DNA of 64,000 nucleotides from Streptomyces chrestomyceticus JCM 4735 (GTDB lineage Bacteria; Actinomycetota; Actinomycetes; Streptomycetales; Streptomycetaceae): NCBI RefSeq assembly GCF_003865135.1, contig NZ_BHZC01000001.1, positions 8,494,001 through 8,558,000 of the forward strand, written 5' to 3'. The translations under genes and the position numbers were made by a program. Below the pieces are notes generated by a model, which was given only the letters and a program-made list of their open reading frames with translations, searched no databases and had not been told where the DNA came from. Of this stretch, positions 1 to 64,000 are shown piece after piece. The stretch's first letter is position 1; the number at the start of each line of letters is the position of its first letter.

Positions 1-902
1 CGTGACGCTGCCGTTGATGGCCCGGCCGGTGTGCCTGCCGGTGATGTGCCGGCTGTGGCGGCCGGGCGGGACCACGACCAAGGTCGAGCTCGCCGCCGCG
101 ATGATCCGGAAGCTGGCGGCCTGCCACTGGCGCCGACGTGTACACGTGGTCGCCGATGCCGCGTATCACGGTCATTCGCTGCGCGACCTGCCCGATCGCG
201 TCACTTTCACCACCCGGCTGCCCAAGAGCGCCGTCCTGTATGACCCGCCCCACCTCCCACGGGCCGCCCGGGCGGCCCCGGCTGAAGGGCGAGCGGCTCG
301 GGGGCGTGGCCGACATGGCTGCACAAGCGGTCTTCCGCACCGCGAGGGCGGACCGCTACCAGCGCCGCGAGCAGGTCCTTCTCGCCGAGATCCACTGCCT
401 GTGGTACGGCTCCTTCCACACCCGGCCCGTCCGTGTCCTGCTCATCCGCGGCAGCGACCCGGACACGAACAAGCCGCTGTTGTCCCTGGTCACCACCGAC
501 TTGACCACCCCGGCCGAGCAACTCGTCACCCGGTACGCGTGGCGGTGGTCCATCGAGGTCACCTTTGCCGTAGCACGCGAACACCTCGGTGCGGGCCAGG
601 CCCAGGGCCGCGTCCGCCACGCGGTCGAGCGGACCTTACCCTTCGCGATGTACTCCTACACGATCACCGTCCTCTGGTACGTCCTGCACGGCCACCACCC
701 CGACGCCGCCGCCGAGTCCCGGCGTCGTTCACCCTGGTACGTCACCAAGACCCAGCCGCCCTTCGCGGACATGACCGCCAAGCTCCGCCGCGTGATCGTC
801 GCCGCCAGGATTTCCGCCCTCGACCCCGCTCAACCCACCGACGACGAAATCCGAGCCGTCCAACACGCCTGGGCCGCAGCCGGCACCAACGACACCGGAT
901 GA
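1..902 (+). pseudogene. Transposase (DDE type), 5'-truncated by the window and frameshifted
   Basis: Remnant of an IS transposase. The first part reads in frame 2 and carries a DDE-type aspartate context (HVVADAAYHG). From about 250 onward the same protein continues in frame 3, with RPRLKGERLG, LLSLVTTDLTTPAEQL and the glutamate motif RYAWRWSIEVTFAVAREHLG, to a stop at 900-902. Neither frame alone encodes the whole protein, so there is a frameshift near 245-275. The N-terminus lies outside the window and may hold the first catalytic aspartate. The DDE assignment rests on motif pattern; the exact IS family was not resolved. Confidence 0.8.
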
Positions 903-926
903 CCTACGGAATCAGCGAAAGTCGAG

Positions 927-1058
927 ATGGTGAGCGACCTGTACGCAATGGGTCTGTTCCAGCCCGAGGCGGTCGAGAGGGCAGTCGCGACGGTGCCCCG
1001 GCATCTGTTCGCGGCGGATGAGTCGCTGGAGTCGGGGTATGCCGCGAACAAGGCTTGA
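927..1058 (+). pseudogene. N-terminal scrap of a protein-L-isoaspartate-type methyltransferase
   Basis: A 43-codon open frame starting at ATG 927 reads MVSDLYAMGLFQPEAVERAV then ATVPRHLFAADESLESGYAA before TGA 1056. The pattern L-x(n)-VE-A-V-PRHLF resembles the start of protein-L-isoaspartate O-methyltransferases, including those in FxLD-type peptide maturation systems. The SAM-binding domain that should follow is absent, so this is a remnant. It sits directly after the transposase remnant, which suggests insertion-linked decay. Identification is by motif only. Confidence 0.5.
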
Positions 1059-1085
1059 GCAGCCACGCGTGCCATGGCACAACTG

Positions 1086-1121
1086 CCCTGGGGCACCGCC
1101 GCACGCGGCGATGCCCCAGGG
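1086..1121. terminator. Two-tier hairpin, probable terminator of the small secreted peptide gene
   Basis: Outer arms CCCTGGGGCA (1086-1095) and TGCCCCAGGG (1112-1121) are perfectly complementary, and CGCCG/CGGCG extend the stem inside. The hairpin lies 25 bp past the stop of the minus-strand gene at 1146-1340, where a terminator is expected. Confidence 0.6.
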
Positions 1122-1145
1122 CGCAGTCCACGACCACCGTCGCGG

Positions 1146-1340
1146 CTACTCGCCGCCGCTCTGCTTGATGCTGGTGATCTGGACGTTGTCCGCGCTGGTA
1201 TTGCCAGCCGAGACGACGGAGACCGGGATGCGCTTGGCGTTGACCAGATTGAGAACGTCGGTGGCGTGCGTCGGCGCGGTGGCGGCCAGTAGGGCGCCGC
1301 TCGCGGCGGCCCCGGCGAGGATGCAAGAGGTGATCTTCAT
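1146..1340 (-). CDS. Small secreted peptide, unknown function
   Basis: A 64-residue protein. It begins MKITS, followed by an alanine-rich hydrophobic stretch (CILAGAAASGALLAATAP) and a plausible signal peptidase site near THA-T, leaving about 37 mature residues (DVLNLVNAKRIPVSVVSA... ending SIKQSGGE). No family recognised. The mature part has no cysteine, so it is neither a disulfide-rich peptide nor a lipoprotein; the only cysteine is inside the signal. It is followed by a hairpin terminator and preceded on its own strand by the 12-bp palindrome GATCGTACGATC (1358-1369), a candidate regulator site. The gene lies alone between mobile-element scraps. Confidence 0.7.
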   Translation of the reverse strand: MKITSCILAGAAASGALLAATAPTHATDVLNLVNAKRIPVSVVSAGNTSADNVQITSIKQSGGE

Positions 1341-1716
1341 GGCCTGTGTAACGACCGGATCGTACGATCGTCACCCATGCCACCCGCTGGGCATGCGGGT
1401 CTGTGACCGGCACACATGCTGCGGCGCTCAGAGGCCGGTGTCACGAACTGCTGGCGGTCAGCCCTCGACGACACGCGATCAAGGTTCGCCGTCTCAGGAC
1501 AAGCGTCTCCGGTACGAGCTGTGCGTGAGCCAGTAGACCCAGCAGGCAACGGCCGCCCCCACGGAACAGAAGACGCTCTTCTGAACGGCCACGGCCCGGA
1601 ACTCAGTGGTCCCCGCCAGCCCAGGAAGAAGGTGGTTTATTTCCTCGTCGCGGTCGGAGCGGGCAACCTCCGGCCGGCACCCCGGCCCGCTTGGCGGATG
1701 GACCCCAGACAGAAGT
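1341..1716. other. Intergenic, no convincing gene
   Basis: Apart from the GATCGTACGATC palindrome at 1358-1369, no gene is supported. Open frames here are short, overlap one another and lack recognisable motifs or ribosome binding sites. Confidence 0.5.
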
Positions 1717-1754
1717 GACGGCCAGCGCACAAGGGCAACAAGGCGCTGGCCGTC
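1717..1754. terminator. Perfect 12-bp stem hairpin upstream of the small-protein cassette
   Basis: GACGGCCAGCGC (1717-1728) pairs with GCGCTGGCCGTC (1743-1754) across a 14-nt loop and is followed by a T-rich tract. It ends 28 nt before the ATG at 1783. It could terminate incoming transcription or act as an attenuator for the cassette. Confidence 0.55.
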
Positions 1755-1782
1755 GTGTTCTCTCACCAGAAAGAACCCCTCC

Positions 1783-2061
1783 ATGCTAAGCGACCGCGAC
1801 GCCGCTCGTCCCCAGCCCGGCGACCTCGCCCACCTCAAGGTGGGTAACCGCATCGGCACCGGACCGTACGACCTCTTCGTCATCGTTGACGACGTACCGC
1901 CCCGCGGGGAACGTCTCGTACTCAACCGCTCGGGCGGCCATCCGGACCGAGACGACTGGGCCGCAGCCCTCATCCTGGCCGACGTCGCCACCCTCATCCG
2001 GATAACTCCCGAAGGCACCCGGATCTGGGTGCCGGCCCACGACCCCGAGGCCAGCTCATGA
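1783..2061 (+). CDS. Small cassette protein of unknown function (92 aa)
   Basis: Starts at ATG 1783 (MLSDRDAARPQPGDLAHLKV) and ends at TGA 2059-2061, which overlaps the next gene's ATG (ATGA). The protein is acidic with a probable beta-rich core (YDLFVIVDDVPPRGERLVL... LADVATLIRITPEGTRIWV). No known domain recognised. Tight coupling to the HTH gene indicates one transcription unit of four small genes. Such clusters are common in actinobacterial integrative elements and phages, and the nearby transposase and recombinase remnants fit that origin. Confidence 0.7.
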   Translation: MLSDRDAARPQPGDLAHLKVGNRIGTGPYDLFVIVDDVPPRGERLVLNRSGGHPDRDDWAAALILADVATLIRITPEGTRIWVPAHDPEASS

Positions 2062-2521
2062 CCCCGCAGGCCCCTGACGACCCCGAGCACGGACAGGAGA
2101 ACGCCTTGCACCGCGATGACGGCCGCACGCTCTACTCGCGCGCCGATCTCCAGGAGGCTTACCAACTCAGCGAATCGACCCTTCAGAACCTCTGGACCGA
2201 CCGGGAGAACAACGGCCACCCGGACGCCGAGATCATCGACGGCGTCATGCACTGGGACGACGCCGAGTGGCTCCCTGGTACCGGGAGCTCCAGCGGCAGC
2301 GCGCCGCCGCCGTCACCAAGAACACTCCGGACCTCGCCGGTGACCCGGAAGAGGAAGTTGGCCCGGCCGGGGCCGCCCGCATCTGCGGCTACGCCGACAC
2401 CTCCACCGTTTCCCACAACGTGAAGAACCCGCCCGAAGGCTGGCCGGCGCCGTCCAGCTACGACCTGCTGCCCAGCGGACGCCAGCGGCCCAAGTGGAAG
2501 AGGTGGGAGCTGTGGTGCTAG
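2058..2521 (+). pseudogene. Helix-turn-helix DNA-binding protein, frameshifted
   Basis: Begins at ATG 2058. The first ~70 residues (LYSRADLQEAYQLSESTLQN, then IIDGVMHWDDAEW) look like an AlpA/MerR-type winged helix followed by its wing. Just after DDAEW, near 2270-2276 in a CCC run, sense continues one frame over: PWYRELQRQRAAAVTKNTPD, then ICGYADTSTVSHNVKNPPEG, ending at TAG 2519-2521. Adding one base in the CCC run would give one protein of about 154 residues with two HTH-like units. The cause could be a true mutation or a sequencing error. It sits in the cassette between 1783 and 2937. Confidence 0.6.
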
Positions 2522-2524
2522 GTC

Positions 2525-2758
2525 GTGGAGCGCAAGGGCCGCGGTCACGTCGGCGGTCGCCCGAAGGGCCGGCGCGGGCTGACGTACCCGTATCAGGGAG
2601 ACGAACGGCTGACCCTCGCCCGGCAGGCCCTGAAGGGGAACCCCGGGGTGACGAACGCCGAGCTGATCACACAGCTCCAGGGGCAGAAGGAGCGGACATA
2701 CTCGTGCCCCGTCTGGAACCTGATCCTGAAGTCCGCCCGCGAGCACCCCGAGGACTGA
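2525..2758 (+). CDS. Small basic protein, cassette member (77 aa)
   Basis: GTG start at 2525, only 3 nt after the preceding stop, and TGA at 2756-2758, two bases before the next ATG. The N-terminus is strongly basic (MERKGRGHVGGRPKGRRGLT), followed by a helical segment (ERLTLARQALKGNPGVTNAE) that may bind nucleic acid. No domain recognised. The compact spacing supports co-translation with its neighbours. Confidence 0.6.
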   Translation: MERKGRGHVGGRPKGRRGLTYPYQGDERLTLARQALKGNPGVTNAELITQLQGQKERTYSCPVWNLILKSAREHPED

Positions 2759-2760
2759 CC

Positions 2761-2937
2761 ATGTCCGAGGCACGCTGTCCCCGCTGCGGCGGGTCGCTCG
2801 GCGACCGGCCGGCACGCTCACGCCTCGCCGTCGACCGCGAAGTCCTGGTGTGCACGGCCTGCGGCCAGGACGAAGCCGTACGCCAGGCCACGGGACGAAC
2901 GTCCATCCCGTTTGGAGAGTGGCCGAGCAGCCGGTAG
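2761..2937 (+). CDS. Small zinc-ribbon protein (58 aa)
   Basis: ATG 2761 follows the preceding stop by two bases. Two CxxC knuckles are visible: CPRC near residues 6-9 and CTAC near residues 33-36. They are separated by a short basic/hydrophobic linker (GGSLGDRPARSRLAVDREVL), giving a four-cysteine zinc ribbon. Such proteins are common last genes of small cassettes in actinobacterial mobile elements. The function is not known; nucleic-acid or protein contact is an inference from the fold. Confidence 0.65.
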   Translation: MSEARCPRCGGSLGDRPARSRLAVDREVLVCTACGQDEAVRQATGRTSIPFGEWPSSR

Positions 2938-3170
2938 GACCCTTTCGATGAAGAAGCCCTGCGCCCCGTCCGCTGGACGTGTACAGGGCTTTCCGGCACC
3001 ACTGGTGCAATACAGCGGTCACCGCGACAGCCAAGGTCATCGCCGCCGAGAAGGCTGTAGACGGTGGCCGGCTGCCTGGGCCCCAGACGTCGGGAGGTTT
3101 CCTCTCGCGTCTTCGGAATGGTGGTGCGCTTGCCGGTTCTGGTGCCTGGCGCCCGTCTTCCGGCGGCGGC

Positions 3171-3705
3171 TCAGGAGGTCCGTGCTGGCAGGGACAGGGC
3201 GGAGTTCTCCACCCGCAGTCGGACGCTGAGGACGGCCGCGTTGGCGGCGGTGAACGACAGGGCGGTGAACCAGAGGAAGAGAGAGACCCTCGACGGCCAC
3301 GATGAGGTAGTTGGGGTGCCGCATCCAGCGGTACGGGCCCCGGTCGACCAGCGGCATGCCGGGAACCACGATGACACGGGTGTTCCAGCGCGGCCCCAGG
3401 GAGCGCACGCACCACCAGCGGCCGCCGTGCACGAGGACCTGGACGCACAGGACCGGCCAGCCGAGGACCGGAACGAAACTGCGGTGCAGGAGGATCACTT
3501 CCAGCGGAATGCCGAGGAACAGGCCGACGTGCGCGGCGGCCATGAAGGGGAAGTGCCGCCGCCCGTACTCCACTCCGCCGCGCGCCATCGCCCACCGGGC
3601 GTGGCGACGGGACAGCCGCAGTTCGAGCAGCCGCTCGCAGGCCACTGCCGGCAAAAGGAGCTGCAGGCCCATGGGGAGGGCCGCCAGGTTCACGTAAGAC
3701 ATCAC
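3171..3705 (-). pseudogene. Isoprenylcysteine carboxyl methyltransferase (ICMT)-family membrane methyltransferase, frameshifted
   Basis: From GTG 3705/ATG 3702 the protein has hydrophobic segments (LAALPMGLQLLLPAVACE; FMAAAHVGLFLGIPLEVILL; VLGWPVLCVQVLVHGGRWWC) and the family signature GPYRWMRHPNYLIVAVEG. Immediately after, near 3278-3290, the frame changes inside a (GA)n run. The expected C-terminus (FLWFTALSFTAANAAVLSVR then LRVENSALSLPARTS) is in the next frame, ending at 3171. One slipped base therefore breaks the gene. ICMT-family enzymes partner type III PKSs as O-methyltransferases (for example Bacillus BpsB), and this gene is divergent from the type III PKS operon at 4024. Real decay, slippage switching or sequencing error cannot be separated here. 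Confidence 0.75.
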
Positions 3706-4023
3706 GTTCCGCCTTCGTTGTGCGGGGAGACGGTGGCTCGACGACGGCCCGGCGGATGGTTTCCGTACGCTGCTTATCGTACGAATTCTTCGAATATCTC
3801 AGCGGTCCCCCCGAGCGCGTGCGAGCCTTTTTGTGGCTGTTCCCCCTCTTTCCGCTATCTCTCGTAAATCCTTCTACCCACACCCTGCATACAGGCGTCA
3901 CACCCGCGACATACTCACCGTAAGTACGATCAGCCGAAAGATGTCACCCGCAAGCCGATAAGTTTATCCATCGGCCTTTGCCGGCGGCTCGTCGGAACCC
4001 CGGGAGAGGAAGAGGCGGACCAT
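3706..4023. promoter_or_regulatory. Divergent promoter region of the type III PKS locus
   Basis: This 318-bp spacer separates the minus-strand methyltransferase from the plus-strand biosynthetic operon. It is clearly less GC-rich than its surroundings, especially 3770-3960, as expected for a promoter region. A strong ribosome binding site (GGGAGAGGAAG) lies just before ATG 4024. No operator or riboswitch was identified with confidence, and no gene is present. Confidence 0.5.
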
Positions 4024-4947
4024 ATGACTGCCACCTCGGCGGACAGCATGCTGCGCGAACTGGAGCCGTCCGTGGAGCGGTTGCTGAACCGGCATCTGAA
4101 CGTGGCCCAGGACTGGCTCCCCCACCAGTACGTGCCGTGGGGCGAAGCCCGGGACTTCGACGGGCCTTGGGGCGGTGACGCCTGGGAGCCGGAGCAGTCG
4201 GCGCTGCCGCGCGCCGTACAGGACTCACTGATCATCAACGTGCTCACCGAGGACAACCTGCCCAGCTACCACTTCGAGATCGCGATCCGGCTCGGGCGGG
4301 ACGGGGCCTGGGGTGCCTGGGTCCACCGGTGGACGGCCGAGGAGGACCGGCACTCCTTCGTTCTGCGTGCCTTCCTCCACGCCCGGCGGGCGGTGGACCC
4401 GGTCGTCCTGGAGGATCTGCGGCTGCGGAACATGGCGAGCGGATGGTTTTCCCGCAACTGGTTCACCCCGCTGCACACCCTGGCGTACGCCACCGTGCAG
4501 GAACTCGCCACCCGGCACGCTCACCGCAATACCGGTGTCCTGTGCGGTGACCGGCTGGGCGAGAGGCTGATGACCAGGATCGCCGCGGACGAGAACCTGC
4601 ACATGCTCTTCTACCGAGAGCTGCTGGCCGACGCGTTCCAGGCGTTTCCCGACGACGCGATGACGGCCCTGGCAGACGTCCTCGGCGACTTCCGGATGCC
4701 GGGGGTGGGCATCCCGGGATTCGGATCGCGGGCCGCCCGCGTCGCGGCGGCGGGCATCTACAACCCGGCTGTCCACCACGAGCATGTCGTCGCGCCACTG
4801 CTGCGCACCCTCTCGGTGCCGGCGGCGACCGGGCTCGGCCCCGTCGGCCGACAGGCGCAGGAGCGCATCGGCCTGCACGAGGAGCAGCTGAAGTCGCGGG
4901 CGGCCCGGGCCCGCGACCTCTACGAGAGGACGCGCGCAGGGAGGTGA
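4024..4947 (+). CDS. Acyl-ACP desaturase-like diiron protein
   Basis: A 307-residue soluble protein of the fatty-acid desaturase 2 (stearoyl-ACP desaturase / mycobacterial DesA) fold. Diiron ligand motifs appear in order: ED in LTEDNLPSYH, EExxH in WTAEEDRHSF, E in VQELATRHAH and DExxH in IAADENLHMLFYREL. This is a complete ligand set. The family introduces a double bond into ACP-bound acyl chains using O2 and ferredoxin. ATG 4024 follows a good Shine-Dalgarno. It is first in an operon with an ACP, a ketosynthase and a type III PKS, so the likely substrate is the acyl-ACP starter of that pathway. Regiochemistry cannot be read from the sequence, and an N-oxygenase or other diiron chemistry is a less likely alternative. 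Confidence 0.85.
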   Translation: MTATSADSMLRELEPSVERLLNRHLNVAQDWLPHQYVPWGEARDFDGPWGGDAWEPEQSALPRAVQDSLIINVLTEDNLPSYHFEIAIRLGRDGAWGAWVHRWTAEEDRHSFVLRAFLHARRAVDPVVLEDLRLRNMASGWFSRNWFTPLHTLAYATVQELATRHAHRNTGVLCGDRLGERLMTRIAADENLHMLFYRELLADAFQAFPDDAMTALADVLGDFRMPGVGIPGFGSRAARVAAAGIYNPAVHHEHVVAPLLRTLSVPAATGLGPVGRQAQERIGLHEEQLKSRAARARDLYERTRAGR

Positions 4948-4991
4948 GCGCCGCTCATCTCCCAGGCTGCCTGCACAGAGGGATAGGAGCC

Positions 4992-5258
4992 ATGAGCATG
5001 ACCGAACCGGTGGAAGACTTTGTACTGCCCGAGCGACTCGTCACCTTGCTGACCGACCATCTGAAGGTGGCGCTACCACCTGAACGGCTCTCTCCCGCGA
5101 TGACGCTGGAGAGCCTCGACTTCGACTCGCTGGCGCTGATGGAACTCGTGGTGGCGGCGGAGGAGACGTACGGGCTCTCCCTGCCCGACGATCTTCTGGA
5201 CCTCTCTCCTGCCTCCACCCTCGAAGAAGCGGCGAGGCTGTTCGATGCGGCGAGCTGA
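4992..5258 (+). CDS. Acyl carrier protein
   Basis: An 88-residue acidic protein with the phosphopantetheine site in LESLDFDSLALMEL (DSL serine) followed by the typical helix VVAAEETYGLSLPDDLL. ATG 4992 is preceded by GGATAGGAG; an upstream GTG at 4944 overlaps the desaturase end and lacks such a site. The gene lies 44 bp after the desaturase, and its 3' end overlaps the ketosynthase start by 14 bp, indicating translational coupling. It probably carries the acyl chain acted on by the desaturase, extended by the KS and handed to the type III PKS. The last step is an inference, although ACP-fed type III PKSs are known. Confidence 0.9.
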   Translation: MSMTEPVEDFVLPERLVTLLTDHLKVALPPERLSPAMTLESLDFDSLALMELVVAAEETYGLSLPDDLLDLSPASTLEEAARLFDAAS

Positions 5259-6468
5259 GATCGCGGTCACCGGGCTGGGCCTGGTGACCCCGGCCGGGCA
5301 CACCGCGCAGGAGAACTGGGCGACCCTGTGCCGGGGCCGGTCGACGGCCGCTGCCGACCCGGTGCTGGAAGGTCTGCCCGTCGACTTCTCCTGCCGGGTC
5401 GTGGGCCTGGACGCCACGGCCGAGTTCGGCCGGTCGGCGAAGCGGCTGGACCCCTTCGCCCGGTTCGCCGTCATCGCGGCGAGGAAGGCGGTCGCCGATG
5501 CGGGCCTCGATCCGCTCACCTGGCCCAAGGAACGGGTCGGTGTCGTCCTCGGCGTCACGGGCAGCAGCCTGAGCACCTATGACACCGAGTACGGTCACCT
5601 CAACGGGGGCCGGCCGGATCGCGTCTCCCCGCTCGCGGTGCCGCGCAGCATTCCCAACATGGCGGCGGGCGAGGTCGCGATCGACCTCGACGCGCGTGGC
5701 CCGAACTTCATCGTCTCCACGGCCTGTGCCTCGGGTGCGACCGCGATCGGGACCGCGCGGGAACTCCTGTACTCCGGCGCGTGCGACATCGTGCTGACCG
5801 GCGGTTCCGAGTCGGCGCGCACCCGTATGAACTCCGCGGCCTTCGCACGGATGCGGGCCCTGTCCCGCCGCCGGGATGAGCCGCACGCCGCCAGCCGGCC
5901 GTTCGACGCGGAACGCGACGGTTTCGTCCTCGGGGAAGGAGCCGCCGTCCTGGTGCTGGAGCGTCCGTCCGCCGCACGCGCCCGGGGAGTGCCGGTTCAT
6001 GCTCTGCTGCGCGGCTTCGCGGCCAACACCGACGCGTACCACCCCATCTCCCCGCACCCCGAGGGCCGTGGCGTGCTCCACGCCATCACCACCACGCTCC
6101 AGGACGCCGGATGCCGACCCGGCGACATCGGCCACATCAACGCGCACGGCACCTCCACCCCAAGGAACGACGCCCTGGAGGCGGCTGCCATCTCGCGGAT
6201 CTTCGGAGACCATGCCCCACCGGTCACCGCTCCCAAAGGCGTCGTCGGGCATGCCCTGGGCGCGGCCGGAGCGATCGAGGCGGCCTATACCGTTCTCGCG
6301 CTCCGCCATGGATGCGTGCCGCCGGTGGCGAACTTCAGGGACCAGGACGGTGACCACAAGCTCGACATCGTGGCGGGGCACCCGCGCCCGGTATCCGCGG
6401 GCACGGCCCTGAGCTTCTCCTTCGGGTTCGGCGGACAAAACGCGGTGCTGCTGTTCACGGCCGGCTGA
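5245..6468 (+). CDS. FabF-type beta-ketoacyl-ACP synthase
   Basis: A 407-residue condensing enzyme with a complete active site: Cys161 in STACASGATAIG, His301 in NAHGTSTPRND, and Lys331 and His336 in KGVVGHALGAAGA. The C-terminal SFSFGFGGQNAVLLF is the standard KAS II ending. It catalyses decarboxylative malonyl-ACP condensation with an acyl chain. Start ATG 5245 lies inside the end of the ACP gene. A dedicated ketosynthase beside a private ACP and desaturase suggests a separate acyl-elongation unit feeding the type III PKS, not primary fatty-acid synthesis. No chain-length-factor partner is present, so a classical type II aromatic PKS is unlikely. Confidence 0.93.
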   Translation: MRRAEIAVTGLGLVTPAGHTAQENWATLCRGRSTAAADPVLEGLPVDFSCRVVGLDATAEFGRSAKRLDPFARFAVIAARKAVADAGLDPLTWPKERVGVVLGVTGSSLSTYDTEYGHLNGGRPDRVSPLAVPRSIPNMAAGEVAIDLDARGPNFIVSTACASGATAIGTARELLYSGACDIVLTGGSESARTRMNSAAFARMRALSRRRDEPHAASRPFDAERDGFVLGEGAAVLVLERPSAARARGVPVHALLRGFAANTDAYHPISPHPEGRGVLHAITTTLQDAGCRPGDIGHINAHGTSTPRNDALEAAAISRIFGDHAPPVTAPKGVVGHALGAAGAIEAAYTVLALRHGCVPPVANFRDQDGDHKLDIVAGHPRPVSAGTALSFSFGFGGQNAVLLFTAG

Positions 6469-6517
6469 TGCCCGGGGCGAGAGGAGGGAGGGGACAGACC
6501 GATGGAAGGGACGACCG

Positions 6518-7624
6518 ATGGAAGGGACGACCGATCCCCCCATGCGGGAGCCGGGCGGGCCTGCGCCTCGAGTGGCGGCGGTCGAGGTGGCCTTCACCCC
6601 GCACCGCTACCCGCAGGAAGAACTCGTGGACGCCCAGGAGCGCATGCAAGGGCAGCGCCCGGCGGCACTGCAGATTCTGCGCAAGGTCCGTAGCAGTACG
6701 GGCATCGCCACACGGCATGTGGCGCTCCCGCTACCGGACCTCGAAAAGCTCCTGCGGTGCGGGGACTTCACCGAGACCAACGGCGTGTACCTGACCACCG
6801 CCCTGGAGCTGGCAGAGCAGGCACTGACCAAGGCCCTGCACTCAGCCGGCATACGGCCGGACCAGGTCGACACCATCATCAGCACCACCGTCACCGGGCT
6901 GGCCGTGCCCTCGCTGGAGGCCCGGCTGGCCTACCGGGTGGGGCTGCGTCCGGATGTGCGGCGCGTTCCGCTGTTCGGCAACGGCTGCGCGGGAGGAGCC
7001 GCCGGGCTGGCGCGGCTCCACGACTGCCTGCTGGCCCGTCCCGGCCAGGTGGCCGTGCTGCTCGCGGTGGAGGTGTGCTCCCTGCACTACCGCGCTGGTT
7101 GCGGTGCCGCGGACCTCGTCGCCGGCAGCATCTTCGGGGACGGCGCAGCCGCCGTCGTGGCCGTGGGAGGAAGCCGGTCCGGTACCGCAACCGGGCCGGA
7201 GCTGGTCGACACCTCCAGCCTGCTCCTTCCGGACAGCGCGGAGGTACTCGGCTGGGACATCGGCTCCCACGGCTTCCGGATCGTCCTGTCTCCCCAGATC
7301 CCGGCCCTCGTGGAGAAGCACCTGCCCTATGCCGTGGGGGAGTTGCTCAGCCGGCACGGACTGGCGACGCGGGATGTGGGGAGCTGGATCGTGCACGGCG
7401 CGGGACCGAAGGTCTTCACTGCCGTGGAGCGGGCCTTCGCCCTGCCTCGCCAGGCTCTCGAACTCACCCGCCGGTCGGTGTCCGCCAAGGGCAATCTCTC
7501 CTCCGTGTCCGTTCTGGACGTGCTGTGTACGGCGGCAAAAGCTCCGCCGCCTGGGGGTACGCCCGGTCTCGTCGTGGCGATGGGGCCCGGATTCGCCATC
7601 GAGCTGGCTCTCATCCGCTGGTGA
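6518..7624 (+). CDS. Type III polyketide synthase (chalcone synthase-like)
   Basis: A 368-residue homodimeric-type condensing enzyme with the Cys-His-Asn triad visible: Cys157 (PLFGNGCAGGAAG), His293 (WIVHGAGPKV) and Asn326 (SAKGNLSSVS). The C-terminal loop is GPGFAIELALIRW. The family extends an acyl-CoA or acyl-ACP starter with malonyl-CoA and cyclises to pyrones or resorcinols. Start ATG 6518 follows a short tandem duplication (GACCGATGGAAGGGAC twice at about 6498-6529) that supplies an AAGGG ribosome site. The neighbouring ACP, KS and desaturase suggest a long, possibly unsaturated starter; the ICMT gene nearby suggests O-methylation. The product is unknown, with an alkylpyrone or alkylresorcinol the best guess. 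Confidence 0.93.
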   Translation: MEGTTDPPMREPGGPAPRVAAVEVAFTPHRYPQEELVDAQERMQGQRPAALQILRKVRSSTGIATRHVALPLPDLEKLLRCGDFTETNGVYLTTALELAEQALTKALHSAGIRPDQVDTIISTTVTGLAVPSLEARLAYRVGLRPDVRRVPLFGNGCAGGAAGLARLHDCLLARPGQVAVLLAVEVCSLHYRAGCGAADLVAGSIFGDGAAAVVAVGGSRSGTATGPELVDTSSLLLPDSAEVLGWDIGSHGFRIVLSPQIPALVEKHLPYAVGELLSRHGLATRDVGSWIVHGAGPKVFTAVERAFALPRQALELTRRSVSAKGNLSSVSVLDVLCTAAKAPPPGGTPGLVVAMGPGFAIELALIRW

Positions 7625-7773
7625 GTCGCCGTCGCGTGCGGCGCGCCGGAAGCGCTTCCTCCTCATCGCGACAACGCCGCCGCTCCCTCATCGGCGGGCG
7701 TTCGAGGGACCGCGCACGCGGCTCACCGGCCCGTCGCCGCGAAGACAGCGAGCTGGATCAGGAGGTGGGCAGG

Positions 7774-9876
7774 GTGCGAAGAGCCTGGCTGGTCGTCACC
7801 GGCGCCGTTGTGGCGATGGTGTGCGCCGGTGTGCTGGCCCCGGCGGCGTTCGAGGCGCTGAGCACGGGCGGTGCGGCGTACACCGGCAGTGAGGCACACA
7901 CAGCCCGGCGGGAGGCGGAACGGCTGGGCGTGCCCTGCCCTGATCTGCTGCTCGCCCTGTCAACGCGGGCCACGGACAACTCGTCGATACCGGCGCAGGA
8001 CGCCGCCCGTGTGGTGGTGGAGAAACTCTCCCGGCGCCCCGACGTGCGTACGGCATGGTCCGCGGCGACGGCCGACGATCCCTGGCTGCGGTCCAAGGAC
8101 GGCCGGACACTACTGGTGGCCGTACAGCTGAAGGGCACGGCCAAGGAACGCTCGGACACAGCTCCCCGCGTGGTGGCCGACGCCCGCTCCGCCGTCCCGA
8201 GCAGCCGCGTGGAGCCCAGCGGCGAAGTGTGGGCCAACCGGGAGATCGACGAGGCGATCGAGCAGGACGCGCGCCGCGCCGAACTGCTGGCGGCACCCGT
8301 AATCTTCGCCGTCCTGGTGTTCGCCTACGGCTCCGTGGTGTCCGCTGTGCTCCCGGTCGTAGTGGCCGCCCTGGCCGTCGGGTGCTCGCTGCCGGTGCTG
8401 GGCGCGCTCACCCAGGTGATCGACGTGTCCCGGACCGCGGTCAGCGCCGCTTCGGCGATCGGTCTGGGCCTGGCCGTGGACTACAGCCTCTTCCTCCTGG
8501 CGCGGGTGCGGGAGGAGACGGCGCGGGGCGCCACTCCCGAGGCGGCGCTGTCGGGCGCGCTGCGCTCGGCCGGGCACTCGGTGGCGGTCTCGGCCGCCGC
8601 CATCACCGCCTGCGCCGCCGCCGCCATGGTGGTGCCCGTCCCCCTGCTGCGCGGACTGTGCGTGGCGGCCATGGTCGTTCCCGTCATGGCCGCGGTGGCC
8701 GCCTTGACGGTCGTACCCGCCTGCCTGCGGCTGCTCGGCCCCCGCGCCCATGCCTGGGATCCACTGGCGCGGTGGCGGCGCACCCGTACGGGCGACAAGA
8801 GCCCCTTTTGGCAGGGGATGGCACAGGCGGTGACCGCACGGCCCCTACTCTCCGGCGCGCTGGTGACGCTGCTGCTGGTCCTGATGGCGACGCCGGTCGT
8901 CCACGTCCGGCTCGGCCAGGTCGACGAACGCGCCCTGCCCGCCTCCGCCCAGGCGGCCGCCATCGCGGCCCGCGTGCGCGCCGAGTTCGCCGTACCGCCC
9001 GACCGGGTCCTCACCGCCGTCGTCACCGGACCCCGCGCGGCGGACGGCGCCCGGGCGTACGGCGACCGGCTCGCCGGCCTCCCCGATGTGACCGGCGTCC
9101 GCGTGGTGCGCGCGGACCCTCGGGACCAGGCAGCCGTCGTGACGGTGGCCGCCTCCCCCGCCCCCGACTCGCAAGCGGCGGACGACCTGGTGCGGACAAT
9201 CCGCGACACTCCCGCGCCGGGCCGGGCATCGGTAGGCGGGCAGGCGGCGCAGATCACCGACACGACGAACGCCGTCGCCGAGGCGCTGCCCGCCAGCCTG
9301 CTGATCATGGCCGCAGCGCTCATGCTCCTTCTGGGCTTCTACACCCGCACCGTGGTCGCCCCTCTGAAGGCACTGGCCGTGGCGGCCATCAGCCTGGGGG
9401 CGAGCTTCGGCGTCATCGTCCTCGTTTTCCAGGACGGCCACGGCGCCGCGCTGCTGGGCGGCATGACGGCGACGGGAGCTCTGGACGTCTCCGGGCTGCT
9501 GTTCGCCCTCTTCATCACGCTCGGCCTGTCGGTCGACTACGAGGTGTTCCTGCTGGGCCGGATCCGGGAGGAATACCTGCGCCACGGTGACAACCGCACG
9601 GCGATCACCGACGGGATCGGCCGTACCGGCCGGCTGATGACGGCCGCCGCGACGGCGGTGGCGATCTCCACCGCCGCCATGGGCACGTCCGACGTCGCCG
9701 TGCTCAAACTCATCGGCATCGGACTCGCCTTCGGCGCCCTCATGGACGCCGTGCTGGTGCGCGGAGTCCTGGTGCCGGCCGTCATGGCCGCCCTCGGGCC
9801 ACTCAACTGGTGGCTGCCCGGCCGCAGAGCCGTCCCGCCGCCGCCCACCGCAAAGGCACCCGAGGACGAGGGCTGA
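7774..9876 (+). CDS. MMPL-family transporter (RND superfamily)
   Basis: About 700 residues. One N-terminal membrane helix (AWLVVTGAVVAMVCAGVL) is followed by an extracytoplasmic domain and a five-helix block including ASAIGLGLAVDYSLFLLARV. A second soluble domain and a second block with ITLGLSVDYEVFLLGRIREE come next. The paired GLxVDY(S/E)xFLLxRxREE motifs are the MMPL signature. GTG 7774 is chosen because AGGAGG lies 8-9 nt upstream; GTG 7765 is an alternative. It follows the type III PKS by 149 bp on the same strand. MMPL proteins export lipids and lipidated polyketides, fitting export of the locus product and/or self-protection. Confidence 0.9.
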   Translation: MRRAWLVVTGAVVAMVCAGVLAPAAFEALSTGGAAYTGSEAHTARREAERLGVPCPDLLLALSTRATDNSSIPAQDAARVVVEKLSRRPDVRTAWSAATADDPWLRSKDGRTLLVAVQLKGTAKERSDTAPRVVADARSAVPSSRVEPSGEVWANREIDEAIEQDARRAELLAAPVIFAVLVFAYGSVVSAVLPVVVAALAVGCSLPVLGALTQVIDVSRTAVSAASAIGLGLAVDYSLFLLARVREETARGATPEAALSGALRSAGHSVAVSAAAITACAAAAMVVPVPLLRGLCVAAMVVPVMAAVAALTVVPACLRLLGPRAHAWDPLARWRRTRTGDKSPFWQGMAQAVTARPLLSGALVTLLLVLMATPVVHVRLGQVDERALPASAQAAAIAARVRAEFAVPPDRVLTAVVTGPRAADGARAYGDRLAGLPDVTGVRVVRADPRDQAAVVTVAASPAPDSQAADDLVRTIRDTPAPGRASVGGQAAQITDTTNAVAEALPASLLIMAAALMLLLGFYTRTVVAPLKALAVAAISLGASFGVIVLVFQDGHGAALLGGMTATGALDVSGLLFALFITLGLSVDYEVFLLGRIREEYLRHGDNRTAITDGIGRTGRLMTAAATAVAISTAAMGTSDVAVLKLIGIGLAFGALMDAVLVRGVLVPAVMAALGPLNWWLPGRRAVPPPPTAKAPEDEG

Positions 9877-10447
9877 ACGAAAGCCGATCGGCGCGCCTGT
9901 GGTATCCATGGACGTCCCGGATTCCCGGGCGCGGTCCTACAGCGCCTGCCACCGTGCGGTGTACTGGTGCAGCAGTGCCGGGTATCCGACACAGAACCGT
10001 CTGGCTGGTTGCTCAACCTTCGGCTCTGGGCGGCCTTCGTTGTGAGGTCTGAATCCTGGGTGTGTGGCCGGCCTGGCGGGCTACCGGGGACGATTCCAGG
10101 GTCTTCACCGGGCAGCGTACCGAAGATCGCCCCACGCCACTCAGCGGCCTGCAGGAGCAACCGCAGCGAGGCCCGGCAGGGCAGCATCGGCTTCGTGATG
10201 GGCGCCCTGCCGGGCCTCGGAGCGGCTCCGGTACACCGGCCGGCGTTTCAGCTCGCGTCGGGGCTCTTGCCCACCAGCTGCGTCAGCTTGCGTGAACTGC
10301 TGCCCTCCGCCGCCGCGTTCCCGGCGGCGGCGGCAGGCAGCTTCCGAACGACCGGTCAGAGCCGCGGTACGGCCCCGTGACCGGGTACGGCGAAAACAGG
10401 CGGATGGTGGGTCGGCCTGGGGCGCGGCACTGGCGTTGCCGCCAGAT
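9877..10447. other. Non-coding or decayed stretch after the biosynthetic operon
   Basis: No convincing intact gene. A strong hairpin occupies 10168-10218. On the minus strand a short open end (KLTQLVGKSPDAS before a stop near 10257) resembles the tail of a protein, but no start or domain accompanies it. Several overlapping open frames here are composition-driven. Confidence 0.4.
10168..10218. terminator. 15-bp perfect inverted repeat, terminator-like
   Basis: GAGGCCCGGCAGGGC (10168-10182) is the exact reverse complement of 10204-10218, with a 21-nt loop. It lies about 290 bp after the MMPL stop and could end the operon or a lost opposing gene. It may alternatively be a mobile-element scar. 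Confidence 0.5.
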
Positions 10448-10545
10448 TCAGACTGTCTTCACCGTGCCACCGTCGATGACGTAATCCGCACCTGTGATGT
10501 TGCCGGCGGCGTCAGAGAGAAGAAATGCGATCAAGGCCGCCAGTG
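10448..10545 (-). pseudogene. C-terminal scrap of a short-chain dehydrogenase
   Basis: On the minus strand, ending at TGA 10448-10450, the frame reads [20 protein letters not shown] then [12 protein letters not shown]. This is the diagnostic SDR C-terminus (AAxxxFLLSDAAxxITG...VDGG). The rest of the roughly 250-residue protein is not found upstream in any frame, so only a fragment survives. Confidence 0.75.
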
Positions 10546-10838
10546 CCGAGGAAGCCGATGGGCTCCACGTGGGACAGGAGAGGCGGTCATGGGCCTGTTT
10601 CTCACGAGCAACGCGTTCACATCCCGGGCTGTGTTCGAACAGTTCTTGGGTGTGTCAACGCGTACTCGTGGTAGCTGAAAGCGCTGCTCGATACGGGCGC
10701 TAGGTCGGGGGGACCAGCGACGCCCGTCGGTCGCCCCGACGCACACGGGCGCCATCGCGGTCGTGTACAGCAGACGCCTGGCAGCGGTTGTAGTTGTATA
10801 GGAATCGCTGCTGTTCAGCCAGAGATCGGGAAGGTCCC
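10546..10838. other. Decayed intergenic stretch
   Basis: No supported gene. A minus-strand open frame (10531-10755) overlaps the SDR scrap and has no recognisable domain. Remains of the SDR N-terminal half could not be traced here. Confidence 0.35.
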
Positions 10839-10928
10839 ATGATGTCTCGCCGGCCTGTGGATCAGCAGGAGACGTTCTGCCTCGTCCTGGGCGACGAGAT
10901 GCGCGACGCGGGACATCCGCGGACGTGA
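10839..10928 (+). pseudogene. N-terminal scrap of an XRE-type regulator
   Basis: A 29-codon open frame, MMSRRPVDQQETFCLVLGDE then MRDAGHPRT and a stop. It matches the typical N-terminus of Streptomyces XRE regulators of the form RPVDxQETFxxVLGDELRxLR, in which the HTH follows immediately. The HTH is absent, so this is a remnant. The match is from memory of the family pattern, not a search. Confidence 0.45.
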
Positions 10929-11099
10929 TATCCGCTGAAAGCGTGTCATCCCGGGGGTTGGGTCAGCCTGCACCGACAATGCCCTACCGTCGGCTAGGCC
11001 GAAACGGCTAGGTGCTTAGAAGGCACCTGCTCTATTCCTCGGTGTCAACGGGTGAACCTGCCGACAGGGAGCTCCTTTGTGACGCTGCAGCCGTGGCGG

Positions 11100-11189
11100 T
11101 TCGCCGACGGCAGACGCATCGAGTCGGCAACGGACTGGAACAGGGCGGCGAAGCAAGCAAACCTAGAACAGCCCGGAGAAGCGCGGTGA
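11100..11189 (+). other. Peptide-coding remnant with a diverged copy at 15287
   Basis: The frame reads RFADGRRIESATDWN and ends at TGA 11187-11189. A related string, FAHGRRERTAKDWN, is encoded at 15287-15328. The DNA shares CCTTTGTG, ACGGCAGACG and GGACTGGAAC in the same order. In both places it precedes the hairpin element listed separately. It is probably the same decayed gene in two recombinase modules; the function is unknown. Confidence 0.4.
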
Positions 11190-11232
11190 TGCCCTGCTGT
11201 TTCTGCGAGCACCTATACGTTGGGTAGGCGGG

Positions 11233-11279
11233 GCAACATAGCCGACGATCGCCGGTTAGCCAAACCGGTGATTCCGCGG
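11233..11279. repeat. Conserved hairpin element, copy 1
   Basis: This 47-bp stretch is 38/47 identical to 15654-15700 and starts with the identical 17-mer GCAACATAGCCGACGAT. It folds as GATCGCCGGTT / AACCGGTGATT with a 5-nt loop, including G-T wobbles. Differences between the copies mostly preserve pairing. It lies 75 bp upstream of the recombinase-like gene at 11354. Confidence 0.65.
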
Positions 11280-11353
11280 ATCATTGAATCTGTCGCGCGG
11301 TTCTCCGTGTGGCTCATTGAGATACTTCCCCGAGGAGTTCGGAGTTCATACCT

Positions 11354-11983
11354 GTGCCTGTCGACGTCATGGACGAAGAATGGCTGCTTTCCGCAGAGCA
11401 GATTCGTTCGTTGCTCAAGGCGATCCGTGGAAAAACGGGTGGCCATCACTCGGTGTACCCTTTCATACGCACCGTCGCCGAGCAGGCTCTGCGTCCGAGT
11501 GAGGCTCGCGCTTTGCGGGTGAGTGACGTGGTTCTCTCGGAGGGTGGCGAGACAAGCTTGACGGCCCGCCATAAGGGGGCTGAGCGGAAGGTTCCCCTTC
11601 GGCCGCAGTTCGTTGGGTTCCTGCGCGAGTGGATAGACGAGGGCGGCCTTCAGGAAGACGAACTGCTGTTTCCGGGCAAGCATGACCGCCCGCTCACGGC
11701 TTCCGTGTACATGCGGATCTGGGAGCAGGCTCAGGAAGCCGCTCTGCCGCGGGACGAGCGGTACTGGTGGCGCCTGGGGGAGCCCATCGCCATTCTTCGC
11801 GAGTCGCGCCTGGTGATGTGGCTGAAGATGGGCACCTCACCGGTCACGGTTGCCGAGTGGGGTGGCGTGAGCCCGAAGTGGCTTGCGCTGCGTTATCCGT
11901 ACTGCTTCCGCACGGAGGAGGCCGAAGTCGGCTCGGAGCACCTGACGCAGGTGACAGCGCTCCCGGGCTCGCTCCACTTGTGA
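11354..11983 (+). CDS. Degenerate tyrosine recombinase-like protein
   Basis: A 209-residue protein from GTG 11354 (ATG 11369 is an alternative). It starts with a catalytic-domain-like region: LSAEQIRSLLKAI, then EQALRPSEARALRVSDVV, which keeps the first arginine context. The C-terminal part, PIAILRESRLVMWLKMGTSP and VTVAEWGGVSPKWLALRYPY, aligns with the usual HDLRHA...VAEWAGHS...LRVYA block. The two histidines are replaced (HDLRH to AILRE; GHS to GVS), while the arginine and a tyrosine remain. The N-terminal arm-binding domain is missing. The open frame is intact, so it may be a repurposed DNA-binding protein or a slowly decaying integrase; catalysis is unlikely. Confidence 0.65.
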   Translation: MPVDVMDEEWLLSAEQIRSLLKAIRGKTGGHHSVYPFIRTVAEQALRPSEARALRVSDVVLSEGGETSLTARHKGAERKVPLRPQFVGFLREWIDEGGLQEDELLFPGKHDRPLTASVYMRIWEQAQEAALPRDERYWWRLGEPIAILRESRLVMWLKMGTSPVTVAEWGGVSPKWLALRYPYCFRTEEAEVGSEHLTQVTALPGSLHL

Positions 11984-12218
11984 TCCCCGGCCTGGGCTCT
12001 GGCTGACGGCCAGAGCCCAGGCGCCACTCAGCTCATCCTTTTCCGCGTCGGTGGTTCTCACTCCGATACGACGTCATGTGACCAGTGTCCGCCTGGTCGA
12101 AGTCGCGCGGAGAGGCGGTCCCGCTGCCCTTGACGGGGCTGGTTGCCCGCCTTGGCCCGCCGGTGACCCGGCTGCCGACTCGCTGGGCGCCAATCCACTT
12201 CACCGCAAGGTCTCCTTC
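11984..12218. other. Spacer between recombinase-like gene and excisionase
   Basis: No gene is supported. The stretch 11990-12024 contains inverted CTGGGCTCTGGC / GCCAGAGCCCAG arms around a short loop (CCTGGGCTCTGGCTGACGGC then CAGAGCCCAGG). This is a probable terminator for the gene at 11354. Confidence 0.5.
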
Positions 12219-12425
12219 ATGCCTGCACGCTTGCTGTCCGTCCCCGCCGTCGCCGCCGCCCTGGACGTCGACCGCCGCACCGTCTATCGCTTCATCGCGG
12301 CCGGCGACCTGCCTGTCATCGACCTCCGTACCGGACCAGGCCCGTCCCGCGTACGGATCCCAGCAGCCAGCCTCGATGAGTTCATCAGCCGCCGCACCGT
12401 CGCAAAGCCAGCAGCCCACCACTGA
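12219..12425 (+). CDS. Excisionase-family HTH protein
   Basis: A 68-residue protein from ATG 12219 (MPARLLSVPAVAAALDVDRR), continuing TVYRFIAAGDLPVIDL and SRVRIPAASLDEFISRR. This is the winged-helix excisionase pattern: recognition helix, wing, then an R-x-P-x-x-x-LDEF tail. Excisionases bind attachment sites to bias an integrase toward excision. It is immediately upstream of a dead integrase (12468-13300), so it is probably functionally orphaned. An AAGG site lies 10 nt upstream of the start. Confidence 0.8.
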   Translation: MPARLLSVPAVAAALDVDRRTVYRFIAAGDLPVIDLRTGPGPSRVRIPAASLDEFISRRTVAKPAAHH

Positions 12426-12467
12426 CCCCAGTCCTCGCCGTCTGCGTCAACATCGAACATGGAGTAG

Positions 12468-13300
12468 AGCCTGTATCTCCGAAAGCTGAAGTCCGGCAAG
12501 TGACAGGCGACCGTACGCAACCGGGCCGGGGACCGGTTCAGTGAAACCTTTCCCCTCAAGGCGCAGGCGCGCTTGGGGCACCGAGATGGAGACGCAGTTC
12601 ACCCGCGGGGCTCTTCGAGATCCTCGGGTCGGTGAAATGTCATTCCGCGAATGGCACGACCGCTGGTGGAACGCCCGCATCGTCGAGCCATACACCCTGC
12701 GCGGTGACGCCTCCAGTATCAAGAACCACGTTCTGCCCTACTGGGCCGACTGGGAGATGCGGGCCATCACCCGCATGGACATCCAAAGCTGGATCCGTAC
12801 CCTGGCCGAGAACAGCACGGGGGCGGCCGCGATCCAGCGGGCCTACAACCTGATGTCGTCCATCATGCGTGCAGCTGTCGACGACGACGCGATAGCAGTG
12901 AGCCCGTGCCGCAGAATCGATCTGCCCCAGATCGCGGTCAAGCCGCCCCAGTGGTTCACCCTCGACCAGGCGCAGAGCATCCTCGACGAACTTCCTGCCC
13001 CCTGGAAAATGATGTGCCTGCTCGGCTTCTACACCGGCCTGCGCTGGGGCGAACTCTCCGGGCTGCACCGCCACCGCATCGACCAGCGCCGCTCACGCCT
13101 GTTCGTGGTGGAGGCCAATACCAAAAGCGGCATCAAGGAGTACCCCAAGAGCTCCAGGAGCCGACGGGAAGTCCCGCTGCCGCCCCATGTCCTGGAGGTC
13201 CTCGCCCGCTTCATCCACCGCCTCGACCGGGACGCGCTGGTGTTCACCACCATCACCAAGGGCCGTGCCGGACGCCGCTTCGACGACGGCAACCGGCGGG
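12468..13300 (+). pseudogene. Tyrosine integrase, dead (nonsense, frameshift and 3' truncation)
   Basis: The N-terminus reads SLYLRKLKSGK, then an in-frame TGA at 12501-12503 where W is expected, then QATVRNRAGDRFSETFPLKA. A frameshift near 12565 moves the frame to WGTEMETQFTRGALRDP. The rest covers the SAM-like core-binding domain and the start of the catalytic domain with its first arginine (FYTGLRWGELSGL) and VFTTITKGRAGRRFDDGN. The HxxR, HxxH/W and Tyr motifs are missing: sequence identity ends near 13300, where unrelated minus-strand sequence begins. The gene carries at least three inactivating lesions and belonged to the excisionase upstream. Confidence 0.85.
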
Positions 13301-13377
13301 CCGGTGCCGAAGTAGGAGTGCCGGTCGCGTTCCTGCTGCGGGGTGAGCTGATCGACCACGATGAACGGAAGTTCCAT
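13297..13377 (-). pseudogene. 5' scrap of an unidentified gene
   Basis: Minus-strand ATG at 13375-13377 starts MELPFIVVDQLTPQQERDRH, which looks like a genuine N-terminus. Within about 27 codons it runs into the truncated integrase. The junction near 13300 marks a deletion that fused two oppositely oriented genes. The protein family is not identified. Confidence 0.4.
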
Positions 13378-13624
13378 GGGGGCCTCTCGCTGTGATCCGA
13401 ACGCCAGGCTCCGGAACCGCAGCCCCGGGGCGTCATCACCACGGCACCACAGCCACCTGACCGGGCGAAGCCGGTGAAGCGCGGCGAACGGAGGCTGACG
13501 CCGCGGCGTGTCCCGGCGTGCCGACCGGCGAAACACCGGCGAACCGGCTTGCGTTGTTCCGGCCGGGCGGCGGTCTGCGTACGCTCGGAAGGTTCGGTCG
13601 GTAATGCGACGGAAGGGCCCGAGG

Positions 13625-15112
13625 ATGGGACAGGCCGGGAAACGGTTGCCCAACGCATTCCTGAGCCACTTCATGGAACGGGCCCAGCTCTCCAACGCCC
13701 AGCTCGCCCAGGCGGTGACCGCGGGGGCGCGGGCCGCAGGGCACCGGGACATCAATCCGGACGAGAGCCGGGTACGGCGCTGGCGCGGCGGGGAGTGCCC
13801 GCGACAGCCCGTGCCGCAGATCATCGCCCAGGTGCTCGGTGCTCGGTGCTCGGTGCTCGGTGCTCGGTGCTCGGTGCTCGGTGCTCGGTGCCCGGTGCTC
13901 GGTGCTCGGTGCCCGGCTGGCCCTGCCCCTGACCCCGGCGGACGTGGGCCTGCCGGGACCGCTGCAGCCGCCCAGCTGCGGCGCCGACCTGCCGTGGCAG
14001 CACACCGCCACCATCGCCGCCATCGCCCACCTGACCCGGAGTGACCTGATGCTGCCGCACACCCGCACCAGCGACGACGCCGCTCAGATCCGCGCCGCCG
14101 ACGCCCTCCTGGAGCCGCTGCGCCGCTGGCCGTCCGCCAAACCCACCAGCCTGCCGAACGCGCCGCGCACCGGCCGGCTGGGCACCGCACAGGTCGAATC
14201 GATCGAGACACTGACCGCCGCCTTCCGGGACGCGGACAACCGGCACGGCGGCGTGCTCTCCCGCCGGGCGGTCGTGGCCCAGATGAGCGAGATCAACGAC
14301 CTGCTCGCCACCGCCTCCTACACCGAAGCCACCGGGCGCCGCCTCTTCCGCGCCGTCGCCGACCTGGGCAGCGTCGCCAGCTGGATGAGCTTCGACGCCG
14401 GAGCACACGTCAGCGCACAGCGCCTGTTCGTCACCGCGGTGCACGCCGCCAGCGAAGGCGGAGACCGGCAGCTCGGCGCGCACATCCTCCAGTGCATGGC
14501 CCGGCAGATGTCCCACCTGGGGCATGTCGAGGACGCCCTCGAACTCATCGCCCTGGCCCAGTACGGGGCACGCCGGCACGTCAGCCCCGGCACCCGCGCG
14601 GTCCTCGCCGCGCTGCACTCGCGGTTCAGTGCCAGTGCGGCGACTTGGAGGAGAGCCAGCGGGCGGCCCAGGAAGCCGAAGACGCCTTCACCCGCATCCG
14701 TCCCGGTGACGAGCCGCCGCACACCGCGTTCTTCGATGAGGCGGAACTGTCGGCCACGCTCGGCGTCGCCCACCAGATCGCTGCCAAGCAGACCCCCGGT
14801 CACCAGCGCGCCCGCCGCGCCGAGCAGTCTCTGACGCTGCTGACGAACGCCCTGCGGCTGCGGCCCGGCGGCCGCGTACGCTCCCGCGCGTTCGACCACA
14901 TCGGCCTCGCCCGCACCCACCTGGCCGTCGGAGAACTGGCCGGGGCCTGCCAGGAGGCCACCACTGCCCTCACCATCGCCGAGGGCCTGCACAGCACCCG
15001 CATCGCCGACCGGCTCAGCGAACTCCATGAGGAGACCGAGCCGCACGCGAGCAGCAGCGACATCAGCGCCCTTCGCGAGCGCCTGGAAAACGCGGTCACC
15101 ACCGCACGGTGA
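13625..15112 (+). pseudogene. XRE-HTH/TPR-type regulator, split into three frames
   Basis: ATG 13625 begins MGQAGKRLPNAFLSHFMERA, then a DNA-binding region (DINPDESRVRRWRGGECPRQ). At QIIAQVLG the frame enters a 12-copy GTGCTCG repeat (13832-13915). The expected continuation, LALPLTPADVGLPGPLQ through SEINDLLATASYTEATGRRL and VEDALELIALAQYGA, is in another frame. Near 14626-14640 it shifts again to CGDLEESQRAAQEAEDAFTR and a TPR-like C-terminus ending ALRERLENAVTTAR. The intact Streptomyces family is about 450-480 residues. As it stands, translation would stop at 14044 after about 139 residues with VLGARCS repeats. Changing the repeat by -1 or +2 units joins the first two parts, but the second shift would remain. 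Confidence 0.8.
13832..13915 (+). repeat. Heptanucleotide tandem repeat (12 units of GTGCTCG)
   Basis: Twelve contiguous 7-bp units: eight GTGCTCG, one GTGCCCG, two GTGCTCG, one GTGCCCG. The repeat lies inside the coding region of the regulator at 13625. Each unit changes the frame by one, and the upstream and downstream parts are in register with 11, 8, 5, 2 or 14 units but not with 12. No unit phase contains a stop, so in-frame readings give a VLGARCS heptapeptide repeat. Confidence 0.95.
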
Positions 15113-15653
15113 ACGAAGCACTGGAAGCTGAGTGAGACGGACTGCTGCACGTGTGCCACCGAGGAGGCATCGCTGTGCTGGTCTCGCCCGCAACGCGGTG
15201 CTGATCAGCGCCCGCACGTCTGTGAGGGCGTAGGTGCCGCGCCTTTGTGCTTTCCGCTCGCACCGCGCGGGCTATCGGCCAGCCTATTCGCCCACGGCAG
15301 ACGAGAAAGAACTGCAAAGGACTGGAACCTGCTCCAGGGCTATGTGAACGTATAACACCCCCGGAGGAACAGGGCTCAACAACAGCTCGCCGGGCGACAA
15401 GTGAGGAGTCTGTTCTGTCGACCTGGCACTCTCCGACCTGTTCGGATGACTCTCCCAGCTGCCTGCGCTCTGAAGGCAAGTGACGCGAGGACCACGACTG
15501 GGTTGGCCGGACGGGGCAACGACACTATGGGCCTCGGATGCCGTCGCAAGACGGGTCCGCTGGTCGAAGAGAAGGCGGAAATCCGGCACTTGAGAAACCT
15601 GCTGGGTGTAGCCGCCGACGGTGGGTGAGAGCGCCTCTCGGCGGCGAAGGAAT
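15113..15653. other. Decayed spacer before the intact xis-int module
   Basis: No intact gene. At 15287-15328 it holds the diverged copy of the FA-GRR---DWN remnant also found at 11100. The remaining open frames are short and lack motifs. Confidence 0.4.
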
Positions 15654-15700
15654 GCAACATAGCCGACGATCCCCGGTTAGGGAAGCCGGGGATCGTCCGG
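15654..15700. repeat. Conserved hairpin element, copy 2
   Basis: Shares the 17-mer GCAACATAGCCGACGAT and 38/47 positions with 11233-11279. Here the arms GACGATCCCCGG (15665-15676) and CCGGGGATCGTC (15686-15697) are perfectly complementary. A G-T pair in copy 1 is C-G here, with both sides changed. It lies upstream of the excisionase-integrase pair. Confidence 0.65.
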
Positions 15701-15820
15701 ACACTCAAAGCAGTCCGCAACTGGCTGCGCTTAGCAGTGGAGCCAGACGGACGCGAACAACGTCGAGTCCCAAAGCCTCGGCGTCGCTGCCCGCCGTCCT
15801 CCCAGCGCTTGAAAGCCTCT

Positions 15821-16141
15821 GTGACTGCAAACTCATTGTCTTCCCCGCCCGCTGCCGTTTCCGTCCTCGGTCCGACAGGTGCCGCACAAAGAGCGTTCCT
15901 GAACCTCAAGGAAGCGGCAGAGTACCTCGGTCTGTCGCCGAACACGCTCTATGTGTGGCGACACCGTCGGCAAGGGCCGCCGAGCTTTCGTATGGGCGCC
16001 CGTGGTCGTGTGATGTATCGATTGGAAGCGCTTGACGCCTGGGTCAGAGAACAAGAGCTGGCCGACTCGCGCTCCAACACTTCACTGAGCCCCGTGAGTG
16101 CACCGCCAGCGTCGCGTCCCAGCGGCGCAACCGGAACATGA
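15821..16141 (+). CDS. xis: Excisionase-family HTH protein
   Basis: The conserved part begins QRAFLNLKEAAEYLGLSPNT, then LYVWRHRRQGPPSFRMGARG and RVMYRLEALDAWVREQE, an excisionase/MerR-type winged helix with the R-x-x-LDAWV tail. The start is uncertain. GTG 15821 gives 106 residues; GTG 15737 adds a basic leader and is the first start after an in-frame stop at 15626; neither has a strong ribosome site. The open frame also continues upstream through the hairpin element. It is followed by the intact integrase 40 bp later, the usual xis-int order of actinobacterial integrative elements. Confidence 0.8.
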   Translation: MTANSLSSPPAAVSVLGPTGAAQRAFLNLKEAAEYLGLSPNTLYVWRHRRQGPPSFRMGARGRVMYRLEALDAWVREQELADSRSNTSLSPVSAPPASRPSGATGT

Positions 16142-16181
16142 CACATGTACACCCTCTTCTTTGGTTGCATCGAGGAATTTT

Positions 16182-17420
16182 TTGGCTGGGTACGTAGAAG
16201 ACCGCTGGATCAAGAAAAAGAAGGACCCTGTCACCGGGAAGAGGGAGCGCACCAGCCGTTACGGCAAGGGCTCCCGTTACAGGGTCTCGGGGATTCCGGG
16301 AGTGCGGGACAGGTCGTTCGAAACGCTGGAGGACGCGAAGGCGTGGCTTCGGCGATCCAGCACCGATCAAGAGCGTGGGGAGTTCGTTGACCCCCGTGAC
16401 GGATCGATTCTGCTTGCGGACTACGTGCAGCGCTTCTGGTTCCCCGGCATGTCTGGCTCTGTCAAGACCCGGCAGAACCAGAGCAGGAAGGTGTTGCTTC
16501 ATGTCCTCCCGTACCTGGGTGAAGTTCCGCTGAGGGATGTGACCGCTGCTCGGCTTCGCGCCTACATCGCCGATCTCGAGAAAGCCTGTTCGCCGCAGTA
16601 CGCGCGAGGGATCCTCGGCGCCCTGTCCAACATCTTCGAGACGGCCATCGACGACAAGCGATTGATCCGCAACCCCATGCGGGCAAAATCGGTTCGCTGG
16701 CCCAAAGCTGACGATGTGAGACGCGAAGCATGGCCCATGGAAACGGCTCGCCAGATGCGGGACACCATAAGCGACCGTTACCGGATAACGGTGGTTCTCG
16801 GCGTAGGGTGCGGTCTGCGGCAGGGCGAGGTGTTCGGGCTGAGTCCCGATGACATCGACTATGAAAAAGGCGTCCTCTATGTGAGGAGGCAAGTTCAGAC
16901 GTTTTGCGGGCGCCTCTACTTCGCCCTCCCGAAGGGCGGTAAGACGCGTGTTGCGGACATGCCTTCCTCTGTCGCCTGTGAGCTGAGGGAACATTCGAGG
17001 AAGTATCCAGCGGTGGAGGTGGAGCTGCCATGGGGTGAACCTGGTAAGCCGACGAGGACGGTTTCGCTGCTGCTCACGACCAGGTTCGGCAATGCCATCG
17101 CGGTGAACACGTACAACACCTACGTGTGGAAGCCCGCGCTGGCGCGCGTCGGGATCATCCCTCCGCGGCCTGCGGGTGCGAAGCCGTGGCAGTGGAAGGC
17201 TGCGCACCGGGACGGCTTTCATGTGCTGAGGCATACCTACGCGTCGGTCGTGCTTGAGGCCGGCGAGTCGGTGGTGACCTTGGCCAGGTGGCTGGGCCAC
17301 TCGTCCTCGGTGATCACGCTGAGTCACTATGCTCACTTCATGCCGGAGGCCGGCGGGCGGGGGCGTAGGGCTATCGACGGGCTGCTCGGTGCCCCGGCGG
17401 AAGCTGTGGTTGACGATTGA
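16182..17420 (+). CDS. int: Tyrosine site-specific integrase, intact
   Basis: A 412-residue integrase. TTG 16182 is the proposed start: GAGGA lies 6-9 nt upstream, and LAGYVEDRWIKKKKDPVTGK matches the usual N-terminus MAGYxEDRWxKK of the family. An arm-binding/AP2-like segment is followed by a core-binding domain (about 95-185). The catalytic domain has Arg in GVGCGLRQGEVFGL, Lys in LPKGGKTR, HxxR in FHVLRHTYASVV, H in WLGHSSSVITLS and Tyr in HYAHFMPE, so all key residues are present. No replication, transfer or att-tRNA partner is visible, so this is an orphan xis-int or one end of an element. The chromosomal-looking HipA/DUF3037 pair starts 166 bp later. Confidence 0.92.
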   Translation: MAGYVEDRWIKKKKDPVTGKRERTSRYGKGSRYRVSGIPGVRDRSFETLEDAKAWLRRSSTDQERGEFVDPRDGSILLADYVQRFWFPGMSGSVKTRQNQSRKVLLHVLPYLGEVPLRDVTAARLRAYIADLEKACSPQYARGILGALSNIFETAIDDKRLIRNPMRAKSVRWPKADDVRREAWPMETARQMRDTISDRYRITVVLGVGCGLRQGEVFGLSPDDIDYEKGVLYVRRQVQTFCGRLYFALPKGGKTRVADMPSSVACELREHSRKYPAVEVELPWGEPGKPTRTVSLLLTTRFGNAIAVNTYNTYVWKPALARVGIIPPRPAGAKPWQWKAAHRDGFHVLRHTYASVVLEAGESVVTLARWLGHSSSVITLSHYAHFMPEAGGRGRRAIDGLLGAPAEAVVDD

Positions 17421-17586
17421 AACTCCCCAAATTCTCCCCACGCCCCTTCGCGGGCCTCCTTGGGTGAAGGCGGCGACCGGAGAGGATTCGATGCGCCCGC
17501 ACCGATATGATTGCATCGAAACCGGCGTGCGACCTCACCCGCACGTCGCTGACCTGCGACGAAGCCCAGGAAGTAGCCTGATCCGC

Positions 17587-18411
17587 ATGTTGTCCGAAGT
17601 CATCGCGACCCGCTATGTCACGCCCTTGCGTGAAGGCGGGTCGCTTCCGGGGATCGTCGAGGCCGACGATCTCGGTACGTATGTCATGAAGTTCACCGGG
17701 GCGGGGCAGGGGCGCAAGACCCTGGTCGCCGAGGTCGTCTGCGGGGAGCTGGGGCGCCGGCTCGGGCTGCGGGTGCCGGAGCTGGTGCGGATGCAGCTCG
17801 ATCCGGTGATCGGGATGGGCGAGCCCGACCAGGAGGTGCAGGAGCTGCTGAAGGCCAGTGGCGGGCTGAACCTGGGGATGGACTATCTGCCGGGGGCGCT
17901 CGGGTTCGACCCGCTGGCCTTCGAGGTGTCCGCGCGTGAGGCGGGCCGGGTGGTGTGGTTCGACGCGCTGATCAACAACGTGGACCGGTCGTGGCGCAAC
18001 CCGAATCTGCTGGTCTGGCACGGTGAGCTGTGGCTGATCGACCACGGCGCCACGATGATCTGGCAGCACAACTGGCCCACCGCCGAGAAGTCGGCGGCCA
18101 AGCCGTACGACGCCTCCGACCACGTGCTGGCGAGCTTCGGGCCGGACATCGAGGCCGCGGCGGCCGAGTTCGCGCCGCTGGTCACCGAGGAGCTGCTGAC
18201 CGAGGTGACGGCCGCGGTGCCGGACGAGTGGCTGGCGGGCGAGCCCGGTTTCGACTCGCCCGACGCGCTGCGCGCCGCGTACGTACGAGCCCTGCTGGGC
18301 CGCGCGCCGGTGATCGGTGAGCGGATCAGCATCGGGGAACCCACCAAGGACGGGCCCTCCCGGGTGCCGGGCTGGCTGGCGACCGAGTTGCCGCGGAGGG
18401 CAGTGAAGTGA
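17587..18411 (+). CDS. HipA-like kinase-fold protein
   Basis: A 274-residue protein with a HipA/PI3-4-kinase-like catalytic core: YVMKFTGAGQGRKTLVAEVV in the N-lobe, WFDALINNVDRSWRNPNLLV (catalytic-loop-like D and N) and LWLIDHGATMIW (metal-binding D). It is much shorter than E. coli HipA (about 440 residues) and has no HipB partner, so it should not be called a toxin from sequence. Its stop overlaps the GTG of the DUF3037 gene (GTGA), a pairing seen widely in actinobacteria. Function unknown; a kinase fold is the secure part. Confidence 0.8.
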   Translation: MLSEVIATRYVTPLREGGSLPGIVEADDLGTYVMKFTGAGQGRKTLVAEVVCGELGRRLGLRVPELVRMQLDPVIGMGEPDQEVQELLKASGGLNLGMDYLPGALGFDPLAFEVSAREAGRVVWFDALINNVDRSWRNPNLLVWHGELWLIDHGATMIWQHNWPTAEKSAAKPYDASDHVLASFGPDIEAAAAEFAPLVTEELLTEVTAAVPDEWLAGEPGFDSPDALRAAYVRALLGRAPVIGERISIGEPTKDGPSRVPGWLATELPRRAVK

Positions 18412-18803
18412 GCGGCCTGCACAACGGACGCGACGTGTTCGAGTACGCCCTGCTCAAGGTCGTACCGAGGGTCGAGCGCGGCGAAATGATCAATGCGGGG
18501 GTGGTCGTGTACTGCCGCGCCTGGCGCTTCGTCGAGGCGCGTACGCATCTGGACGAGGGACGGCTGCGGGCGCTCGACGCGACGGCAGACGTCGAGGGCG
18601 TCAAAGCGGCGCTGCGTGCCGTCGAGGGGATCTGCTTGGGCGGCGAGCGGGCCGGGCAGGCTGCGGGTGACGACGCGGGGCGGCGCTTCCGGTGGCTGAT
18701 CGCACCGCGCAGCACCGTCGTCCAGCCCGGCCCGGTGCACACCGGGCTGACCGTGGACCCGTCCGGGGAGGCGGAGCGGCTGCTCGACCTGTTGGTGAGG
18801 TGA
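18408..18803 (+). CDS. DUF3037 family protein
   Basis: A 131-residue protein starting GTG 18408. It has the DUF3037 pattern FEYALLKVVPRVERGEMINA, GVVVYCRAWRF and a C-terminal RFRWLIAPRSTVVQ...GPVHTGL. It is translationally coupled to the HipA-like gene through a 4-bp overlap, so the two products probably act together. The biochemical role of the family is not known. A hairpin terminator follows 8 bp after the stop. Confidence 0.88.
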   Translation: MSGLHNGRDVFEYALLKVVPRVERGEMINAGVVVYCRAWRFVEARTHLDEGRLRALDATADVEGVKAALRAVEGICLGGERAGQAAGDDAGRRFRWLIAPRSTVVQPGPVHTGLTVDPSGEAERLLDLLVR

Positions 18804-18810
18804 GCGGGAC

Positions 18811-18840
18811 GGCCGCCGGCCCGTAAGGGGCCCGGCGGCC
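18811..18840 (+). terminator. GC-rich hairpin terminator
   Basis: GGCCGCCGG...CCGGCGGCC-type arms with one bulged base flank the loop GTAAGG, immediately downstream of the DUF3037 stop. It separates that operon from the SDR promoter. Confidence 0.75.
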
Positions 18841-18872
18841 GCCCTGAAGCGCGCGGGCGCGCCGGGGAGGCG

Positions 18873-18901
18873 TTGACAGGGGGTGGCCGGGCTTCTAGCG
18901 T
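18873..18901 (+). promoter_or_regulatory. Probable sigma-70 (HrdB-type) promoter
   Basis: TTGACA at 18873-18878 and TAGCGT at 18896-18901 are separated by 17 bp, a near-ideal vegetative promoter for the SDR gene at 18993. A GGTGAGGAG ribosome site precedes the ATG. Confidence 0.65.
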
Positions 18902-18992
18902 CACCCCTGCTGAAGCTACTAAGCGGTTGCTCACCTGCGGTTGCGGTGCGGCGGACCGCTTGTCGAGGTTTCGAGGGTGAGGAGAACCCCGC

Positions 18993-19754
18993 ATGTCCAC
19001 CACCGAGCAGCGCGTAGCCGTCGTGACGGGCGCGGCCCGCGGCATCGGCGCGGCCACCGCCGTACGCCTGGCCGCCGAGGGCCGCGCCGTCGCCGTCCTC
19101 GACCTGGACGAGGCGGCCTGCAAGGACACCGTCGAGAAGATCACCGCGGCCGGTGGCAGGGCGCTCGCCGTGGGCTGCGACGTCTCGGACGCGGAGCAGG
19201 TGGAGGCGGCGGTCGCGCGGGTCGCGGCGGAACTGGGCGCGCCGACCGTGCTGGTCAACAACGCGGGCGTCCTCCGTGACAACCTGCTGTACAAGATGAG
19301 CGACAGCGACTGGGACACCGTCATGAACGTGCATCTGCGGGGCGCGTTCCTGATGTCGCGCGCCTGCCAGAAGTACATGGTCGACGCCAAGTTCGGCCGG
19401 ATCGTCAACCTCTCCTCCAGCTCGGCGCTCGGCAACCGCGGCCAGGCCAACTACTCGGCCGCCAAGGCCGGCCTGCAGGGCTTCACCAAGACCCTCGCCT
19501 TCGAACTGGGCAAGTTCGGCGTCACCGCCAACGCAGTCGCCCCTGGATTCATCGTCACCGACATGACCGCCGCCACCGCCGAGCGCGTCGGCATGGGCTT
19601 CGAGGACTTCCAGGCCGCGGCCGCCACCCAGATCCCCGTCCAGCGCGTCGGCCGGCCCGAGGACATCGCCAACGCCATCGCCTTCTTCACGGGCGAGGCG
19701 GCCGGCTTTGTCTCCGGCCAGGTCCTGTACGTCGCCGGCGGACCGCTCAACTGA
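18993..19754 (+). CDS. FabG-like 3-oxoacyl-ACP reductase (SDR)
   Basis: A 253-residue classical short-chain dehydrogenase. The cofactor motif TGAARGIG is at residues 12-19, NNAG at 89-92, and the catalytic Tyr154/Lys158 are in NYSAAKAGLQGF with the serine run near 141-144. The C-terminal VLYVAGGPLN is typical of FabG-like enzymes. These reduce 3-oxoacyl thioesters with NADPH. The gene is followed 17 bp later by a second SDR, so they form an operon. The distance from the type III PKS locus (over 9 kb, with mobile DNA between) argues against a shared pathway. Confidence 0.88.
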   Translation: MSTTEQRVAVVTGAARGIGAATAVRLAAEGRAVAVLDLDEAACKDTVEKITAAGGRALAVGCDVSDAEQVEAAVARVAAELGAPTVLVNNAGVLRDNLLYKMSDSDWDTVMNVHLRGAFLMSRACQKYMVDAKFGRIVNLSSSSALGNRGQANYSAAKAGLQGFTKTLAFELGKFGVTANAVAPGFIVTDMTAATAERVGMGFEDFQAAAATQIPVQRVGRPEDIANAIAFFTGEAAGFVSGQVLYVAGGPLN

Positions 19755-19771
19755 CGCCGGAGGCGACGGAC

Positions 19772-20542
19772 ATGACCGCACAGGACAAGCCGCTGCCCCC
19801 GCTCTCCGGCAAGGCGGCGCTGGTCACCGGCGCCAGCCGGGGCATCGGGTACGGCATCGCGCGGGCGCTCGTGGCGCGCGGCGACAAGGTCTGCATCACC
19901 GGCCGCAACGAGGACGCCCTCAAGGAGGCCGTCGAGTCGCTGGGCGCCGACCGCGTCATCGGCGTCGCGGGCAAGGCGCACGACGAGGCCCACCAGGGCG
20001 TCGCCGTCGAGCGCGCCATGGAGGCGTTCGGCCGCGTCGACTACCTCGTCAACAACGCCGGTACGAATCCGGTCTTCGGCCCGATCGCGGACCTCGACCT
20101 GAACGTGGCCCGCAAGGTGTTCGAGACCAACGTCGTCTCCGCGCTGGGCTTCGCACAGCGCACCTGGCACGCGTGGCAGAAGGACAACGGCGGCGCGATC
20201 GTCAACATCGCCTCCATCGCCGGTGTCTCCGCCTCGCCCTTCATCGGCGCGTACGGCATGAGCAAGGCCGCGATGATCAACCTGACGTTCCAGCTCGCGC
20301 ACGAGTTCGCGCCGGCGGTACGGGTCAACTCCATCGCCCCCGCGGTGGTCAAGACCAAGTTCGCGGCCGCGCTGTACGAGAACCGCGAGGAGGAGGCGGC
20401 GGCGGGCTACCCGATGGGGCGCCTCGGCGTCCCGGAGGACATCGGGGGCGCGGCGGCGTTCCTGCTGTCCGACGCCGCCGGTTGGGTCACGGGGCAGACG
20501 CTCCAGGTCGACGGCGGGCTGTTCCTCAACGCGGGCGTGTGA
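19772..20542 (+). CDS. Short-chain dehydrogenase/reductase
   Basis: A 256-residue SDR with TGASRGIG at residues 19-26, NNAG at 94-97, Ser148 (NIASIAGVSAS) and Tyr161/Lys165 (AYGMSKAAMINL). The tail VTGQTLQVDGGLFLNAGV is standard. The gene is co-transcribed with the upstream FabG-like gene (17-bp gap, ATG 19772). The substrate cannot be assigned, but pairing with FabG suggests acyl-thioester or related hydroxy/keto metabolism. Confidence 0.88.
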   Translation: MTAQDKPLPPLSGKAALVTGASRGIGYGIARALVARGDKVCITGRNEDALKEAVESLGADRVIGVAGKAHDEAHQGVAVERAMEAFGRVDYLVNNAGTNPVFGPIADLDLNVARKVFETNVVSALGFAQRTWHAWQKDNGGAIVNIASIAGVSASPFIGAYGMSKAAMINLTFQLAHEFAPAVRVNSIAPAVVKTKFAAALYENREEEAAAGYPMGRLGVPEDIGGAAAFLLSDAAGWVTGQTLQVDGGLFLNAGV

Positions 20543-20769
20543 GGGCGGCGCAAGGGTAGGCGGTCGGGGCGCGCGAGCGGCAAGCGCGTGCGGGGGTGCG
20601 CGCCTGCGCGCGGAAGCTCCGACGGCGCTTGCGTTGATGTGCACTCCAAGAGGCAGGGTCTGCGGTGCCGGTCCGGTTGGGGACCGGCATCGCAGCCGTT
20701 CCGGGCCGTGCGTACGCATACGGGGCGTACGTGTACGGACCCGCGACGCGCCTCCCGAAGGAGACCCAC

Positions 20770-21735
20770 ATGCGCTACCGCACCCTCGGCGGCAGTACCG
20801 GGCCCACGATCAGCACCCTGTGCCTGGGCACCCTGCCGTTCGGCACCACCGTGGACGAACCCACCTCGTTCGCCATCCTCGACCGCTTCGCCGAGGCGGG
20901 CGGCACCTTCCTGGACACCGCCAACAACTACGCCTGCTGGGTGCCTGGCGCGACCGGCGACGAGAGCGAGCTGCTGCTCGGGCGCTGGCTGCGCAGCCGG
21001 GGCGCCAGGGACCGTACGGTGCTGGCCACCAAGGCCGGTGCCCGCCCCGACCCGTCCCGCGGCCCCGAGTGGCCCGCCAACCGGGAAGGGCTGGGCGAGA
21101 AGACCGTACGGAACGCCGTCGACGGCAGTCTGCGGCGGCTCGGCACCGACCGCGTGGACCTGTACTACGCCCACGTCGAAGACCGGACCGTAGCCCTGGA
21201 GGAGACCGTCGGGGCGCTCGCCGGCCTGGTGCGGGACGGCGTCGTGGGCGTCCTCGGGGCCAGCAACCACGCCACATGGCGGCTCGCCGAGGCCCGCCAC
21301 ATCGCGGGTGCGCGGAACCTGCCCGGCTTCCGCGCCGTACAGCAGCGGCACACCTATCTGCGGCCCCGGTATGAGGCAGAGTCCGGCCTCCAGCGGGAAA
21401 CTGATGAGGAACTGCTCGACTACGCCGCCGCGCACGACGACCTGACGCTGCTCGGCTACTCGACGCTGATGCACGGCGGGTACGCGCGGCCGGAGAAGCC
21501 GCTGCCCGAACGGTACGACCACCCCGGGTCGGTGGCGCGGCTGCGGGTCGCCCAGGAGGTCGCGGCGGAGGCCGGGGCCACCGTGAACCAGGTGGTGCTG
21601 GCCTGGCTGACGGGTGGCCGGGTGCCGGTCGTACCCGTCCTCGGTGTGAGTTCGGTGACACAGTTGGACGAGTGCCTGGCGGCGCTGGATCTGCGACTGG
21701 ACGCGGCGCAGCGGGCGCGGCTCGACACGGCGTGA
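20770..21735 (+). CDS. Aldo/keto reductase
   Basis: A 321-residue TIM-barrel NADPH oxidoreductase. The catalytic tetrad is visible: Asp49 and Tyr54 (FLDTANNYACW), Lys88 (VLATKAGARP) and His135 (VDLYYAHVEDR). The cofactor-binding end is PVVPVLGVSSVTQLDECL. ATG 20770 has GAAGGAG 7 nt upstream. A monocistronic arrangement is likely, with 227 bp of non-coding DNA upstream. The family reduces aldehydes and ketones; the substrate is unknown. Confidence 0.9.
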   Translation: MRYRTLGGSTGPTISTLCLGTLPFGTTVDEPTSFAILDRFAEAGGTFLDTANNYACWVPGATGDESELLLGRWLRSRGARDRTVLATKAGARPDPSRGPEWPANREGLGEKTVRNAVDGSLRRLGTDRVDLYYAHVEDRTVALEETVGALAGLVRDGVVGVLGASNHATWRLAEARHIAGARNLPGFRAVQQRHTYLRPRYEAESGLQRETDEELLDYAAAHDDLTLLGYSTLMHGGYARPEKPLPERYDHPGSVARLRVAQEVAAEAGATVNQVVLAWLTGGRVPVVPVLGVSSVTQLDECLAALDLRLDAAQRARLDTA

Positions 21736-21879
21736 GCGGACGCGGGGCGGGCAGGAGCCGGACGGGGCCAGGGCGGGAGCCGGGCGCGGGGCGGGCGGAG
21801 GGCGGGCGCGCGGGCGTTGTCAGTGGTCGCCGGTAAGTTCATTGCCGAGAACGGATCGCACACCGGAGGTTGCTCAGTG

Positions 21880-22557
21880 ATGACCGACATGCTGCCCGAG
21901 TCCTGGCGCGGCGTCCTCGGCGAGGAGTTGGAGAAGCCCTACTTCAAGGAGCTCACCGAGTTCGTCGAGCGGGAGCGGGCGAAGGGGCCGGTCTACCCGC
22001 CCCGCGAGGAGGTCTTCGCGGCCCTCGACGCCACCCCGTACGACCAGGTCAAGGTGATGATCCTGGGGCAGGACCCGTACCACGGCGAGGGGCAGGGGCA
22101 CGGGCTGTGCTTCTCCGTGCGGCCCGGCGTCAAGACGCCGCCGTCGCTGCGCAACATCTACAAGGAGATGAAGGAGGAGCTGGGCCACCCGGTCCCGGAC
22201 AACGGGTACTTGATGCCCTGGGCCCGCCAGGGTGTGCTCCTGCTGAACGCGGTGCTGACGGTCCGGGCGGGCGAGGCCAACTCCCACAAGGGCAAGGGTT
22301 GGGAGAAGTTCACCGACGCGGTGATCAAGGCGGTCGTCGCCCGACCCGACCCGGTGGTGTTCGTGCTCTGGGGCAACTACGCCAAGAAGAAGCTGCCGCT
22401 GATCGACACGGCGCGGCACGCGGTGGTGGAGGGCGCGCACCCCTCTCCGCTGTCCGCGAAGAAGTTCTTCGGCTCCCGGCCCTTCACCCGGATAAACGAG
22501 GCCGTCGCCGCGCAGGGCCACACCCCGATCGACTGGCGGATCCCCGACCTGGGCTGA
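21880..22557 (+). CDS. ung: Family 1 uracil-DNA glycosylase
   Basis: A 225-residue enzyme that removes uracil from DNA for base-excision repair. Motif A GQDPYHGEGQAHG-like (residues 63-73, catalytic Asp65) and motif B HPSPLS (His187) are both intact, and LLLNAVLTVRAGEANSHKGK is the conserved central stretch. GGAGG precedes tandem starts GTG 21877 and ATG 21880; the ATG is used here. It is full length for UNG. Stretches such as SLRNIYKEMKEEL match actinobacterial orthologs closely. Confidence 0.97.
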   Translation: MTDMLPESWRGVLGEELEKPYFKELTEFVERERAKGPVYPPREEVFAALDATPYDQVKVMILGQDPYHGEGQGHGLCFSVRPGVKTPPSLRNIYKEMKEELGHPVPDNGYLMPWARQGVLLLNAVLTVRAGEANSHKGKGWEKFTDAVIKAVVARPDPVVFVLWGNYAKKKLPLIDTARHAVVEGAHPSPLSAKKFFGSRPFTRINEAVAAQGHTPIDWRIPDLG

Positions 22558-22663
22558 GCCGGGCGGCCGCGGCGTGCCGCGCACACCGCGCGGTACGGCC
22601 GGGCGCCGGTTAGCGTCGGGACAGGCAGGCCGGACATGGCGCGGACGAGGGCGGGAGAGTGCG

Positions 22664-23296
22664 GTGGTGGACGATCAGCGTGCGAGGGCCGGCGGCGATG
22701 TCGTCCTGACCCGCATCGGGCAGGCGGTCATGCTGCACCGGGGCGGCGACCGGGAAGAGGCCCGCAACCGCCTGGCCCGGCTCTGGGCCGAGATCGGTCC
22801 GGACGGCGACCCGTTCCACCGCTGCACGCTCGCCCACTACCTCGCCGACACGCAGGACGATCCGGCCGACGAGCTGGACTGGGACCTCACCGCGCTCGAA
22901 TCGGCGCGGCAGGCGAAGGCAGGGCCGACGGGCCGGGACGGGGAGCGGCGGGCGCCGCCGTCGCGGTCCGTTCCGGCGGTGGCGGCGCTGCTGCCCTCCC
23001 TCCATCTGAGCCTCGCCGCCGACTACGCCGCCCTGCACCGCCCCGGCGAGGCCCGCGCCGAACTGGACCGGGCCCGGCGGACGGCGGCTCCGCTGGCCGA
23101 CGACGAGTACGGCCGCGGCGTGCGCCAGGCGATCGAACGGCTGGGGGACCGGATCGCCGGTTCGGGCGGGGACGGTGGGGGAGGGGAGGCCGACGGGCCG
23201 GGCGGTGAGGGGGCGGACGGTACGGGAGATGCAGAGGGCTCGGGAGGCGTAGGGGGGACGGGTGGTGCGGGCGGTGGGGGAGATCAGTCGCCGTAG
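22664..23296 (+). CDS. TPR-like protein with glycine-rich tail
   Basis: A 210-residue protein. The N-terminal 150 residues are helical TPR-like repeats: VVLTRIGQAVMLHRGGDREE, FHRCTLAHYLADTQDDPADE and SLAADYAALHRPGEARAELD. A low-complexity Gly/Asp/Glu tail (from about 165) is probably disordered and encoded by a GGGGA/GGTG-rich stretch. GTG 22664 follows GGGAGAG; the preceding codons lack homology to the family start MVDDQRARAG. The family occurs widely in Streptomyces with no defined role. Its stop overlaps the convergent gene at 23284 by 13 bp. Confidence 0.8.
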   Translation: MVDDQRARAGGDVVLTRIGQAVMLHRGGDREEARNRLARLWAEIGPDGDPFHRCTLAHYLADTQDDPADELDWDLTALESARQAKAGPTGRDGERRAPPSRSVPAVAALLPSLHLSLAADYAALHRPGEARAELDRARRTAAPLADDEYGRGVRQAIERLGDRIAGSGGDGGGGEADGPGGEGADGTGDAEGSGGVGGTGGAGGGGDQSP

Positions 23297-23778
23297 ACGT
23301 CGCGGCAGACGGTGTCGGCCCGGTCGTCGTCCTGCCAGCGTCCGAATTCACGCGCCAGCTTGCACAGGCCGGGAGCCGGGGCGGCCGGGCGGCGGTGCTC
23401 GGCGCGCGGCCACGGTGGACCGTAGCGGCGGGAACCGGGAGCCTTGGGCTTGGCCCGGGCACCCCGGCCGACGCCCTTCTTCTTCCTCTTGTCCGTTGCC
23501 GCGGATTCCGACCGTTGCGGCCGCTGGGCTCCTGGCGCGGGAGGCAGGGCGGGCGCGGAGCGCTGCGCGGCGGTTCCGGGCGGCGTCCTCGGCCGCTCGC
23601 GCGCCGGGGGCCGGCTGACCTCCGGCCCGTTGGGCTCGACGGAAGGGGCGGGCAGCGCGGGGCGCGGCTGGAGACTCTCGGGGGCCGGCCGGTGGGCGAC
23701 GGTGACACAGCCGGTGGTGACGGCCGCCGTCGCCGCCGTCGTCAGCATGAGGAGCGCCGCTGCGGGAATACGGAACAC
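23284..23778 (-). CDS. Proline/arginine-rich probable lipoprotein
   Basis: A 164-residue protein from GTG 23778 (MFRIPAAALLMLTTAATAAV then TTGC). The N-terminus is signal-peptide-like with a cysteine in a weak lipobox (TTGC). A Pro/Arg/Ala-rich low-complexity linker with a KRKKKG block follows. The short ordered C-terminus (LCKLAREFGRWQDDDRADTV then CRDVYGD) contains two further cysteines and looks conserved. No function is known. It is convergent with and slightly overlapping the TPR-like gene. Confidence 0.65.
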   Translation of the reverse strand: MFRIPAAALLMLTTAATAAVTTGCVTVAHRPAPESLQPRPALPAPSVEPNGPEVSRPPARERPRTPPGTAAQRSAPALPPAPGAQRPQRSESAATDKRKKKGVGRGARAKPKAPGSRRYGPPWPRAEHRRPAAPAPGLCKLAREFGRWQDDDRADTVCRDVYGD

Positions 23779-24109
23779 CGGCCAACTCTGCCTACCCCGG
23801 CCGCCGTTGGGAAGGCCCCGCAGGGGTGAACGTGACGGACGGTGTTGACCTCGCGTCGGCTGCGGGCGAGCGGCCGGGCGGGCCACCAGCCGGGCATGCG
23901 TACGGACTGCGCCGGGCGCCGGGTGTCCGACGGCGGGGACCGGGGAGGCCGCCGTGCGCCGGACGGCACGTATGCTTCCGGGGCGCCGGGCACACCACCG
24001 GCGGGCCCGGCGCGATGACCGTACGGCATCGGGGCGGGCGGCATCATCGGCACGTCCGGCGCGCCGGTCCGCGCAGGCGGCCCGCGGCGGCGCAACCCAG
24101 GGAGTACGC
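23779..24109. other. Divergent intergenic region without a gene
   Basis: 331 bp between two divergent genes (minus-strand lipoprotein, plus-strand oxidoreductase). It must hold both promoters, but no clear -35/-10 pair or operator was recognised in this GC-rich stretch. Confidence 0.4.
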
Positions 24110-25015
24110 GTGAAGGTCGGCTGCATCGGACTCGGCGACATCGCACAGAAGGCGTATCTGCCGGTGCTCGGCGCGCAGCCCGGTGTCGAGCTGCACCTCC
24201 AGACCCGTACCCCGGCCACCCTGGAACGGGTCGCCGGAACGTATCGCCTGCCGGCCGGCCAGTGCCACACCGACCTGGACGGGCTGCTCGCCGCCGGTCT
24301 GGACGCGGCGTTCGTGCACGCGCCCACCACCGCGCACCCGGAGATCGTCGGCCGCCTCGTCGAGGCCGGGGTGCCGACCTATGTCGACAAGCCGATCGCC
24401 TACGAGCTGGCCGAGACCGAGCGCATCGTGCGGCTCGCCGAGGAGCGCGGCGTCAGCCTGGCGGTGGGCTTCAACCGCCGCTTCGCGCCGGGCTACGCGC
24501 AGTGCCTGGAGCACCCCCGTGACCTGATCCTGATGCAGAAGAACCGGGTCGGCCTGCCGGAGGACCCGCGGTCGCTGGTGCTGGACGACTTCATCCATGT
24601 GGTCGACACGCTGCGGTTCCTGGCGCCCGGCACCATAGATCACGTCGACGTGCGGGCGAAGATCCAGGACGGGCTGATGCACCACGTGGTGCTGCACCTC
24701 TCCGGCGACGGCTTCAGCGCCATCGGCAGCATGAACCGCCTCAGCGGGTCCGCCGAGGAGATCCTCGACGTGTCGGGCCAGGACACCAAGCGCCAGGTCG
24801 TCAACCTCGCCGAAATCATCGACCACAAGGGGCAGCCGAGCGTGCGGCGGCGCGGCGACTGGGTGCCGGTGGCCCGGCAGCGCGGCATCGAGCAGATCGC
24901 GCTCGCGTTCCTGGACGATGTGCGGGCGGGCCGGTTCGTCTCGGCCGAGGACGCGCTGCGTACGCATGAGCTGTGCGAGCGGGTGATCCGCGAGGCGCTG
25001 GCGCAGGCGGCGTGA
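24110..25015 (+). CDS. Gfo/Idh/MocA family oxidoreductase
   Basis: A 301-residue NAD(P)-dependent oxidoreductase. The N-terminal Rossmann fold MKVGCIGLGDIAQKAYLPVL has the GxGxxA-type loop, and the EKP-equivalent motif YVDKPIAYEL carries the catalytic lysine. The beta-sheet domain begins at VGFNRRFAPGYAQ, with DDFIHVVDTLRFL in the substrate region. GTG 24110 is chosen because MKVGCIGLGDIA is the natural family start and CAGGGA lies just upstream. The family acts on sugars and related polyols or aldehydes; the substrate is not predictable here. It is a single gene facing the TetR gene across a tandem repeat. Confidence 0.88.
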   Translation: MKVGCIGLGDIAQKAYLPVLGAQPGVELHLQTRTPATLERVAGTYRLPAGQCHTDLDGLLAAGLDAAFVHAPTTAHPEIVGRLVEAGVPTYVDKPIAYELAETERIVRLAEERGVSLAVGFNRRFAPGYAQCLEHPRDLILMQKNRVGLPEDPRSLVLDDFIHVVDTLRFLAPGTIDHVDVRAKIQDGLMHHVVLHLSGDGFSAIGSMNRLSGSAEEILDVSGQDTKRQVVNLAEIIDHKGQPSVRRRGDWVPVARQRGIEQIALAFLDDVRAGRFVSAEDALRTHELCERVIREALAQAA

Positions 25016-25085
25016 GGCCGCGCGCCTGGAGGCTGTGACCAGCGCTTTTGTGGCGTTGGTGGCCGATTGCGCCACGTACTGTCAG

Positions 25086-25761
<676 letters not shown>

Positions 25762-25778
25762 GCAGGCGATCCTACCTC

Positions 25779-25836
25779 TTCCGTACCGGGCGGTGCAGAT
25801 GTGTTACCTTCCCGTTCCGTATCGATCGGTACGGAA
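25779..25836. promoter_or_regulatory. Two TetR-type operator sites
   Basis: Site A (25779-25798) begins TTCCGTACCGGGCGGT. Site B (25815-25836) begins TTCCGTATCGATCGGT and ends ACGGAA, an almost perfect 22-bp palindrome with one mismatched pair. Both lie between the divergent TetR and SDR genes, where an autoregulatory operator is expected. Confidence 0.75.
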
Positions 25837-25855
25837 CTCTGTGGAGGTCATCCCC

Positions 25856-26605
25856 ATGGGACAGCTCGAAGGTAAGACCGCCGTGATCACCGGCGGGCAC
25901 ACAGGGATCGGCCTGGCCGGCGCCGTACGGCTGGCGGACGAGGGTGCGCACGTGTTCATCATCGGCCGGCGCAAGGTCGAACTGGACGCGGCCGTGCAGA
26001 CCATCGGCGCGACACGGGTCACCGCCGTGGCGGGTGACATCACGAACCTGGCCGACCTGGACCGCCTCTACGACGCGGTCCGCGCCCGGGGCCAGGGACT
26101 GGACGTGGTCTTCGCGAACGCGGCGACCGCCTCGCTCGCGACACTGGAGCAGGTCACCGAGGAACAGATCGAGCGGACCTTCGCGGTCAACGTGCGGGGC
26201 ACCCTGTTCACCGTGCAGAAGGCGCTGCCGCTGCTCAACGACGGCGCCTCGGTGATCCTGAACGCCTCCACCGCGGCCGGCAACGGCACGGAGGCGTTCG
26301 GTGTGTTCGCGGCCTCCAAGGCTGCCGTCCGGTCCTTCGCCCGCACCTGGGCCAACGAACTGAAGGGCCGCGGCATCCGGGTCAACGCCGTCTCGCCGGG
26401 CCCGATCGACACCACCGGTATCACGGACCTGTTCGGCGAGGAGCACGCACCCGGCGTCCGGGCGAACCTCGCCGCAGGCGTCGCGATGGGCCGGATGGGG
26501 CGCCCGGAGGAGGTCGCCGCGGCGGTCGCCTTCCTCGCCTCCGGGCAGAGCAGCTACGTCCTCGGCGCCAACCTCTATGTCGACGGTGGGGAGAATCAGA
26601 TCTGA
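25856..26605 (+). CDS. Short-chain dehydrogenase controlled by adjacent TetR
   Basis: A 249-residue SDR. The cofactor motif TGGHTGIG is at about residues 13-20, the NNAG position reads FANAATAS, and the catalytic Ser/Tyr region reads LNASTAAGNGTEAFGVFAAS then KAAVRSF. The usual catalytic tyrosine (YxxxK) is replaced by phenylalanine (VFAASKA), which is unusual and may alter or abolish dehydrogenase activity. The C-terminus SYVLGANLYVDGGENQ is normal. ATG 25856 has GGAGG upstream. Its 3' end overlaps the convergent lnt gene by 10 bp. Confidence 0.88.
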   Translation: MGQLEGKTAVITGGHTGIGLAGAVRLADEGAHVFIIGRRKVELDAAVQTIGATRVTAVAGDITNLADLDRLYDAVRARGQGLDVVFANAATASLATLEQVTEEQIERTFAVNVRGTLFTVQKALPLLNDGASVILNASTAAGNGTEAFGVFAASKAAVRSFARTWANELKGRGIRVNAVSPGPIDTTGITDLFGEEHAPGVRANLAAGVAMGRMGRPEEVAAAVAFLASGQSSYVLGANLYVDGGENQI

Positions 26606-28170
26606 CGCTTCTTTTCCCGGCGGCAGTCATCGGCTGTCCCGTCCCGGCGCGCGCCCCGGCGTGAAACGAGCGCGCGTGGCCCCTTCGCCACCGCGTACAC
26701 GCCGAGCGCCACCATCGCTCCGTACAACGCCCAGTCACCGAGACGCACGTACGGGCTGGTGCCCTCGGCCAGGGGGACGTCGTACACGGCTGCCGCGCCG
26801 CGCTCGGTGCCGAGCCGGTCGCCCACCGGCTCCCCACGCGGCCCGTACACCGCGCTGACGCCGGTCAAGGTGGCGTGCGCCATCGGCCGCCAGGTCTCGG
26901 CGGCGCGCAGCGCGGCCAGCGAGGCGTGCTGCGCGGGCGCCCAGCTCTCCTGGAAGGTCGACGTGGAGGACTGTGCGACCAGCAGCTTTGCGCCGTCGCG
27001 CACCAGTTGGCGGCTCATGTCCGGGAACGCCGACTCGAAGCACACCAGCGGCCCCACCCGCAGTTCGCCCGCCGAGCCGACGGGCATCAGTACCTGCCGG
27101 GTGCCGCGCATACGGTTCTGATCGGCGGCCTTGCCGACGTGCGTCGCCCACCCCAGTACGGAGCGGAGCGGGATGTACTCGCCGAAGGGGACCAGCCGCA
27201 TCTTGTCGTAGCGGTGGCCGGTCGCGCCGTGCGGGCCGACCAGGACGGAACTCTTGTAGATGCCGGGTTGGCCGGCGTGCCGCCCGTCGACGTTCACCAG
27301 GAGGTCGGCGCCCACGTCCTGGGAGAGCGCGGCGAGCCGGGCCGCCATGGCCGGGCTGCGGGTCAGGTCGCGGTTGACGCTGCTCTCGCCCCAGACCACG
27401 AGCTGGACGCCACGCCCGGCGAGCGAACGGGTCAGCGCCTCGCCGCGCGCTATCCGCGCTTCGGCGCCCACGACTTCGCCCGGCTGGACGACGCCGATAC
27501 GGACGCTGCCCGCGCCCCGTGGCACCGGCGCCCACAGCCATGCCGCGCCGCCGCCGACCGCGCAGACGAGGAGGCCCGCCACGGCCGGTACGCGGGCGCG
27601 CGGCAGGGCGACGAGCACGGCGAGCGCGGTGTTGACGGCCACGATGACCAGGCTCAGCAGCCACACCCCGCCGATGGACGCGAGCCGCAGGGCGGGCGGC
27701 ACCTGCCACTGGCTGGCTCCCAGCAGCCCCCAAGGCCCACCCAAGTACTCCCAGGACCTGACCAGTTCGACCATCAGCCAGCCGGACGGTACGAGAACGA
27801 GGGCTGCCGCACACCGGCGCACGCCCGGCGCGCCGTGCAGCAAGTGCCGTACGAGTACGCCCCAGGGCGCCCACAACAGCCCGAGCAGCGCCGCCAGGAC
27901 GAGGATGAAGACGTGCAGACTCGGCAGCAGCCAGTGGTGCACCGCCAGCATGAATCCGGCGCCGCCGAGCCAGCCGTCCAGCGTCGCCCGGCGGTTCGTA
28001 CGGGCCGAGCGCGCCAGCAGGAGCCATGGGGCGAGGGCGACGTACGCCAGCCACCACAGGGCCGGCGCCGGAAACGCCAACGCGGGCAGTGCCCCGGCCG
28101 CGACTGCGGCGGCACCGCGCCCCCAAGGCGACGCGAGCGCCTTCTCCCACCAGCCGGCCGCCTCCCGCAT
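26596..28170 (-). CDS. lnt: Apolipoprotein N-acyltransferase
   Basis: A 524-residue membrane enzyme that adds the third acyl chain to the N-terminal cysteine of lipoproteins. Several N-terminal membrane helices (about residues 15-225) precede a nitrilase-type catalytic domain. That domain has Glu in VVWGESSVNRDL, Lys in HRYDKMRLVPFGEYIPL and Cys in GPLVCFESAFPDMSRQ. A final membrane helix (WALYGAMVALGVYAVAKG) and a basic tail follow. ATG 28170 (MREAAGWWEKALAS) is preferred to upstream in-frame starts that lack family similarity. Actinobacteria often carry more than one Lnt. Confidence 0.93.
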   Translation of the reverse strand: MREAAGWWEKALASPWGRGAAAVAAGALPALAFPAPALWWLAYVALAPWLLLARSARTNRRATLDGWLGGAGFMLAVHHWLLPSLHVFILVLAALLGLLWAPWGVLVRHLLHGAPGVRRCAAALVLVPSGWLMVELVRSWEYLGGPWGLLGASQWQVPPALRLASIGGVWLLSLVIVAVNTALAVLVALPRARVPAVAGLLVCAVGGGAAWLWAPVPRGAGSVRIGVVQPGEVVGAEARIARGEALTRSLAGRGVQLVVWGESSVNRDLTRSPAMAARLAALSQDVGADLLVNVDGRHAGQPGIYKSSVLVGPHGATGHRYDKMRLVPFGEYIPLRSVLGWATHVGKAADQNRMRGTRQVLMPVGSAGELRVGPLVCFESAFPDMSRQLVRDGAKLLVAQSSTSTFQESWAPAQHASLAALRAAETWRPMAHATLTGVSAVYGPRGEPVGDRLGTERGAAAVYDVPLAEGTSPYVRLGDWALYGAMVALGVYAVAKGPRALVSRRGARRDGTADDCRREKKRQI

Positions 28171-28253
28171 ACCGCTCCCTCCGTCGGACGTCGGACCGCA
28201 GCACCCAGTGTGCGCGCGTCGGCCGATCATGGACAGCAGGCGGGCGCGGTCCG

Positions 28254-28790
28254 TCAGCCCCGCGCCGGGACCAACTGCCGCCACTTCTCGTGGACGACGA
28301 CCTCACTCAGCCGCCAGCCCTCGGTGGCACGGCGGGCGGCGAAGGCGTAGCGGCCCGCGCAGGTGTAGTTCGGGGCGGCCGACGCGCCGGCGTGCGCGCC
28401 GTGCGGGCCGGCGGCCGTGCCGGGCGGCGCGTCGTGCGGGCCCGCGAGATGCATCGGGTTGAGGTAGTCCGCCTGCACGGTGGCCGTGTCGCCGGGCGCG
28501 CCGCCGTCGCGCAGTTCGATGCCGATCCGCCGGTTGACGATCAGATGCTGGCGTACCGGGAAGCGCCGCAGCATCTCGGCCAGCCAGTCCGCGACATCGG
28601 TGACGCTGCCCGCGATGCCGCCCGCCGAGCGGTAGTCGACGCGCCCCTCGGGGACGAACAGCGCCCGGTAGGCGGTCCAGTCGCCGTCGTCCACGGCGAT
28701 CGCGTAGCCGGTGACCAGGTCGTCGATGGCGAGGCGGTCCATGACAGTGGTGTGTTCCGCACGCTGGGTCATCGCCTCAGTGTTCGGCAT
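28254..28790 (-). CDS. SnoaL-like (NTF2-fold) protein
   Basis: A 178-residue protein of the SnoaL_4-type alpha+beta barrel: RLAIDDLVTGYAIAVDDGDW, YRALFVPEGRVDYRSAGG, FPVRQHLIVNRRIGIELRDG and a C-terminal RYAFAARRATEGWRLSEVVV. Members include dehydratases, isomerases and ligand-binding proteins. The usual N-terminal D/H residues are present but do not identify a reaction. ATG 28790 is used; ATG 28772 is possible. An 84-bp gap separates it from the ABC exporter gene upstream on the same strand, so the two may share the MerR-type promoter. Confidence 0.82.
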   Translation of the reverse strand: MPNTEAMTQRAEHTTVMDRLAIDDLVTGYAIAVDDGDWTAYRALFVPEGRVDYRSAGGIAGSVTDVADWLAEMLRRFPVRQHLIVNRRIGIELRDGGAPGDTATVQADYLNPMHLAGPHDAPPGTAAGPHGAHAGASAAPNYTCAGRYAFAARRATEGWRLSEVVVHEKWRQLVPARG

Positions 28791-28874
28791 GCGTGCGTCC
28801 CCGCCAAGACCGGGGCGCGTACGGCCGTGGGCCCCACCCGGAGGCGGGGCCCACGCGGGCGGGTGGTCTGCCGG

Positions 28875-30791
28875 TCAGTGGGCCGAGGCCGGTGCCGCCG
28901 CTCCGTTCGCCGCCCGTTCGGCCGAGGTCTGCGCCTGCTCGAACTGGGTGCGGTACAGCTCCTCGTAGCGCCCGCCCGCCGCGAGCAGCGCCTCGTGGGT
29001 ACCGCGCTGCACGATCCGGCCGTCCTCGACCACCAGGATCAGGTCGGCGGCCCGTACGGTCGACAGGCGGTGCGCGATGACCACGGACGTACGGCCTTCC
29101 AGCGCCTCGGCCAGGGCCTCCTGCACCGCGGCCTCGGAGGTGTTGTCCAGATGGGCGGTGGCCTCGTCCAGGATCACCACACGCGGCCGGGCCAGCAGCA
29201 GACGGGCGATGGTCAGGCGCTGCCGTTCTCCGCCGGAGAGCCGGTAGCCGCGCTCGCCGACCACCGTGTCCAGGCCGTCGGGCAGCGAGGCGATCAGACC
29301 GTCCAGGCGGGCCCGGCGCAGCGCGTCCCACAGTTCGTCCTCGGCCGCCGAGGGCCTGGCCAGCAGCAGGTTCTCGCGGATCGTGTCGTGGAAGAGGTGC
29401 CCGTCCTGGGTCACCATGCCGAGGGTGTCGCGGATCGAGTCGGCCGTCAGGTCGCGTACGTCCACGCCGGCGAGCCGCACCGCGCCGGTGTCCACGTCGT
29501 ACAGCCGCGGCAGCAACTGCGCGATCGTCGACTTGCCCGCGCCCGAGGAGCCGACCAGGGCGACCATCTGGCCCGGTTCCGCGCGGAAGGAGATGTCGTG
29601 CAGCACCTCGGCGCCGCCCCGCGTGTCGAGGGTCGCCACCTCTTCGAGGGAGGCGAGGGAGACCTTGTCGGCCGCCGGGTAGCCGAAGCGTACGGAGTCG
29701 AACTCCACCGAGACCGGCCCGTCCGGCACCGCGCGGGCGTCCGGCTTCTGCTCGATCAGCGGCTTCAGGTCGAGCACCTCGAAGACCCGCTCGAAGCTGA
29801 CCAGCGCGCTCATCACCTCGGTGTGCGCGCCGGACAGGGCCGTCAGCGGCGCGTACAGCCGGGTCAGCAGCAGGGCCAGCGAGACGATCGCGCCGGTTTC
29901 CAGGTGGCCGCGCAGCGCCAGGAAGCCGCCGAGGCCGTAGACGACGGCCAGGGCGAGGGCGGAGACCAGGGTGAGCGCGGTGACGAAGTACGTCTGGACC
30001 ATCGCGGTACGGACCCCGATGTCCCGCACCCGCCGGGCCCGCGCGGCGAACTCGGCGGACTCCCGGGCCGGGCGGCCGAACAGCTTGACGAGGGTGGCGC
30101 CCGGCGCGGAGAACCGCTCGGTCATCTGCGTACCCATCGCGGCGTTGTGGTCGGACGCCTCCCGGCGCAGCCCGGCCAGTCGGCGGCCGACGCGGCGCGC
30201 GGGCAGCACGAACACCGGCAGCAGCACCAGCGCGATCAGCGTGATCTGCCACGACAGGCTCAGCATCACCGCGAGCGTCAGCAGCAGCGTCACGATGTTG
30301 CCGACCACACTGGACAGCGTGTCGCTGAACGCCCGCTGCGCGCCGATCACATCGTTGTTCAGACGGCTGACCAGGGCACCCGTCCGCGTACGGGTGAAGA
30401 AGGCGACCGGCATCCGCTGCACGTGGTCGTAGACGGTGGTGCGCAGATCGAGGATCAGCCCTTCGCCCAGGCTCGCCGACAGCCACCGGGTCAGCAGGCC
30501 GAGCCCCGCCTCCGCCAGCGCGATGGCGGCGATCAGCCCGGAGAGGCCGAGTACCGTGGCGGCCGCCTCGCCGCCGACGATGGCGTCGACCACCCGGCCG
30601 GCGAGCAGCGGGGTGGCCACCGCCAGTACGGCGGTCACCGTGCTCAGCAGCAGGAACCAGGTCAGCGGGCGCCGGTGCGGCCGGGCGAAGGCGACGACGC
30701 GCCGCAGGGTGGCGCGGGAGAAGGCCCGCTTGCCCTGCTGCGCGTAAGAGGCACTGTGCAGTGAGTGCCAGGCGGTGACTTCCATGTCCAT
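28875..30791 (-). CDS. ABC exporter half-transporter (MsbA/MDR-like)
   Basis: A 638-residue fused permease-ATPase. Six membrane helices (about 45-325) precede a nucleotide-binding domain with Walker A LVGSSGAGKSTI, Q-loop VTQDGHLF, signature RLSGGERQRL, Walker B VVILDEATAHLD and H-loop VIAHRLSTV. All motifs are consensus, and a homodimer or heterodimer is expected. ATG 30791 follows GGAGGA. An insertion-like segment (PAADKVSLASLEEVATLDTR) lies between the membrane and ATPase domains. A MerR/SoxR-type palindromic promoter lies 70-100 bp upstream, suggesting drug- or redox-induced expression. Confidence 0.93.
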   Translation of the reverse strand: MDMEVTAWHSLHSASYAQQGKRAFSRATLRRVVAFARPHRRPLTWFLLLSTVTAVLAVATPLLAGRVVDAIVGGEAAATVLGLSGLIAAIALAEAGLGLLTRWLSASLGEGLILDLRTTVYDHVQRMPVAFFTRTRTGALVSRLNNDVIGAQRAFSDTLSSVVGNIVTLLLTLAVMLSLSWQITLIALVLLPVFVLPARRVGRRLAGLRREASDHNAAMGTQMTERFSAPGATLVKLFGRPARESAEFAARARRVRDIGVRTAMVQTYFVTALTLVSALALAVVYGLGGFLALRGHLETGAIVSLALLLTRLYAPLTALSGAHTEVMSALVSFERVFEVLDLKPLIEQKPDARAVPDGPVSVEFDSVRFGYPAADKVSLASLEEVATLDTRGGAEVLHDISFRAEPGQMVALVGSSGAGKSTIAQLLPRLYDVDTGAVRLAGVDVRDLTADSIRDTLGMVTQDGHLFHDTIRENLLLARPSAAEDELWDALRRARLDGLIASLPDGLDTVVGERGYRLSGGERQRLTIARLLLARPRVVILDEATAHLDNTSEAAVQEALAEALEGRTSVVIAHRLSTVRAADLILVVEDGRIVQRGTHEALLAAGGRYEELYRTQFEQAQTSAERAANGAAAPASAH

Positions 30792-30860
30792 CGCGGTCCT
30801 CCGGGGCGGCGTGGTCGGCACGTGGTCGATCGCGGGCCGTGGTGACCGGCGACATGCCCG

Positions 30861-30891
30861 AAGCTATGACCTCAACCAATGTTGAGGTCAA
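30861..30891 (-). promoter_or_regulatory. MerR/SoxR-type promoter with 19-bp spacer and perfect palindrome
   Basis: Read on the minus strand: -35 TTGACC (30891-30886) and -10 TAGCTT (30866-30861), separated by 19 bp. The spacer is largely a palindrome (30867-30890) with arms TGACCTCAAC and GTTGAGGTCA around CAAT. The over-long spacer filled by a dyad, CCTCAA-like at its core, is the hallmark of MerR-family activation. No MerR gene is adjacent. Confidence 0.8.
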
Positions 30892-31036
30892 GGGATTCCC
30901 TTGTCGGCGCGCCGGGAGTCGGGGGAGGTGGGGTGCGGGGCGGCGTGCGGGAGGGGGTGCGCGCTGGGGGTGCGCGGGCGTGGGGTGGGGGTGTGGGTTT
31001 CGGGCGGCGGGCGGCGGGCGGCGGGCTTCTGCGCCT

Positions 31037-31132
31037 GCCGCCCGCCTCAGGTGTCTGCCACCTGCCTTAAGGCCCCCATGTCCGCCGCCCGCCTCAGGCG
31101 CCCGTCGCCCAACGCTCGCCGCCCGCCTCAGG
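31037..31132. repeat. Three 15-bp direct repeats
   Basis: GCCGCCCGCCTCAGG occurs at 31037-31051, 31084-31098 and 31118-31132. The last copy overlaps the stop codon of the P-type ATPase gene. The upstream stretch 30900-31030 is very G-rich on the plus strand (runs of GGGGT/GGCGG) with no supported gene. Confidence 0.8.
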
Positions 31133-33296
31133 CGTCCGCTGCGCGCCGCCATGCCGCCGCGCGCAGCAGCCGTAGCCCGTTGAGGCCGACCAGGACGGTC
31201 GATCCCTCGTGCCCGAGCACGCCCAGCGGCAGCGGCAGGTGCCCGGCGAGGTCCCAGGTGACCAGCGCGCCGATGCACACGGACGCGATGACGAGGTTCT
31301 GCACCACCAGCCGGCGCGCCCGGCGGGAGAGAGCGACGACCGTCGGCACCGCCCCGGTCTCGTCGCGCACCACCACCGCGTCGGCCGTCTCCAGCGCCAG
31401 GTCGGAACCCACCCGGCCCATGGCGACGCCGCTGTGCGCGGCGGCCAGTGCGGGCGCGTCGTTCACCCCGTCGCCGATCATGAGCACCTTCGCCCCGGCG
31501 TCCTGCCAGGCACGGACCGCGGCCACCTTGTCCTGCGGCAGCAGTCCGGCCCGTACGTCCGTGATGCCGCACTCCTCGGCCGTACGGCGGGCGGCGCGGA
31601 CGTTGTCTCCGGTCAGCAGGGTGACGCCGGCTTCGGGTGCCGGTCCGGCTTCAGCGCCGGTTCCGGTTTCGACGCCGGTTCCGGCTTCAGCTCCCTGTCC
31701 GAGGCTCGTTTCAGCTCCCGTCAGGCGGTGGAGCCGGGCCACGGCTTCGGGGGCGCCGGGGCGCAGCCGGTCGGTGAGGGCCAGTACGGCGACGGGCCGG
31801 CCGTTCACGAGAACAGCCACCGCTGTCTGCCCGGCAGCCTCGATCTCCGACGCGACGGCGCGCGCCCCGCGCAACTGTTCCTCCGCGAGCCCTTCCTCGC
31901 TCCCCGACACCCCCGCGCTCAGAAGCGCGGTCGGGCTGCCGACCCGTACGGTGCGCCCCTCGACGACGGCGCGCACGCCCCGCCCCGGCGTGGACGAGAA
32001 CTCGTACGCGCTGGGCATGCGCAGCCCCCGCTCTCGCGCGGCCCCGACCACCGCTCGGGCGATCGGGTGTTCGCTGGACTGCTCCGCCGCCGCGGCGAGC
32101 GTGAGGGCGCGCGCCTCGTCCGTACCGCTGCCGTCCAGCCGACGCATCCCGGCGACGCGCGGCGCGCCCTCGGTGAGCGTGCCGGTCTTGTCCAACGCGA
32201 CCCGTGTCACCGCCCCCAGGCCCTCCATCGCCGCAGCCGACTTGACCAGGACGCCGTGCCGCCCCGCGGTGGCGATCGCGGACAGCAGCGGGGGCATGGT
32301 GGCCAGCACGACCGCGCACGGCGACGCCACGATCATGAAGGTCATGGCCCGCAGCAGGGTGGTGGTGAAGTCCGCGCCGAAGAACAGCGGCACCGCGAAC
32401 AGGGTGAGGGTCACAGCGACCACCGCGGCGGAGTACCGCTGTTCCACCTTCTCGATGAACACCTGGGTGGGCGCCTTCGTCCGGCCGGCTTCCTCGACCA
32501 TGGCCACGATGCGGGCGATCGCCCACTCGGTGGCGTCCTTGCCGACCCGTACCCGCAGCGCGCCGGTGCCGTTCAGCGTCCCCGCGAACACCTCGTCGTC
32601 CGGGCCCTTGTCCACCGGCAGCGGCTCGCCGGTGATGGTGGCCTGGTCCACCTCGCTCGCCCCGACCAGCACCGTACCGTCGGCGGGCAGCCGCTCTCCG
32701 GGGCGTACGAGGACCGTGTCACCCACCCGCAGTGCGGCCGCCTCGACGGTCTCTTCCCGGCCGTCGGCCGTCAGCCGTACGGCGGTGGAGGGCGCGAGGT
32801 CGAGCAGGCCGCGCACGGAGTCCTCCGTGCGCCGGGTGGCCAGGGCCTCCAGAGCGCCGGAGACCGCGAAGATCACGATCAGCAGGCCGCCGTCGAGGAA
32901 CTGACCGATCCCCGCGGCGCCGACCGCCGCGACGACCATCAGCAGATCGACGTCGAGGGTGCGTTCGCGCAGCGCCTGGAGGCCCGCGAGACCGGGTTCC
33001 CAGCCGCCGGCCGCGTAACACACCGCGTAGAGCGGCCCCCACGCCCACGCCGGGGCGCCCGCCAGGTCGAGGGGGAAGGCGAGCAGGAACGCGAGGGCGG
33101 AGAGGGCCGCCCAGCGCACCTCCGGGAGCGCGGAGAGGCGGGTGCGGCGTGGGCGGGGCGGGGGAGTGGGGACCGTCGGGGGCGCGGCAGGTGGTGCGGC
33201 CGGAGGCGAGGCGGGAGACGGTCGGCCGGTCGGCGGCGCGGTTGCGGTGGTGGCCGGCGGCTGCTGCGTACGGCCGGGACGGGACGTGGGCGTCAT
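31128..33296 (-). CDS. P1B-4-type heavy-metal translocating ATPase
   Basis: A 722-residue metal-transporting P-type ATPase. A Pro/Thr-rich N-terminus without CxxC metal-binding domains is followed by six predicted helices. TM motif SPC (MIVASPCAVVLATMPPLLSA) replaces the CPC of Cu/Zn pumps, and HEGST occurs in the last helical pair (VLGHEGSTVLVGLNGLRLL). SPC plus HEGxT defines the P1B-4 subgroup (CtpD/CoaT-like; Co, Ni, Fe(II), Zn). Phosphorylation motif DKTGTLTEG, TITGEPLPVDKG and GDGVNDAPALA are intact. There is low-complexity variation near 31630-31700 (GAETGTGVETGTGAEAG). It is divergent from an ArsR regulator, which fits metal-inducible control. Confidence 0.93.
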   Translation of the reverse strand: MTPTSRPGRTQQPPATTATAPPTGRPSPASPPAAPPAAPPTVPTPPPRPRRTRLSALPEVRWAALSALAFLLAFPLDLAGAPAWAWGPLYAVCYAAGGWEPGLAGLQALRERTLDVDLLMVVAAVGAAGIGQFLDGGLLIVIFAVSGALEALATRRTEDSVRGLLDLAPSTAVRLTADGREETVEAAALRVGDTVLVRPGERLPADGTVLVGASEVDQATITGEPLPVDKGPDDEVFAGTLNGTGALRVRVGKDATEWAIARIVAMVEEAGRTKAPTQVFIEKVEQRYSAAVVAVTLTLFAVPLFFGADFTTTLLRAMTFMIVASPCAVVLATMPPLLSAIATAGRHGVLVKSAAAMEGLGAVTRVALDKTGTLTEGAPRVAGMRRLDGSGTDEARALTLAAAAEQSSEHPIARAVVGAARERGLRMPSAYEFSSTPGRGVRAVVEGRTVRVGSPTALLSAGVSGSEEGLAEEQLRGARAVASEIEAAGQTAVAVLVNGRPVAVLALTDRLRPGAPEAVARLHRLTGAETSLGQGAEAGTGVETGTGAEAGPAPEAGVTLLTGDNVRAARRTAEECGITDVRAGLLPQDKVAAVRAWQDAGAKVLMIGDGVNDAPALAAAHSGVAMGRVGSDLALETADAVVVRDETGAVPTVVALSRRARRLVVQNLVIASVCIGALVTWDLAGHLPLPLGVLGHEGSTVLVGLNGLRLLRAAAWRRAADA

Positions 33297-33354
33297 CGGT
33301 ACCTCGGTGCGGGGAGGGTGCGGGGACGGAACCCGGACACCATAACCGAACACA

Positions 33355-33368
33355 TGAAGATGTCTTCA
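33355..33368. promoter_or_regulatory. ArsR/SmtB-type operator
   Basis: TGAAGATGTCTTCA is a perfect 6-2-6 palindrome in the AT-richer spacer between the divergent metal ATPase and ArsR genes. Its position just upstream of the preferred ArsR start suits repression of both genes. Confidence 0.65.
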
Positions 33369-33386
33369 AGTATTACCGAAGATACG

Positions 33387-33842
33387 ATGAGGCATATGGG
33401 ACACGGAGTCGACGGCAGGACCACACCGGCAGCACACCTGGACGCTGATGCGGCCGCGACCATCGCCGCCACGCTCCAGGCGCTGGCCACCCCCTCGCGG
33501 CTGATGATCCTCACCCGCCTCCGCCAGGGCCCCTGCCCGGTGGGCGAGCTGGCCGAGGCGGTCGGCATGGAGCAGTCGGCGGTCTCCCACCAGCTACGGC
33601 TGCTCCGGGCGCTCGGCCTGGTCACCGGGTCGCGGCAGGGCCGCCGGATCGTCTACAGCCTGTACGACACACACGTCGCCCAGCTTCTCGACGAGGCCGT
33701 CTACCACATCGAGCACCTGCGGCTCGGCGCGCGGGACCTGCCCGACACGGCAGAAGCCGAGGACACCGACAGCCCCGAGGCCGAGGTGGGGACCGAAGCC
33801 GAAGCCAGGACCGGAGCCGCGAGGAAGCGCGTCAGCCGCTGA
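33387..33842 (+). CDS. ArsR/SmtB-family metal-sensing repressor
   Basis: A 151-residue regulator with a winged helix: LQALATPSRLMILTRLRQGP, CPVGELAEAVGMEQSAVSHQ (recognition helix) and LRLLRALGLVTGSRQGRRIV, YSLYDTHVAQLLDEAVYHIE. His-rich N- and C-terminal segments (MRHMGHGVDGR; DTHVAQLLDEAVYHIEHL) could be metal ligands. The C-terminal D-x-H-x(10)-H-x2-E-like site matches the alpha5-type sensors such as SmtB/NmtR. An Asp/Glu/Ala-rich tail follows. ATG 33387 is preferred over ATG 33354, because the latter would place the operator palindrome inside the gene. Confidence 0.88.
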   Translation: MRHMGHGVDGRTTPAAHLDADAAATIAATLQALATPSRLMILTRLRQGPCPVGELAEAVGMEQSAVSHQLRLLRALGLVTGSRQGRRIVYSLYDTHVAQLLDEAVYHIEHLRLGARDLPDTAEAEDTDSPEAEVGTEAEARTGAARKRVSR

Positions 33843-33945
33843 CCGAGCCACCGACTCGGCCGCTGACCAAGTCACCGACTCCGCCCGCGGCCCGGCGTGC
33901 ACCCCCGCGCACTCGCATGCACGCTCCCCCCGCGCACTCCCGCGC

Positions 33946-35301
33946 TCACCCGGCCCTGTGCGCCGCCAGCCGCTCTCGTACGTCCTCCGCCGAGAGATAG
34001 ACATCGGTCCGCTCGAAGTCACGCAGCGTCGCGGGCTTCTCGGCCTGGAAACCGGTCCGTACGAAATCGTCCCCGGCTGTGGCGTTGATCAGCCAGTTCG
34101 CCACCGTACGGAATCTGGCGACACCGGTACGCAGCGCCAGCAGGTGGTAGCCGCGCGCCGCCACCTGGGCGGGCAGCCCCGTCAGCTCGTACCCCAGCGG
34201 TTTGGACACCGCGTCGATGCCGCCGAGGTCCACGACCAGTCCGAGGTCCTTGTGCCGGTACGGGGTCCGCGGCGCCCCGCGCAGCCCGGCGATGATGTTG
34301 CGCGCGGCGTGCTTGCCCTGCCGCTGGGCGTGCTGCGCGGTGGGCGGGCAGACCGCACCGGCGCCCTTCGTCAGGTCCGGTACGGCCGCGGCATCACCGC
34401 AGGCCAGCACGTCCGGCGTGCCCGGCACGGTCAGATCGGCGTCGACGACGAGCCGGCCCCGTACGGTCTCCGCCCCGAGGGTGCCGATGAGCGGGCTGGC
34501 CGCCACGCCCGCCGTCCAGATCAGCGTCCGGCACGGCAGTACCCGCCCGTCCGTGAACTCCACGCAGTCCTCGGTCACTTCGGCGACCGAGACGCCGAGC
34601 GACACTTCCGTACCGCGCTGCCGCATCAGCTCCAGCGCCTTCTGACCCAGCCGGTCGCCCAGCTCGGGCATCAGCTTCGGGGCGATATCGATGAGGTGCC
34701 ACTTGATCTGGGTCGGGTCCAGCCGCGGGTAGCGCCGGGCGGCCGCGTTGGTGAGCCGCTGGAGGTAGGCGACCGTCTCCGTGCCCGCGTAGCCGCCGCC
34801 GACGACGACGAACTGGAGCCGCGCCGCGCGCTCTTCCGGGTCGGTCGAGGCCGCGGCGATGTCGAGCTGCGCGATCACGTGATCCCGGATGTACGCGGCT
34901 TCGGCCAGCGTCTTCATGCCTCGCGCGTACGTCGTCAGGCCAGGGATGTCGAACGTACGGGTGATGCTGCCGGGCGTCAGCACCAGCCGGTCGTACCGGA
35001 TGTCGGTCGTCTCACCCGTGATCAGCCGTACGACGCAGACCTTCGCCGCGGTGTCGATGCCGATCACCCCGCCGGGCACCAGGCGCGTCCGGCGCAGGAT
35101 CCGCCGCAAGGAGGGCGCGATCGACTGCGGGGTGACCACTCCGGCGGCGACATGCGGCAGCAGCGGCAGATACAGCTCGTAGTTGTTGGGTGTGACCAGC
35201 ACGATCTCGGCCGTCTCGGCGGACAGCCCGTGCTCCAGGCCCCGGGCGCACTCCACCCCGGCGAAGCCGCCGCCCACGATCAGGACTCTGGGTCGTTCCA
35301 T
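33946..35301 (-). CDS. Type II NADH dehydrogenase / NAD(P)/FAD-dependent oxidoreductase
   Basis: A 451-residue flavoprotein with two dinucleotide-binding folds: FAD motif RVLIVGGGFAGVECARGL at the N-terminus and NAD(P) motif LQFVVVGGGYAGTETVAYL near residue 160. VLACGDAAAVPDLTKGAGAV is the second FAD-contacting motif. The chain length and CPPTAQHAQRQGKHAARNII fit the NDH-2 family, which passes electrons from NADH to menaquinone without proton pumping. No C-terminal membrane anchor is obvious, so peripheral association is likely. ATG 35301 begins MERPRVLIVGGG, the natural family start. Confidence 0.9.
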   Translation of the reverse strand: MERPRVLIVGGGFAGVECARGLEHGLSAETAEIVLVTPNNYELYLPLLPHVAAGVVTPQSIAPSLRRILRRTRLVPGGVIGIDTAAKVCVVRLITGETTDIRYDRLVLTPGSITRTFDIPGLTTYARGMKTLAEAAYIRDHVIAQLDIAAASTDPEERAARLQFVVVGGGYAGTETVAYLQRLTNAAARRYPRLDPTQIKWHLIDIAPKLMPELGDRLGQKALELMRQRGTEVSLGVSVAEVTEDCVEFTDGRVLPCRTLIWTAGVAASPLIGTLGAETVRGRLVVDADLTVPGTPDVLACGDAAAVPDLTKGAGAVCPPTAQHAQRQGKHAARNIIAGLRGAPRTPYRHKDLGLVVDLGGIDAVSKPLGYELTGLPAQVAARGYHLLALRTGVARFRTVANWLINATAGDDFVRTGFQAEKPATLRDFERTDVYLSAEDVRERLAAHRAG

Positions 35302-35481
35302 GACGCGTCCTCGCCTCTGTTCGGCAGCTGTGTCGGCTCCCGGCCACGCTGGCACGGGGCGGCGGCCCTCGCCACCGCGCCCACCGGGTACCTCCTGCGA
35401 CCGGGTGAGAAACAGGTACCCCGGCTGCCACGTGCGTCACGGGTCGGCTGCCGTGTGTGTCACGGTCCGGCCGCCGCGGGT

Positions 35482-36027
35482 TCAGCGGCCGTCGCGACGG
35501 GTGGGCCGGGGGCGTCCGGTACGGGCGAAGTGCGGCAGGGAGATGCCGCCGCGGTGCGCCGCCTCGCCGGTGCCGGGCCGGACGAAGAGGGTGACGGTGA
35601 CGCCTTCGGTGAAGCCGTTGCGGCGCATCAGCGCCGCCGACGCCGTGTTGTTCACCTCGACGTCGGTCACCACGGACGAGGCGCCGGCCTCCGTCAGCGC
35701 GGCGCAGCAGTCCTGCACCAGCCGCCCGGCCACCCCGCGCCCCTGAAAGTCCGGATCCACCGCGATCCACTCCAGATAGCCCCAGTCCTCCCGCTGCTCG
35801 AAGGTCATCGAGCCGAGCACGAACCCGGCGAGCCGGTCACCGGCCATTGCGACCCGGCAGGCGGGCACGGAGGCGTCGAGGTGCGTGGCGACGGCGGTCA
35901 GCGACCATCCGGTGTACGGCATGGCGTCGGTGTCGTAGACCCGTTCGCCCAGCTCCAGGACGGCCGGGAGGTGCTCGGGCCGCAGCGGGTGCAGGGCGAT
36001 CTCGTCGTACGCGTCCGGTGTCGGCAT
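35482..36027 (-). CDS. GNAT-family N-acetyltransferase
   Basis: A 181-residue acetyltransferase. Residues LHPLRPEHLPAVLELGERVY form the N-terminal strand/helix. LEWIAVDPDFQGRGVAGRLV is motif A (acetyl-CoA pyrophosphate loop Q/R-x-x-G-x-G/A), and VEVNNTASAALMRRNGFTEG is motif B. The C-terminus is basic (RTGRPRPTRRDGR). ATG 36027 is used. The acceptor is unknown (a small amine or protein N-terminus are options). The gene stands alone between NDH-2 and the divergent transporter gene. Confidence 0.9.
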   Translation of the reverse strand: MPTPDAYDEIALHPLRPEHLPAVLELGERVYDTDAMPYTGWSLTAVATHLDASVPACRVAMAGDRLAGFVLGSMTFEQREDWGYLEWIAVDPDFQGRGVAGRLVQDCCAALTEAGASSVVTDVEVNNTASAALMRRNGFTEGVTVTLFVRPGTGEAAHRGGISLPHFARTGRPRPTRRDGR

Positions 36028-36176
36028 GACCGGCGCTCCTTTCGGTGGAACGGTGGAACGGTGGGGCTGTGGAGCGGCGGCGGACTGCTGGCGGACTGCT
36101 GAGGCAGAGAGCATCCGCAAATCCACCCTAATCGGCTCAATATCTCCCCGCGGATCCGCCCCTGTAGTTTGCGGGG

Positions 36177-37559
36177 GTGAGTACCGCTGTCGCCGAGATC
36201 CTCTCCCTCCTGCTGCTGGTCTGCGTCCTGGTCTTTGCCGTACGGAGGCCGGGCGGCGCCCCCGAGGCGGTGGCGGCCGTACCGGCGGCGGGCCTGCTCG
36301 TACTGGTCGGCGCGGTGTCGCCGGACGCCGCGTGGGAGCAGGTGCACAAGCTGCTGCCGGTCGTCGGCTTTCTGGCCGCCGTGCTGGTGCTGGCGTACCT
36401 GTGCGCCCAGGAGGGGCTGTTCGAGGCGGCGGGCGCGGCGCTGGCGCGGCGCTGCGCGGGACGGCCGCGGCTCCTGCTGGCCGGAGTCTTCGTACTCGCC
36501 GCAGCGGTCACGGCGGTGCTCAGCCTGGACGCGACGGTGGTTCTGCTCACGCCGGTGATCGTGGCCACCGCCGCGCACGCCGGCGCACGCGCCCGGCCGC
36601 ACCTCTACGCCTGCGCCCACCTCTCGAACTCCGCCTCGCTGCTGCTGCCCGTCTCCAACCTCACCAACCTGCTGGCTCTCGGCGCGGCCGGGCTGTCCTT
36701 CACGCGGTTCGCCGCCCTGATGGCGCTCCCGTGGGTGGTCGCGGTGGCCTTCGAGTACGTGGTGTTCCGGCGGTTCTTCGGCCGGGAACTGGCGGAGGAC
36801 GAACGGCGCGCGGACGCGGGGGGCTCCAGCGTGGGGGAGCCCGGTGCGGGGGAGGCGCGCGAGCAGCGGGCCGCTACGCCACCGCTCCCGGTCTTCGCGC
36901 TCGTGGTCCTCTCGCTGACGCTCGCCGGCTTCGTCGTGACCTCCTTCGCCGGGGTCGCCCCGGTCTGGGCGGCACTGGGCGGTGTGCTCGTCCTCGGAAT
37001 ACGCGCGATGGCGCGCCGGGACACGGCTGTGACCGGCACTGCCTCCACCGCCACCGTGGCTGATGCCGCAACCGACTCCCCGACCAGCTCCCTGACCGGC
37101 ACCGCAGCCGGCATCGTGAAGGCGGCCAACCCCTTCTTCTGCCTCTTCGTGCTGGCCCTGGGCGTCGTGGTCGAGGCGGTCGTCGCCAACGGTCTCGGCG
37201 GTGCCGTCGACCGGCTGCTGCCCGAGGGTGCTTCGCTGCCCGCCCTCCTCGGCGTAGCCGTGTTCGCCGCCCTCCTCGCCAACGTCATCAACAACCTGCC
37301 GGCCGTGCTGACGCTGCTCCCGGTCGCGGCACACGGCGGCGCCGGGCCCGTCCTCGCGGTACTGATCGGCGTAAACCTCGGCCCGAACCTGACGTACGTG
37401 GGCTCGCTGGCCACGCTCCTGTGGCGGCGCATCCTCCAGGACCGGGGCGACGCGCCGGACCTGGGCACCTTCACCCGGCTCGGGCTGCTGACCGTCCCCG
37501 GGGGCCTGGCCCTGTCGACACTGGCCCTGTGGGGAGCCTTGCAGCTCATCGGCACATGA
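36177..37559 (+). CDS. ArsB/SLC13-like membrane transporter
   Basis: A 460-residue polytopic membrane protein with about 10-12 helices in two halves. The first contains LSLDATVVLLTPVIVATAAH and HLSNSASLLLPVSNLTNLLA; the second contains FAALLANVINNLPAVLTLLP and LIGVNLGPNLTYVGSLATLL. The paired re-entrant hairpin motifs (S-N-x-x-N-L; N-N-L-P) are those of ArsB/NhaD-type ion transporters. A charged cytosolic loop (about 205-240) separates the halves. It may export arsenite or another anion. No ars genes are adjacent, so the substrate stays open. GTG 36177 fits the first helix. Confidence 0.82.
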   Translation: MSTAVAEILSLLLLVCVLVFAVRRPGGAPEAVAAVPAAGLLVLVGAVSPDAAWEQVHKLLPVVGFLAAVLVLAYLCAQEGLFEAAGAALARRCAGRPRLLLAGVFVLAAAVTAVLSLDATVVLLTPVIVATAAHAGARARPHLYACAHLSNSASLLLPVSNLTNLLALGAAGLSFTRFAALMALPWVVAVAFEYVVFRRFFGRELAEDERRADAGGSSVGEPGAGEAREQRAATPPLPVFALVVLSLTLAGFVVTSFAGVAPVWAALGGVLVLGIRAMARRDTAVTGTASTATVADAATDSPTSSLTGTAAGIVKAANPFFCLFVLALGVVVEAVVANGLGGAVDRLLPEGASLPALLGVAVFAALLANVINNLPAVLTLLPVAAHGGAGPVLAVLIGVNLGPNLTYVGSLATLLWRRILQDRGDAPDLGTFTRLGLLTVPGGLALSTLALWGALQLIGT

Positions 37560-38144
37560 CGGCCCGCCCCCCCGAGGGCTCTGGCTCGGCGAACATGCTG
37601 ACGCTTCGCCCGACTGAGTGAACCGAGTGAACTTGTGACCGATTGGCGAGAAGGGCGCGCAGACGCCACGTAAGGCAAGTGTGGGCAAGAGATAAGCGCT
37701 GACCGGAAACAGCTCGGTCCTTCAGCCGAAGCACGGCACCGAGAGGCGGGCATATCGCACCATTCCTGCCCCAGCCGCCGCTCCTCCCCACCCCATCCCG
37801 CCCGGCAACCGCCCCATCGGACCGACACGGCCCGCCGTGACCGCCGTCACACTTGCGCCCTCCGGTGGGCGAACGTCCACCGAACAGGCCCATGGCATGA
37901 GTTTGAGACAACTTCATTACGTATGTGCCGTCCGGACTGACGGTGGGGCCAGCGGGTAAGCCGTAGACACGTAGGGCGCAGCCGACGACCCGGACCCCGC
38001 CGGAGGCTGGCACCGCGCGGATGCCGAACGCCGACGGTGGTCATCTCCGCCCGGGCCGCAACGGGCGAGTCCCCAATCTTCCGTACGTCCCCACCGCCAG
38101 CGTGCGGCGGCATCACACGCACAGGCACGGAGGTGGGGACAAAC
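37560..38144. other. Long spacer upstream of STAS gene, no gene seen
   Basis: 585 bp. A comparatively AT-rich patch around 37880-37925 and GGGTAA at 37952-37957 (a stress-sigma-type -10 word) could form the STAS promoter, but no matching -35 was confirmed. No structured RNA or coding frame with motifs was recognised. Confidence 0.35.
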
Positions 38145-38606
38145 ATGGTGGAGCAGGGGCGGAGCTACGCGAGCAGGGAACACGTGGTGGGCGCGACCAC
38201 GGTGGTGGTCCTGAGTGGAGAAGTGGACATCCTGGCGGCGACCGCGTTGACCGCGCGTCTCGACGAGATCACCGGAGCGCGCCGCCCCGATCTGGTCCTG
38301 GACGTGCGGGAAGTGACCTTCATCGACTGCTGCGGCATGTCGATGCTGTGCCGCACCCGGCGCCGGGTCGAGGCCAAGGCGGGCCGTCTGCGCCTGGCCG
38401 GAGTAGCCGACAGCCCGAGCGTCCTGCGGCTGCTGCGCCTGACCGGCCTGCTCCCCGCCTTCGACCTCTGCCTCGACCCGGACCCCGACGCCATACCCGG
38501 ACTCACAGCCGAGCCCCGTCCGGACGACGGCTGCACCTGTACACACCCCGAGAACGGAGGCCACCCGGCCGCCCCGGACACTCCCTCGGACACGGCCGTC
38601 GCCTGA
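38145..38606 (+). CDS. STAS-domain anti-sigma-factor antagonist-like protein
   Basis: A 153-residue protein with an N-terminal STAS domain (about 10-115). VVVLSGEVDILAATALTARL is the first strand-helix, and LVLDVREVTFIDCCGMSMLC carries the phosphorylation-site loop. Where SpoIIAA/BldG-type proteins have Ser (or Thr) before the glycine (D-S-S-G), this one has Cys62-Cys63-Gly. It therefore probably cannot be inactivated by a classical anti-sigma kinase. The C-terminus (DDGCTCTHPENGGHPAAPDT) is disordered with two more cysteines. ATG 38145 has GGAGGTGGGG upstream. It is convergent with the glutathione peroxidase gene. Confidence 0.85.
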   Translation: MVEQGRSYASREHVVGATTVVVLSGEVDILAATALTARLDEITGARRPDLVLDVREVTFIDCCGMSMLCRTRRRVEAKAGRLRLAGVADSPSVLRLLRLTGLLPAFDLCLDPDPDAIPGLTAEPRPDDGCTCTHPENGGHPAAPDTPSDTAVA

Positions 38607-38613
38607 GCGGACG

Positions 38614-39102
38614 TCAGGCCGGCAGGTGCGCCTCGATCGCCGCCGTCAGCTCCGCCGCCTCGGGCTCGGCCCGGGGCCGGAACCGCCCCACGACCTTCCC
38701 TTCCGCGTCGATGAGGAACTTCTCGAAGTTCCACTGCACGTCACCGGCCTCGCCCGCGCCGTCCTCGGTGCGGGCGAGTTCCGCGTACAACGGGTGCCGG
38801 TCCGGACCGTTGACGTCCGTCTTCTCGAACAGCGGGAAGCTGACCCCGTAGGTGGTCGAGCAGAACGTGGCGATCTCCTCGGCGCTGCCCGGCTCCTGAC
38901 CGGCGAACTGGTTGCTGGGGAAGCCGAGGACGCTGAAGCCACGGTCACCGTACTGCTGCTGGAGCCGCTCCAGCCCCGAGTACTGCGGCGTCAGACCGCA
39001 CTTGGACGCCACATTGACCACCAGCAGGACGCGGCCCCGGTAGTCGGCCAGCGAGGCGGGCTCACCGTTCAGGGTGCGCAGGGGGATGTCGTACAGGCTC
39101 AC
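38614..39102 (-). CDS. Glutathione peroxidase-family thiol peroxidase
   Basis: A 162-residue peroxidase. Catalytic Cys35 lies in NVASKCGLTPQY, Gln69 in FPSNQFAGQEPG and Trp124-Asn125 in VQWNFEKFLID, the complete Cys-Gln-Trp-Asn tetrad. Cys81 (EEIATFCSTTYG) is the usual resolving cysteine of thioredoxin-dependent members, so thioredoxin is the likelier reductant. The enzyme removes hydroperoxides in the cytoplasm. GTG 39102 is chosen by family start (MSLYDIPLRTLNGE) and an AGGAG site. Confidence 0.95.
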   Translation of the reverse strand: MSLYDIPLRTLNGEPASLADYRGRVLLVVNVASKCGLTPQYSGLERLQQQYGDRGFSVLGFPSNQFAGQEPGSAEEIATFCSTTYGVSFPLFEKTDVNGPDRHPLYAELARTEDGAGEAGDVQWNFEKFLIDAEGKVVGRFRPRAEPEAAELTAAIEAHLPA

Positions 39103-39324
39103 GTTCAGGCTCCTCGCTATGGGACCGCTGTCGCGGACGGACTTCGTGGGGAACAACAGCGCCTGCCCGCGCGTTCTTCCCCGTCCGCCGCTCCTGTTGG
39201 GGTGAGTGGGCGGGGCGGTGTACCTGGTGGAATCCGAACGGCCGGTGCCGTGCATGACCCGGCGCGGCGTCACATGCCGAACCGGGTGACTGAAGGACGC
39301 TCGTCGACCGGCCGAGCCCTGTGC

Positions 39325-39729
39325 TCAGGCCAATTCCGGGACGGGGTCGTGGCCGTGCTCGGCCATGAACGCGTTCCGGGCCTCTTGCGCCCTCTGCGGA
39401 ATCACGGCCATGCAGTAGTTCCAGAAGTCCGACAGGACAGCGGCGGCCTGGTCGACGGTGAAGTTGCCCTGCACATGGTCAACGTGCTCGTTCTGGATGC
39501 GTACGCCGTCAGGGGAAATCTCCGCATAGTGTGCATTGCCGCCGAATTCTTCGACCTGAGCCTTGGGATTACGTCGGGCCGCTGCGACCAAGGCGGCAAC
39601 TTCCAGCAGGCTGTTGGGGGCGAGCTGGATGTCCGTCGTCACCCATTGCCCCAGTACGCGCAGGTCGTTGGGACCCGCATACCTCGGGTAGCCGCCATCG
39701 CTGGCGAAGTACTCGGTGACTCGCTCCAT
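39325..39729 (-). CDS. Probable immunity protein for the EndoU toxin
   Basis: A 134-residue acidic protein (MERVTEYFASDGGYPRYAGP then LGQWVTTDIQL, VAALVAAARRNPKAQVEEFG, and a C-terminal helix-rich part). No family is assigned with certainty; parts are reminiscent of YacL/UPF0231-type proteins. It directly follows the toxin gene with a 16-bp gap on the same strand, the usual place for a cognate immunity gene in polymorphic toxin loci. Acidity would suit binding a basic RNase domain. The immunity role is inferred from position. Confidence 0.65.
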   Translation of the reverse strand: MERVTEYFASDGGYPRYAGPNDLRVLGQWVTTDIQLAPNSLLEVAALVAAARRNPKAQVEEFGGNAHYAEISPDGVRIQNEHVDHVQGNFTVDQAAAVLSDFWNYCMAVIPQRAQEARNAFMAEHGHDPVPELA

Positions 39730-39745
39730 TGGTAGGAAACCTCTC

Positions 39746-41113
39746 TTATGACGGTGGGAAGACAGGGTATCCGGTCAGGGCGTGACCGGTGACCGGGTCG
39801 TAGTACCCCTGGATCCGGATTCCCTTGTATGTGCTCTCCCACATGTTGCTGATGGGGTCGACGACTTCCGCATTCATAAACGCTTTGCGGATGGCCCGGT
39901 CGCACTGTGCGGGAGTCCAGCTCTCAGGGAAAAAGGTGCTCTGTGCACGCTTCTTGATCCACTCTCCGTCACGGGGATTCTTCATCCACACATGCCCCCG
40001 TGTGAGCCCGGACGCGTGATCGCGGTCGGTGATCTTCGGCACCTTCACGCCCGGCCTGTCCCGCCCTCCGGGGCGTACGTGGTACCCCGTGACCCGCGCC
40101 TGGCCGTTCGCGCCGTATTTGATTTCTCCCTTGAGCACGTGATGCCGGGCGGAGTCGGGGAACTTGCCGCTCGGCTTGGCGCGGGCAAGCCCGCCGACGT
40201 TGCCCTGAGCATTGCGCAGCAGGGGGCGACCTATGGGACCGACAGGTCCGCCACCGGCCATGGCCAAGCGGCGGCCGCCCAGATCAGGCAGCGACAGGTT
40301 AAGGTTGCGCAGCGGATTGTCGAATGTGTGCCACCGCTTGCTGAAGTTGCGCAGTGGGACATTGATGTTGCGCAGGCCGTCGAGCTTCATGTTGCCGAGG
40401 ACGTTCTTGACGCCCCCGGCTTCTCCGATGGCCCGGGCGCCGCGGACGGCTCCGCCGAAGGCGCCGCCCAGAAGGAGGCCGGAGGTGCCGGCGTCCTTCA
40501 TTTCGGCGAGGTCGATGCCCTTCTGGTCGCCGAGCAGGTTGCGGCCGCCCTGGGCCACGACCACGTCCACGGTGATGGCTTCGACGCTGCCGATCGCTGC
40601 GGTGGCCAGGACCGTTCCGGCGATTTCGGCGACCGTGGCGGACACGGCCACGCCCGCGGTGCCCGCCGCGGCGACGATCGCCTCGGTGGCGCCTGCCGCG
40701 GCTATCTCGCTGATGCCGCCGGTGAACAGGGCCAGCGCCGTACCGGCCACCAGCACGGCCCCCGCGATCTCCAGCTCGTGCTCGATCTTCTTCTTGGCCG
40801 CGGCGATCTCGTCGGCGAACTTGTCCAGGGCCTTGGCCATGTCCCGGGCGGCGGACGCCACATCGTCCAGGTAGCCCTTGCCGCCGTGGTGGTACTTGCG
40901 CCAGAAGTCGCCGAACGCCTCGATGCCCGGACCCTTGTTGTTGTCGATGACGTCCTGGGCGGGCTTGTGCGCGGCGGCGGTGACGTCCTCCACGTCGTCG
41001 GCGAAGGTCCGCCACGCGCGGGCAGCCTCCCGCAGCTCGTCCTCGTCGCCTTCCGGCCACCACATGCCGGTCAGGTCCTGGACGATCTCCTTCGCCTTGT
41101 CGGCGGCGCTCAC
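39746..41113 (-). CDS. Polymorphic toxin with C-terminal EndoU-type RNase domain
   Basis: A 455-residue protein. The N-terminal 100 residues are helical (MSAADKAKEIVQDLTGMWWP; ELREAARAWRTFADDVEDVT) like the trafficking domains of type VII/WXG100-linked toxins. Residues about 105-215 are alanine-rich and hydrophobic (AGAVLVAGTALALFTGGISE). A Gly/Arg/Asn-rich linker leads to the C-terminal ~135 residues with the bacterial EndoU pattern: His324-His325 in ARHHVLKGEIKYG, His345 in VTGYHVRPGG, and TGHALTGYPV at the end. EndoU enzymes cleave RNA. GTG 41113 overlaps the stop of the WXG100-like gene. Secretion by a T7SS-like system is an inference, as no ESX core genes are in the window. Confidence 0.8.
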   Translation of the reverse strand: MSAADKAKEIVQDLTGMWWPEGDEDELREAARAWRTFADDVEDVTAAAHKPAQDVIDNNKGPGIEAFGDFWRKYHHGGKGYLDDVASAARDMAKALDKFADEIAAAKKKIEHELEIAGAVLVAGTALALFTGGISEIAAAGATEAIVAAAGTAGVAVSATVAEIAGTVLATAAIGSVEAITVDVVVAQGGRNLLGDQKGIDLAEMKDAGTSGLLLGGAFGGAVRGARAIGEAGGVKNVLGNMKLDGLRNINVPLRNFSKRWHTFDNPLRNLNLSLPDLGGRRLAMAGGGPVGPIGRPLLRNAQGNVGGLARAKPSGKFPDSARHHVLKGEIKYGANGQARVTGYHVRPGGRDRPGVKVPKITDRDHASGLTRGHVWMKNPRDGEWIKKRAQSTFFPESWTPAQCDRAIRKAFMNAEVVDPISNMWESTYKGIRIQGYYDPVTGHALTGYPVFPPS

Positions 41114-41433
41114 TGGCCACCGCCCTTGCCGAAGCCGGAAGACGAGGAACGGTCTGCTTCCTCGTGGTTGTCCGCCATGTCCTTCATGGCCTTGGAGATA
41201 CTTTCCAGTCCCTTGACCAAGGCTTGGGTAGCCTTTTCGATTTGTTCGCGATGCGGGGCATACACGTGCTGGAACTTCTGCCCTTGCTCGTCGTCTCCCC
41301 ACGGTGAGCCGAGCCCGTCCAGCGAGCCTTTGAGTTTGCTCGCCGCCTTCGCCAGTGCGTCCGCTTCCCGATGGAAACGCGGCGCTGCGGACTTGAGTTG
41401 GTCCGTGTCGATGTCGAAGCCGCCGCCGGCCAT
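41110..41433 (-). CDS. WXG100-like small secreted/adaptor protein
   Basis: A 107-residue helical protein with two long helices separated by SPWGDDEQGQKFQ, a W-G turn in the expected central place (LKSAAPRFHREADALAKAAS ... QIEKATQALVKGLESISKAM). The tail is charged and glycine-rich (SSSSGFGKGGGQ). It is encoded immediately upstream of and overlapping (GTGA) the EndoU toxin gene, as is usual for WXG100/LXG-type partners that escort toxins. The exact family (WXG100 versus related DUF) is not certain. Confidence 0.75.
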   Translation of the reverse strand: MAGGGFDIDTDQLKSAAPRFHREADALAKAASKLKGSLDGLGSPWGDDEQGQKFQHVYAPHREQIEKATQALVKGLESISKAMKDMADNHEEADRSSSSGFGKGGGQ

Positions 41434-41519
41434 AGGTCCCCCCTGGAACTGTGCTTTCGGGTGTACCTACAACCTATCGCGAGCCACTGACAGTGCCGCA
41501 TTCGCAAGCGTGCTGCTGT

Positions 41520-41966
41520 TCACCTCTCGTCGCTCTCCAGCGGCCAGGACGGTCGTGGTCGTAGCGCGCCGGTGTGCCATTCTCTGAGTAGTTGGTCGAA
41601 GATCGGGGTGTTGCCGTCCCGGGGTTGGTGGGGGTGGAACGGTTGGTGTGAGTGGTGGGTTGGTTGGTGGGGGTGGTGTGGTTGTGGGTGTGGGGGGTTC
41701 TGTGTGTCGTGCATGTTCGGAGTCAACACGGAGGTGGTGGTCTGGGGTGCGGTTCGCCACGGGGGGCGGGGGGAGAAGCCCTCGCGTCGGTGATGGGCAG
41801 AAGATACGTTCCCGCGGGCTTCGGGCGCGTCTCGGGCAGGACGGGTAGGGGGCGGGCTTCGCGGTGGGGGTGGTCTTGGTGGAGTGTCAGGTTGTCGGTA
41901 ATAACTCGGCTGTGTAATTGCTGTGTGCGGGCTATCCCCTTTCTGTGAGGGGGTGGTATCGGCCAT
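41520..41966 (-). CDS. Proline/histidine-rich protein with conserved C-terminal motif
   Basis: A 148-codon frame on the toxin strand. The long Pro/His-rich part (PHPQPHHPHQPTHHSHQPFH) ends in an ordered-looking segment, NTPIFDQLLREWHTGALRP, whose TPIxDxLxxEW pattern occurs in small Streptomyces proteins. The start is uncertain: ATG 41966 has no clear ribosome site, and an internal ATG (MHDTQNPPH...) near 41711 would give a 63-residue protein. It precedes the WXG100-like gene by 86 bp and could be part of the toxin locus. Confidence 0.45.
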   Translation of the reverse strand: MADTTPSQKGDSPHTAITQPSYYRQPDTPPRPPPPRSPPPTRPARDAPEARGNVSSAHHRREGFSPRPPWRTAPQTTTSVLTPNMHDTQNPPHPQPHHPHQPTHHSHQPFHPHQPRDGNTPIFDQLLREWHTGALRPRPSWPLESDER

Positions 41967-42515
41967 GCTTTGTGCCGTCGTTTATGGAGGGGAGTGTGGG
42001 GAGGGGGTCGGAAAGTGGCTGGTTGAAGGTTGATCGAGTGAGGAGGGTGGCGGCGGGTAGGTGGCTGAAGGGTGGGCGGAAGTGCTGGTCGGGTGGGTGG
42101 TGTTGGGTGCCTGGCGGGCTAGGGGAAGCGTTTCTGTGGGGTTGGAATTTTTGGTGGTGGCAACCGGAGGGGACGCTCCGGGGGATTGACCGGAAACATG
42201 CTGGACGCAGCAGGATTCGTCATTCCGCTTCCGTGGCTCATGTTTCTCTCATGTTCACGTGGCACGGTGAGGTGGCGTGTTCGAGGCGGCACCGGAACCC
42301 ACGTACGGCCGTGCCCTTTTCCTGTGGCGGGACATCCCGCTATTCCGGTGCCGTCGCCGCCGGTAATGCACTTCCCCTGAAAACCGGCCTCGGCGCAAGG
42401 CCGCCGACCTCCGAAGGCGCCGTCCGCGGCGGCGCCCCGCGCGGTCGTGCCCGCGCCGGAGACACCACCGTCGCCCTGCGGTGCCCCGACCCCTCCGCTT
42501 CCGGGAGAGACCACC
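41967..42515. other. Spacer upstream of glycosyltransferase gene
   Basis: No convincing gene. The stretch 41967-42170 is unusually G/T-rich on the plus strand. The part just before ATG 42516 has a modest ribosome site (GGGAGAG). Promoters for the divergent toxin locus and the glycosyltransferase must lie here but were not resolved. Confidence 0.4.
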
Positions 42516-44933
42516 ATGTCCGCCACCACCTTCGTGGACCGGCCCGTCCTCACCGAACGGCCGCACGGCCGCTGGCAGTTCTGGCACACCCCGGTGGGCC
42601 GGCCGCGCTGGGACCGGCCCGCCCTCCTGGGTATCGCCGCGCTCGCCGCGGTGCTGTACGCCTGGAACATCACCAGCAGCGACTACGCGGGGTATTACGC
42701 CGCCGCCGTCCGCAGCATGTCGGAGAGCTGGAAGGCGTTCCTCTTCACGGCCTTCGACCCGGCGTCCACCGTCACCCTGGACAAGATCGGCGGCTTTCTG
42801 TGGCCGCAGGCGCTGTCCGCGCGGATCTTCGGGTTCAGCAACTGGGCCCTGACGCTCCCGCAGTGCGTCGAGGGTGTCGTCTGCGTCCTGGTGATCCACC
42901 GCACGGTGCGCCGCTGGCGCGGCCCGGCGGCCGGTCTGCTCGCCGCCGGAGTGCTGACCCTCACGCCGGTGGCGGCGTCGATGTTCGGGCACGCGCTGCT
43001 GGAGGCGCCGCTGACCATGTGCCTGGTGCTGGCCGCCGACCAGTGCGCGAAGGCGATGGGCACCGGGCGCCTGCGCCCCCTGCTGCTGGCGGCGGTCTGG
43101 GTGGGACTGGCCTTTCAGGCGGCGATGATGCAGGCGTGGATCATCGTGCCGGCGCTCGCCGTCGCGTACTTCGTCGTGTCACCGGCCGCGCTGCGCAAAC
43201 GGCTCGGCCATCTGCTGACCGCGGGCGCGGTGCTGTTCGCCGTCTCGTTCTCCTGGGTCCTGCTGATGACCGTCGTACCGAAGGACGCACGGCCGTACGT
43301 GGACGGGTCGCGCGACAACAGCGCCCTGTCGATGGTGTTCGGCTACAACGGCTTCGACCGGCTGAAGTCCGGGTGGAACATCGATGCCGCAAACAGTACG
43401 ACTCCGAGGGCAGGGGCAGGGACGGCCAAGGGGGCGTCCGGAGCGGGTGGCGGGGCCGCGGCTTCTGCCAAGACGGGTTCCGGGCGGCATGTTCCCGGGC
43501 AGGTCGGTTCGGGCGTGAAAGCCGCGCCCGGCACCGGTCTGGCCCAGGGAGGGCAACAGGCCCAAGGCGGTGGGGCGCACGTGGCGGTGGGCGCCCCGAC
43601 CAGCGGCTGGCTCAAGCTCTTCCGCGCGCCCCTGGCGCAGCAGATCGGCTGGCTGTTCCCGCTGGCGCTGTCCGCCCTCGTCCTCGGGTTCGTCACCCGC
43701 CGCAAACAACCCCGTACGGACCCGGTGCGCGGCGGCTACCTGCTGTGGGGCGGATGGCTGCTGACGGCGATGGCGGTCATGAGCGCCATCAACGTCCCGC
43801 ACGCCACGTACATGGCCGCCCTCGCGCCCGGCCTCGCCGCGCTCTCCGCCGCCGGGGTTGTCACGCTCTGGCGCGTTCATCGGAGGCATGAGGGTGAGCC
43901 TTTGATGCGCCGTCAGGTCGAGGGGCGGGAGGTGACTGCACCTCAGGGGAAGGGGAGCCGTGCCGGATACGGTGTCTGGGCGGTCTTGCGTACGTGGCTG
44001 CTTCCGGCCGTCATCGCGGCGCAGGCGGCCTGGGCGGTTTATCTTGCCTCCGGTCACTCCGGTTGGGTGCCATGGCTGATCCCCGTCGTCGTCGTGACGG
44101 CGCTCGTCGCCGTCGGCCTGCTCGCCCACGGCGTCCTTCGCGCCCGGCGCGGCGAGGATGGACCGGACGTTCCGAGTGGACCGGATGCCCGGAGTGGATC
44201 GGACGCCTCTCGCGCTCCGGCGCATGCCCGCGCGCAGCAGTACGCCCGCGCCCGTCAGCGCGCCCGCGCGGGGCGCATCGCCATCGCCGGGCTGATCGTC
44301 GGCTGTGTCACGATGACGGCGGCACCCGCCACCTGGTCGCTGTCCGTGCTGGACCCGCGCTACACCGGTTCCGCGCACTCGGCGTCCGCGGGCCCGCAGG
44401 ACTCCACGCTCGGCACGCCCACCCGGCTGACGGACACCCAGCGCAAGATCCTCGATTACGTCGAGCGGCGCCGTGGCTCCGCCGACTACGCCTTCTCCGC
44501 CGGGCTGTTCACCGCGGAGCCGTACATCCGCCTCGGCGGCTCCGCGGTCCTGCCGCTCGGGGGCTTCGCGGCGGGGACCGAACCGGTCACCCTCAGCGAG
44601 TACCAGCGCCTGGTGGCGGCCGGGAAACTGCGCTTCGCGCTCGTCGGCGCGGGGGACGGCGTGGGGAATTCGGAGACGGCGCGGATCAGCCGGTGGGTGC
44701 GGTCGGCGTGCGAGAAGGTCGACCCGTCGGCGTACGGCGGTGAGACGGGCGCCGGCAGTGGGAGTGGGAGCGGCAGCGGTAGCGAAAAGGGCAATGGGAG
44801 CGGCAGCGGGGGCGGGCAGCAAGCCGGGGCCGGAGTCAAAGCTGGGGCGGGGACGGCCCAAGCTGGAGCTGGTGCCGGACCTGGCGTCGCCCAGAGCCTC
44901 TACCGCTGCTCCCCCGCGAGCACGAGCGCCTGA
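42516..44933 (+). CDS. GT-C family membrane glycosyltransferase (PMT/ArnT-like)
   Basis: An 805-residue polytopic protein. The N-terminal catalytic half begins after the first helix with AWNITSSDYAGYYAAAVRSM, the acidic first-loop site. STVTLDKIGGFLWPQALSAR and ALLEAPLTMCLVLAADQCAK follow, typical of lipid-linked sugar transferases of the ArnT/PMT type. A long Gly/Ala/Ser-rich insertion (about 295-365) sits in an outer loop. The C-terminal extracytoplasmic domain (from about 625: SADYAFSAGLFTAEPYIRLG, GSAVLPLGGFAAGTEPV) ends in a Gly/Ser-repeat tail and a final YRCSP. It probably glycosylates secreted proteins or lipids using a polyprenyl-phosphate sugar. Confidence 0.87.
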   Translation: MSATTFVDRPVLTERPHGRWQFWHTPVGRPRWDRPALLGIAALAAVLYAWNITSSDYAGYYAAAVRSMSESWKAFLFTAFDPASTVTLDKIGGFLWPQALSARIFGFSNWALTLPQCVEGVVCVLVIHRTVRRWRGPAAGLLAAGVLTLTPVAASMFGHALLEAPLTMCLVLAADQCAKAMGTGRLRPLLLAAVWVGLAFQAAMMQAWIIVPALAVAYFVVSPAALRKRLGHLLTAGAVLFAVSFSWVLLMTVVPKDARPYVDGSRDNSALSMVFGYNGFDRLKSGWNIDAANSTTPRAGAGTAKGASGAGGGAAASAKTGSGRHVPGQVGSGVKAAPGTGLAQGGQQAQGGGAHVAVGAPTSGWLKLFRAPLAQQIGWLFPLALSALVLGFVTRRKQPRTDPVRGGYLLWGGWLLTAMAVMSAINVPHATYMAALAPGLAALSAAGVVTLWRVHRRHEGEPLMRRQVEGREVTAPQGKGSRAGYGVWAVLRTWLLPAVIAAQAAWAVYLASGHSGWVPWLIPVVVVTALVAVGLLAHGVLRARRGEDGPDVPSGPDARSGSDASRAPAHARAQQYARARQRARAGRIAIAGLIVGCVTMTAAPATWSLSVLDPRYTGSAHSASAGPQDSTLGTPTRLTDTQRKILDYVERRRGSADYAFSAGLFTAEPYIRLGGSAVLPLGGFAAGTEPVTLSEYQRLVAAGKLRFALVGAGDGVGNSETARISRWVRSACEKVDPSAYGGETGAGSGSGSGSGSEKGNGSGSGGGQQAGAGVKAGAGTAQAGAGAGPGVAQSLYRCSPASTSA

Positions 44934-45166
44934 CGCCGTACGCGCCGACGCACCCGCCTGACGACGCCCGCACCCACCACGCCTCCCGGCGAGGAAGCGG
45001 CGGAGCCCCACCACGTCCCCTCTTCCGCCCCTCGCCGGCTATGACCCTCTTGGCCCGTCGTGCCCCTCTTGACCCGTGAGCGAGCGGGCCAGCACAGTAC
45101 GGGGAACCGTCTGGTCCGCAGTCCGACCGGTCTCCTGACCTCGCGTCAGGGGAGTTGGAGGGTGCC

Positions 45167-46579
45167 GTGCACAGCAGCCCGAGCGTCGTGCCGCCCGGCC
45201 CGGACGCCGGCGTACCGGCGGCGGACGAGCCGTCGAACGCCCTGCCGTCGGACGCCGCGCCTGCGCCGTCGAACGCCGCGCCGTCAGACGCCCCCTCGCC
45301 GGACGCCCTGACCTCGGACGCCCTGCCCTCGTACGCCCTGCCGCCCGTCGACGAAGCGGCCGCCGTGGCCCTCACGCAGGATCTGGTCCGGCTGCGGACC
45401 GTCAACGCCGCGGGCGCCAAAACCGTCGAGCAGCCTGCCGTCGACCTCCTCTGCCGGCTCTTCACCGAGTTCGGCTGGCCGTACGACGTCGTCGAGGTCG
45501 CCCCCGGACGGCCCAACGTCGTCGCGATCGTCGAGGGCGGCGGCGGGCCGGGCCGCACGCTGATGTTCGAGGGGCACACGGACGTCGTGACGGAAGGCGA
45601 CGCCGCCGCGTGGAGCGTCGACCCGTACGGCGCGGAGATCCGCGACGGGCGGCTGTGGGGGCGCGGCGCCGCGGACATGAAGTCCGGGGTGGCGGCCATG
45701 ATCTACGGGGCGCGGGCGCTCCAGCAGGCCGGGCCCTTCCCCGGCCGGATCGTCGTCGGCGTGCTGTGCGACGAGGAGGGGCTGATGCTCGGCGCCAAGG
45801 CGTTCGCCGCCTCGCCGATGGCCGCCGAGGTGGACGGCGTCGTCGTCTGCGAGCCGGAGGGGTACGAGGTGTGCACCTCGGCCCGCGGCGGCATCCGCCT
45901 CCGGCTGGACCTGCGCGGGGTGATGGCGCACGGCGCGATGCCGCAGGAGGGACGTAATCCCCTGGTCGCGGGCGCGCGCACCGTCGCCGCGTTCGCGGAG
46001 GCCGAGAAGTGGGCGGCCGGGCGGTACGGGACCCACCCGCACGCCGGGACGGTGACCGTCACTCCGACGGTGCTGCGCGCCGGCGACCCCGACCAGCTCA
46101 ACGTCATCCCCGGCCACGGCGTGCTCGGCATCGACGTACGGACCGTGCCCGGTACGGACCACGCCGAGGTCGTCGAGCGGCTGTGGCAGTCCGCCGTGGC
46201 CGCCGCGGCCGACGTGGGGGTCACGGTCGAGCTGACCGTCGTCGACGACCGTCCGGCCGTGGAGATCGCCGCCGGCCATCCGCTCGTCCGGGCCCTGGTG
46301 GCCGGTCACCGGCAGGTGCACGGCGTCGAGCCGCCGTTCGGCGCGGTCCCCGGCACGACCGACGGGACGATCCTCACCCGTGACGCGGGCCTGCCGACCG
46401 TCGTCTACGGGCCGGGCGGCAAGTGGATCGCCCACCAGAAGGACGAGTACGTGGAGGTGCGGGAGATCGCCGAATACGCGCGGGTGTACGCGGTCGCGGC
46501 CCGGCACTTTCTCGACGGGAGCGAGAGCCGCACCGGGCCGCCCGATCCCGGGACTCAGGAAGGCGGCGACGCGGCATGA
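45167..46579 (+). CDS. M20-family metallo-deacylase/peptidase (ArgE/DapE-like)
   Basis: A 470-residue zinc hydrolase. Metal ligands follow the family order: His in MFEGHTDVVTEGD, Asp in GRGAADMKSGVAAM, Glu-Glu in LCDEEGLMLG, Glu in VVCEPEGYEV and a final His in WIAHQKDEYVEV. The dimerisation (lid) domain contains RGVMAHGAMPQEGRNPL. The first 60 residues are a low-complexity S-D-A-L/P repeat likely to be disordered. GTG 45167 has TTGGAGGG 5 nt upstream. It hydrolyses an N-acyl or peptide bond. Its stop overlaps the ATG of the ALDH gene (ATGA), so it heads a four-gene catabolic unit. Confidence 0.9.
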   Translation: MHSSPSVVPPGPDAGVPAADEPSNALPSDAAPAPSNAAPSDAPSPDALTSDALPSYALPPVDEAAAVALTQDLVRLRTVNAAGAKTVEQPAVDLLCRLFTEFGWPYDVVEVAPGRPNVVAIVEGGGGPGRTLMFEGHTDVVTEGDAAAWSVDPYGAEIRDGRLWGRGAADMKSGVAAMIYGARALQQAGPFPGRIVVGVLCDEEGLMLGAKAFAASPMAAEVDGVVVCEPEGYEVCTSARGGIRLRLDLRGVMAHGAMPQEGRNPLVAGARTVAAFAEAEKWAAGRYGTHPHAGTVTVTPTVLRAGDPDQLNVIPGHGVLGIDVRTVPGTDHAEVVERLWQSAVAAAADVGVTVELTVVDDRPAVEIAAGHPLVRALVAGHRQVHGVEPPFGAVPGTTDGTILTRDAGLPTVVYGPGGKWIAHQKDEYVEVREIAEYARVYAVAARHFLDGSESRTGPPDPGTQEGGDAA

Positions 46580-48120
46580 CGCCTCCGGTCGGCCCTCGCG
46601 GCAGCCGCGACGACACCCCGGACGTGCCTCCGGCCCCGTCCGTAGGCGCGCCTCCCGCTCCGCCCGTGGACGCGTCGCCCGCCCCGCCCGTACCCCCTGG
46701 CCGCCTCCCCGTGGGCGACGGCTGGGTGCCCGCCCCGCGTACCGGTCCGGTGATCTTCCCGTACGACGGCGAGGAGTTCGCCACGGCGCCGGTGGGGGAC
46801 CCGGACCTCGCCCGCCGCGCCGTCGCACACGCCGTGGCCGTCCGCCCCCGGGTGGCGAAGCTGGCCTCGCGCGTACGGCGTCAGGTGCTGGGCGGCGTGG
46901 CGGCGGACCTGGCGGACGTGGCCGGTCCGATGGAGGATCTGCTCGTACGGGAGACCGGCAAGCCGCGCATCGACTGCCGTACCGAAGTCCGGCGGGCCGT
47001 GGCCACCTGGCAGGCCGCGGCCGACGAGGTGGTGCACATCCACGGGGAGACGGTGCCGCTGGACCTGCTGCCCTCGGGGGACGGCATGTTCGGGTTCTGG
47101 ACCCGGCGCCCGGTCGGTGTCGTGGTCGGCATCGCGGGCTTCAACTACCCGATGATGCTGGCTTCCCACAAGATCGCCCCAGCGCTCGCGGCCGGCTGCT
47201 CGGTGATCGTCAAACCCGCCCCGGCCACCCCGCTGGCCACCCTGTGGCTGGTCCACCTCGTACGGGAACGCCTCACCGCGGCCGGCGCGCCCGCCGGCGC
47301 CGTCCAACTGGTCACCGGCGACACCGAGGTCGGCCGCGCCCTGACCACCCACCCGGAGGTCGCCGCGGTCTCCTTCACCGGCTCCGCCGCCGTCGGCCAC
47401 CGCATCGCCCGGGACGCCGCGCCCCGCAAGGTGGTGCTCGAACTCGGTTCCAACGCGGCGCTCGTGGTCGCCGCCGACGCCGACCTGGACGCCGCCGCGG
47501 ACGCGGTGGCCCGCGGCGGCTACTACGCCTCCGGCCAGGCGTGCATCGCCGTGCAACGCGTGATCGCCGTGGCGGAGATCGCCGGCGAGCTGGAGCGGCG
47601 GATCGCCGAACGGCTGCCCAACGTCGTCGTCGGCGACCCGCGCGAGGAGCGCACCCGGGTCGCCGCCCTCATCGACGAGGCCGCCACCGAACGCGTGCTG
47701 AGCTGGATCGACCGGGCCCGCGCCGCCGGGGCGCGGCTGGTGGCGGGCGGCACCCGCGTCGGCCGGTGCGTGGCGCCGACCCTGCTGGCGGAGGTGCCGG
47801 ACGGCCAGCCCGCCTGGGACGAGGAGATCTTCGGGCCGGTCGTCGCCCTGCGTACGGTCCCGGACCTGGACGCGGCGTACGACCTGGTGAACGCCGGGCG
47901 GTACGGGCTGCACGCGGCGGTCTTCACCCGCGGCCTGGACGCCGCCTTCCGGGCGCTGGACGTGCTCGACGTCGGCGGCGTGGTGATCAACGAGGTGCCG
48001 GGCTACCGCAGCGACGTGGCTCCGTACGGCGGCGTCAAGGACTCGGGGCTGGGCCGCGAGGGCCCGCGGTTCGCGATCGAGGAACTGACGGTGACGCGGA
48101 TGGCGGTGATCCGCCCGTGA
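46576..48120 (+). CDS. Aldehyde dehydrogenase
   Basis: A 514-residue NAD(P)-dependent dehydrogenase. VGVVVGIAGFNYPMMLASHK with VIVKPAPATPLA binds the cofactor, VSFTGSAAVGHRIA and VLELGSNAALVV (catalytic Glu) follow, and YYASGQACIAVQRVI holds the catalytic Cys. The C-terminus is EVPGYRSDVAPYGGVKDSGL then GREGPRFAIEELTVTR. A Pro/Ala-rich 40-residue N-terminal extension precedes the usual start. The E-x-L-x-S-N site and SGQ-C context are like semialdehyde or phosphonoacetaldehyde-type ALDHs. The gene is translationally coupled to the M20 gene. It probably oxidises the aldehyde released in this pathway. Confidence 0.92.
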   Translation: MTPPVGPRGSRDDTPDVPPAPSVGAPPAPPVDASPAPPVPPGRLPVGDGWVPAPRTGPVIFPYDGEEFATAPVGDPDLARRAVAHAVAVRPRVAKLASRVRRQVLGGVAADLADVAGPMEDLLVRETGKPRIDCRTEVRRAVATWQAAADEVVHIHGETVPLDLLPSGDGMFGFWTRRPVGVVVGIAGFNYPMMLASHKIAPALAAGCSVIVKPAPATPLATLWLVHLVRERLTAAGAPAGAVQLVTGDTEVGRALTTHPEVAAVSFTGSAAVGHRIARDAAPRKVVLELGSNAALVVAADADLDAAADAVARGGYYASGQACIAVQRVIAVAEIAGELERRIAERLPNVVVGDPREERTRVAALIDEAATERVLSWIDRARAAGARLVAGGTRVGRCVAPTLLAEVPDGQPAWDEEIFGPVVALRTVPDLDAAYDLVNAGRYGLHAAVFTRGLDAAFRALDVLDVGGVVINEVPGYRSDVAPYGGVKDSGLGREGPRFAIEELTVTRMAVIRP

Positions 48121-48236
48121 GCGCCGGGGACGGCGACGGCGACGGTACGGGCCGTACTCCCCACGGCTCAGAAGCCCGTTCCCGTACCCCCCCTGGAGCC
48201 CCCCCCGCCCCGCACTCCACAACCCCGGAGCACCCC

Positions 48237-49049
48237 ATGGACCAGGTGACCGAGTACGCGAAGCTGTTCCGCCTGGACGGTCGGCGGGTCGCGGTCGTCG
48301 GCGGGGCCGGCGGGATCGGGCGGGAGGCGGTACGTGCCCTGGCCGCCCACGGTGCCGAGGTGATCGTCGCCGATGTGGACGCGGCCGGCGCGTTCTCGGC
48401 GGCGGAGGCGGCCGCTGCCGAGACCCCGGCCCCCGGCAGCCGGACCGGTACGGCGACCGCGTTCCCCCTCGACGTGCTGGACGGCGACGCGGTACGGGAC
48501 GCGGCCGCGCGGTGGGGCGCCCTGGACGGGCTGGTCGTCACCGTCGGCGTCAACGTACGCAAGCGGATCACCGACTACACCGCCGCCGAGTTCGACCGGG
48601 TCGTCGCCCTCAACCTGCGGGCGGTCTTCACCCTCGTCCAGGCCGTGGCACCCGGTATGGCGGAGCGCGGCCGGGGGAGCGTGGTCGGCCTGGCCTCCAT
48701 GCGCGCCTTCCAGGTCGAGCCGGGGCAGAGCGTCTACGCGGCGTCCAAGGCCGGGCTGGTGCAGTTCCTGCGGACGGCCGCGGCGGAGTGGGGGCCGCGC
48801 GGCGTCCGGTTCAACGCGGTGGCGCCCGGAGTGGTCCGTACACCGCTCACCGACCAGATCGCCGCCGACCCGCAGTGGTACGACGCCTACGCGCAGGCGT
48901 CCGCGCTGCGGCGCTGGGCCCGCGCCGACGAGATCGCGGGCGCCGTCGCCTACCTCGTCTCGGACGCGTCCACGTTCGTCACCGGCAGCGTCCTGGCGGT
49001 CGACGGCGGGTGGACGGCGGTCGACGGCCGGTACGAGCCGTCGCTCTGA
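48237..49049 (+). CDS. Short-chain dehydrogenase/reductase
   Basis: A 270-residue SDR. VAVVGGAGGIGREAVRALAA is the cofactor loop (GGAGGIG), LVVTVGVNVRKRITDYTAAE stands in the NNAG position (VGVN), and catalytic Ser/Tyr/Lys lie in GLASMRAFQVEPGQSVYAAS then KAGLVQF. It ends VTGSVLAVDGGWTAVDGRYE. ATG 48237 has GGAG upstream. It is 116 bp after the ALDH gene and 127 bp before the acylase gene, all on the same strand, consistent with one catabolic transcription unit. The substrate is likely a hydroxy/keto intermediate of that pathway. Confidence 0.9.
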   Translation: MDQVTEYAKLFRLDGRRVAVVGGAGGIGREAVRALAAHGAEVIVADVDAAGAFSAAEAAAAETPAPGSRTGTATAFPLDVLDGDAVRDAAARWGALDGLVVTVGVNVRKRITDYTAAEFDRVVALNLRAVFTLVQAVAPGMAERGRGSVVGLASMRAFQVEPGQSVYAASKAGLVQFLRTAAAEWGPRGVRFNAVAPGVVRTPLTDQIAADPQWYDAYAQASALRRWARADEIAGAVAYLVSDASTFVTGSVLAVDGGWTAVDGRYEPSL

Positions 49050-49176
49050 GCCCGCCAGCCCGGCCGGCCACTCGCCTGCCCGCCCGGCGCCTGCCCGGCC
49101 GCCCACCCGCACCGGCACACCGAAGTACCGGAACCCGGAACTCGGACATCAGACCCCGGACCCACCACGGAGACAC

Positions 49177-51576
49177 ATGCCCCCGCCCCCCACCACCTTC
49201 CCCCTCCCCGGCCTCACCGCCCCCGTCGAGATCCGCATCGACCGCTGGGGCGTCCCCCACCTCTACGCCGCCTCCCAGGACGACCTCTTCCTCGCCCAGG
49301 GCTTCAACGCCGCCCGGGACCGGCTCTTCCAGATCGACCTGTGGCGGCGCCGGGGACTCGGACTGCTCTCCGAGGTGTTCGGGGAGAGCTGCCTCGAACA
49401 CGACCGGGCGGCCCGGCTCTTCCTGTACCGCGGCGACATGGCCGCCGAATGGTCCGCCTACGGGCCCGGTACGGAGCGCATCGCCGACGCCTTCGTGCGC
49501 GGTGTCAACGCGTACGTCGCGCTCTGCCGGGCCGATCCCGCGCACCTCCCGCCCGAGTTCGAGCTGCTCGGCCACCGGCCCGCCTACTGGGAGCCCGCCG
49601 ACATCGCCCGCATCCGCAGCCACGGCCTCTTCTACAACCTGGAGCAGGAGGTCGCCCGCGCGCTGACCCTGCGCGATCACGGCCCCGAGGCCGAGGAGCT
49701 GCGGCGGGTACGGGAGCCGGCGCACGACCTCCGTGTACCGGAGGGCCTGGACCTGTCCGTCATCCCGGACGACGTGCTGCGCGTCTACCGGCTGGCCACC
49801 ACCCCGCCGTGGGAGAACGGCGGGCCGTCCCAGGGGCCGGACGGCAGCAACAACTGGGTGATCGCCCCGTCCCGTACCGCCACCGGCCGCCCGCTGCTCG
49901 CCAACGACCCGCACCGCGCCGTCACCCTGCCCGCGCTGCGCTACCTCGCGCACCTGTCGGCCCCCGGCATCGACGCCGTCGGCGCGGGGGAGCCCGCGCT
50001 GCCCGGCATCTCCATCGGCCACAACGGCCGGATCGCCTTCGGGCTGACGATCTTCCCGATCGACCAGGAGGACCTGTACGTCTACCGCACCAACCCCGCC
50101 GACCCGCGGGAGTACTGGTACGACGGCCGCTGGGAGCCGATGCGCCGCGTCACCGAGACGGTCCCGGTGCGCGACGCCGGGCAGCCGGCCACCGTGGACC
50201 TGTGGTTCACCCGGCACGGCCCGGTGATCCACGACGACCCGGAGCGCGGCACCGCGTTCGCGGTACGGGCGGCCTGGCTCGGCCCCGGCATGGCCCCGTA
50301 CCTGGGCAGTACCGGGTACCTGACGGCGGACGGCCCGGACGCCTTCGTCACCGCGATGGACCGGTGGGGCGCCCCCGGTGAGAACCAGGTGTACGCCGCT
50401 CCCGACGGGACCATCGGCTGGCAGCCGGGCGGCCGGGTCCCCGACCGTCCGAACTGGGACGGCACGCTGCCGGTGCCCGGCGACGGCCGCTACGAGTGGG
50501 CGGGCTTCCATCCCGTAAGTTCGCTGCCGTCCGTACGCGACCCCGCGCAGGGCTGGTTCGCCACGGCCAATCAGATGAACCTCCCGCCCGGCTACCCGAA
50601 CGCCGACCGGACCGTCACCTACGACTGGCACGCGCCCGTCCGTCACGACCGGATCGCCGCGGAACTCGCCGCGCGCACCGGCTGGACCGTCGCGGACTGC
50701 GTGCGCCTGCAGACCGACCACACCAGCCTGACCGCACGCCGCCTCCAGCCGCTGCTGGCCGGCGTCAGCAGCGACGACCCGGACGTGGCATGGGCGCTGG
50801 AGCAGCTCCGCGCCTGGGACGGTGAGCTGGCGCCCGGCTCCCTCCCCGCGGCGCTCTTCGAGGTCTGGTTCCGGCGGCACCTGCGTCCGGCCGTAAGGGA
50901 ACGGGCGTTGGCCCGCCTGGTGCCCCTGGACCGGCTGGCCGCCGCGCTGGCCCGTGTCCTGCCCGTCGGTGACGCCGCCACCACCGACCCCCGGGTGGAC
51001 CTGGACCTGCTGCTCACACCGGGCGACCGGCTCGGCCCCGACCCGGACGGCACCCTGCGTACGGCCGTCCTGGACACCCTTCCCCCCGCGCTCGCCGACC
51101 TCGGGCGGCTGCTCGGACCGGACCGCGCCCGCTGGACCTGGGGAGCGCTGCACCAGGCGGAACCTCGACATCCGCTCACCGGGTGGCTGGGCGGGCAGGC
51201 GCCGGACTGGACCCGGGCCGGGCCCGCGCCGCGCGGCGGCAGCGGCGACACGGTCGATGCCACCGCGTACGGCCCGGACTTCCGGCAGACTGCCGGGGCG
51301 ACCTTCCGGCTGGTGATCGACGTCGGTGACTGGGACGCCTCGGTGGCCATGAACGCGCCGGGCCAGTCCGGCGACCCGCGCAGCCCGCACTACCGTGACC
51401 TGTTCGCGGACTGGGCGGCGGACGGCGCCTTTCCGCTCCTGTACGGCCGCGCCGCGGTCGAACGGAACACCACCCAAGTGATCATGCTGAGGCCGCCGGA
51501 CGAGCCGGCCGCGGACACCCCGCCGGACCACCGTGATTCAGATCACGGGAAAGGGGGTGTAACAAACCACCGGTAA
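49177..51576 (+). CDS. Penicillin-acylase-type N-terminal-nucleophile amidohydrolase
   Basis: A 799-residue precursor of the S45 family (penicillin G acylase, acyl-homoserine-lactone acylase, cephalosporin acylase). The alpha part contains IRIDRWGVPHLYAASQDDLF and AQGFNAARDRLFQIDLWRRR. The beta chain begins at Ser224 (GPDGSNNWVIAPSRTATGRP) after self-cleavage, followed by LLANDPHRAVTLPALRYLAH, FTRHGPVIHDD and ATANQMNLPPGYPNAD. There is no signal peptide, so it probably acts in the cytoplasm. Together with an M20 deacylase, ALDH and SDR it suggests breakdown of an N-acylated compound; the substrate is unknown. Confidence 0.92.
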   Translation: MPPPPTTFPLPGLTAPVEIRIDRWGVPHLYAASQDDLFLAQGFNAARDRLFQIDLWRRRGLGLLSEVFGESCLEHDRAARLFLYRGDMAAEWSAYGPGTERIADAFVRGVNAYVALCRADPAHLPPEFELLGHRPAYWEPADIARIRSHGLFYNLEQEVARALTLRDHGPEAEELRRVREPAHDLRVPEGLDLSVIPDDVLRVYRLATTPPWENGGPSQGPDGSNNWVIAPSRTATGRPLLANDPHRAVTLPALRYLAHLSAPGIDAVGAGEPALPGISIGHNGRIAFGLTIFPIDQEDLYVYRTNPADPREYWYDGRWEPMRRVTETVPVRDAGQPATVDLWFTRHGPVIHDDPERGTAFAVRAAWLGPGMAPYLGSTGYLTADGPDAFVTAMDRWGAPGENQVYAAPDGTIGWQPGGRVPDRPNWDGTLPVPGDGRYEWAGFHPVSSLPSVRDPAQGWFATANQMNLPPGYPNADRTVTYDWHAPVRHDRIAAELAARTGWTVADCVRLQTDHTSLTARRLQPLLAGVSSDDPDVAWALEQLRAWDGELAPGSLPAALFEVWFRRHLRPAVRERALARLVPLDRLAAALARVLPVGDAATTDPRVDLDLLLTPGDRLGPDPDGTLRTAVLDTLPPALADLGRLLGPDRARWTWGALHQAEPRHPLTGWLGGQAPDWTRAGPAPRGGSGDTVDATAYGPDFRQTAGATFRLVIDVGDWDASVAMNAPGQSGDPRSPHYRDLFADWAADGAFPLLYGRAAVERNTTQVIMLRPPDEPAADTPPDHRDSDHGKGGVTNHR

Positions 51577-51638
51577 GTGCGCGATGAATAAAGAGGTGCT
51601 CGCCGTGCACCGTGCCTATGTGTATCGAGAGGTTCCTC

Positions 51639-52706
<1,068 letters not shown>

Positions 52707-52710
52707 GGAC

Positions 52711-52736
52711 GCAAGCCCGGGAGCCGGAGGGCTTGC
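52711..52736 (+). terminator. Hairpin terminator after sigma factor gene
   Basis: GCAAGCCC (52711-52718) pairs perfectly with GGGCTTGC (52729-52736) around a 10-nt loop, 5 nt after the sigma factor stop. Confidence 0.7.
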
Positions 52737-52878
52737 GGGGGAGGAGCGCCGGACGGCTCGCGGGGGAGCGGCGCCGGGGGGCGCGCGCCCCGCGCGATGC
52801 GCCCTCCGCAGCCCGGTGACCCGTCGCCGGGCCGCTGCTAGCCTCGCAGCAGCGGCTCGCGGGGGACGGGGGTCCGGG

Positions 52879-53499
52879 ATGAGGTCCGCAGCAGCGAAAG
52901 CCGGTCGTGCCACCGCAACGGTGGTGCTGGTGCTTCTCGCCACCACCACAGCGTGTGGCCGGTCCGGCGGGCCCGGTCCCGGCGGCGTCCCGCCCGGCGC
53001 GGGGTCCGGCGGTGTCGCATCGACGGTGTCCGGGAGCGGTACCGAGGGCGGCGGGCCCGGCGCGCACGGGTCGAGCGCGGGTGGGCCGAGCGCCGGTGGG
53101 CCCGGAGCCGGAGACGGCTCGGGGGGCGCCGGTGACGGTTCGCACGGCGCCGGCGGCGGCTCGGCCGCGTACAGCCAGGGCGGCGACCCGATCACACCGG
53201 TGTCGCAGCCGCCGGAGGACACCGGCAACCCGGAGACGATCGGCGTCGGCGACACGCCCAGCCAGGGCCACGAGTCGCCCCCGCCCTCGTGCACCGACGC
53301 CGCGGGGCAGCGGGTCTCGTGCCGCGTGAAGGACTCTCCGCCGACGGACGAGGTTTCCCCCGGCCCTTCGCGGACGGACACCGGGCGGTCCGAACGGAAC
53401 GGGGGCGGCGGCCCGACCGAGCAGGGCCGGCAGTCCGCGCGGTCGGACACCGGGAACACCCGGCCCGGCCCCAGCCCGGCCGCCGGCGACGTGCCCTGA
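52879..53499 (+). CDS. Glycine/serine-rich probable lipoprotein
   Basis: A 206-residue protein from ATG 52879. The signal region is RATATVVLVLLATTTAC, with a cysteine at residue 26 in a weak lipobox (TTAC). A long Gly/Ser/Pro low-complexity region (GGPGAHGSSAGGPSAGGPGA) follows, then a short conserved-looking cysteine pair (PSCTDAAGQRVSCRVKD). The tail is rich in Pro, Ser and Arg. It is probably a cell-surface spacer-type protein. It lies 6 bp before the membrane protein gene, so they may act together. Confidence 0.65.
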   Translation: MRSAAAKAGRATATVVLVLLATTTACGRSGGPGPGGVPPGAGSGGVASTVSGSGTEGGGPGAHGSSAGGPSAGGPGAGDGSGGAGDGSHGAGGGSAAYSQGGDPITPVSQPPEDTGNPETIGVGDTPSQGHESPPPSCTDAAGQRVSCRVKDSPPTDEVSPGPSRTDTGRSERNGGGGPTEQGRQSARSDTGNTRPGPSPAAGDVP

Positions 53500-53505
53500 C
53501 CGGCG

Positions 53506-54471
53506 ATGGGCGCCCCACCTGCGGTACCGGACGATCCGGCCGTCGTCGCGGCCCGTGCCCGCGCCCGTGCCCGGCGGCGCAGACAGCTCCGCCGTACCGC
53601 CCCGCCGCCGCCCGCCTCCGGCACGCCGCCGCCGTCCGGTCAGCGGTTCGAGTGGGCCAACACCGTCCTGGGCGCCGGATCGCTCGTCGGCGGCCTGATG
53701 TTCTACGCGGGCGTCATGCACAGCAGCGCCTACTTCGCCTACTTCCACGTCCGCGCGTCGATCCTCGGCTTCGGCTTCCCACAGATGATCATCTGGAGCC
53801 TGCGCCTGGTGACCCTGCCCGTCCTCATCGGCCTCGCCCTCTTGGCCGTGACACCGCGCCTGCCGGAGCTGCTCGTCGCGCTCCACGTCCCGCACCGTGT
53901 CACCCTCGGGGTGCGCCGCGCGGTCCGGGCCGTCGCCCGCCAGTACGTCCTGTTCGTGGCCGCCGGTGTCGTGCTGATGCTGCTGTGGCAGCACATCCAG
54001 CCGTACGGATGGGCGGCGCCGCTGCTGGTGGCCGCCGGCCTCGTGCTGGGCCAGAGCGACGCGGCGAACCCGGCCCGCCCGCCGCGCGGCCTGTGGCGCA
54101 GAGGTTTCCCCGTCGCGGCGGCGGCACTGTTCCTCGTATGGATGATCGCCCTGGTCGCGGGCCGCCTCGGTACGCAGGACGCCCGCTCGGCCGCCGCCCA
54201 CCTCGTGCGCCGCCCCGCCGTCGTCGTGCTGAGCGTCGAACGCCTCAGCCTGACCGGCCCCGGCCTGGTGACCGAGACCCTCCCGGGCATGCACTACCGC
54301 TACCGCTACACGGGGCTGCGCCTGATCCTCGAACGCGACCGCCGCTACTACGTCCTCCCCGTCGGCTGGCGCGCCCGTACCGACCCCGCCTTCGTCATCG
54401 AGGACGACGACACGATCCTGGTCCAGCTCATGCCGGGCACCCAGCCCCAGGACGGGACGGACCCGCGGTGA
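53506..54471 (+). CDS. Multi-pass membrane protein, unknown function
   Basis: A 321-residue protein with an Arg/Ala/Pro-rich cytosolic N-terminus (RARARARRRRQLRRTAPPPP). About five membrane segments follow: NTVLGAGSLVGGLMFYAGVM; MIIWSLRLVTLPVLIGLALL; YVLFVAAGVVLMLLW; WAAPLLVAAGLVLG; GFPVAAAALFLVWMIALVAG. The extracytoplasmic C-terminal domain (SLTGPGLVTETLPGMHYRYR, YTGLRLILERDRRYYVLPVG) resembles the end of uncharacterised Streptomyces membrane proteins. ATG 53506 is 6 bp after the upstream stop. No enzyme motif seen. Confidence 0.78.
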   Translation: MGAPPAVPDDPAVVAARARARARRRRQLRRTAPPPPASGTPPPSGQRFEWANTVLGAGSLVGGLMFYAGVMHSSAYFAYFHVRASILGFGFPQMIIWSLRLVTLPVLIGLALLAVTPRLPELLVALHVPHRVTLGVRRAVRAVARQYVLFVAAGVVLMLLWQHIQPYGWAAPLLVAAGLVLGQSDAANPARPPRGLWRRGFPVAAAALFLVWMIALVAGRLGTQDARSAAAHLVRRPAVVVLSVERLSLTGPGLVTETLPGMHYRYRYTGLRLILERDRRYYVLPVGWRARTDPAFVIEDDDTILVQLMPGTQPQDGTDPR

Positions 54472-54548
54472 GGGGCAAGTGCCCCGCCGAGCCACCGGAT
54501 TTTGGTCCAGCGTGCAACCATCTTGCATGCGAGCCGGTCTGGCCTCGT

Positions 54549-55088
54549 ATGAACGGATCGATGACGGGGACACGGTCGCAGCGCGTGGCGGGGGCCGCCG
54601 CGGCCGCGGTGCTGGTGACGCTGGCCGTGACGGTGAGGGCCGGCGGCAACGCGCCGGTGGCCGCCGTCGCCGGAGAGCCCGCCGGGGAGCCGGAGCTGAG
54701 GCTCGTCGGTATGGCGGGCACGTACTCCATCCGCCGGGACGACGGCCCGGCGGCGTACCGGATCACCTTGCAGGCCAGGGAGCCGCGCGTCGTCAAGGAC
54801 GTCACCGTACGGATCGACCTGTCCGCCCTCGCGGGCCGGGCGGACGTCGCCTGGGTCGACGAGGGGCACCGGTGCGCTCTGGCGGGCCGGATCATGACCT
54901 GTGTGCTGGGGGACGTGGAACAGGGCATGACCTTCACCCCGTTCACCCTCACCCCGCGGCAGGGGGCCGCCCCGGGGCCGGTCGGGGCCATGACGACCAC
55001 CGTGACCAGCGCCGACGCGCCCACCGTCCGCCACACCACCCAGGTGGTCGTGGGCGCGCCCGGGACGCCGCCGGACGAGCGGGAGTGA
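54549..55088 (+). CDS. Secreted beta-rich protein, unknown function
   Basis: A 179-residue protein with a Sec-type signal (RVAGAAAAAVLVTLAVTVRA, cleavage near AGGNAPVAAVAG). The mature domain looks immunoglobulin/DUF11-like: AYRITLQAREPRVVKDVTVR, IDLSALAGRADVAWVDEGHR, then CALAGRIMTC and MTTTVTSADAPTVRHTTQVV. Two cysteines (RCALAGRIMTC) may form a disulfide. ATG 54549 or ATG 54561 could start it. It is on the same strand as the two upstream envelope genes, with a 77-bp gap. The function is not predictable. Confidence 0.7.
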   Translation: MNGSMTGTRSQRVAGAAAAAVLVTLAVTVRAGGNAPVAAVAGEPAGEPELRLVGMAGTYSIRRDDGPAAYRITLQAREPRVVKDVTVRIDLSALAGRADVAWVDEGHRCALAGRIMTCVLGDVEQGMTFTPFTLTPRQGAAPGPVGAMTTTVTSADAPTVRHTTQVVVGAPGTPPDERE

Positions 55089-55196
55089 AGCCCGGCCGAA
55101 GGCGTTCCGCGGCGCGGCCGTTGCCCGTAGCGTTCGGTGCGTCACGAGAGAACCCGCACCGGACGGTGCGTCCGGCAGACGATCGCAGGAGGACAT

Positions 55197-56186
55197 GTGA
55201 CCAGCGCAGTCGAGCACAGCTCCGTCGAGGTGAACGGCGTCCGGCTGCACATCGCCGAACAGGGGGAAGGGCCGCTGGTCCTGCTCCTGCACGGCTTCCC
55301 GGAGTGCTGGTACTCCTGGCGCCACCAGTTCGCGCCGCTGGCGGCGGCCGGGTACCGGGTCGTGGCGCCGGACCAGCGCGGCTATGCGCGCAGCGACCAG
55401 CCGGCCGACATCGCCTCGTACACCATGCTGCACCTGACCGGTGACGTGATCGGCCTGATCCACGCGCTGGGGGAGGAGCAGGCGGTCGTCGTCGGGCACG
55501 ACTGGGGCGCCCCGGTGGCCTGGACTACGGCGCAGTTGCGTCCGGACGTGGTGCGCGGGGTCGTCGGGCTGAGCGTGCCGCCCGCGCCGCGCTCTCCCGA
55601 ACCGCCCCTGGTGCGCCTGCGGGAGCTGCTCGGGGACGGCTTCTACCAGGTCTACTTCCAGGAGCCGGGCGTCGCCGACGCCGAGCTGGCCCAGAACCCC
55701 ACCGCCACCTTCCGCGCCATCCTGTCCAACGGCTCCGGCGACAGCCCGTTCACCGACCCGCCGCGCCCGTGGGTCGTCCCGGAGGGCGCCAAGCTGCTGG
55801 ACACGATGGAGGAGCCGGCGGAACTGCCCGGCTGGCTGACCGAGGAGGACATCGAGACCTTCGTCGGCGAGTTCGCCCGGCACGGGGACCGCGCCTTCAC
55901 CGGCGGTCTGAACTGGTACCGCAACATCGACCGTAGCTGGGAACTGCTCGCGCCGTTCCAGGGCCGCGGCATCGACGTACCGGCGCTGTACATGGCGGGC
56001 GACCGCGACCTGGTCCGGGCCTTCCCGGGCATCGATCAGCTACTGCCCGCCCTGGAACGGGCGATGCCGAACCTGCGGCAGGCCCCGGCCCTGCCCGGCT
56101 GCGGCCACTGGACACAGCAGGAGCGGCCGGACGAGGTCACCGCCGCGCTGCTGGAGTTCCTGGCGGAGCTGCCCGCGGCGAAGTGA
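55197..56186 (+). CDS. Alpha/beta hydrolase, epoxide hydrolase-like
   Basis: A 329-residue hydrolase. The oxyanion motif HGFPE (LLLLHGFPECWYSWRHQF), the nucleophile Asp102 in VVGHDWGAPVAWT and the catalytic His304 in PGCGHWTQQERPDE are all as in soluble epoxide hydrolases. A cap domain contains the expected tyrosines (FYQVYFQEPG; LNWYRNID). MAGDRDLVRAFPG holds the third acid. It opens epoxides to diols through a covalent intermediate. GTG 55197 follows AGGAGGAC. A strong bidirectional terminator lies just downstream. Confidence 0.92.
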   Translation: MTSAVEHSSVEVNGVRLHIAEQGEGPLVLLLHGFPECWYSWRHQFAPLAAAGYRVVAPDQRGYARSDQPADIASYTMLHLTGDVIGLIHALGEEQAVVVGHDWGAPVAWTTAQLRPDVVRGVVGLSVPPAPRSPEPPLVRLRELLGDGFYQVYFQEPGVADAELAQNPTATFRAILSNGSGDSPFTDPPRPWVVPEGAKLLDTMEEPAELPGWLTEEDIETFVGEFARHGDRAFTGGLNWYRNIDRSWELLAPFQGRGIDVPALYMAGDRDLVRAFPGIDQLLPALERAMPNLRQAPALPGCGHWTQQERPDEVTAALLEFLAELPAAK

Positions 56187-56194
56187 AAACGGAG

Positions 56195-56231
56195 CGGGCC
56201 GGCGCACCCTCTTCCCGGGTGCGCCGGCCCG
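56195..56231. terminator. Bidirectional terminator, 15-bp perfect stem
   Basis: CGGGCCGGCGCACCC (56195-56209) is the exact reverse complement of 56217-56231, with a 7-nt loop. It lies between two convergent genes and probably ends both transcripts. Confidence 0.85.
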
Positions 56232-56273
56232 TTGTACGGGAATACGGCTGTGGGGGGTGAGCCCGCTGTACCG

Positions 56274-57770
56274 CTACACCGTGGCGTCGGCCTCCTCCGC
56301 CGTGTCCCGTGCGCGCTCGTTGAGCTTGCTGTGCCGCCGGCCGTAGCCGAAGTACAGCGCGAGGCCGACCGCGAGCCACACCAGGAAGCCGACCCAGGTG
56401 ATCAACTGGAGGTTGAGCATCAGGTACAGGCAGCACAGCAGCGAGACCAGCGGGATGAACGGCACCCACGGCGTACGGAAGGCGCGGGGCAGGTCGGGGG
56501 CCGTGCGCCGCATGATCAGCACACTGGCGGACACCGCCGCGAAGGCGAACAGCGTGCCGATGTTGACCATTTCGGCGAGCAGGTCGAACTTCAGGAACGC
56601 CGCCAGCGCGGCCATGATCACGGCGAGCACGACCAGATTGGCCTTCGGGGTGCCGTGCCGCGGGTCCACCTTGCACAGCGCCTTCGGCAGCAGCCCGTCC
56701 CGGGCCATCGCGAAGACGACGCGGCTCTGCGACCGGAAGCAGATCAGGCTCACCGCCGCGAGGCCGACCACCGCGCCGAGGCTGATGACCGTGGCGAAGA
56801 AGGGATGGCCCTTCGCGGTGAAGGCGTCGGCCAGCGGAGCCTTGACCGACAACTGCGAATAGTGCTGCATTCCGGTGACCACCAGGCACACCGCCACGTA
56901 CAGCACGGTGACGACGACCAGCGAGGCGATGATGCCGATGGGCAGATCGCGCTGCGGCCGGCGGGTCTCCTCGGCGGAGGTCGCCACCATGTCGAAACCG
57001 ATGTAGGCGAAGAAGACCATGGCGGCGGCGCTGAGAATTCCCGCGACACCGAAAGCCGTCGGGGTGATGCCCGTCAGTAGCTGCAACAGCGGCGCCTGGA
57101 GTCCGGACACCTTGGCGGTGTGCTGCGCCTCGGGCACGAAGGGGCTGTAATTCGCGGTGTCGATGAAGAACAGCCCGGCGACGATGACCAGCAGCACAAT
57201 CGCCAGCTTGATGCCGACCAGCACATTGGTGACGCCCTTGGACAGCTTTCCGCCGACGACGAGCACCACGCCCAGCACGAGCACGAGAAGCGCCGCGGGA
57301 AGATTCACCACAGCGTCGTCGCCCCCGCTCAGCGCGGCGGGCAGATGCAGCCCGAGGCTGTTCAGCATCGATTGCAGATAACCGGACCAGCCGACCGCCA
57401 CCACCGCGGTGGCCAGGGTCAGTTCGAGGCTCAGAGCCCAGCCGATGATCCAGGCGGGCAGTTCGCCGAGCGAGGTGTACGAATACGAGTACGCGGAGCC
57501 CGCCACCGGGACCGAGGACGCGAATTCGGCGTAGCACAGCGCGGCGCAGGCGCAGACCGCGGCGGCGACGACGAAGGAGAGCGCCACCGCCGGACCGGCC
57601 ATGTTCCGGGCCACCGTACCGGTCAGCACGAAGATTCCGGTGCCGAGAATGACACCGACCCCGAGGATGGTCAGATCGAGCGCGGAAAGATCCCGGCGAA
57701 GTTGTTGTTCGCCCTCTCCACGAGCCTCCTTGACGGCTCGCTCCAAAGGCTTTTTGCGCAGCAGACTCAC
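56274..57770 (-). CDS. APC-superfamily amino-acid permease
   Basis: A 498-residue transporter with 12 or more hydrophobic helices. DLTILGVGVILGTGIFVLTG carries the conserved GTGIF substrate-loop motif of helix 1, VVAAAVCACAALCYAEFASS helix 3, and FFAYIGFDMVATSAEETRRP the helix 6 motif of cationic/neutral amino-acid permeases (YfnA/CAT type). The cytoplasmic ends are charged (LLRKKPLERAVKEARGEGEQ; KLNERARDTAEEADATV). GTG 57770 is chosen by family start (MSLLRKKPL) despite a weak ribosome site. It is divergent from the ABC-F leader region and convergent with the epoxide hydrolase gene. Confidence 0.92.
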   Translation of the reverse strand: MSLLRKKPLERAVKEARGEGEQQLRRDLSALDLTILGVGVILGTGIFVLTGTVARNMAGPAVALSFVVAAAVCACAALCYAEFASSVPVAGSAYSYSYTSLGELPAWIIGWALSLELTLATAVVAVGWSGYLQSMLNSLGLHLPAALSGGDDAVVNLPAALLVLVLGVVLVVGGKLSKGVTNVLVGIKLAIVLLVIVAGLFFIDTANYSPFVPEAQHTAKVSGLQAPLLQLLTGITPTAFGVAGILSAAAMVFFAYIGFDMVATSAEETRRPQRDLPIGIIASLVVVTVLYVAVCLVVTGMQHYSQLSVKAPLADAFTAKGHPFFATVISLGAVVGLAAVSLICFRSQSRVVFAMARDGLLPKALCKVDPRHGTPKANLVVLAVIMAALAAFLKFDLLAEMVNIGTLFAFAAVSASVLIMRRTAPDLPRAFRTPWVPFIPLVSLLCCLYLMLNLQLITWVGFLVWLAVGLALYFGYGRRHSKLNERARDTAEEADATV

Positions 57771-58011
57771 GGTGGGTGTTCCGAACTCTCTCAGGGGTAC
57801 GGGAAACGGACGGACGCGTTCCCGGTCGGAGTCTCCGTCAGGCGTCCGCGTCCTCGCAACGTAACGCTCCGGCATCTCAAATACTGGGACCGGAGCCGGG
57901 ACGTGGCGGACCGCCCGCGCGAAAGAGCCGGACCCGCGCGAACCGGTGCGGCTGTGCCGCCGCGCCGGAATTCCCGTTCGTCCGCCGCGCCCGTCGGCTA
58001 CAGTGGAGGAC

Positions 58012-58038
58012 ATGGCTTCCTGGTACTACTACATCTGA
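58012..58038 (+). CDS. Leader peptide MASWYYYI for the ABC-F gene
   Basis: An 8-residue open frame (ATG 58012 to TGA 58036-58038) with GGAGG 2-6 nt upstream. It lies 240 nt before the ABC-F start. The W-Y-Y-Y-I run is the kind of peptide on which drug-bound ribosomes stall. It is followed by several alternative RNA pairings (next entry). Antibiotic-resistance ABC-F genes in Gram-positives are often controlled this way. Confidence 0.65.
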   Translation: MASWYYYI

Positions 58039-58284
58039 GACCGGGCGTGACCGCGGTCGGCTGATTCCTCGCCGCCCCGCCGTACGACCGGCAGCGCCGC
58101 CGTCCGCGCAGGAGCATCTGCCTGCGGACCGCCGCGCCGATTCCGCGGTCACCTCTTTCTGCAGCCGCAGCCAGCCGTATTCCGCATTCTGCTGCGCGCT
58201 GCCCTCCCGGCCTCCATCGGAATCCGGCCCCCGTGCGCAGGGCGCACGGCGCGGCCACGACGTACCCAGGGAATTCCCGTGCGC
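58039..58284 (+). promoter_or_regulatory. Attenuator/translation-control leader of the ABC-F gene
   Basis: Three pairings are visible. (1) GTGACCGCGG (58047-58056) pairs perfectly with CCGCGGTCAC (58143-58152). (2) Between them, GTCCGC (58102-58107) pairs with GCGGAC (58124-58129) with inner GCAG/CTGC. (3) GCGCACGG (58242-58249) can pair with CCGTGCGC at 58231-58238 or with the identical CCGTGCGC at 58277-58284, which contains the GTG start codon. The last two pairings exclude each other. This suggests leader translation controls access to the start. The mechanism is inferred. Confidence 0.55.
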
Positions 58285-59961
58285 CATCGCGCCCAATTGA
58301 CCATGAAAGACGTCTCCCGCGGCTACGGCGACCGCACCGTGCTGGAGCAGGTGTCGCTGACCGTGCGCCCCGGCGAGAAGGCCGGCGTCATCGGAGAGAA
58401 CGGCTCCGGCAAGTCCACGCTGCTCCGGCTGCTGGCCGGGGCCGAGGCGCCGGACACGGGCGAGATCACCGTGTCCTTCCCCGGCGGCACCGGCCACCTC
58501 GGCCAGACATGCGCACTCGACCCGTGCGGCACCGTCCAGGACGCCGTCGACGCGGCCCTCGCCGAACTCCGTGACCTGGAAGCCCGGATACGCGCAGCGG
58601 AAGCCGCGCTGGCCACCGCGACACCGCACGAACTCGACGCGTACGGCGAGCTGTTGACCACGTACGAGGAGCGCGGCGGCTACCAGGCGGACGCCCGCGT
58701 GGACGCCGCCCTGCACGGCCTCGGCCTGGGCCACCTCACCCGCGACCGGGTGCTCGGCTCGCTCTCCGGCGGCGAGCGGTCGCGCCTGTCGCTCGCCTGC
58801 GTACTGGCCGCCGCGCCCGAACTCCTCCTGCTCGACGAGCCCACCAACCACCTCGACCGGCAGGCCACCGCCTGGCTGGAGGCGCACCTCGCGGCGCACC
58901 GCGGCACGCTGCTCGTCGTCACTCACGACCGTGACCTGCTCGAAGCGGTCACCTCGGCCGTCCTTGAGGTCGACCGCGACCTGCGGACCGTCACGCGGTA
59001 CGGCGACGGCTGGCAGGGCTACCGGACGGCGAAGGCCGCGGCCCGCCGCCGCTGGGCGCAGGACCGCGAGGAGTGGCTGGCGGAGGTCGCCCGGACCGCC
59101 GACCTGGCGGAGTCGGCCGGCCGACGGCTGGCCGGGACCGGCAAGGACCCGCACCAGGGCTTCGGCAAGCACCGCCGCTCGCACGAGGCGAAACTGTCCG
59201 GCCAGGTCAGGGCGGCCCGGCAGCGGCTGGACCGGCTCCGGCGGCATCCCGTGCCGGAGCCTCCCGTACCGCTCCGGTTCACGGCCGAACTGGCCACGGC
59301 TGCCCCGACAGCGGCTGAGGCGGTGGACGGGCTCGGTACGCCTGCCACCACACGCGGCCCCCTCGCCCGACTGACCGGCATCACGGTCGGCGACCGGCTG
59401 CGCATCGCCGAGCTGACCGTGCAGCCGGGCGACCGCCTGCTCGTGACCGGCCCCAACGGCGCGGGCAAGACGACGCTGCTGCGCGTCCTGGCCGGTGACC
59501 TGCGCCCCGACACGGGCACCGTGCGCCGGCCGGCCCGTACCGGTTACCTGGCGCAGGAACTGTCCACGGCCGTACCTCCCAGGCAGTCCCTGCTGGCTGC
59601 CTTCGCAGCCGGTCTCCCCGGCCCGCCCGAGGAGCACGCGTCCGGACTGCTGGCCCTCGGTCTCTTCCGGGAGGAGGACCTGACGGTCCCGGTGGCGGCC
59701 CTGTCCGTCGGCCAGCGGCGCCGGCTGGAGCTGGCACGCCTGGTGACGCGCCCCGCCGACCTGCTCGTCCTGGACGAGCCGACCAACCATGTCTCCCTCG
59801 CCCTGGTCGAGGAGCTGGAGGAGGCGCTGTCCGCCTACCGCGGCGCGGTGGTCGTGGTCTCCCACGACCGGCGCTTCCGCAGCGGGTTCCGCGGGCGTGA
59901 GCTGGAGCTCGACGGAGGCCGGGCGGTGTGCGAGCGGGAGCGTCTCGCGGGGAGCCGCTGA
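58279..59961 (+). CDS. ABC-F family ATPase (antibiotic resistance/translation factor type)
   Basis: A 560-residue protein with two ATPase domains and no membrane helices. Domain 1: Walker A GVIGENGSGKSTLLRL, signature GSLSGGERSRLSLA, Walker B LLLLDEPTNHLD. Domain 2: VTGPNGAGKTTLLRV, AALSVGQRRRLELA (signature begins SVGQ, not SGGQ), DLLVLDEPTNHVS. A charged linker (AAARRRWAQDREEWLAEVAR ... HEAKLSGQVRAARQRLDRLR) joins them and would reach into the ribosome to displace drugs. It resembles actinomycete self-resistance proteins of the Lmr/Ole/Car group. GTG 58279 lies in a proposed RNA switch; ATG 58303 is an internal alternative. Confidence 0.92.
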   Translation: MRHRAQLTMKDVSRGYGDRTVLEQVSLTVRPGEKAGVIGENGSGKSTLLRLLAGAEAPDTGEITVSFPGGTGHLGQTCALDPCGTVQDAVDAALAELRDLEARIRAAEAALATATPHELDAYGELLTTYEERGGYQADARVDAALHGLGLGHLTRDRVLGSLSGGERSRLSLACVLAAAPELLLLDEPTNHLDRQATAWLEAHLAAHRGTLLVVTHDRDLLEAVTSAVLEVDRDLRTVTRYGDGWQGYRTAKAAARRRWAQDREEWLAEVARTADLAESAGRRLAGTGKDPHQGFGKHRRSHEAKLSGQVRAARQRLDRLRRHPVPEPPVPLRFTAELATAAPTAAEAVDGLGTPATTRGPLARLTGITVGDRLRIAELTVQPGDRLLVTGPNGAGKTTLLRVLAGDLRPDTGTVRRPARTGYLAQELSTAVPPRQSLLAAFAAGLPGPPEEHASGLLALGLFREEDLTVPVAALSVGQRRRLELARLVTRPADLLVLDEPTNHVSLALVEELEEALSAYRGAVVVVSHDRRFRSGFRGRELELDGGRAVCERERLAGSR

Positions 59962-59970
59962 GCGGACGGG

Positions 59971-59999
59971 CGGCGGGCGCGCTCCGGGTGCGCCCGCCG
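59971..59999 (+). terminator. Hairpin terminator after ABC-F gene
   Basis: CGGCGGGCGC (59971-59980) pairs with GCGCCCGCCG (59990-59999) around a 9-nt loop, 10 nt after the ABC-F stop. Confidence 0.75.
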
Positions 60000-60320
60000 T
60001 GCCGAGGGCCGAGAGTGGAGGAGGAGCCCGCGAGGAAAGGGTGGAGCGACAACCTGTCCGGTGGCGGAGGGGCATGACGGCGCGGTGAACGGGCACGCGT
60101 GCGGACACGCCGGACGGCGGCGTACGGCCGAGGGGACGATGCCCGGCACACGGGAACGTGTGCGGCGCACGAGAGACCCACCGGTCGCACACGCCACACA
60201 GAAACCGTCCGCACACGTTGTAACCGTCAAAATCCGGGCACCCGGAACACCGTCAAGACATCACCGTCAAGGCTGTCACGCCTGTCAGTCGGTGACCCGC
60301 GCACCTGAGGAGGAAGCGCC
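60000..60320. other. Spacer upstream of the Rv2629-like gene
   Basis: 321 bp with no supported gene. It contains a comparatively AT-rich stretch at 60205-60285 with GTTGTAACCGTCAAAATC, which probably holds the promoter, and repeated CCGTCAA words (60224, 60250, 60266). GAGGAGGAAG is a strong ribosome site before ATG 60321. Confidence 0.45.
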
Positions 60321-61463
60321 ATGCACCTCTCGCTCCTTCAACCGATCATCGACCGGCCGGGCCCCTGGGCCTCCGTGTACGCCGAGGTGCCGCACAGCAC
60401 CGAGGACGCGGCCAAGCAGCGCGAGCTGTCGGCGGACGCGGCGGCCCGGCAGCTCGCGGAGCAAGGGGCGGACCGGGCCACGTGCGACGCCGTGCGCGAG
60501 GCCCTGGCCGGATTCCGCGCCGACGGCGACACCGCGGCCCCCGCCGGGCGGGCGGTCTTCGCCACGGACGGCGAGGTCGTCCTGGACACGCCGCTCGCCG
60601 GGCGCCCCGCCCAGCCGTTCGCGGACTGGTCACCGCTGCCCAGGATCACCCCGTGGGCCGAGGCCGCGGCGGACAACGCGGGCTGCCTCGTCGTGTACGT
60701 GGACCGCATGGGCGCCAACTTCGAGCTGCACGACGACCGGGGCGGCACGGAAGCCGGCCAGGTCGACGGCGTTGACTGGCCGATCCACCGCACCGCCACG
60801 GCGGACTGGTCCGAACGGCACTTCCAGACCGCGGTCGAGAACACCTGGGAACAGAACGCCGGCGAGATCGCCGAGGCCGCGCAGCGCGTCTTCGCCAGCA
60901 GCGGCGCCAAGGTCATGCTGCTGGCGGGCGACCCCCGCGAACGCCGCTCGGTCCACGAGAAGCTCCCCGAGCAACTGCGCTCGGTGACCTACGAGAGCGA
61001 CCACGGCGGCCGGGCCGCGGGTTCCGACAGCACCGCGCTGGCACGCGACATCGCCCACGTACGGGCCGCCCATGAACGCGACCACGTGGCCGACGTCCTC
61101 GACCGCTTCCGGGCGGGCGCCGGAGTGGGCGGCACGGACCCCGCGTACGCCGCGACCGGCGTACCGGCCCTCGTCGAGGCGGCCCGCGAACACCGCATCG
61201 ACACCCTGATCATCACCCCCGGCGGCGCCGACGCCGGCCGCGAGGTCTGGGTGGGCCCCGGCGCCGACCAACTGGCGATCCGCAACTCCGAACTGCAGTA
61301 CCTGGGCGAGACCAACCCGTCCGCGGCCCGCGCGGACGACGCCCTGCTCCGCTCGGCCGCCGCGAACGGTGCCGAGGCCGTGGTCGTCCGCGACCCCGCC
61401 GAAGCCCCGACGGGCGGCCTCGGCGCCATCCTCCGCTGGAGCACGCCGACCCAGCACGAGTAG
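60321..61463 (+). CDS. Rv2629/baeRF-family (Vms1-like, eRF1-fold) protein
   Basis: A 380-residue protein of the bacterial archaeo-eukaryotic release-factor family. The N-terminal domain starts MHLSLLQPIIDRPGPWASVY. The central domain contains CLVVYVDRMGANFELHDDRG and WSERHFQTAVENTWEQNAGE, then AKVMLLAGDPRERRSVHEKL. The C-terminal L7Ae-like part is REHRIDTLIITPGG through NGAEAVVVRDPAEAPTGGLG. Mycobacterial Rv2629 is the reference. Relatives (Vms1/ANKZF1) cleave peptidyl-tRNA on stalled ribosomes, but the bacterial role is not settled. Proximity to the ABC-F gene is suggestive of a shared ribosome-stress theme. ATG 60321 has a strong GGAGGAAG site. Confidence 0.85.
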   Translation: MHLSLLQPIIDRPGPWASVYAEVPHSTEDAAKQRELSADAAARQLAEQGADRATCDAVREALAGFRADGDTAAPAGRAVFATDGEVVLDTPLAGRPAQPFADWSPLPRITPWAEAAADNAGCLVVYVDRMGANFELHDDRGGTEAGQVDGVDWPIHRTATADWSERHFQTAVENTWEQNAGEIAEAAQRVFASSGAKVMLLAGDPRERRSVHEKLPEQLRSVTYESDHGGRAAGSDSTALARDIAHVRAAHERDHVADVLDRFRAGAGVGGTDPAYAATGVPALVEAAREHRIDTLIITPGGADAGREVWVGPGADQLAIRNSELQYLGETNPSAARADDALLRSAAANGAEAVVVRDPAEAPTGGLGAILRWSTPTQHE

Positions 61464-61608
61464 GGGCGCGTCGGCACCGGACCGGTGCTCGGGCAGTCTG
61501 CGCACTGTCCGGGCACCGGTCTTTTCGTGCGCGGAAGCGGTACGGAACCGTTCGGCGCGGGAGGAAACGGGGGTACTGCCGGATCGGCCCCGGCAGCGGT
61601 TCGCATGG

Positions 61609-61643
61609 GCCGGTAGCCGGTAGCCGGTAGCCGGTAGCCGGTG
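61609..61643. repeat. Heptanucleotide tandem repeat (GCCGGTA, 5 units)
   Basis: Four perfect GCCGGTA units and one GCCGGTG (61609-61643). It lies just before, or at the very start of, the decayed GntR-type gene, so it could once have sat in a promoter or 5' coding region. It is the second 7-bp repeat in the window. Confidence 0.9.
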
Positions 61644-61925
61644 GTTGGGTACACCAGGCCCTGCGCCTGGGCCTGTTCTTCGAGGAGCCCGCCTGCCCAC
61701 GGCTATGGACATCGTGGCCCAGGTGGTGGTCAACCCCCAACACCGTCCTCAAGGCGTACCGGGAGCTCGAACACCAGGGCCTCGCCGCGCCCGAGCCGGG
61801 CGTCGGCACCTTCGCGTCGTGCACCCTCGGCGACTCCGAGCCCGCCGAATACGAGCCGATGCGGCGGGAGTTGCTGTGCTCGCTCGGCAGGGTGCGGGTT
61901 GGCGGGCCGGACGAGAACGGTACGA
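61644..61925 (+). pseudogene. GntR-family (YtrA-type) regulator, decayed
   Basis: Pieces of a GntR winged helix are recognisable in different frames: QALRLGLF, then LPTAMDIVAQVVVNP, then (after an extra C in the CCCCC run near 61735) NTVLKAYRELEHQGLAAPEP and GVGTF. The tail SCTLGDSEPAEYEPMRRELL follows. YtrA-type regulators normally sit directly upstream of an ABC ATPase, as here. Several frameshifts and the missing start make it non-functional. Confidence 0.75.
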
Positions 61926-62757
61926 GCGCCACCAGGCGCCGACTGCACCCTGAGCGTCCCGGGCGGGCGGGTGGTCGGGCTGGTCGGCCCCAACGGCGCC
62001 GGGAAATCAACCCTGTTGCAACTGGCTGCGGGCTGATCTCGCCGACCTCCGGCACCGTCACGGTCCTCGGCGAGCCGCCCGCGTCCGGCCCGGAACAACT
62101 GGCGAAGGTCGGCTTCGTCGCCCAGGACGCACCCACCTACGCCACCCTGACCGTCGCCGACCACCTGCGTCTGGGCGCCCGCCTCAACCCGGGCTGGGAC
62201 GCCCGGCTCGCGGACGACCGCATCCGCCGGCTCGGCATCGACCTTGCCCAGCGCGCCGGTGCGCTCTCCGGCGGGCAGCGCGCCCAGCTCGCCCTGACCC
62301 TCGGGGTCGCCAAGCGGCCCGAACTGAGCCGGTGGCCGCCCTCGACCCGCTGGCGCGACGCGAGTTCCTGCGCGGCCTGATGGAGTTCGTCGCGGAGCAC
62401 GAGGCCACCGTCGTCCTCTCCTCGCACCTCGTCTCCGACCTGGAACGGGTCTGCGACCACCTGATCACCCTCGTCGCCTCCCGCGTCCGGCTCGCGGGCG
62501 ACGTCGAGGAACTGCTCGCCACCCACTTCCGCCTCACCACGGCACGCCGCGACGCCGACAGCCTGCCGGACGGCCTGGAGGTCGTCCGGGCCGTCCACAC
62601 CGGCCGGCAGAGCACCTTCGTCGTCCGTGCCGAGTCCGCCGTCCACGACCCGGCCTGGGTCATGGAACCGCTCGACCTGGAGGATCTCGTGCTCACCTAC
62701 CTGGACCCGGCCGGAGCCGCCCCCGGCGCCCGCCCCGTACCGGAGACGCTGAGATGA
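61926..62757 (+). pseudogene. ABC transporter ATPase, decayed (Walker B deleted)
   Basis: Walker A is intact in one frame (LSVPGGRVVGLVGPNGAGKS). A one-base loss near 62031 shifts the frame; LISPTSGTVTVLGEPP through ALSGGQRAQLALTLGVAKRP (signature) then follow. The next junction, near 62322, reads PEL-S-R-W in place of the expected PEL-LLLDEPV. A deletion of about a dozen bases removed Walker B and shifted the frame again. The C-terminus (AALDPLARREFLRGLMEFVA, VVLSSHLVSDLERVCDHL) runs in a third frame to TGA 62755-62757, overlapping the permease ATG. ATPase function is lost. Confidence 0.85.
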
Positions 62758-63734
62758 TCTGGCTGACCTGGCGCCAGTTACGCGTCCACGTCCTTGTCGC
62801 CCTCGCCGCCCTGGCCGCGACCGCCCTTCTCCTCCTGGTCACCGGCCTGCAACTGCGGCACTCCTACGACACCGACCTCGCCGGCTGCGCGACCGGCTGC
62901 GGCGCGGCCGAGGCGGCCTTCCTCTCCCGGTACGCCGGCCTGTCCTATCTCGCCACGGGCCTCGTGATCGCCGTGCCCGGCCTCCTCGGGGTCTTCTGGG
63001 GCGCGCCGCTGATCGCCCGCGAAGTGGAGGCGGGCACCCACCGGCTGGTCTGGAACCAGAGCGTGACCCGCACCCGCTGGCTCGCGGTCAAGCTCGCCAC
63101 CGTCGGCCTGGCCGCCGTCGCCGTCACCGGCCTGCTCAGCCTCCTGGTGACGTGGTGGGCGGGTCCGCTCGACCAGGTCGCCATGGACCGGTTCTCGCCC
63201 CTGCTGTTCAGCGCCCGCGGCATCGTGCCCCTCGGCTACGCGGCGTTCGCCTTCACCGTCGGCGCCTGTGCCGGGCTGCTGATCCGGCGGACCGTACCCG
63301 CCATGGCCGTCACGCTCGCGGTCTTCGCCGCCGTCCAGGTCCTGCTGCCGGTCGCGGTCCGCCCGTACCTCCAGAAACCGGTGCACACCGATGTCGCGCT
63401 GGACCTCTCGGAGAGCACATCGGGCCGCTACACGCTCCTCAGGTCGGGCTCCGGCGCCGAGGCCCGCGTGGACGTGGAGGTGTCCAGGCCCGGTGACTGG
63501 GTCGTGTCCGGGGCGAGCCCGGTCCTCGACCGGTCGGGGCGGGACACCGGCCGCAGCCTGGCCTGCGCGGAGGCCGCCGGCTGCACCGTCCCGACAGACC
63601 TGCACACGCGGATCGCCTACCAGCCCGCCGAACGCTACTGGGCCTTCCAGTGGTCCGAGACCGCGATCTGCCTCGCCCTCGCCGGGCTGACGGGCGGATT
63701 CTGCGCCTGGTGGCTGCGCCGCCGCAGGAGCTGA
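62754..63734 (+). CDS. ABC transporter permease subunit
   Basis: A 326-residue membrane protein. The N-terminal helix (VLVALAALAATALLLLVTGL) is followed by an outer loop with CATGCGAAEAA. Further helices are LSYLATGLVIAVPGLLGVFW, LATVGLAAVAVTGLLSLLVT, FAFTVGACAGLLIRRTVPAM and a final ETAICLALAGLTGGFCAWWL. REVEAGTHRLVWNQSVTRTR is the conserved cytosolic coupling segment of Streptomyces YtrA-linked permeases. Its ATG overlaps the stop of the broken ATPase gene (ATGA). The frame is fully open, but without its ATPase it may be newly orphaned or served by another ATPase. Confidence 0.88.
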   Translation: MIWLTWRQLRVHVLVALAALAATALLLLVTGLQLRHSYDTDLAGCATGCGAAEAAFLSRYAGLSYLATGLVIAVPGLLGVFWGAPLIAREVEAGTHRLVWNQSVTRTRWLAVKLATVGLAAVAVTGLLSLLVTWWAGPLDQVAMDRFSPLLFSARGIVPLGYAAFAFTVGACAGLLIRRTVPAMAVTLAVFAAVQVLLPVAVRPYLQKPVHTDVALDLSESTSGRYTLLRSGSGAEARVDVEVSRPGDWVVSGASPVLDRSGRDTGRSLACAEAAGCTVPTDLHTRIAYQPAERYWAFQWSETAICLALAGLTGGFCAWWLRRRRS

Positions 63735-63864
63735 AAGCCTGCGGGCGGGCGCCGGGCCGGGGTCATGACGCAAACTCCGAGCCGACCAGGCCCGCGCGGC
63801 GGGCTCCTTCCGCCGGGGCCGGCCATCGGGTCCAGGGCCGCCCCGGCAGACAGGGCCGAGCTGG

Positions 63865-63978
63865 TCAGGCGGAGCCGTAGGAACCGGCTGAAGGTGCCGT
63901 GACCTGCTTGCTTCCGGCCTTGGTGAAGACCGTCACCGTCAACTCGACCTTCCTTTCGCTCTTCCTCCTGTGGCCCAC
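63865..63978 (-). CDS. Possible small basic protein at the window edge
   Basis: A 37-residue open frame from GTG 63978 (MGHRRKSERKVELTVTVFTK then AGSKQVTAPSAGSYGSA). An in-frame TAG lies 9 nt before the GTG, and no clear ribosome site is seen. It could be a real small protein or chance. No gene was recognised in the rest of 63735-64000. Confidence 0.25.
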   Translation of the reverse strand: MGHRRKSERKVELTVTVFTKAGSKQVTAPSAGSYGSA

Positions 63979-64000
63979 GCTCGCAGGCTAGGAGCGGGCG

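Follow-up and report, generated by a model that had tools for sequence, protein, structure and literature searches.

The region from 58012 to 58278, upstream of an ABC-F gene in Streptomyces chrestomyceticus JCM 4735, is probably an inducible translation attenuator of that gene, in which a drug-stalled ribosome would act on a leaderless leader whose codons form an anti-Shine-Dalgarno (anti-SD) sequence. Positions are those of the window, the whole stretch of 64,000 nucleotides analysed here. The sequences give the conservation of the leader, the spacing of its promoter, a constraint on its codons, a predicted pairing and some compensatory changes. From the promoter spacing we infer that a WblC-type promoter would start transcription at the leader ATG or one base before it, yielding a leaderless mRNA. 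Without drug, the ribosome would complete the leader and depart; the leader codons are then predicted to fold back over the 86 to 267 nt that separate the leader start from the ABC-F start in the orthologs (267 nt in the window) and to pair with the ABC-F SD and start, so that the gene stays off. A drug at the peptidyl transferase centre or in the tunnel would halt the ribosome on the aromatic codons that close the leader, and the likeness of this leader to the streptococcal MsrDL makes an F-x-stop end the probable site. The stalled ribosome would cover the anti-SD and leave the ABC-F SD free, a step modelled here by in silico masking, and the protection protein would be made.

The ABC-F gene and its leader

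The genome carrying the window is a single contig of 9.38 Mb. The gene, its ribosome binding region and the leader are as follows.

58279..59961, + strand, ABC-F gene of the ribosomal-protection type, 560 aa, GTG start (NCBIfam profile scores)
58268..58273, + strand, AGGGAA, SD of the ABC-F gene (AGGGAA recurs in most listed orthologs)
58262..58280, + strand, GUACCCAGGGAAUUCCCGU, ABC-F SD and start region, predicted pairing target of the leader
58012..58038, + strand, probably leaderless leader ORF, MASWYYYI-stop (counterparts in 57 of the 58 listed orthologs)

The ABC-F protein scored 389.1 bits against NF000355 (ribosomal-protection ABC-F, NCBIfam), above the curated cut-off of 380. Its top-scoring family was NF000171 (TlrC/CarA/OleB/SrmB) with 697.2 bits; as the cut-off of that family is 800, the protein is not assigned to it. 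The upstream neighbour is a divergent, amino-acid-permease-like gene, the longest ORF of which starts at an ATG at 58011-58013 (- strand) that overlaps the leader ATG on the opposite strand; the true start probably lies further inside this ORF. Adjoining the ABC-F gene on its 3' side is a second ribosome-related gene (60321-61463), similar to the Rv2629 ribosome hibernation family but scoring 258.9 bits against a cut-off of 320.

Orthologs were collected by searching 199 genomes of the genus with the protein, which gave at least 58 ABC-F matches with an identity of at least 67%, and the upstream DNA was taken for all 58. In six-frame searches several orthologs (e.g., G103, G086, G190 and G196) have one stop, TGA or TAG, inside the ABC-F match, which is either a real stop or the result of an alignment running beyond the gene end. 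The preliminary description of this region had proposed the leader MASWYYYI (ATG GCT TCC TGG TAC TAC TAC ATC TGA, 58012-58038). This ORF is present, and the conserved leader ORF that characterises a ribosome-mediated translation attenuator was found in 57 of the 58 listed orthologs, as an aromatic equivalent of 7 to 10 residues. The sole ortholog without a leader (L046) has a match beginning at query residue 12 and containing one stop, with coding-like sequence upstream. Statistics were based on 56 of the 57 leaders, the remaining one (L010, where the contig ends early) being read by hand.

The 56 leaders have 7, 8 or 10 residues. Variants in the orthologs include MASWYYFV, MASWYYFL, MGSYYFFL, MGSYYFFR, MGAYYFFL, MGSHKHYFFL, MRSYYYFR, MFAHYYFL, MAFLFFV, MAFYYFR, MVFFFFL and MDFYRFP, among others. 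All 56 end in a TGA stop codon, and 55 have a penultimate F; the window itself has Y at this place. Two orthologs with leaders, MAFLFFV (L181) and MAFFYFL (L182), lie on Streptomyces plasmids, both large plasmid records typed as non-mobilizable. When a DNA pattern for such leaders was applied to 392 genomes, it matched 48 places in 47 of them, against five matches of a reversed control pattern. Thirty of these places were taken for inspection: 25 had an in-frame short ORF, followed in 22 by an ABC P-loop; two of the other three lacked a -10 box and one was at a contig edge. A scan of the whole window with Rfam 15 at the gathering score gave no matches.

Promoter and probable leaderless start

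The elements upstream of the leader are listed below.

57968..57973, + strand, GAATTC, WblC/WhiB7-like AT-rich element (one mismatch to GAAAWY; 3 bp 5' of the -35-like hexamer)
57977..57982, + strand, TTCGTC, weak -35-like hexamer, separated by 16 nt from the -10 box (WblC-model scan)
57999..58004, + strand, TACAGT, -10 box (TAnnnT), 7 nt 5' of the leader ATG (strict TAnnnT in orthologs)
58005..58009, + strand, GGAGG, earlier read as a Shine-Dalgarno, probably 5' of the transcription start and not conserved

A strict TAnnnT occurs 6-7 nt 5' of the leader start in 53 of the 56 listed orthologs (the exceptions being L025, L049 and L056), as compared with a background of 0.2% per position. In 53 aligned promoters, an A+T enrichment is seen about 28-32 nt 5' of the -10 box, reaching 72-77% at the three best columns over a background of 27.5%. 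Promoters of the WblC regulon are described as having a GAAAWY-like element, a weak -35 (TKGMNN) and a TANNNT -10, with transcription starting mostly 7-8 bp after the -10 (PMC7157823). The leader promoter has sequences resembling these elements. When the model was scanned as GAAAWY, 3 bp, TKGMNN, 16-19 bp and TANNNT, it fitted with at most 3 mismatches of 10 in 33 of the 56 listed orthologs and in 2.7% of background places; the window has 3 mismatches. Applied to the window, the WblC-type spacing gives the A of the leader ATG as the predicted start. That WblC binds here is a guess based on the promoter sequence. The resemblance of 57960-58004 and the orthologous promoters to the WblC/WhiB7 regulon suggests that there may be two layers of drug response. 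A strict sigma-70 scan of 57850-58350 found no promoter. In MAF/MTF-type orthologs (e.g., L024, L033, L042 and L044), an imperfect palindrome, GAGACGAGACGnnnCGTCTTG, recurs just 5' of the -10 box; it looks like a TetR-type repressor operator and was not seen in window-type promoters.

The "perfect Shine-Dalgarno" that had been assigned to the leader was not confirmed. The GGAGG stops 2 nt short of the ATG, which places it between the -10 box and the probable start of transcription. Within -15 to -5, GGAGG occurs in 0 and any SD-like 4-mer in one of the 56 listed orthologous leaders; the GGAGG of the window (-7 to -3) falls outside that range. With TAnnnT conserved 6-7 nt upstream and a Shine-Dalgarno not conserved, the leader is probably leaderless; in that case GGAGG would be absent from the mRNA.

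Predicted pairing of the leader with the ABC-F Shine-Dalgarno

Overlooked in the preliminary description was a predicted fold-back of the leader codons (58012-58026) on the SD and start of the ABC-F gene (58262-58280). The two leader segments involved are as follows.

58012..58015, + strand, AUGG, leader start, predicted to pair with CCGU at 58277-58280, part of the GTG start included
58017..58026, + strand, UUCCUGGUAC, anti-SD in leader codons 2-5, predicted to pair with 58269-58273 and 58262-58266

In the window, the predicted partners of UUCCUGGUAC are GUACC..GGGAA (58262-58266 and 58269-58273). In the predicted folds of many species, CUUUCUCUGA at the leader end pairs with UCAGGGAAAG, and ACCCAU, before and at the ABC-F start, is the partner of AUGGGU at the leader start; in most MAF-type leaders the start RUGRCUUUC is predicted to pair with GAAAGUCAY. 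The fold of 58012-58308 has a z score of -2.1, 5 of 200 shuffles being equally stable.

By whole-leader partition function, the probability that the SD is paired to the leader in the window is 0.73, and 0.16 when the leader is synonymously recoded. For the 56 listed orthologs the mean for the SD core is 0.74, against 0.48 after recoding; it exceeds 0.5 in 46 and is below 0.5 in 10, among them the MGSYYFFR type (L015, L019, L023 and L025). Paired to any partner, the SD core reaches a mean of 0.85 in the predicted uninduced fold, so that the sequestration expected of a translation attenuator in the uninduced state is predicted for most of these orthologs. The recoded mean is often above 0.5 (31 of 56) because F, Y and L codons are pyrimidine-rich, and recoded leaders out-pair the natural one in 8 of 56. 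Mean duplex energies in the 56 listed orthologs are -15.0 kcal/mol for the natural leader and SD, -12.4 for recoded, -12.4 for swapped and -9.2 for shuffled leaders; leaders from foreign species were equally good in 27% of swaps. With codon usage for the recoding drawn from just four window genes, fewer than 5% of recodings were as good as the natural leader in 30 of 56, fewer than half in 47 of 56 and about 1% in the window. Thermodynamic prediction across 86-267 nt of very GC-rich RNA is uncertain, and these values should be read accordingly.

Masking of the leader plus 12 nt in silico released the SD in part, raising its unpaired share from 0.15 to 0.44, and equal masks elsewhere left it at 0.15. 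The rise in free SD exceeded 0.2 in 39 of the 56 listed orthologs, against 1 of 56 for control masks. Nine leaders from genomes outside the 199, close relatives found by a pattern shaped on the first set and therefore not a fully independent check, gave a probability above 0.5 in 7 and above the recoded value in 8; the weak cases were L087 (0.00) and L089 (0.44).

Other ABC-F genes were also considered. Upstream regions were examined for six of at least 80 mostly distant ABC-F loci (L101-L104, L106 and L125), and a short ORF behind a -10-like box was found in two, L102 by scan and L125 (Catellatospora; MKL after a TTAGGCT box) by eye. Leaderless-type short leaders of such genes include MGSL or MGTL, MIF (L189) and MIRFYYFYI (L190), the loci with short leaders being L187, L192, L196, L063, L064, L069, L189, L190 and L125. 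For paralogous leaders, the SD pairing probability was 0.78 for L187 and 0.77 for L192 (shuffled, 0.12 and 0.56), 0.50 for L189, 0.30 for L196, 0.29 for L102 and about 0 for L063, L064, L069 and L190. With results this mixed, the wider claim that the same SD pairing occurs in paralogous ABC-F leaders was dropped.

Codon choice and compensatory changes

The codon choice of the leaders opposes the habit of the genome at the places that the pairing needs. Gly is encoded by GGT in 25 of 25 leader codons (15 of 157 in four window genes), Ala by GCT in 14 of 20 (8 of 275) and Phe by TTT in 21 of 126 (0 of 46), and T is the last base of codon 2 in 46 of the 56 listed orthologs. Compensatory changes were seen in L004 (CCUGUGA with UCACAGG), L018 (SD UCAGAGAAAG, with U-A in place of U-G), L022 (CCCCUGA with UCAGGGG), L057 (CCUCUGA with UCAGAGG) and L081 (UUCUCCUGA with UCAGGAGAA), the last from a genome not among the 199.

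Covariation was measured in 15 distinct sequences with leaders of at least 8 residues, the anchor of L004 being corrected by hand and MASW types, MAFLYFFV and R-ending leaders being left out. In this set both-sided changes were present in 3 of 10 pairs (1 of 500 shuffles as high), and covariation was 0.212 versus 0.142 in shuffles (0 of 500), while slides of 1-3 columns gave no more than 0.177; further pair types, 7 in number, were not more frequent than in shuffles (6.7). Ungapped covariation over all leader types was weaker, with 72% of cells paired (41 leaders of at least 8 residues; all 68), and double changes numbered 7 and 12 after a slide of +2, compared to 7 and 8 in register. This weakness results from R-ending leaders that bulge, from W and MAF types that use another register and from the misplaced L004 anchor. 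Taken together, the codon choice and the compensatory changes back the predicted leader:SD pairing, which would keep the gene off.

A constraint on codons beyond what the peptide demands would also be expected if control were purely at the RNA level, with the peptide irrelevant and aromatic only because anti-SD codons are pyrimidine-rich, and with the SD opened by any ribosome that is slow or stalled on the leader. We consider this rather unlikely. The best SD duplex involves the leader start in W-type leaders and in 12 of the 15 MAF/MTF-type ones, and yet the F/Y-x-stop end is kept. Retention of aromatic-x-stop where the 3' codons are not paired with the SD speaks against an irrelevant peptide and suggests that the peptide end is under selection, beside the RNA. 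The aromatic residues are thus doubly explained, by pyrimidine-rich anti-SD codons and by a conserved F-x-stop peptide end.

The peptide end and the likelier inducer

MsrDL (MYLIFM-stop) is the leader of streptococcal msrD; erythromycin hampers its release at the stop codon, where F5 clashes with the release factor (PMC10314930). The Streptomyces leaders resemble it in being short and hydrophobic, in preceding an ABC-F gene (in msrD, one for macrolide resistance) and in their end of a penultimate F, one residue and a stop, which is present in 55 of the 56 listed orthologs (Y in the window). They differ in several respects. For MsrDL, a ribosome binding site, action on a transcription terminator and a UAA stop that mattered are described (PMC10314930), whereas TGA is used in 56 of the 56 listed orthologs; the Streptomyces leader looks leaderless, and its codons are predicted to pair with the SD of the gene. 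In Actinomadura oligospora (L102), a leader MGSLIFL with a GTG start lies 129 nt 5' of the ABC-F match, with a -10 box 7 nt upstream; it has L-I-F in common with MsrDL.

Leaders that sense lincosamides, pleuromutilins or streptogramin A are mostly shorter (MRI, MIN, MK[L/Q], MAGN and MLV in the published accounts consulted), with MVGDDDISG of TiaA as an exception. Since a length of 7-10 residues leans to macrolides, a macrolide may be the likelier inducer by analogy.

Transcription attenuation and the earlier stem and octamers

If the ribosome stalled on the leader shifted a terminator into an antiterminator, the outcome would be transcription attenuation. There is precedent for this: it is the published mode of LmrC of Streptomyces (PMC8546547), it has been proposed for TiaA (SCO0636) and Are5sc (SCO6720), with an induced are5sc transcriptional reporter (PMC12421871), and it has been shown for MsrD (PMC10314930). 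Strong GC-rich hairpins also lie between our leader and the ABC-F gene. On the other hand, no terminator-like site was found in 57850-58350, in a scan that Streptomyces terminators without a T run would escape; the codon-constrained pairing aims at the SD itself; and the transcriptional reporter of TiaA was constitutive (PMC12421871). Transcription attenuation is, in our judgement, improbable at this locus. What the translation attenuator proposed here shares with LmrC, TiaA and Are5sc is a uORF and a structured 5' UTR before a Streptomyces antibiotic-resistance ABC-F gene, theirs being antibiotic-induced; it differs in the peptide (MVGDDDISG for tiaA and MLV for are5sc; PMC12421871), and transcriptional terminators have been proposed or mapped in those systems (PMC8546547, PMC12421871).

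The preliminary description had centred on a 10-bp stem and on an octamer able to pair with either of two identical copies, as listed here.

58047..58056, + strand, GTGACCGCGG, 5' arm of the 10-bp stem (in the predicted fold; not conserved)
58143..58152, + strand, 3' arm of the 10-bp stem (in the predicted fold; absent in L089)
58231..58249, + strand, CCGTGCGC-AGG-GCGCACGG hairpin 5' of the ABC-F RBS (whole or part only in four W-type species)

The two arms are exact reverse complements and do pair in the predicted fold; their conservation is another matter. Among the 56 listed ortholog regions, only L001-L003 have the 7-base core of the stem at the corresponding position, the stem is whole only in the window, and 7 contiguous bp remain in L002 and L003. 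A close relative outside the 56, L089 (leader MASWYYFV), is without the CGGTCAC arm. Of 500 dinucleotide shuffles of the region, 8.2% contain an inverted 10-mer; inverted 8-mer pairs number 9, with an average of 2.0 in shuffles, 0.4% of which reach that count. The octamers, too, were read correctly, with GCGCACGG occurring once (58242) and CCGTGCGC at 58231 and 58277 within 58012-58310, and are confined to four W-type species: an octamer complementary to the start region was found upstream in 3 of the 56 listed orthologs (L001-L003) and in L089. As the start-codon copy is invariant in W-type species, covariation is uninformative on the octamer pairing.

A switch in which GCGCACGG pairs with the upstream or the start-codon CCGTGCGC, governed by the 58047-58056/58143-58152 stem, is therefore very doubtful, given the loss of the stem in L089 and an octamer set present in just 3 of the 56 listed ortholog regions without covariation. 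This holds even though the sequences are present, inverted 8-mers exceed shuffles, stem and hairpin are both in the predicted fold, and the match between GCGCACGG and the start copy is exact in all four W-type species; the CCGTGCGC/GCGCACGG set may matter in this small group. The broader idea that a ribosome on the leader frees the ABC-F start agrees with the conserved leader (57 of the 58 listed) and with a predicted leader:SD pairing that recoding weakens. It is the parts proposed for it that fail, the leader SD being not conserved, the stem lost in L089 and the CCGTGCGC copies limited to W types. The structure that counts is predicted to be the fold-back of the leader on the ABC-F SD and start, and neither the 10-bp stem nor the CCGTGCGC repeat.

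An amino-acid attenuator for Trp, Tyr or Phe starvation, to which the abundance of Y, F and W codons in the leaders might point, was rejected as hardly credible, because the aromatic position varies (W, Y, F, H or L), with only the penultimate F near-invariant, and because the downstream gene encodes a ribosome-protection-type ATPase that is neither biosynthetic nor for transport.

Discussion

The translation attenuator proposed here is of a known general kind, and its form is new: a probably leaderless leader, predicted anti-SD codons and a conserved F-x-stop end. In the translation attenuation of cat-86 and erm genes, a ribosome stalled on the leader exposes the SD of the resistance gene, and in cat-86 the arm pairing with the RBS contains leader codons. 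The ABC-F leader is like cat-86 in this last respect, by prediction; it is unlike cat-86 and erm in its probable leaderless start, in the 86-267 nt between the starts of leader and gene, and in its peptide and gene family.

Mycobacteria have leaderless cysteine-rich uORFs proposed as attenuators for cysteine or redox (PMC4633059), and these, too, are short leaderless uORFs proposed as attenuators in an actinobacterium. As described in the accessible text of that paper, they come without a drug-resistance gene and without an anti-SD. The literature drawn on also included PMC10201436 and PMC10219788. A search of open-licence literature gave no match to the leader peptide strings, and among the matches listed, judged by titles and the beginnings of abstracts, none described a system of this form.

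A more specific reading is that this is an undescribed Streptomyces drug sensor, in which a leaderless mini-gene combines a macrolide-arrested F-x-stop peptide, convergent with MsrDL, with long-range anti-SD codons. We put this forward tentatively, with somewhat less than even confidence. If it is true, the 5' end of the mRNA would zip shut a resistance gene that lies 86-267 nt away, and would do so until the leader is occupied by a stalled ribosome. The proposed attenuator itself would give a common group of Streptomyces ABC-F genes (at least 58 orthologs in 199 genomes) a defined regulatory logic. It would also predict the drug-sensing peptide end and link leaderless translation to the control of resistance, and the natural leader variants would be a series of possible arrest peptides to set against MsrDL.
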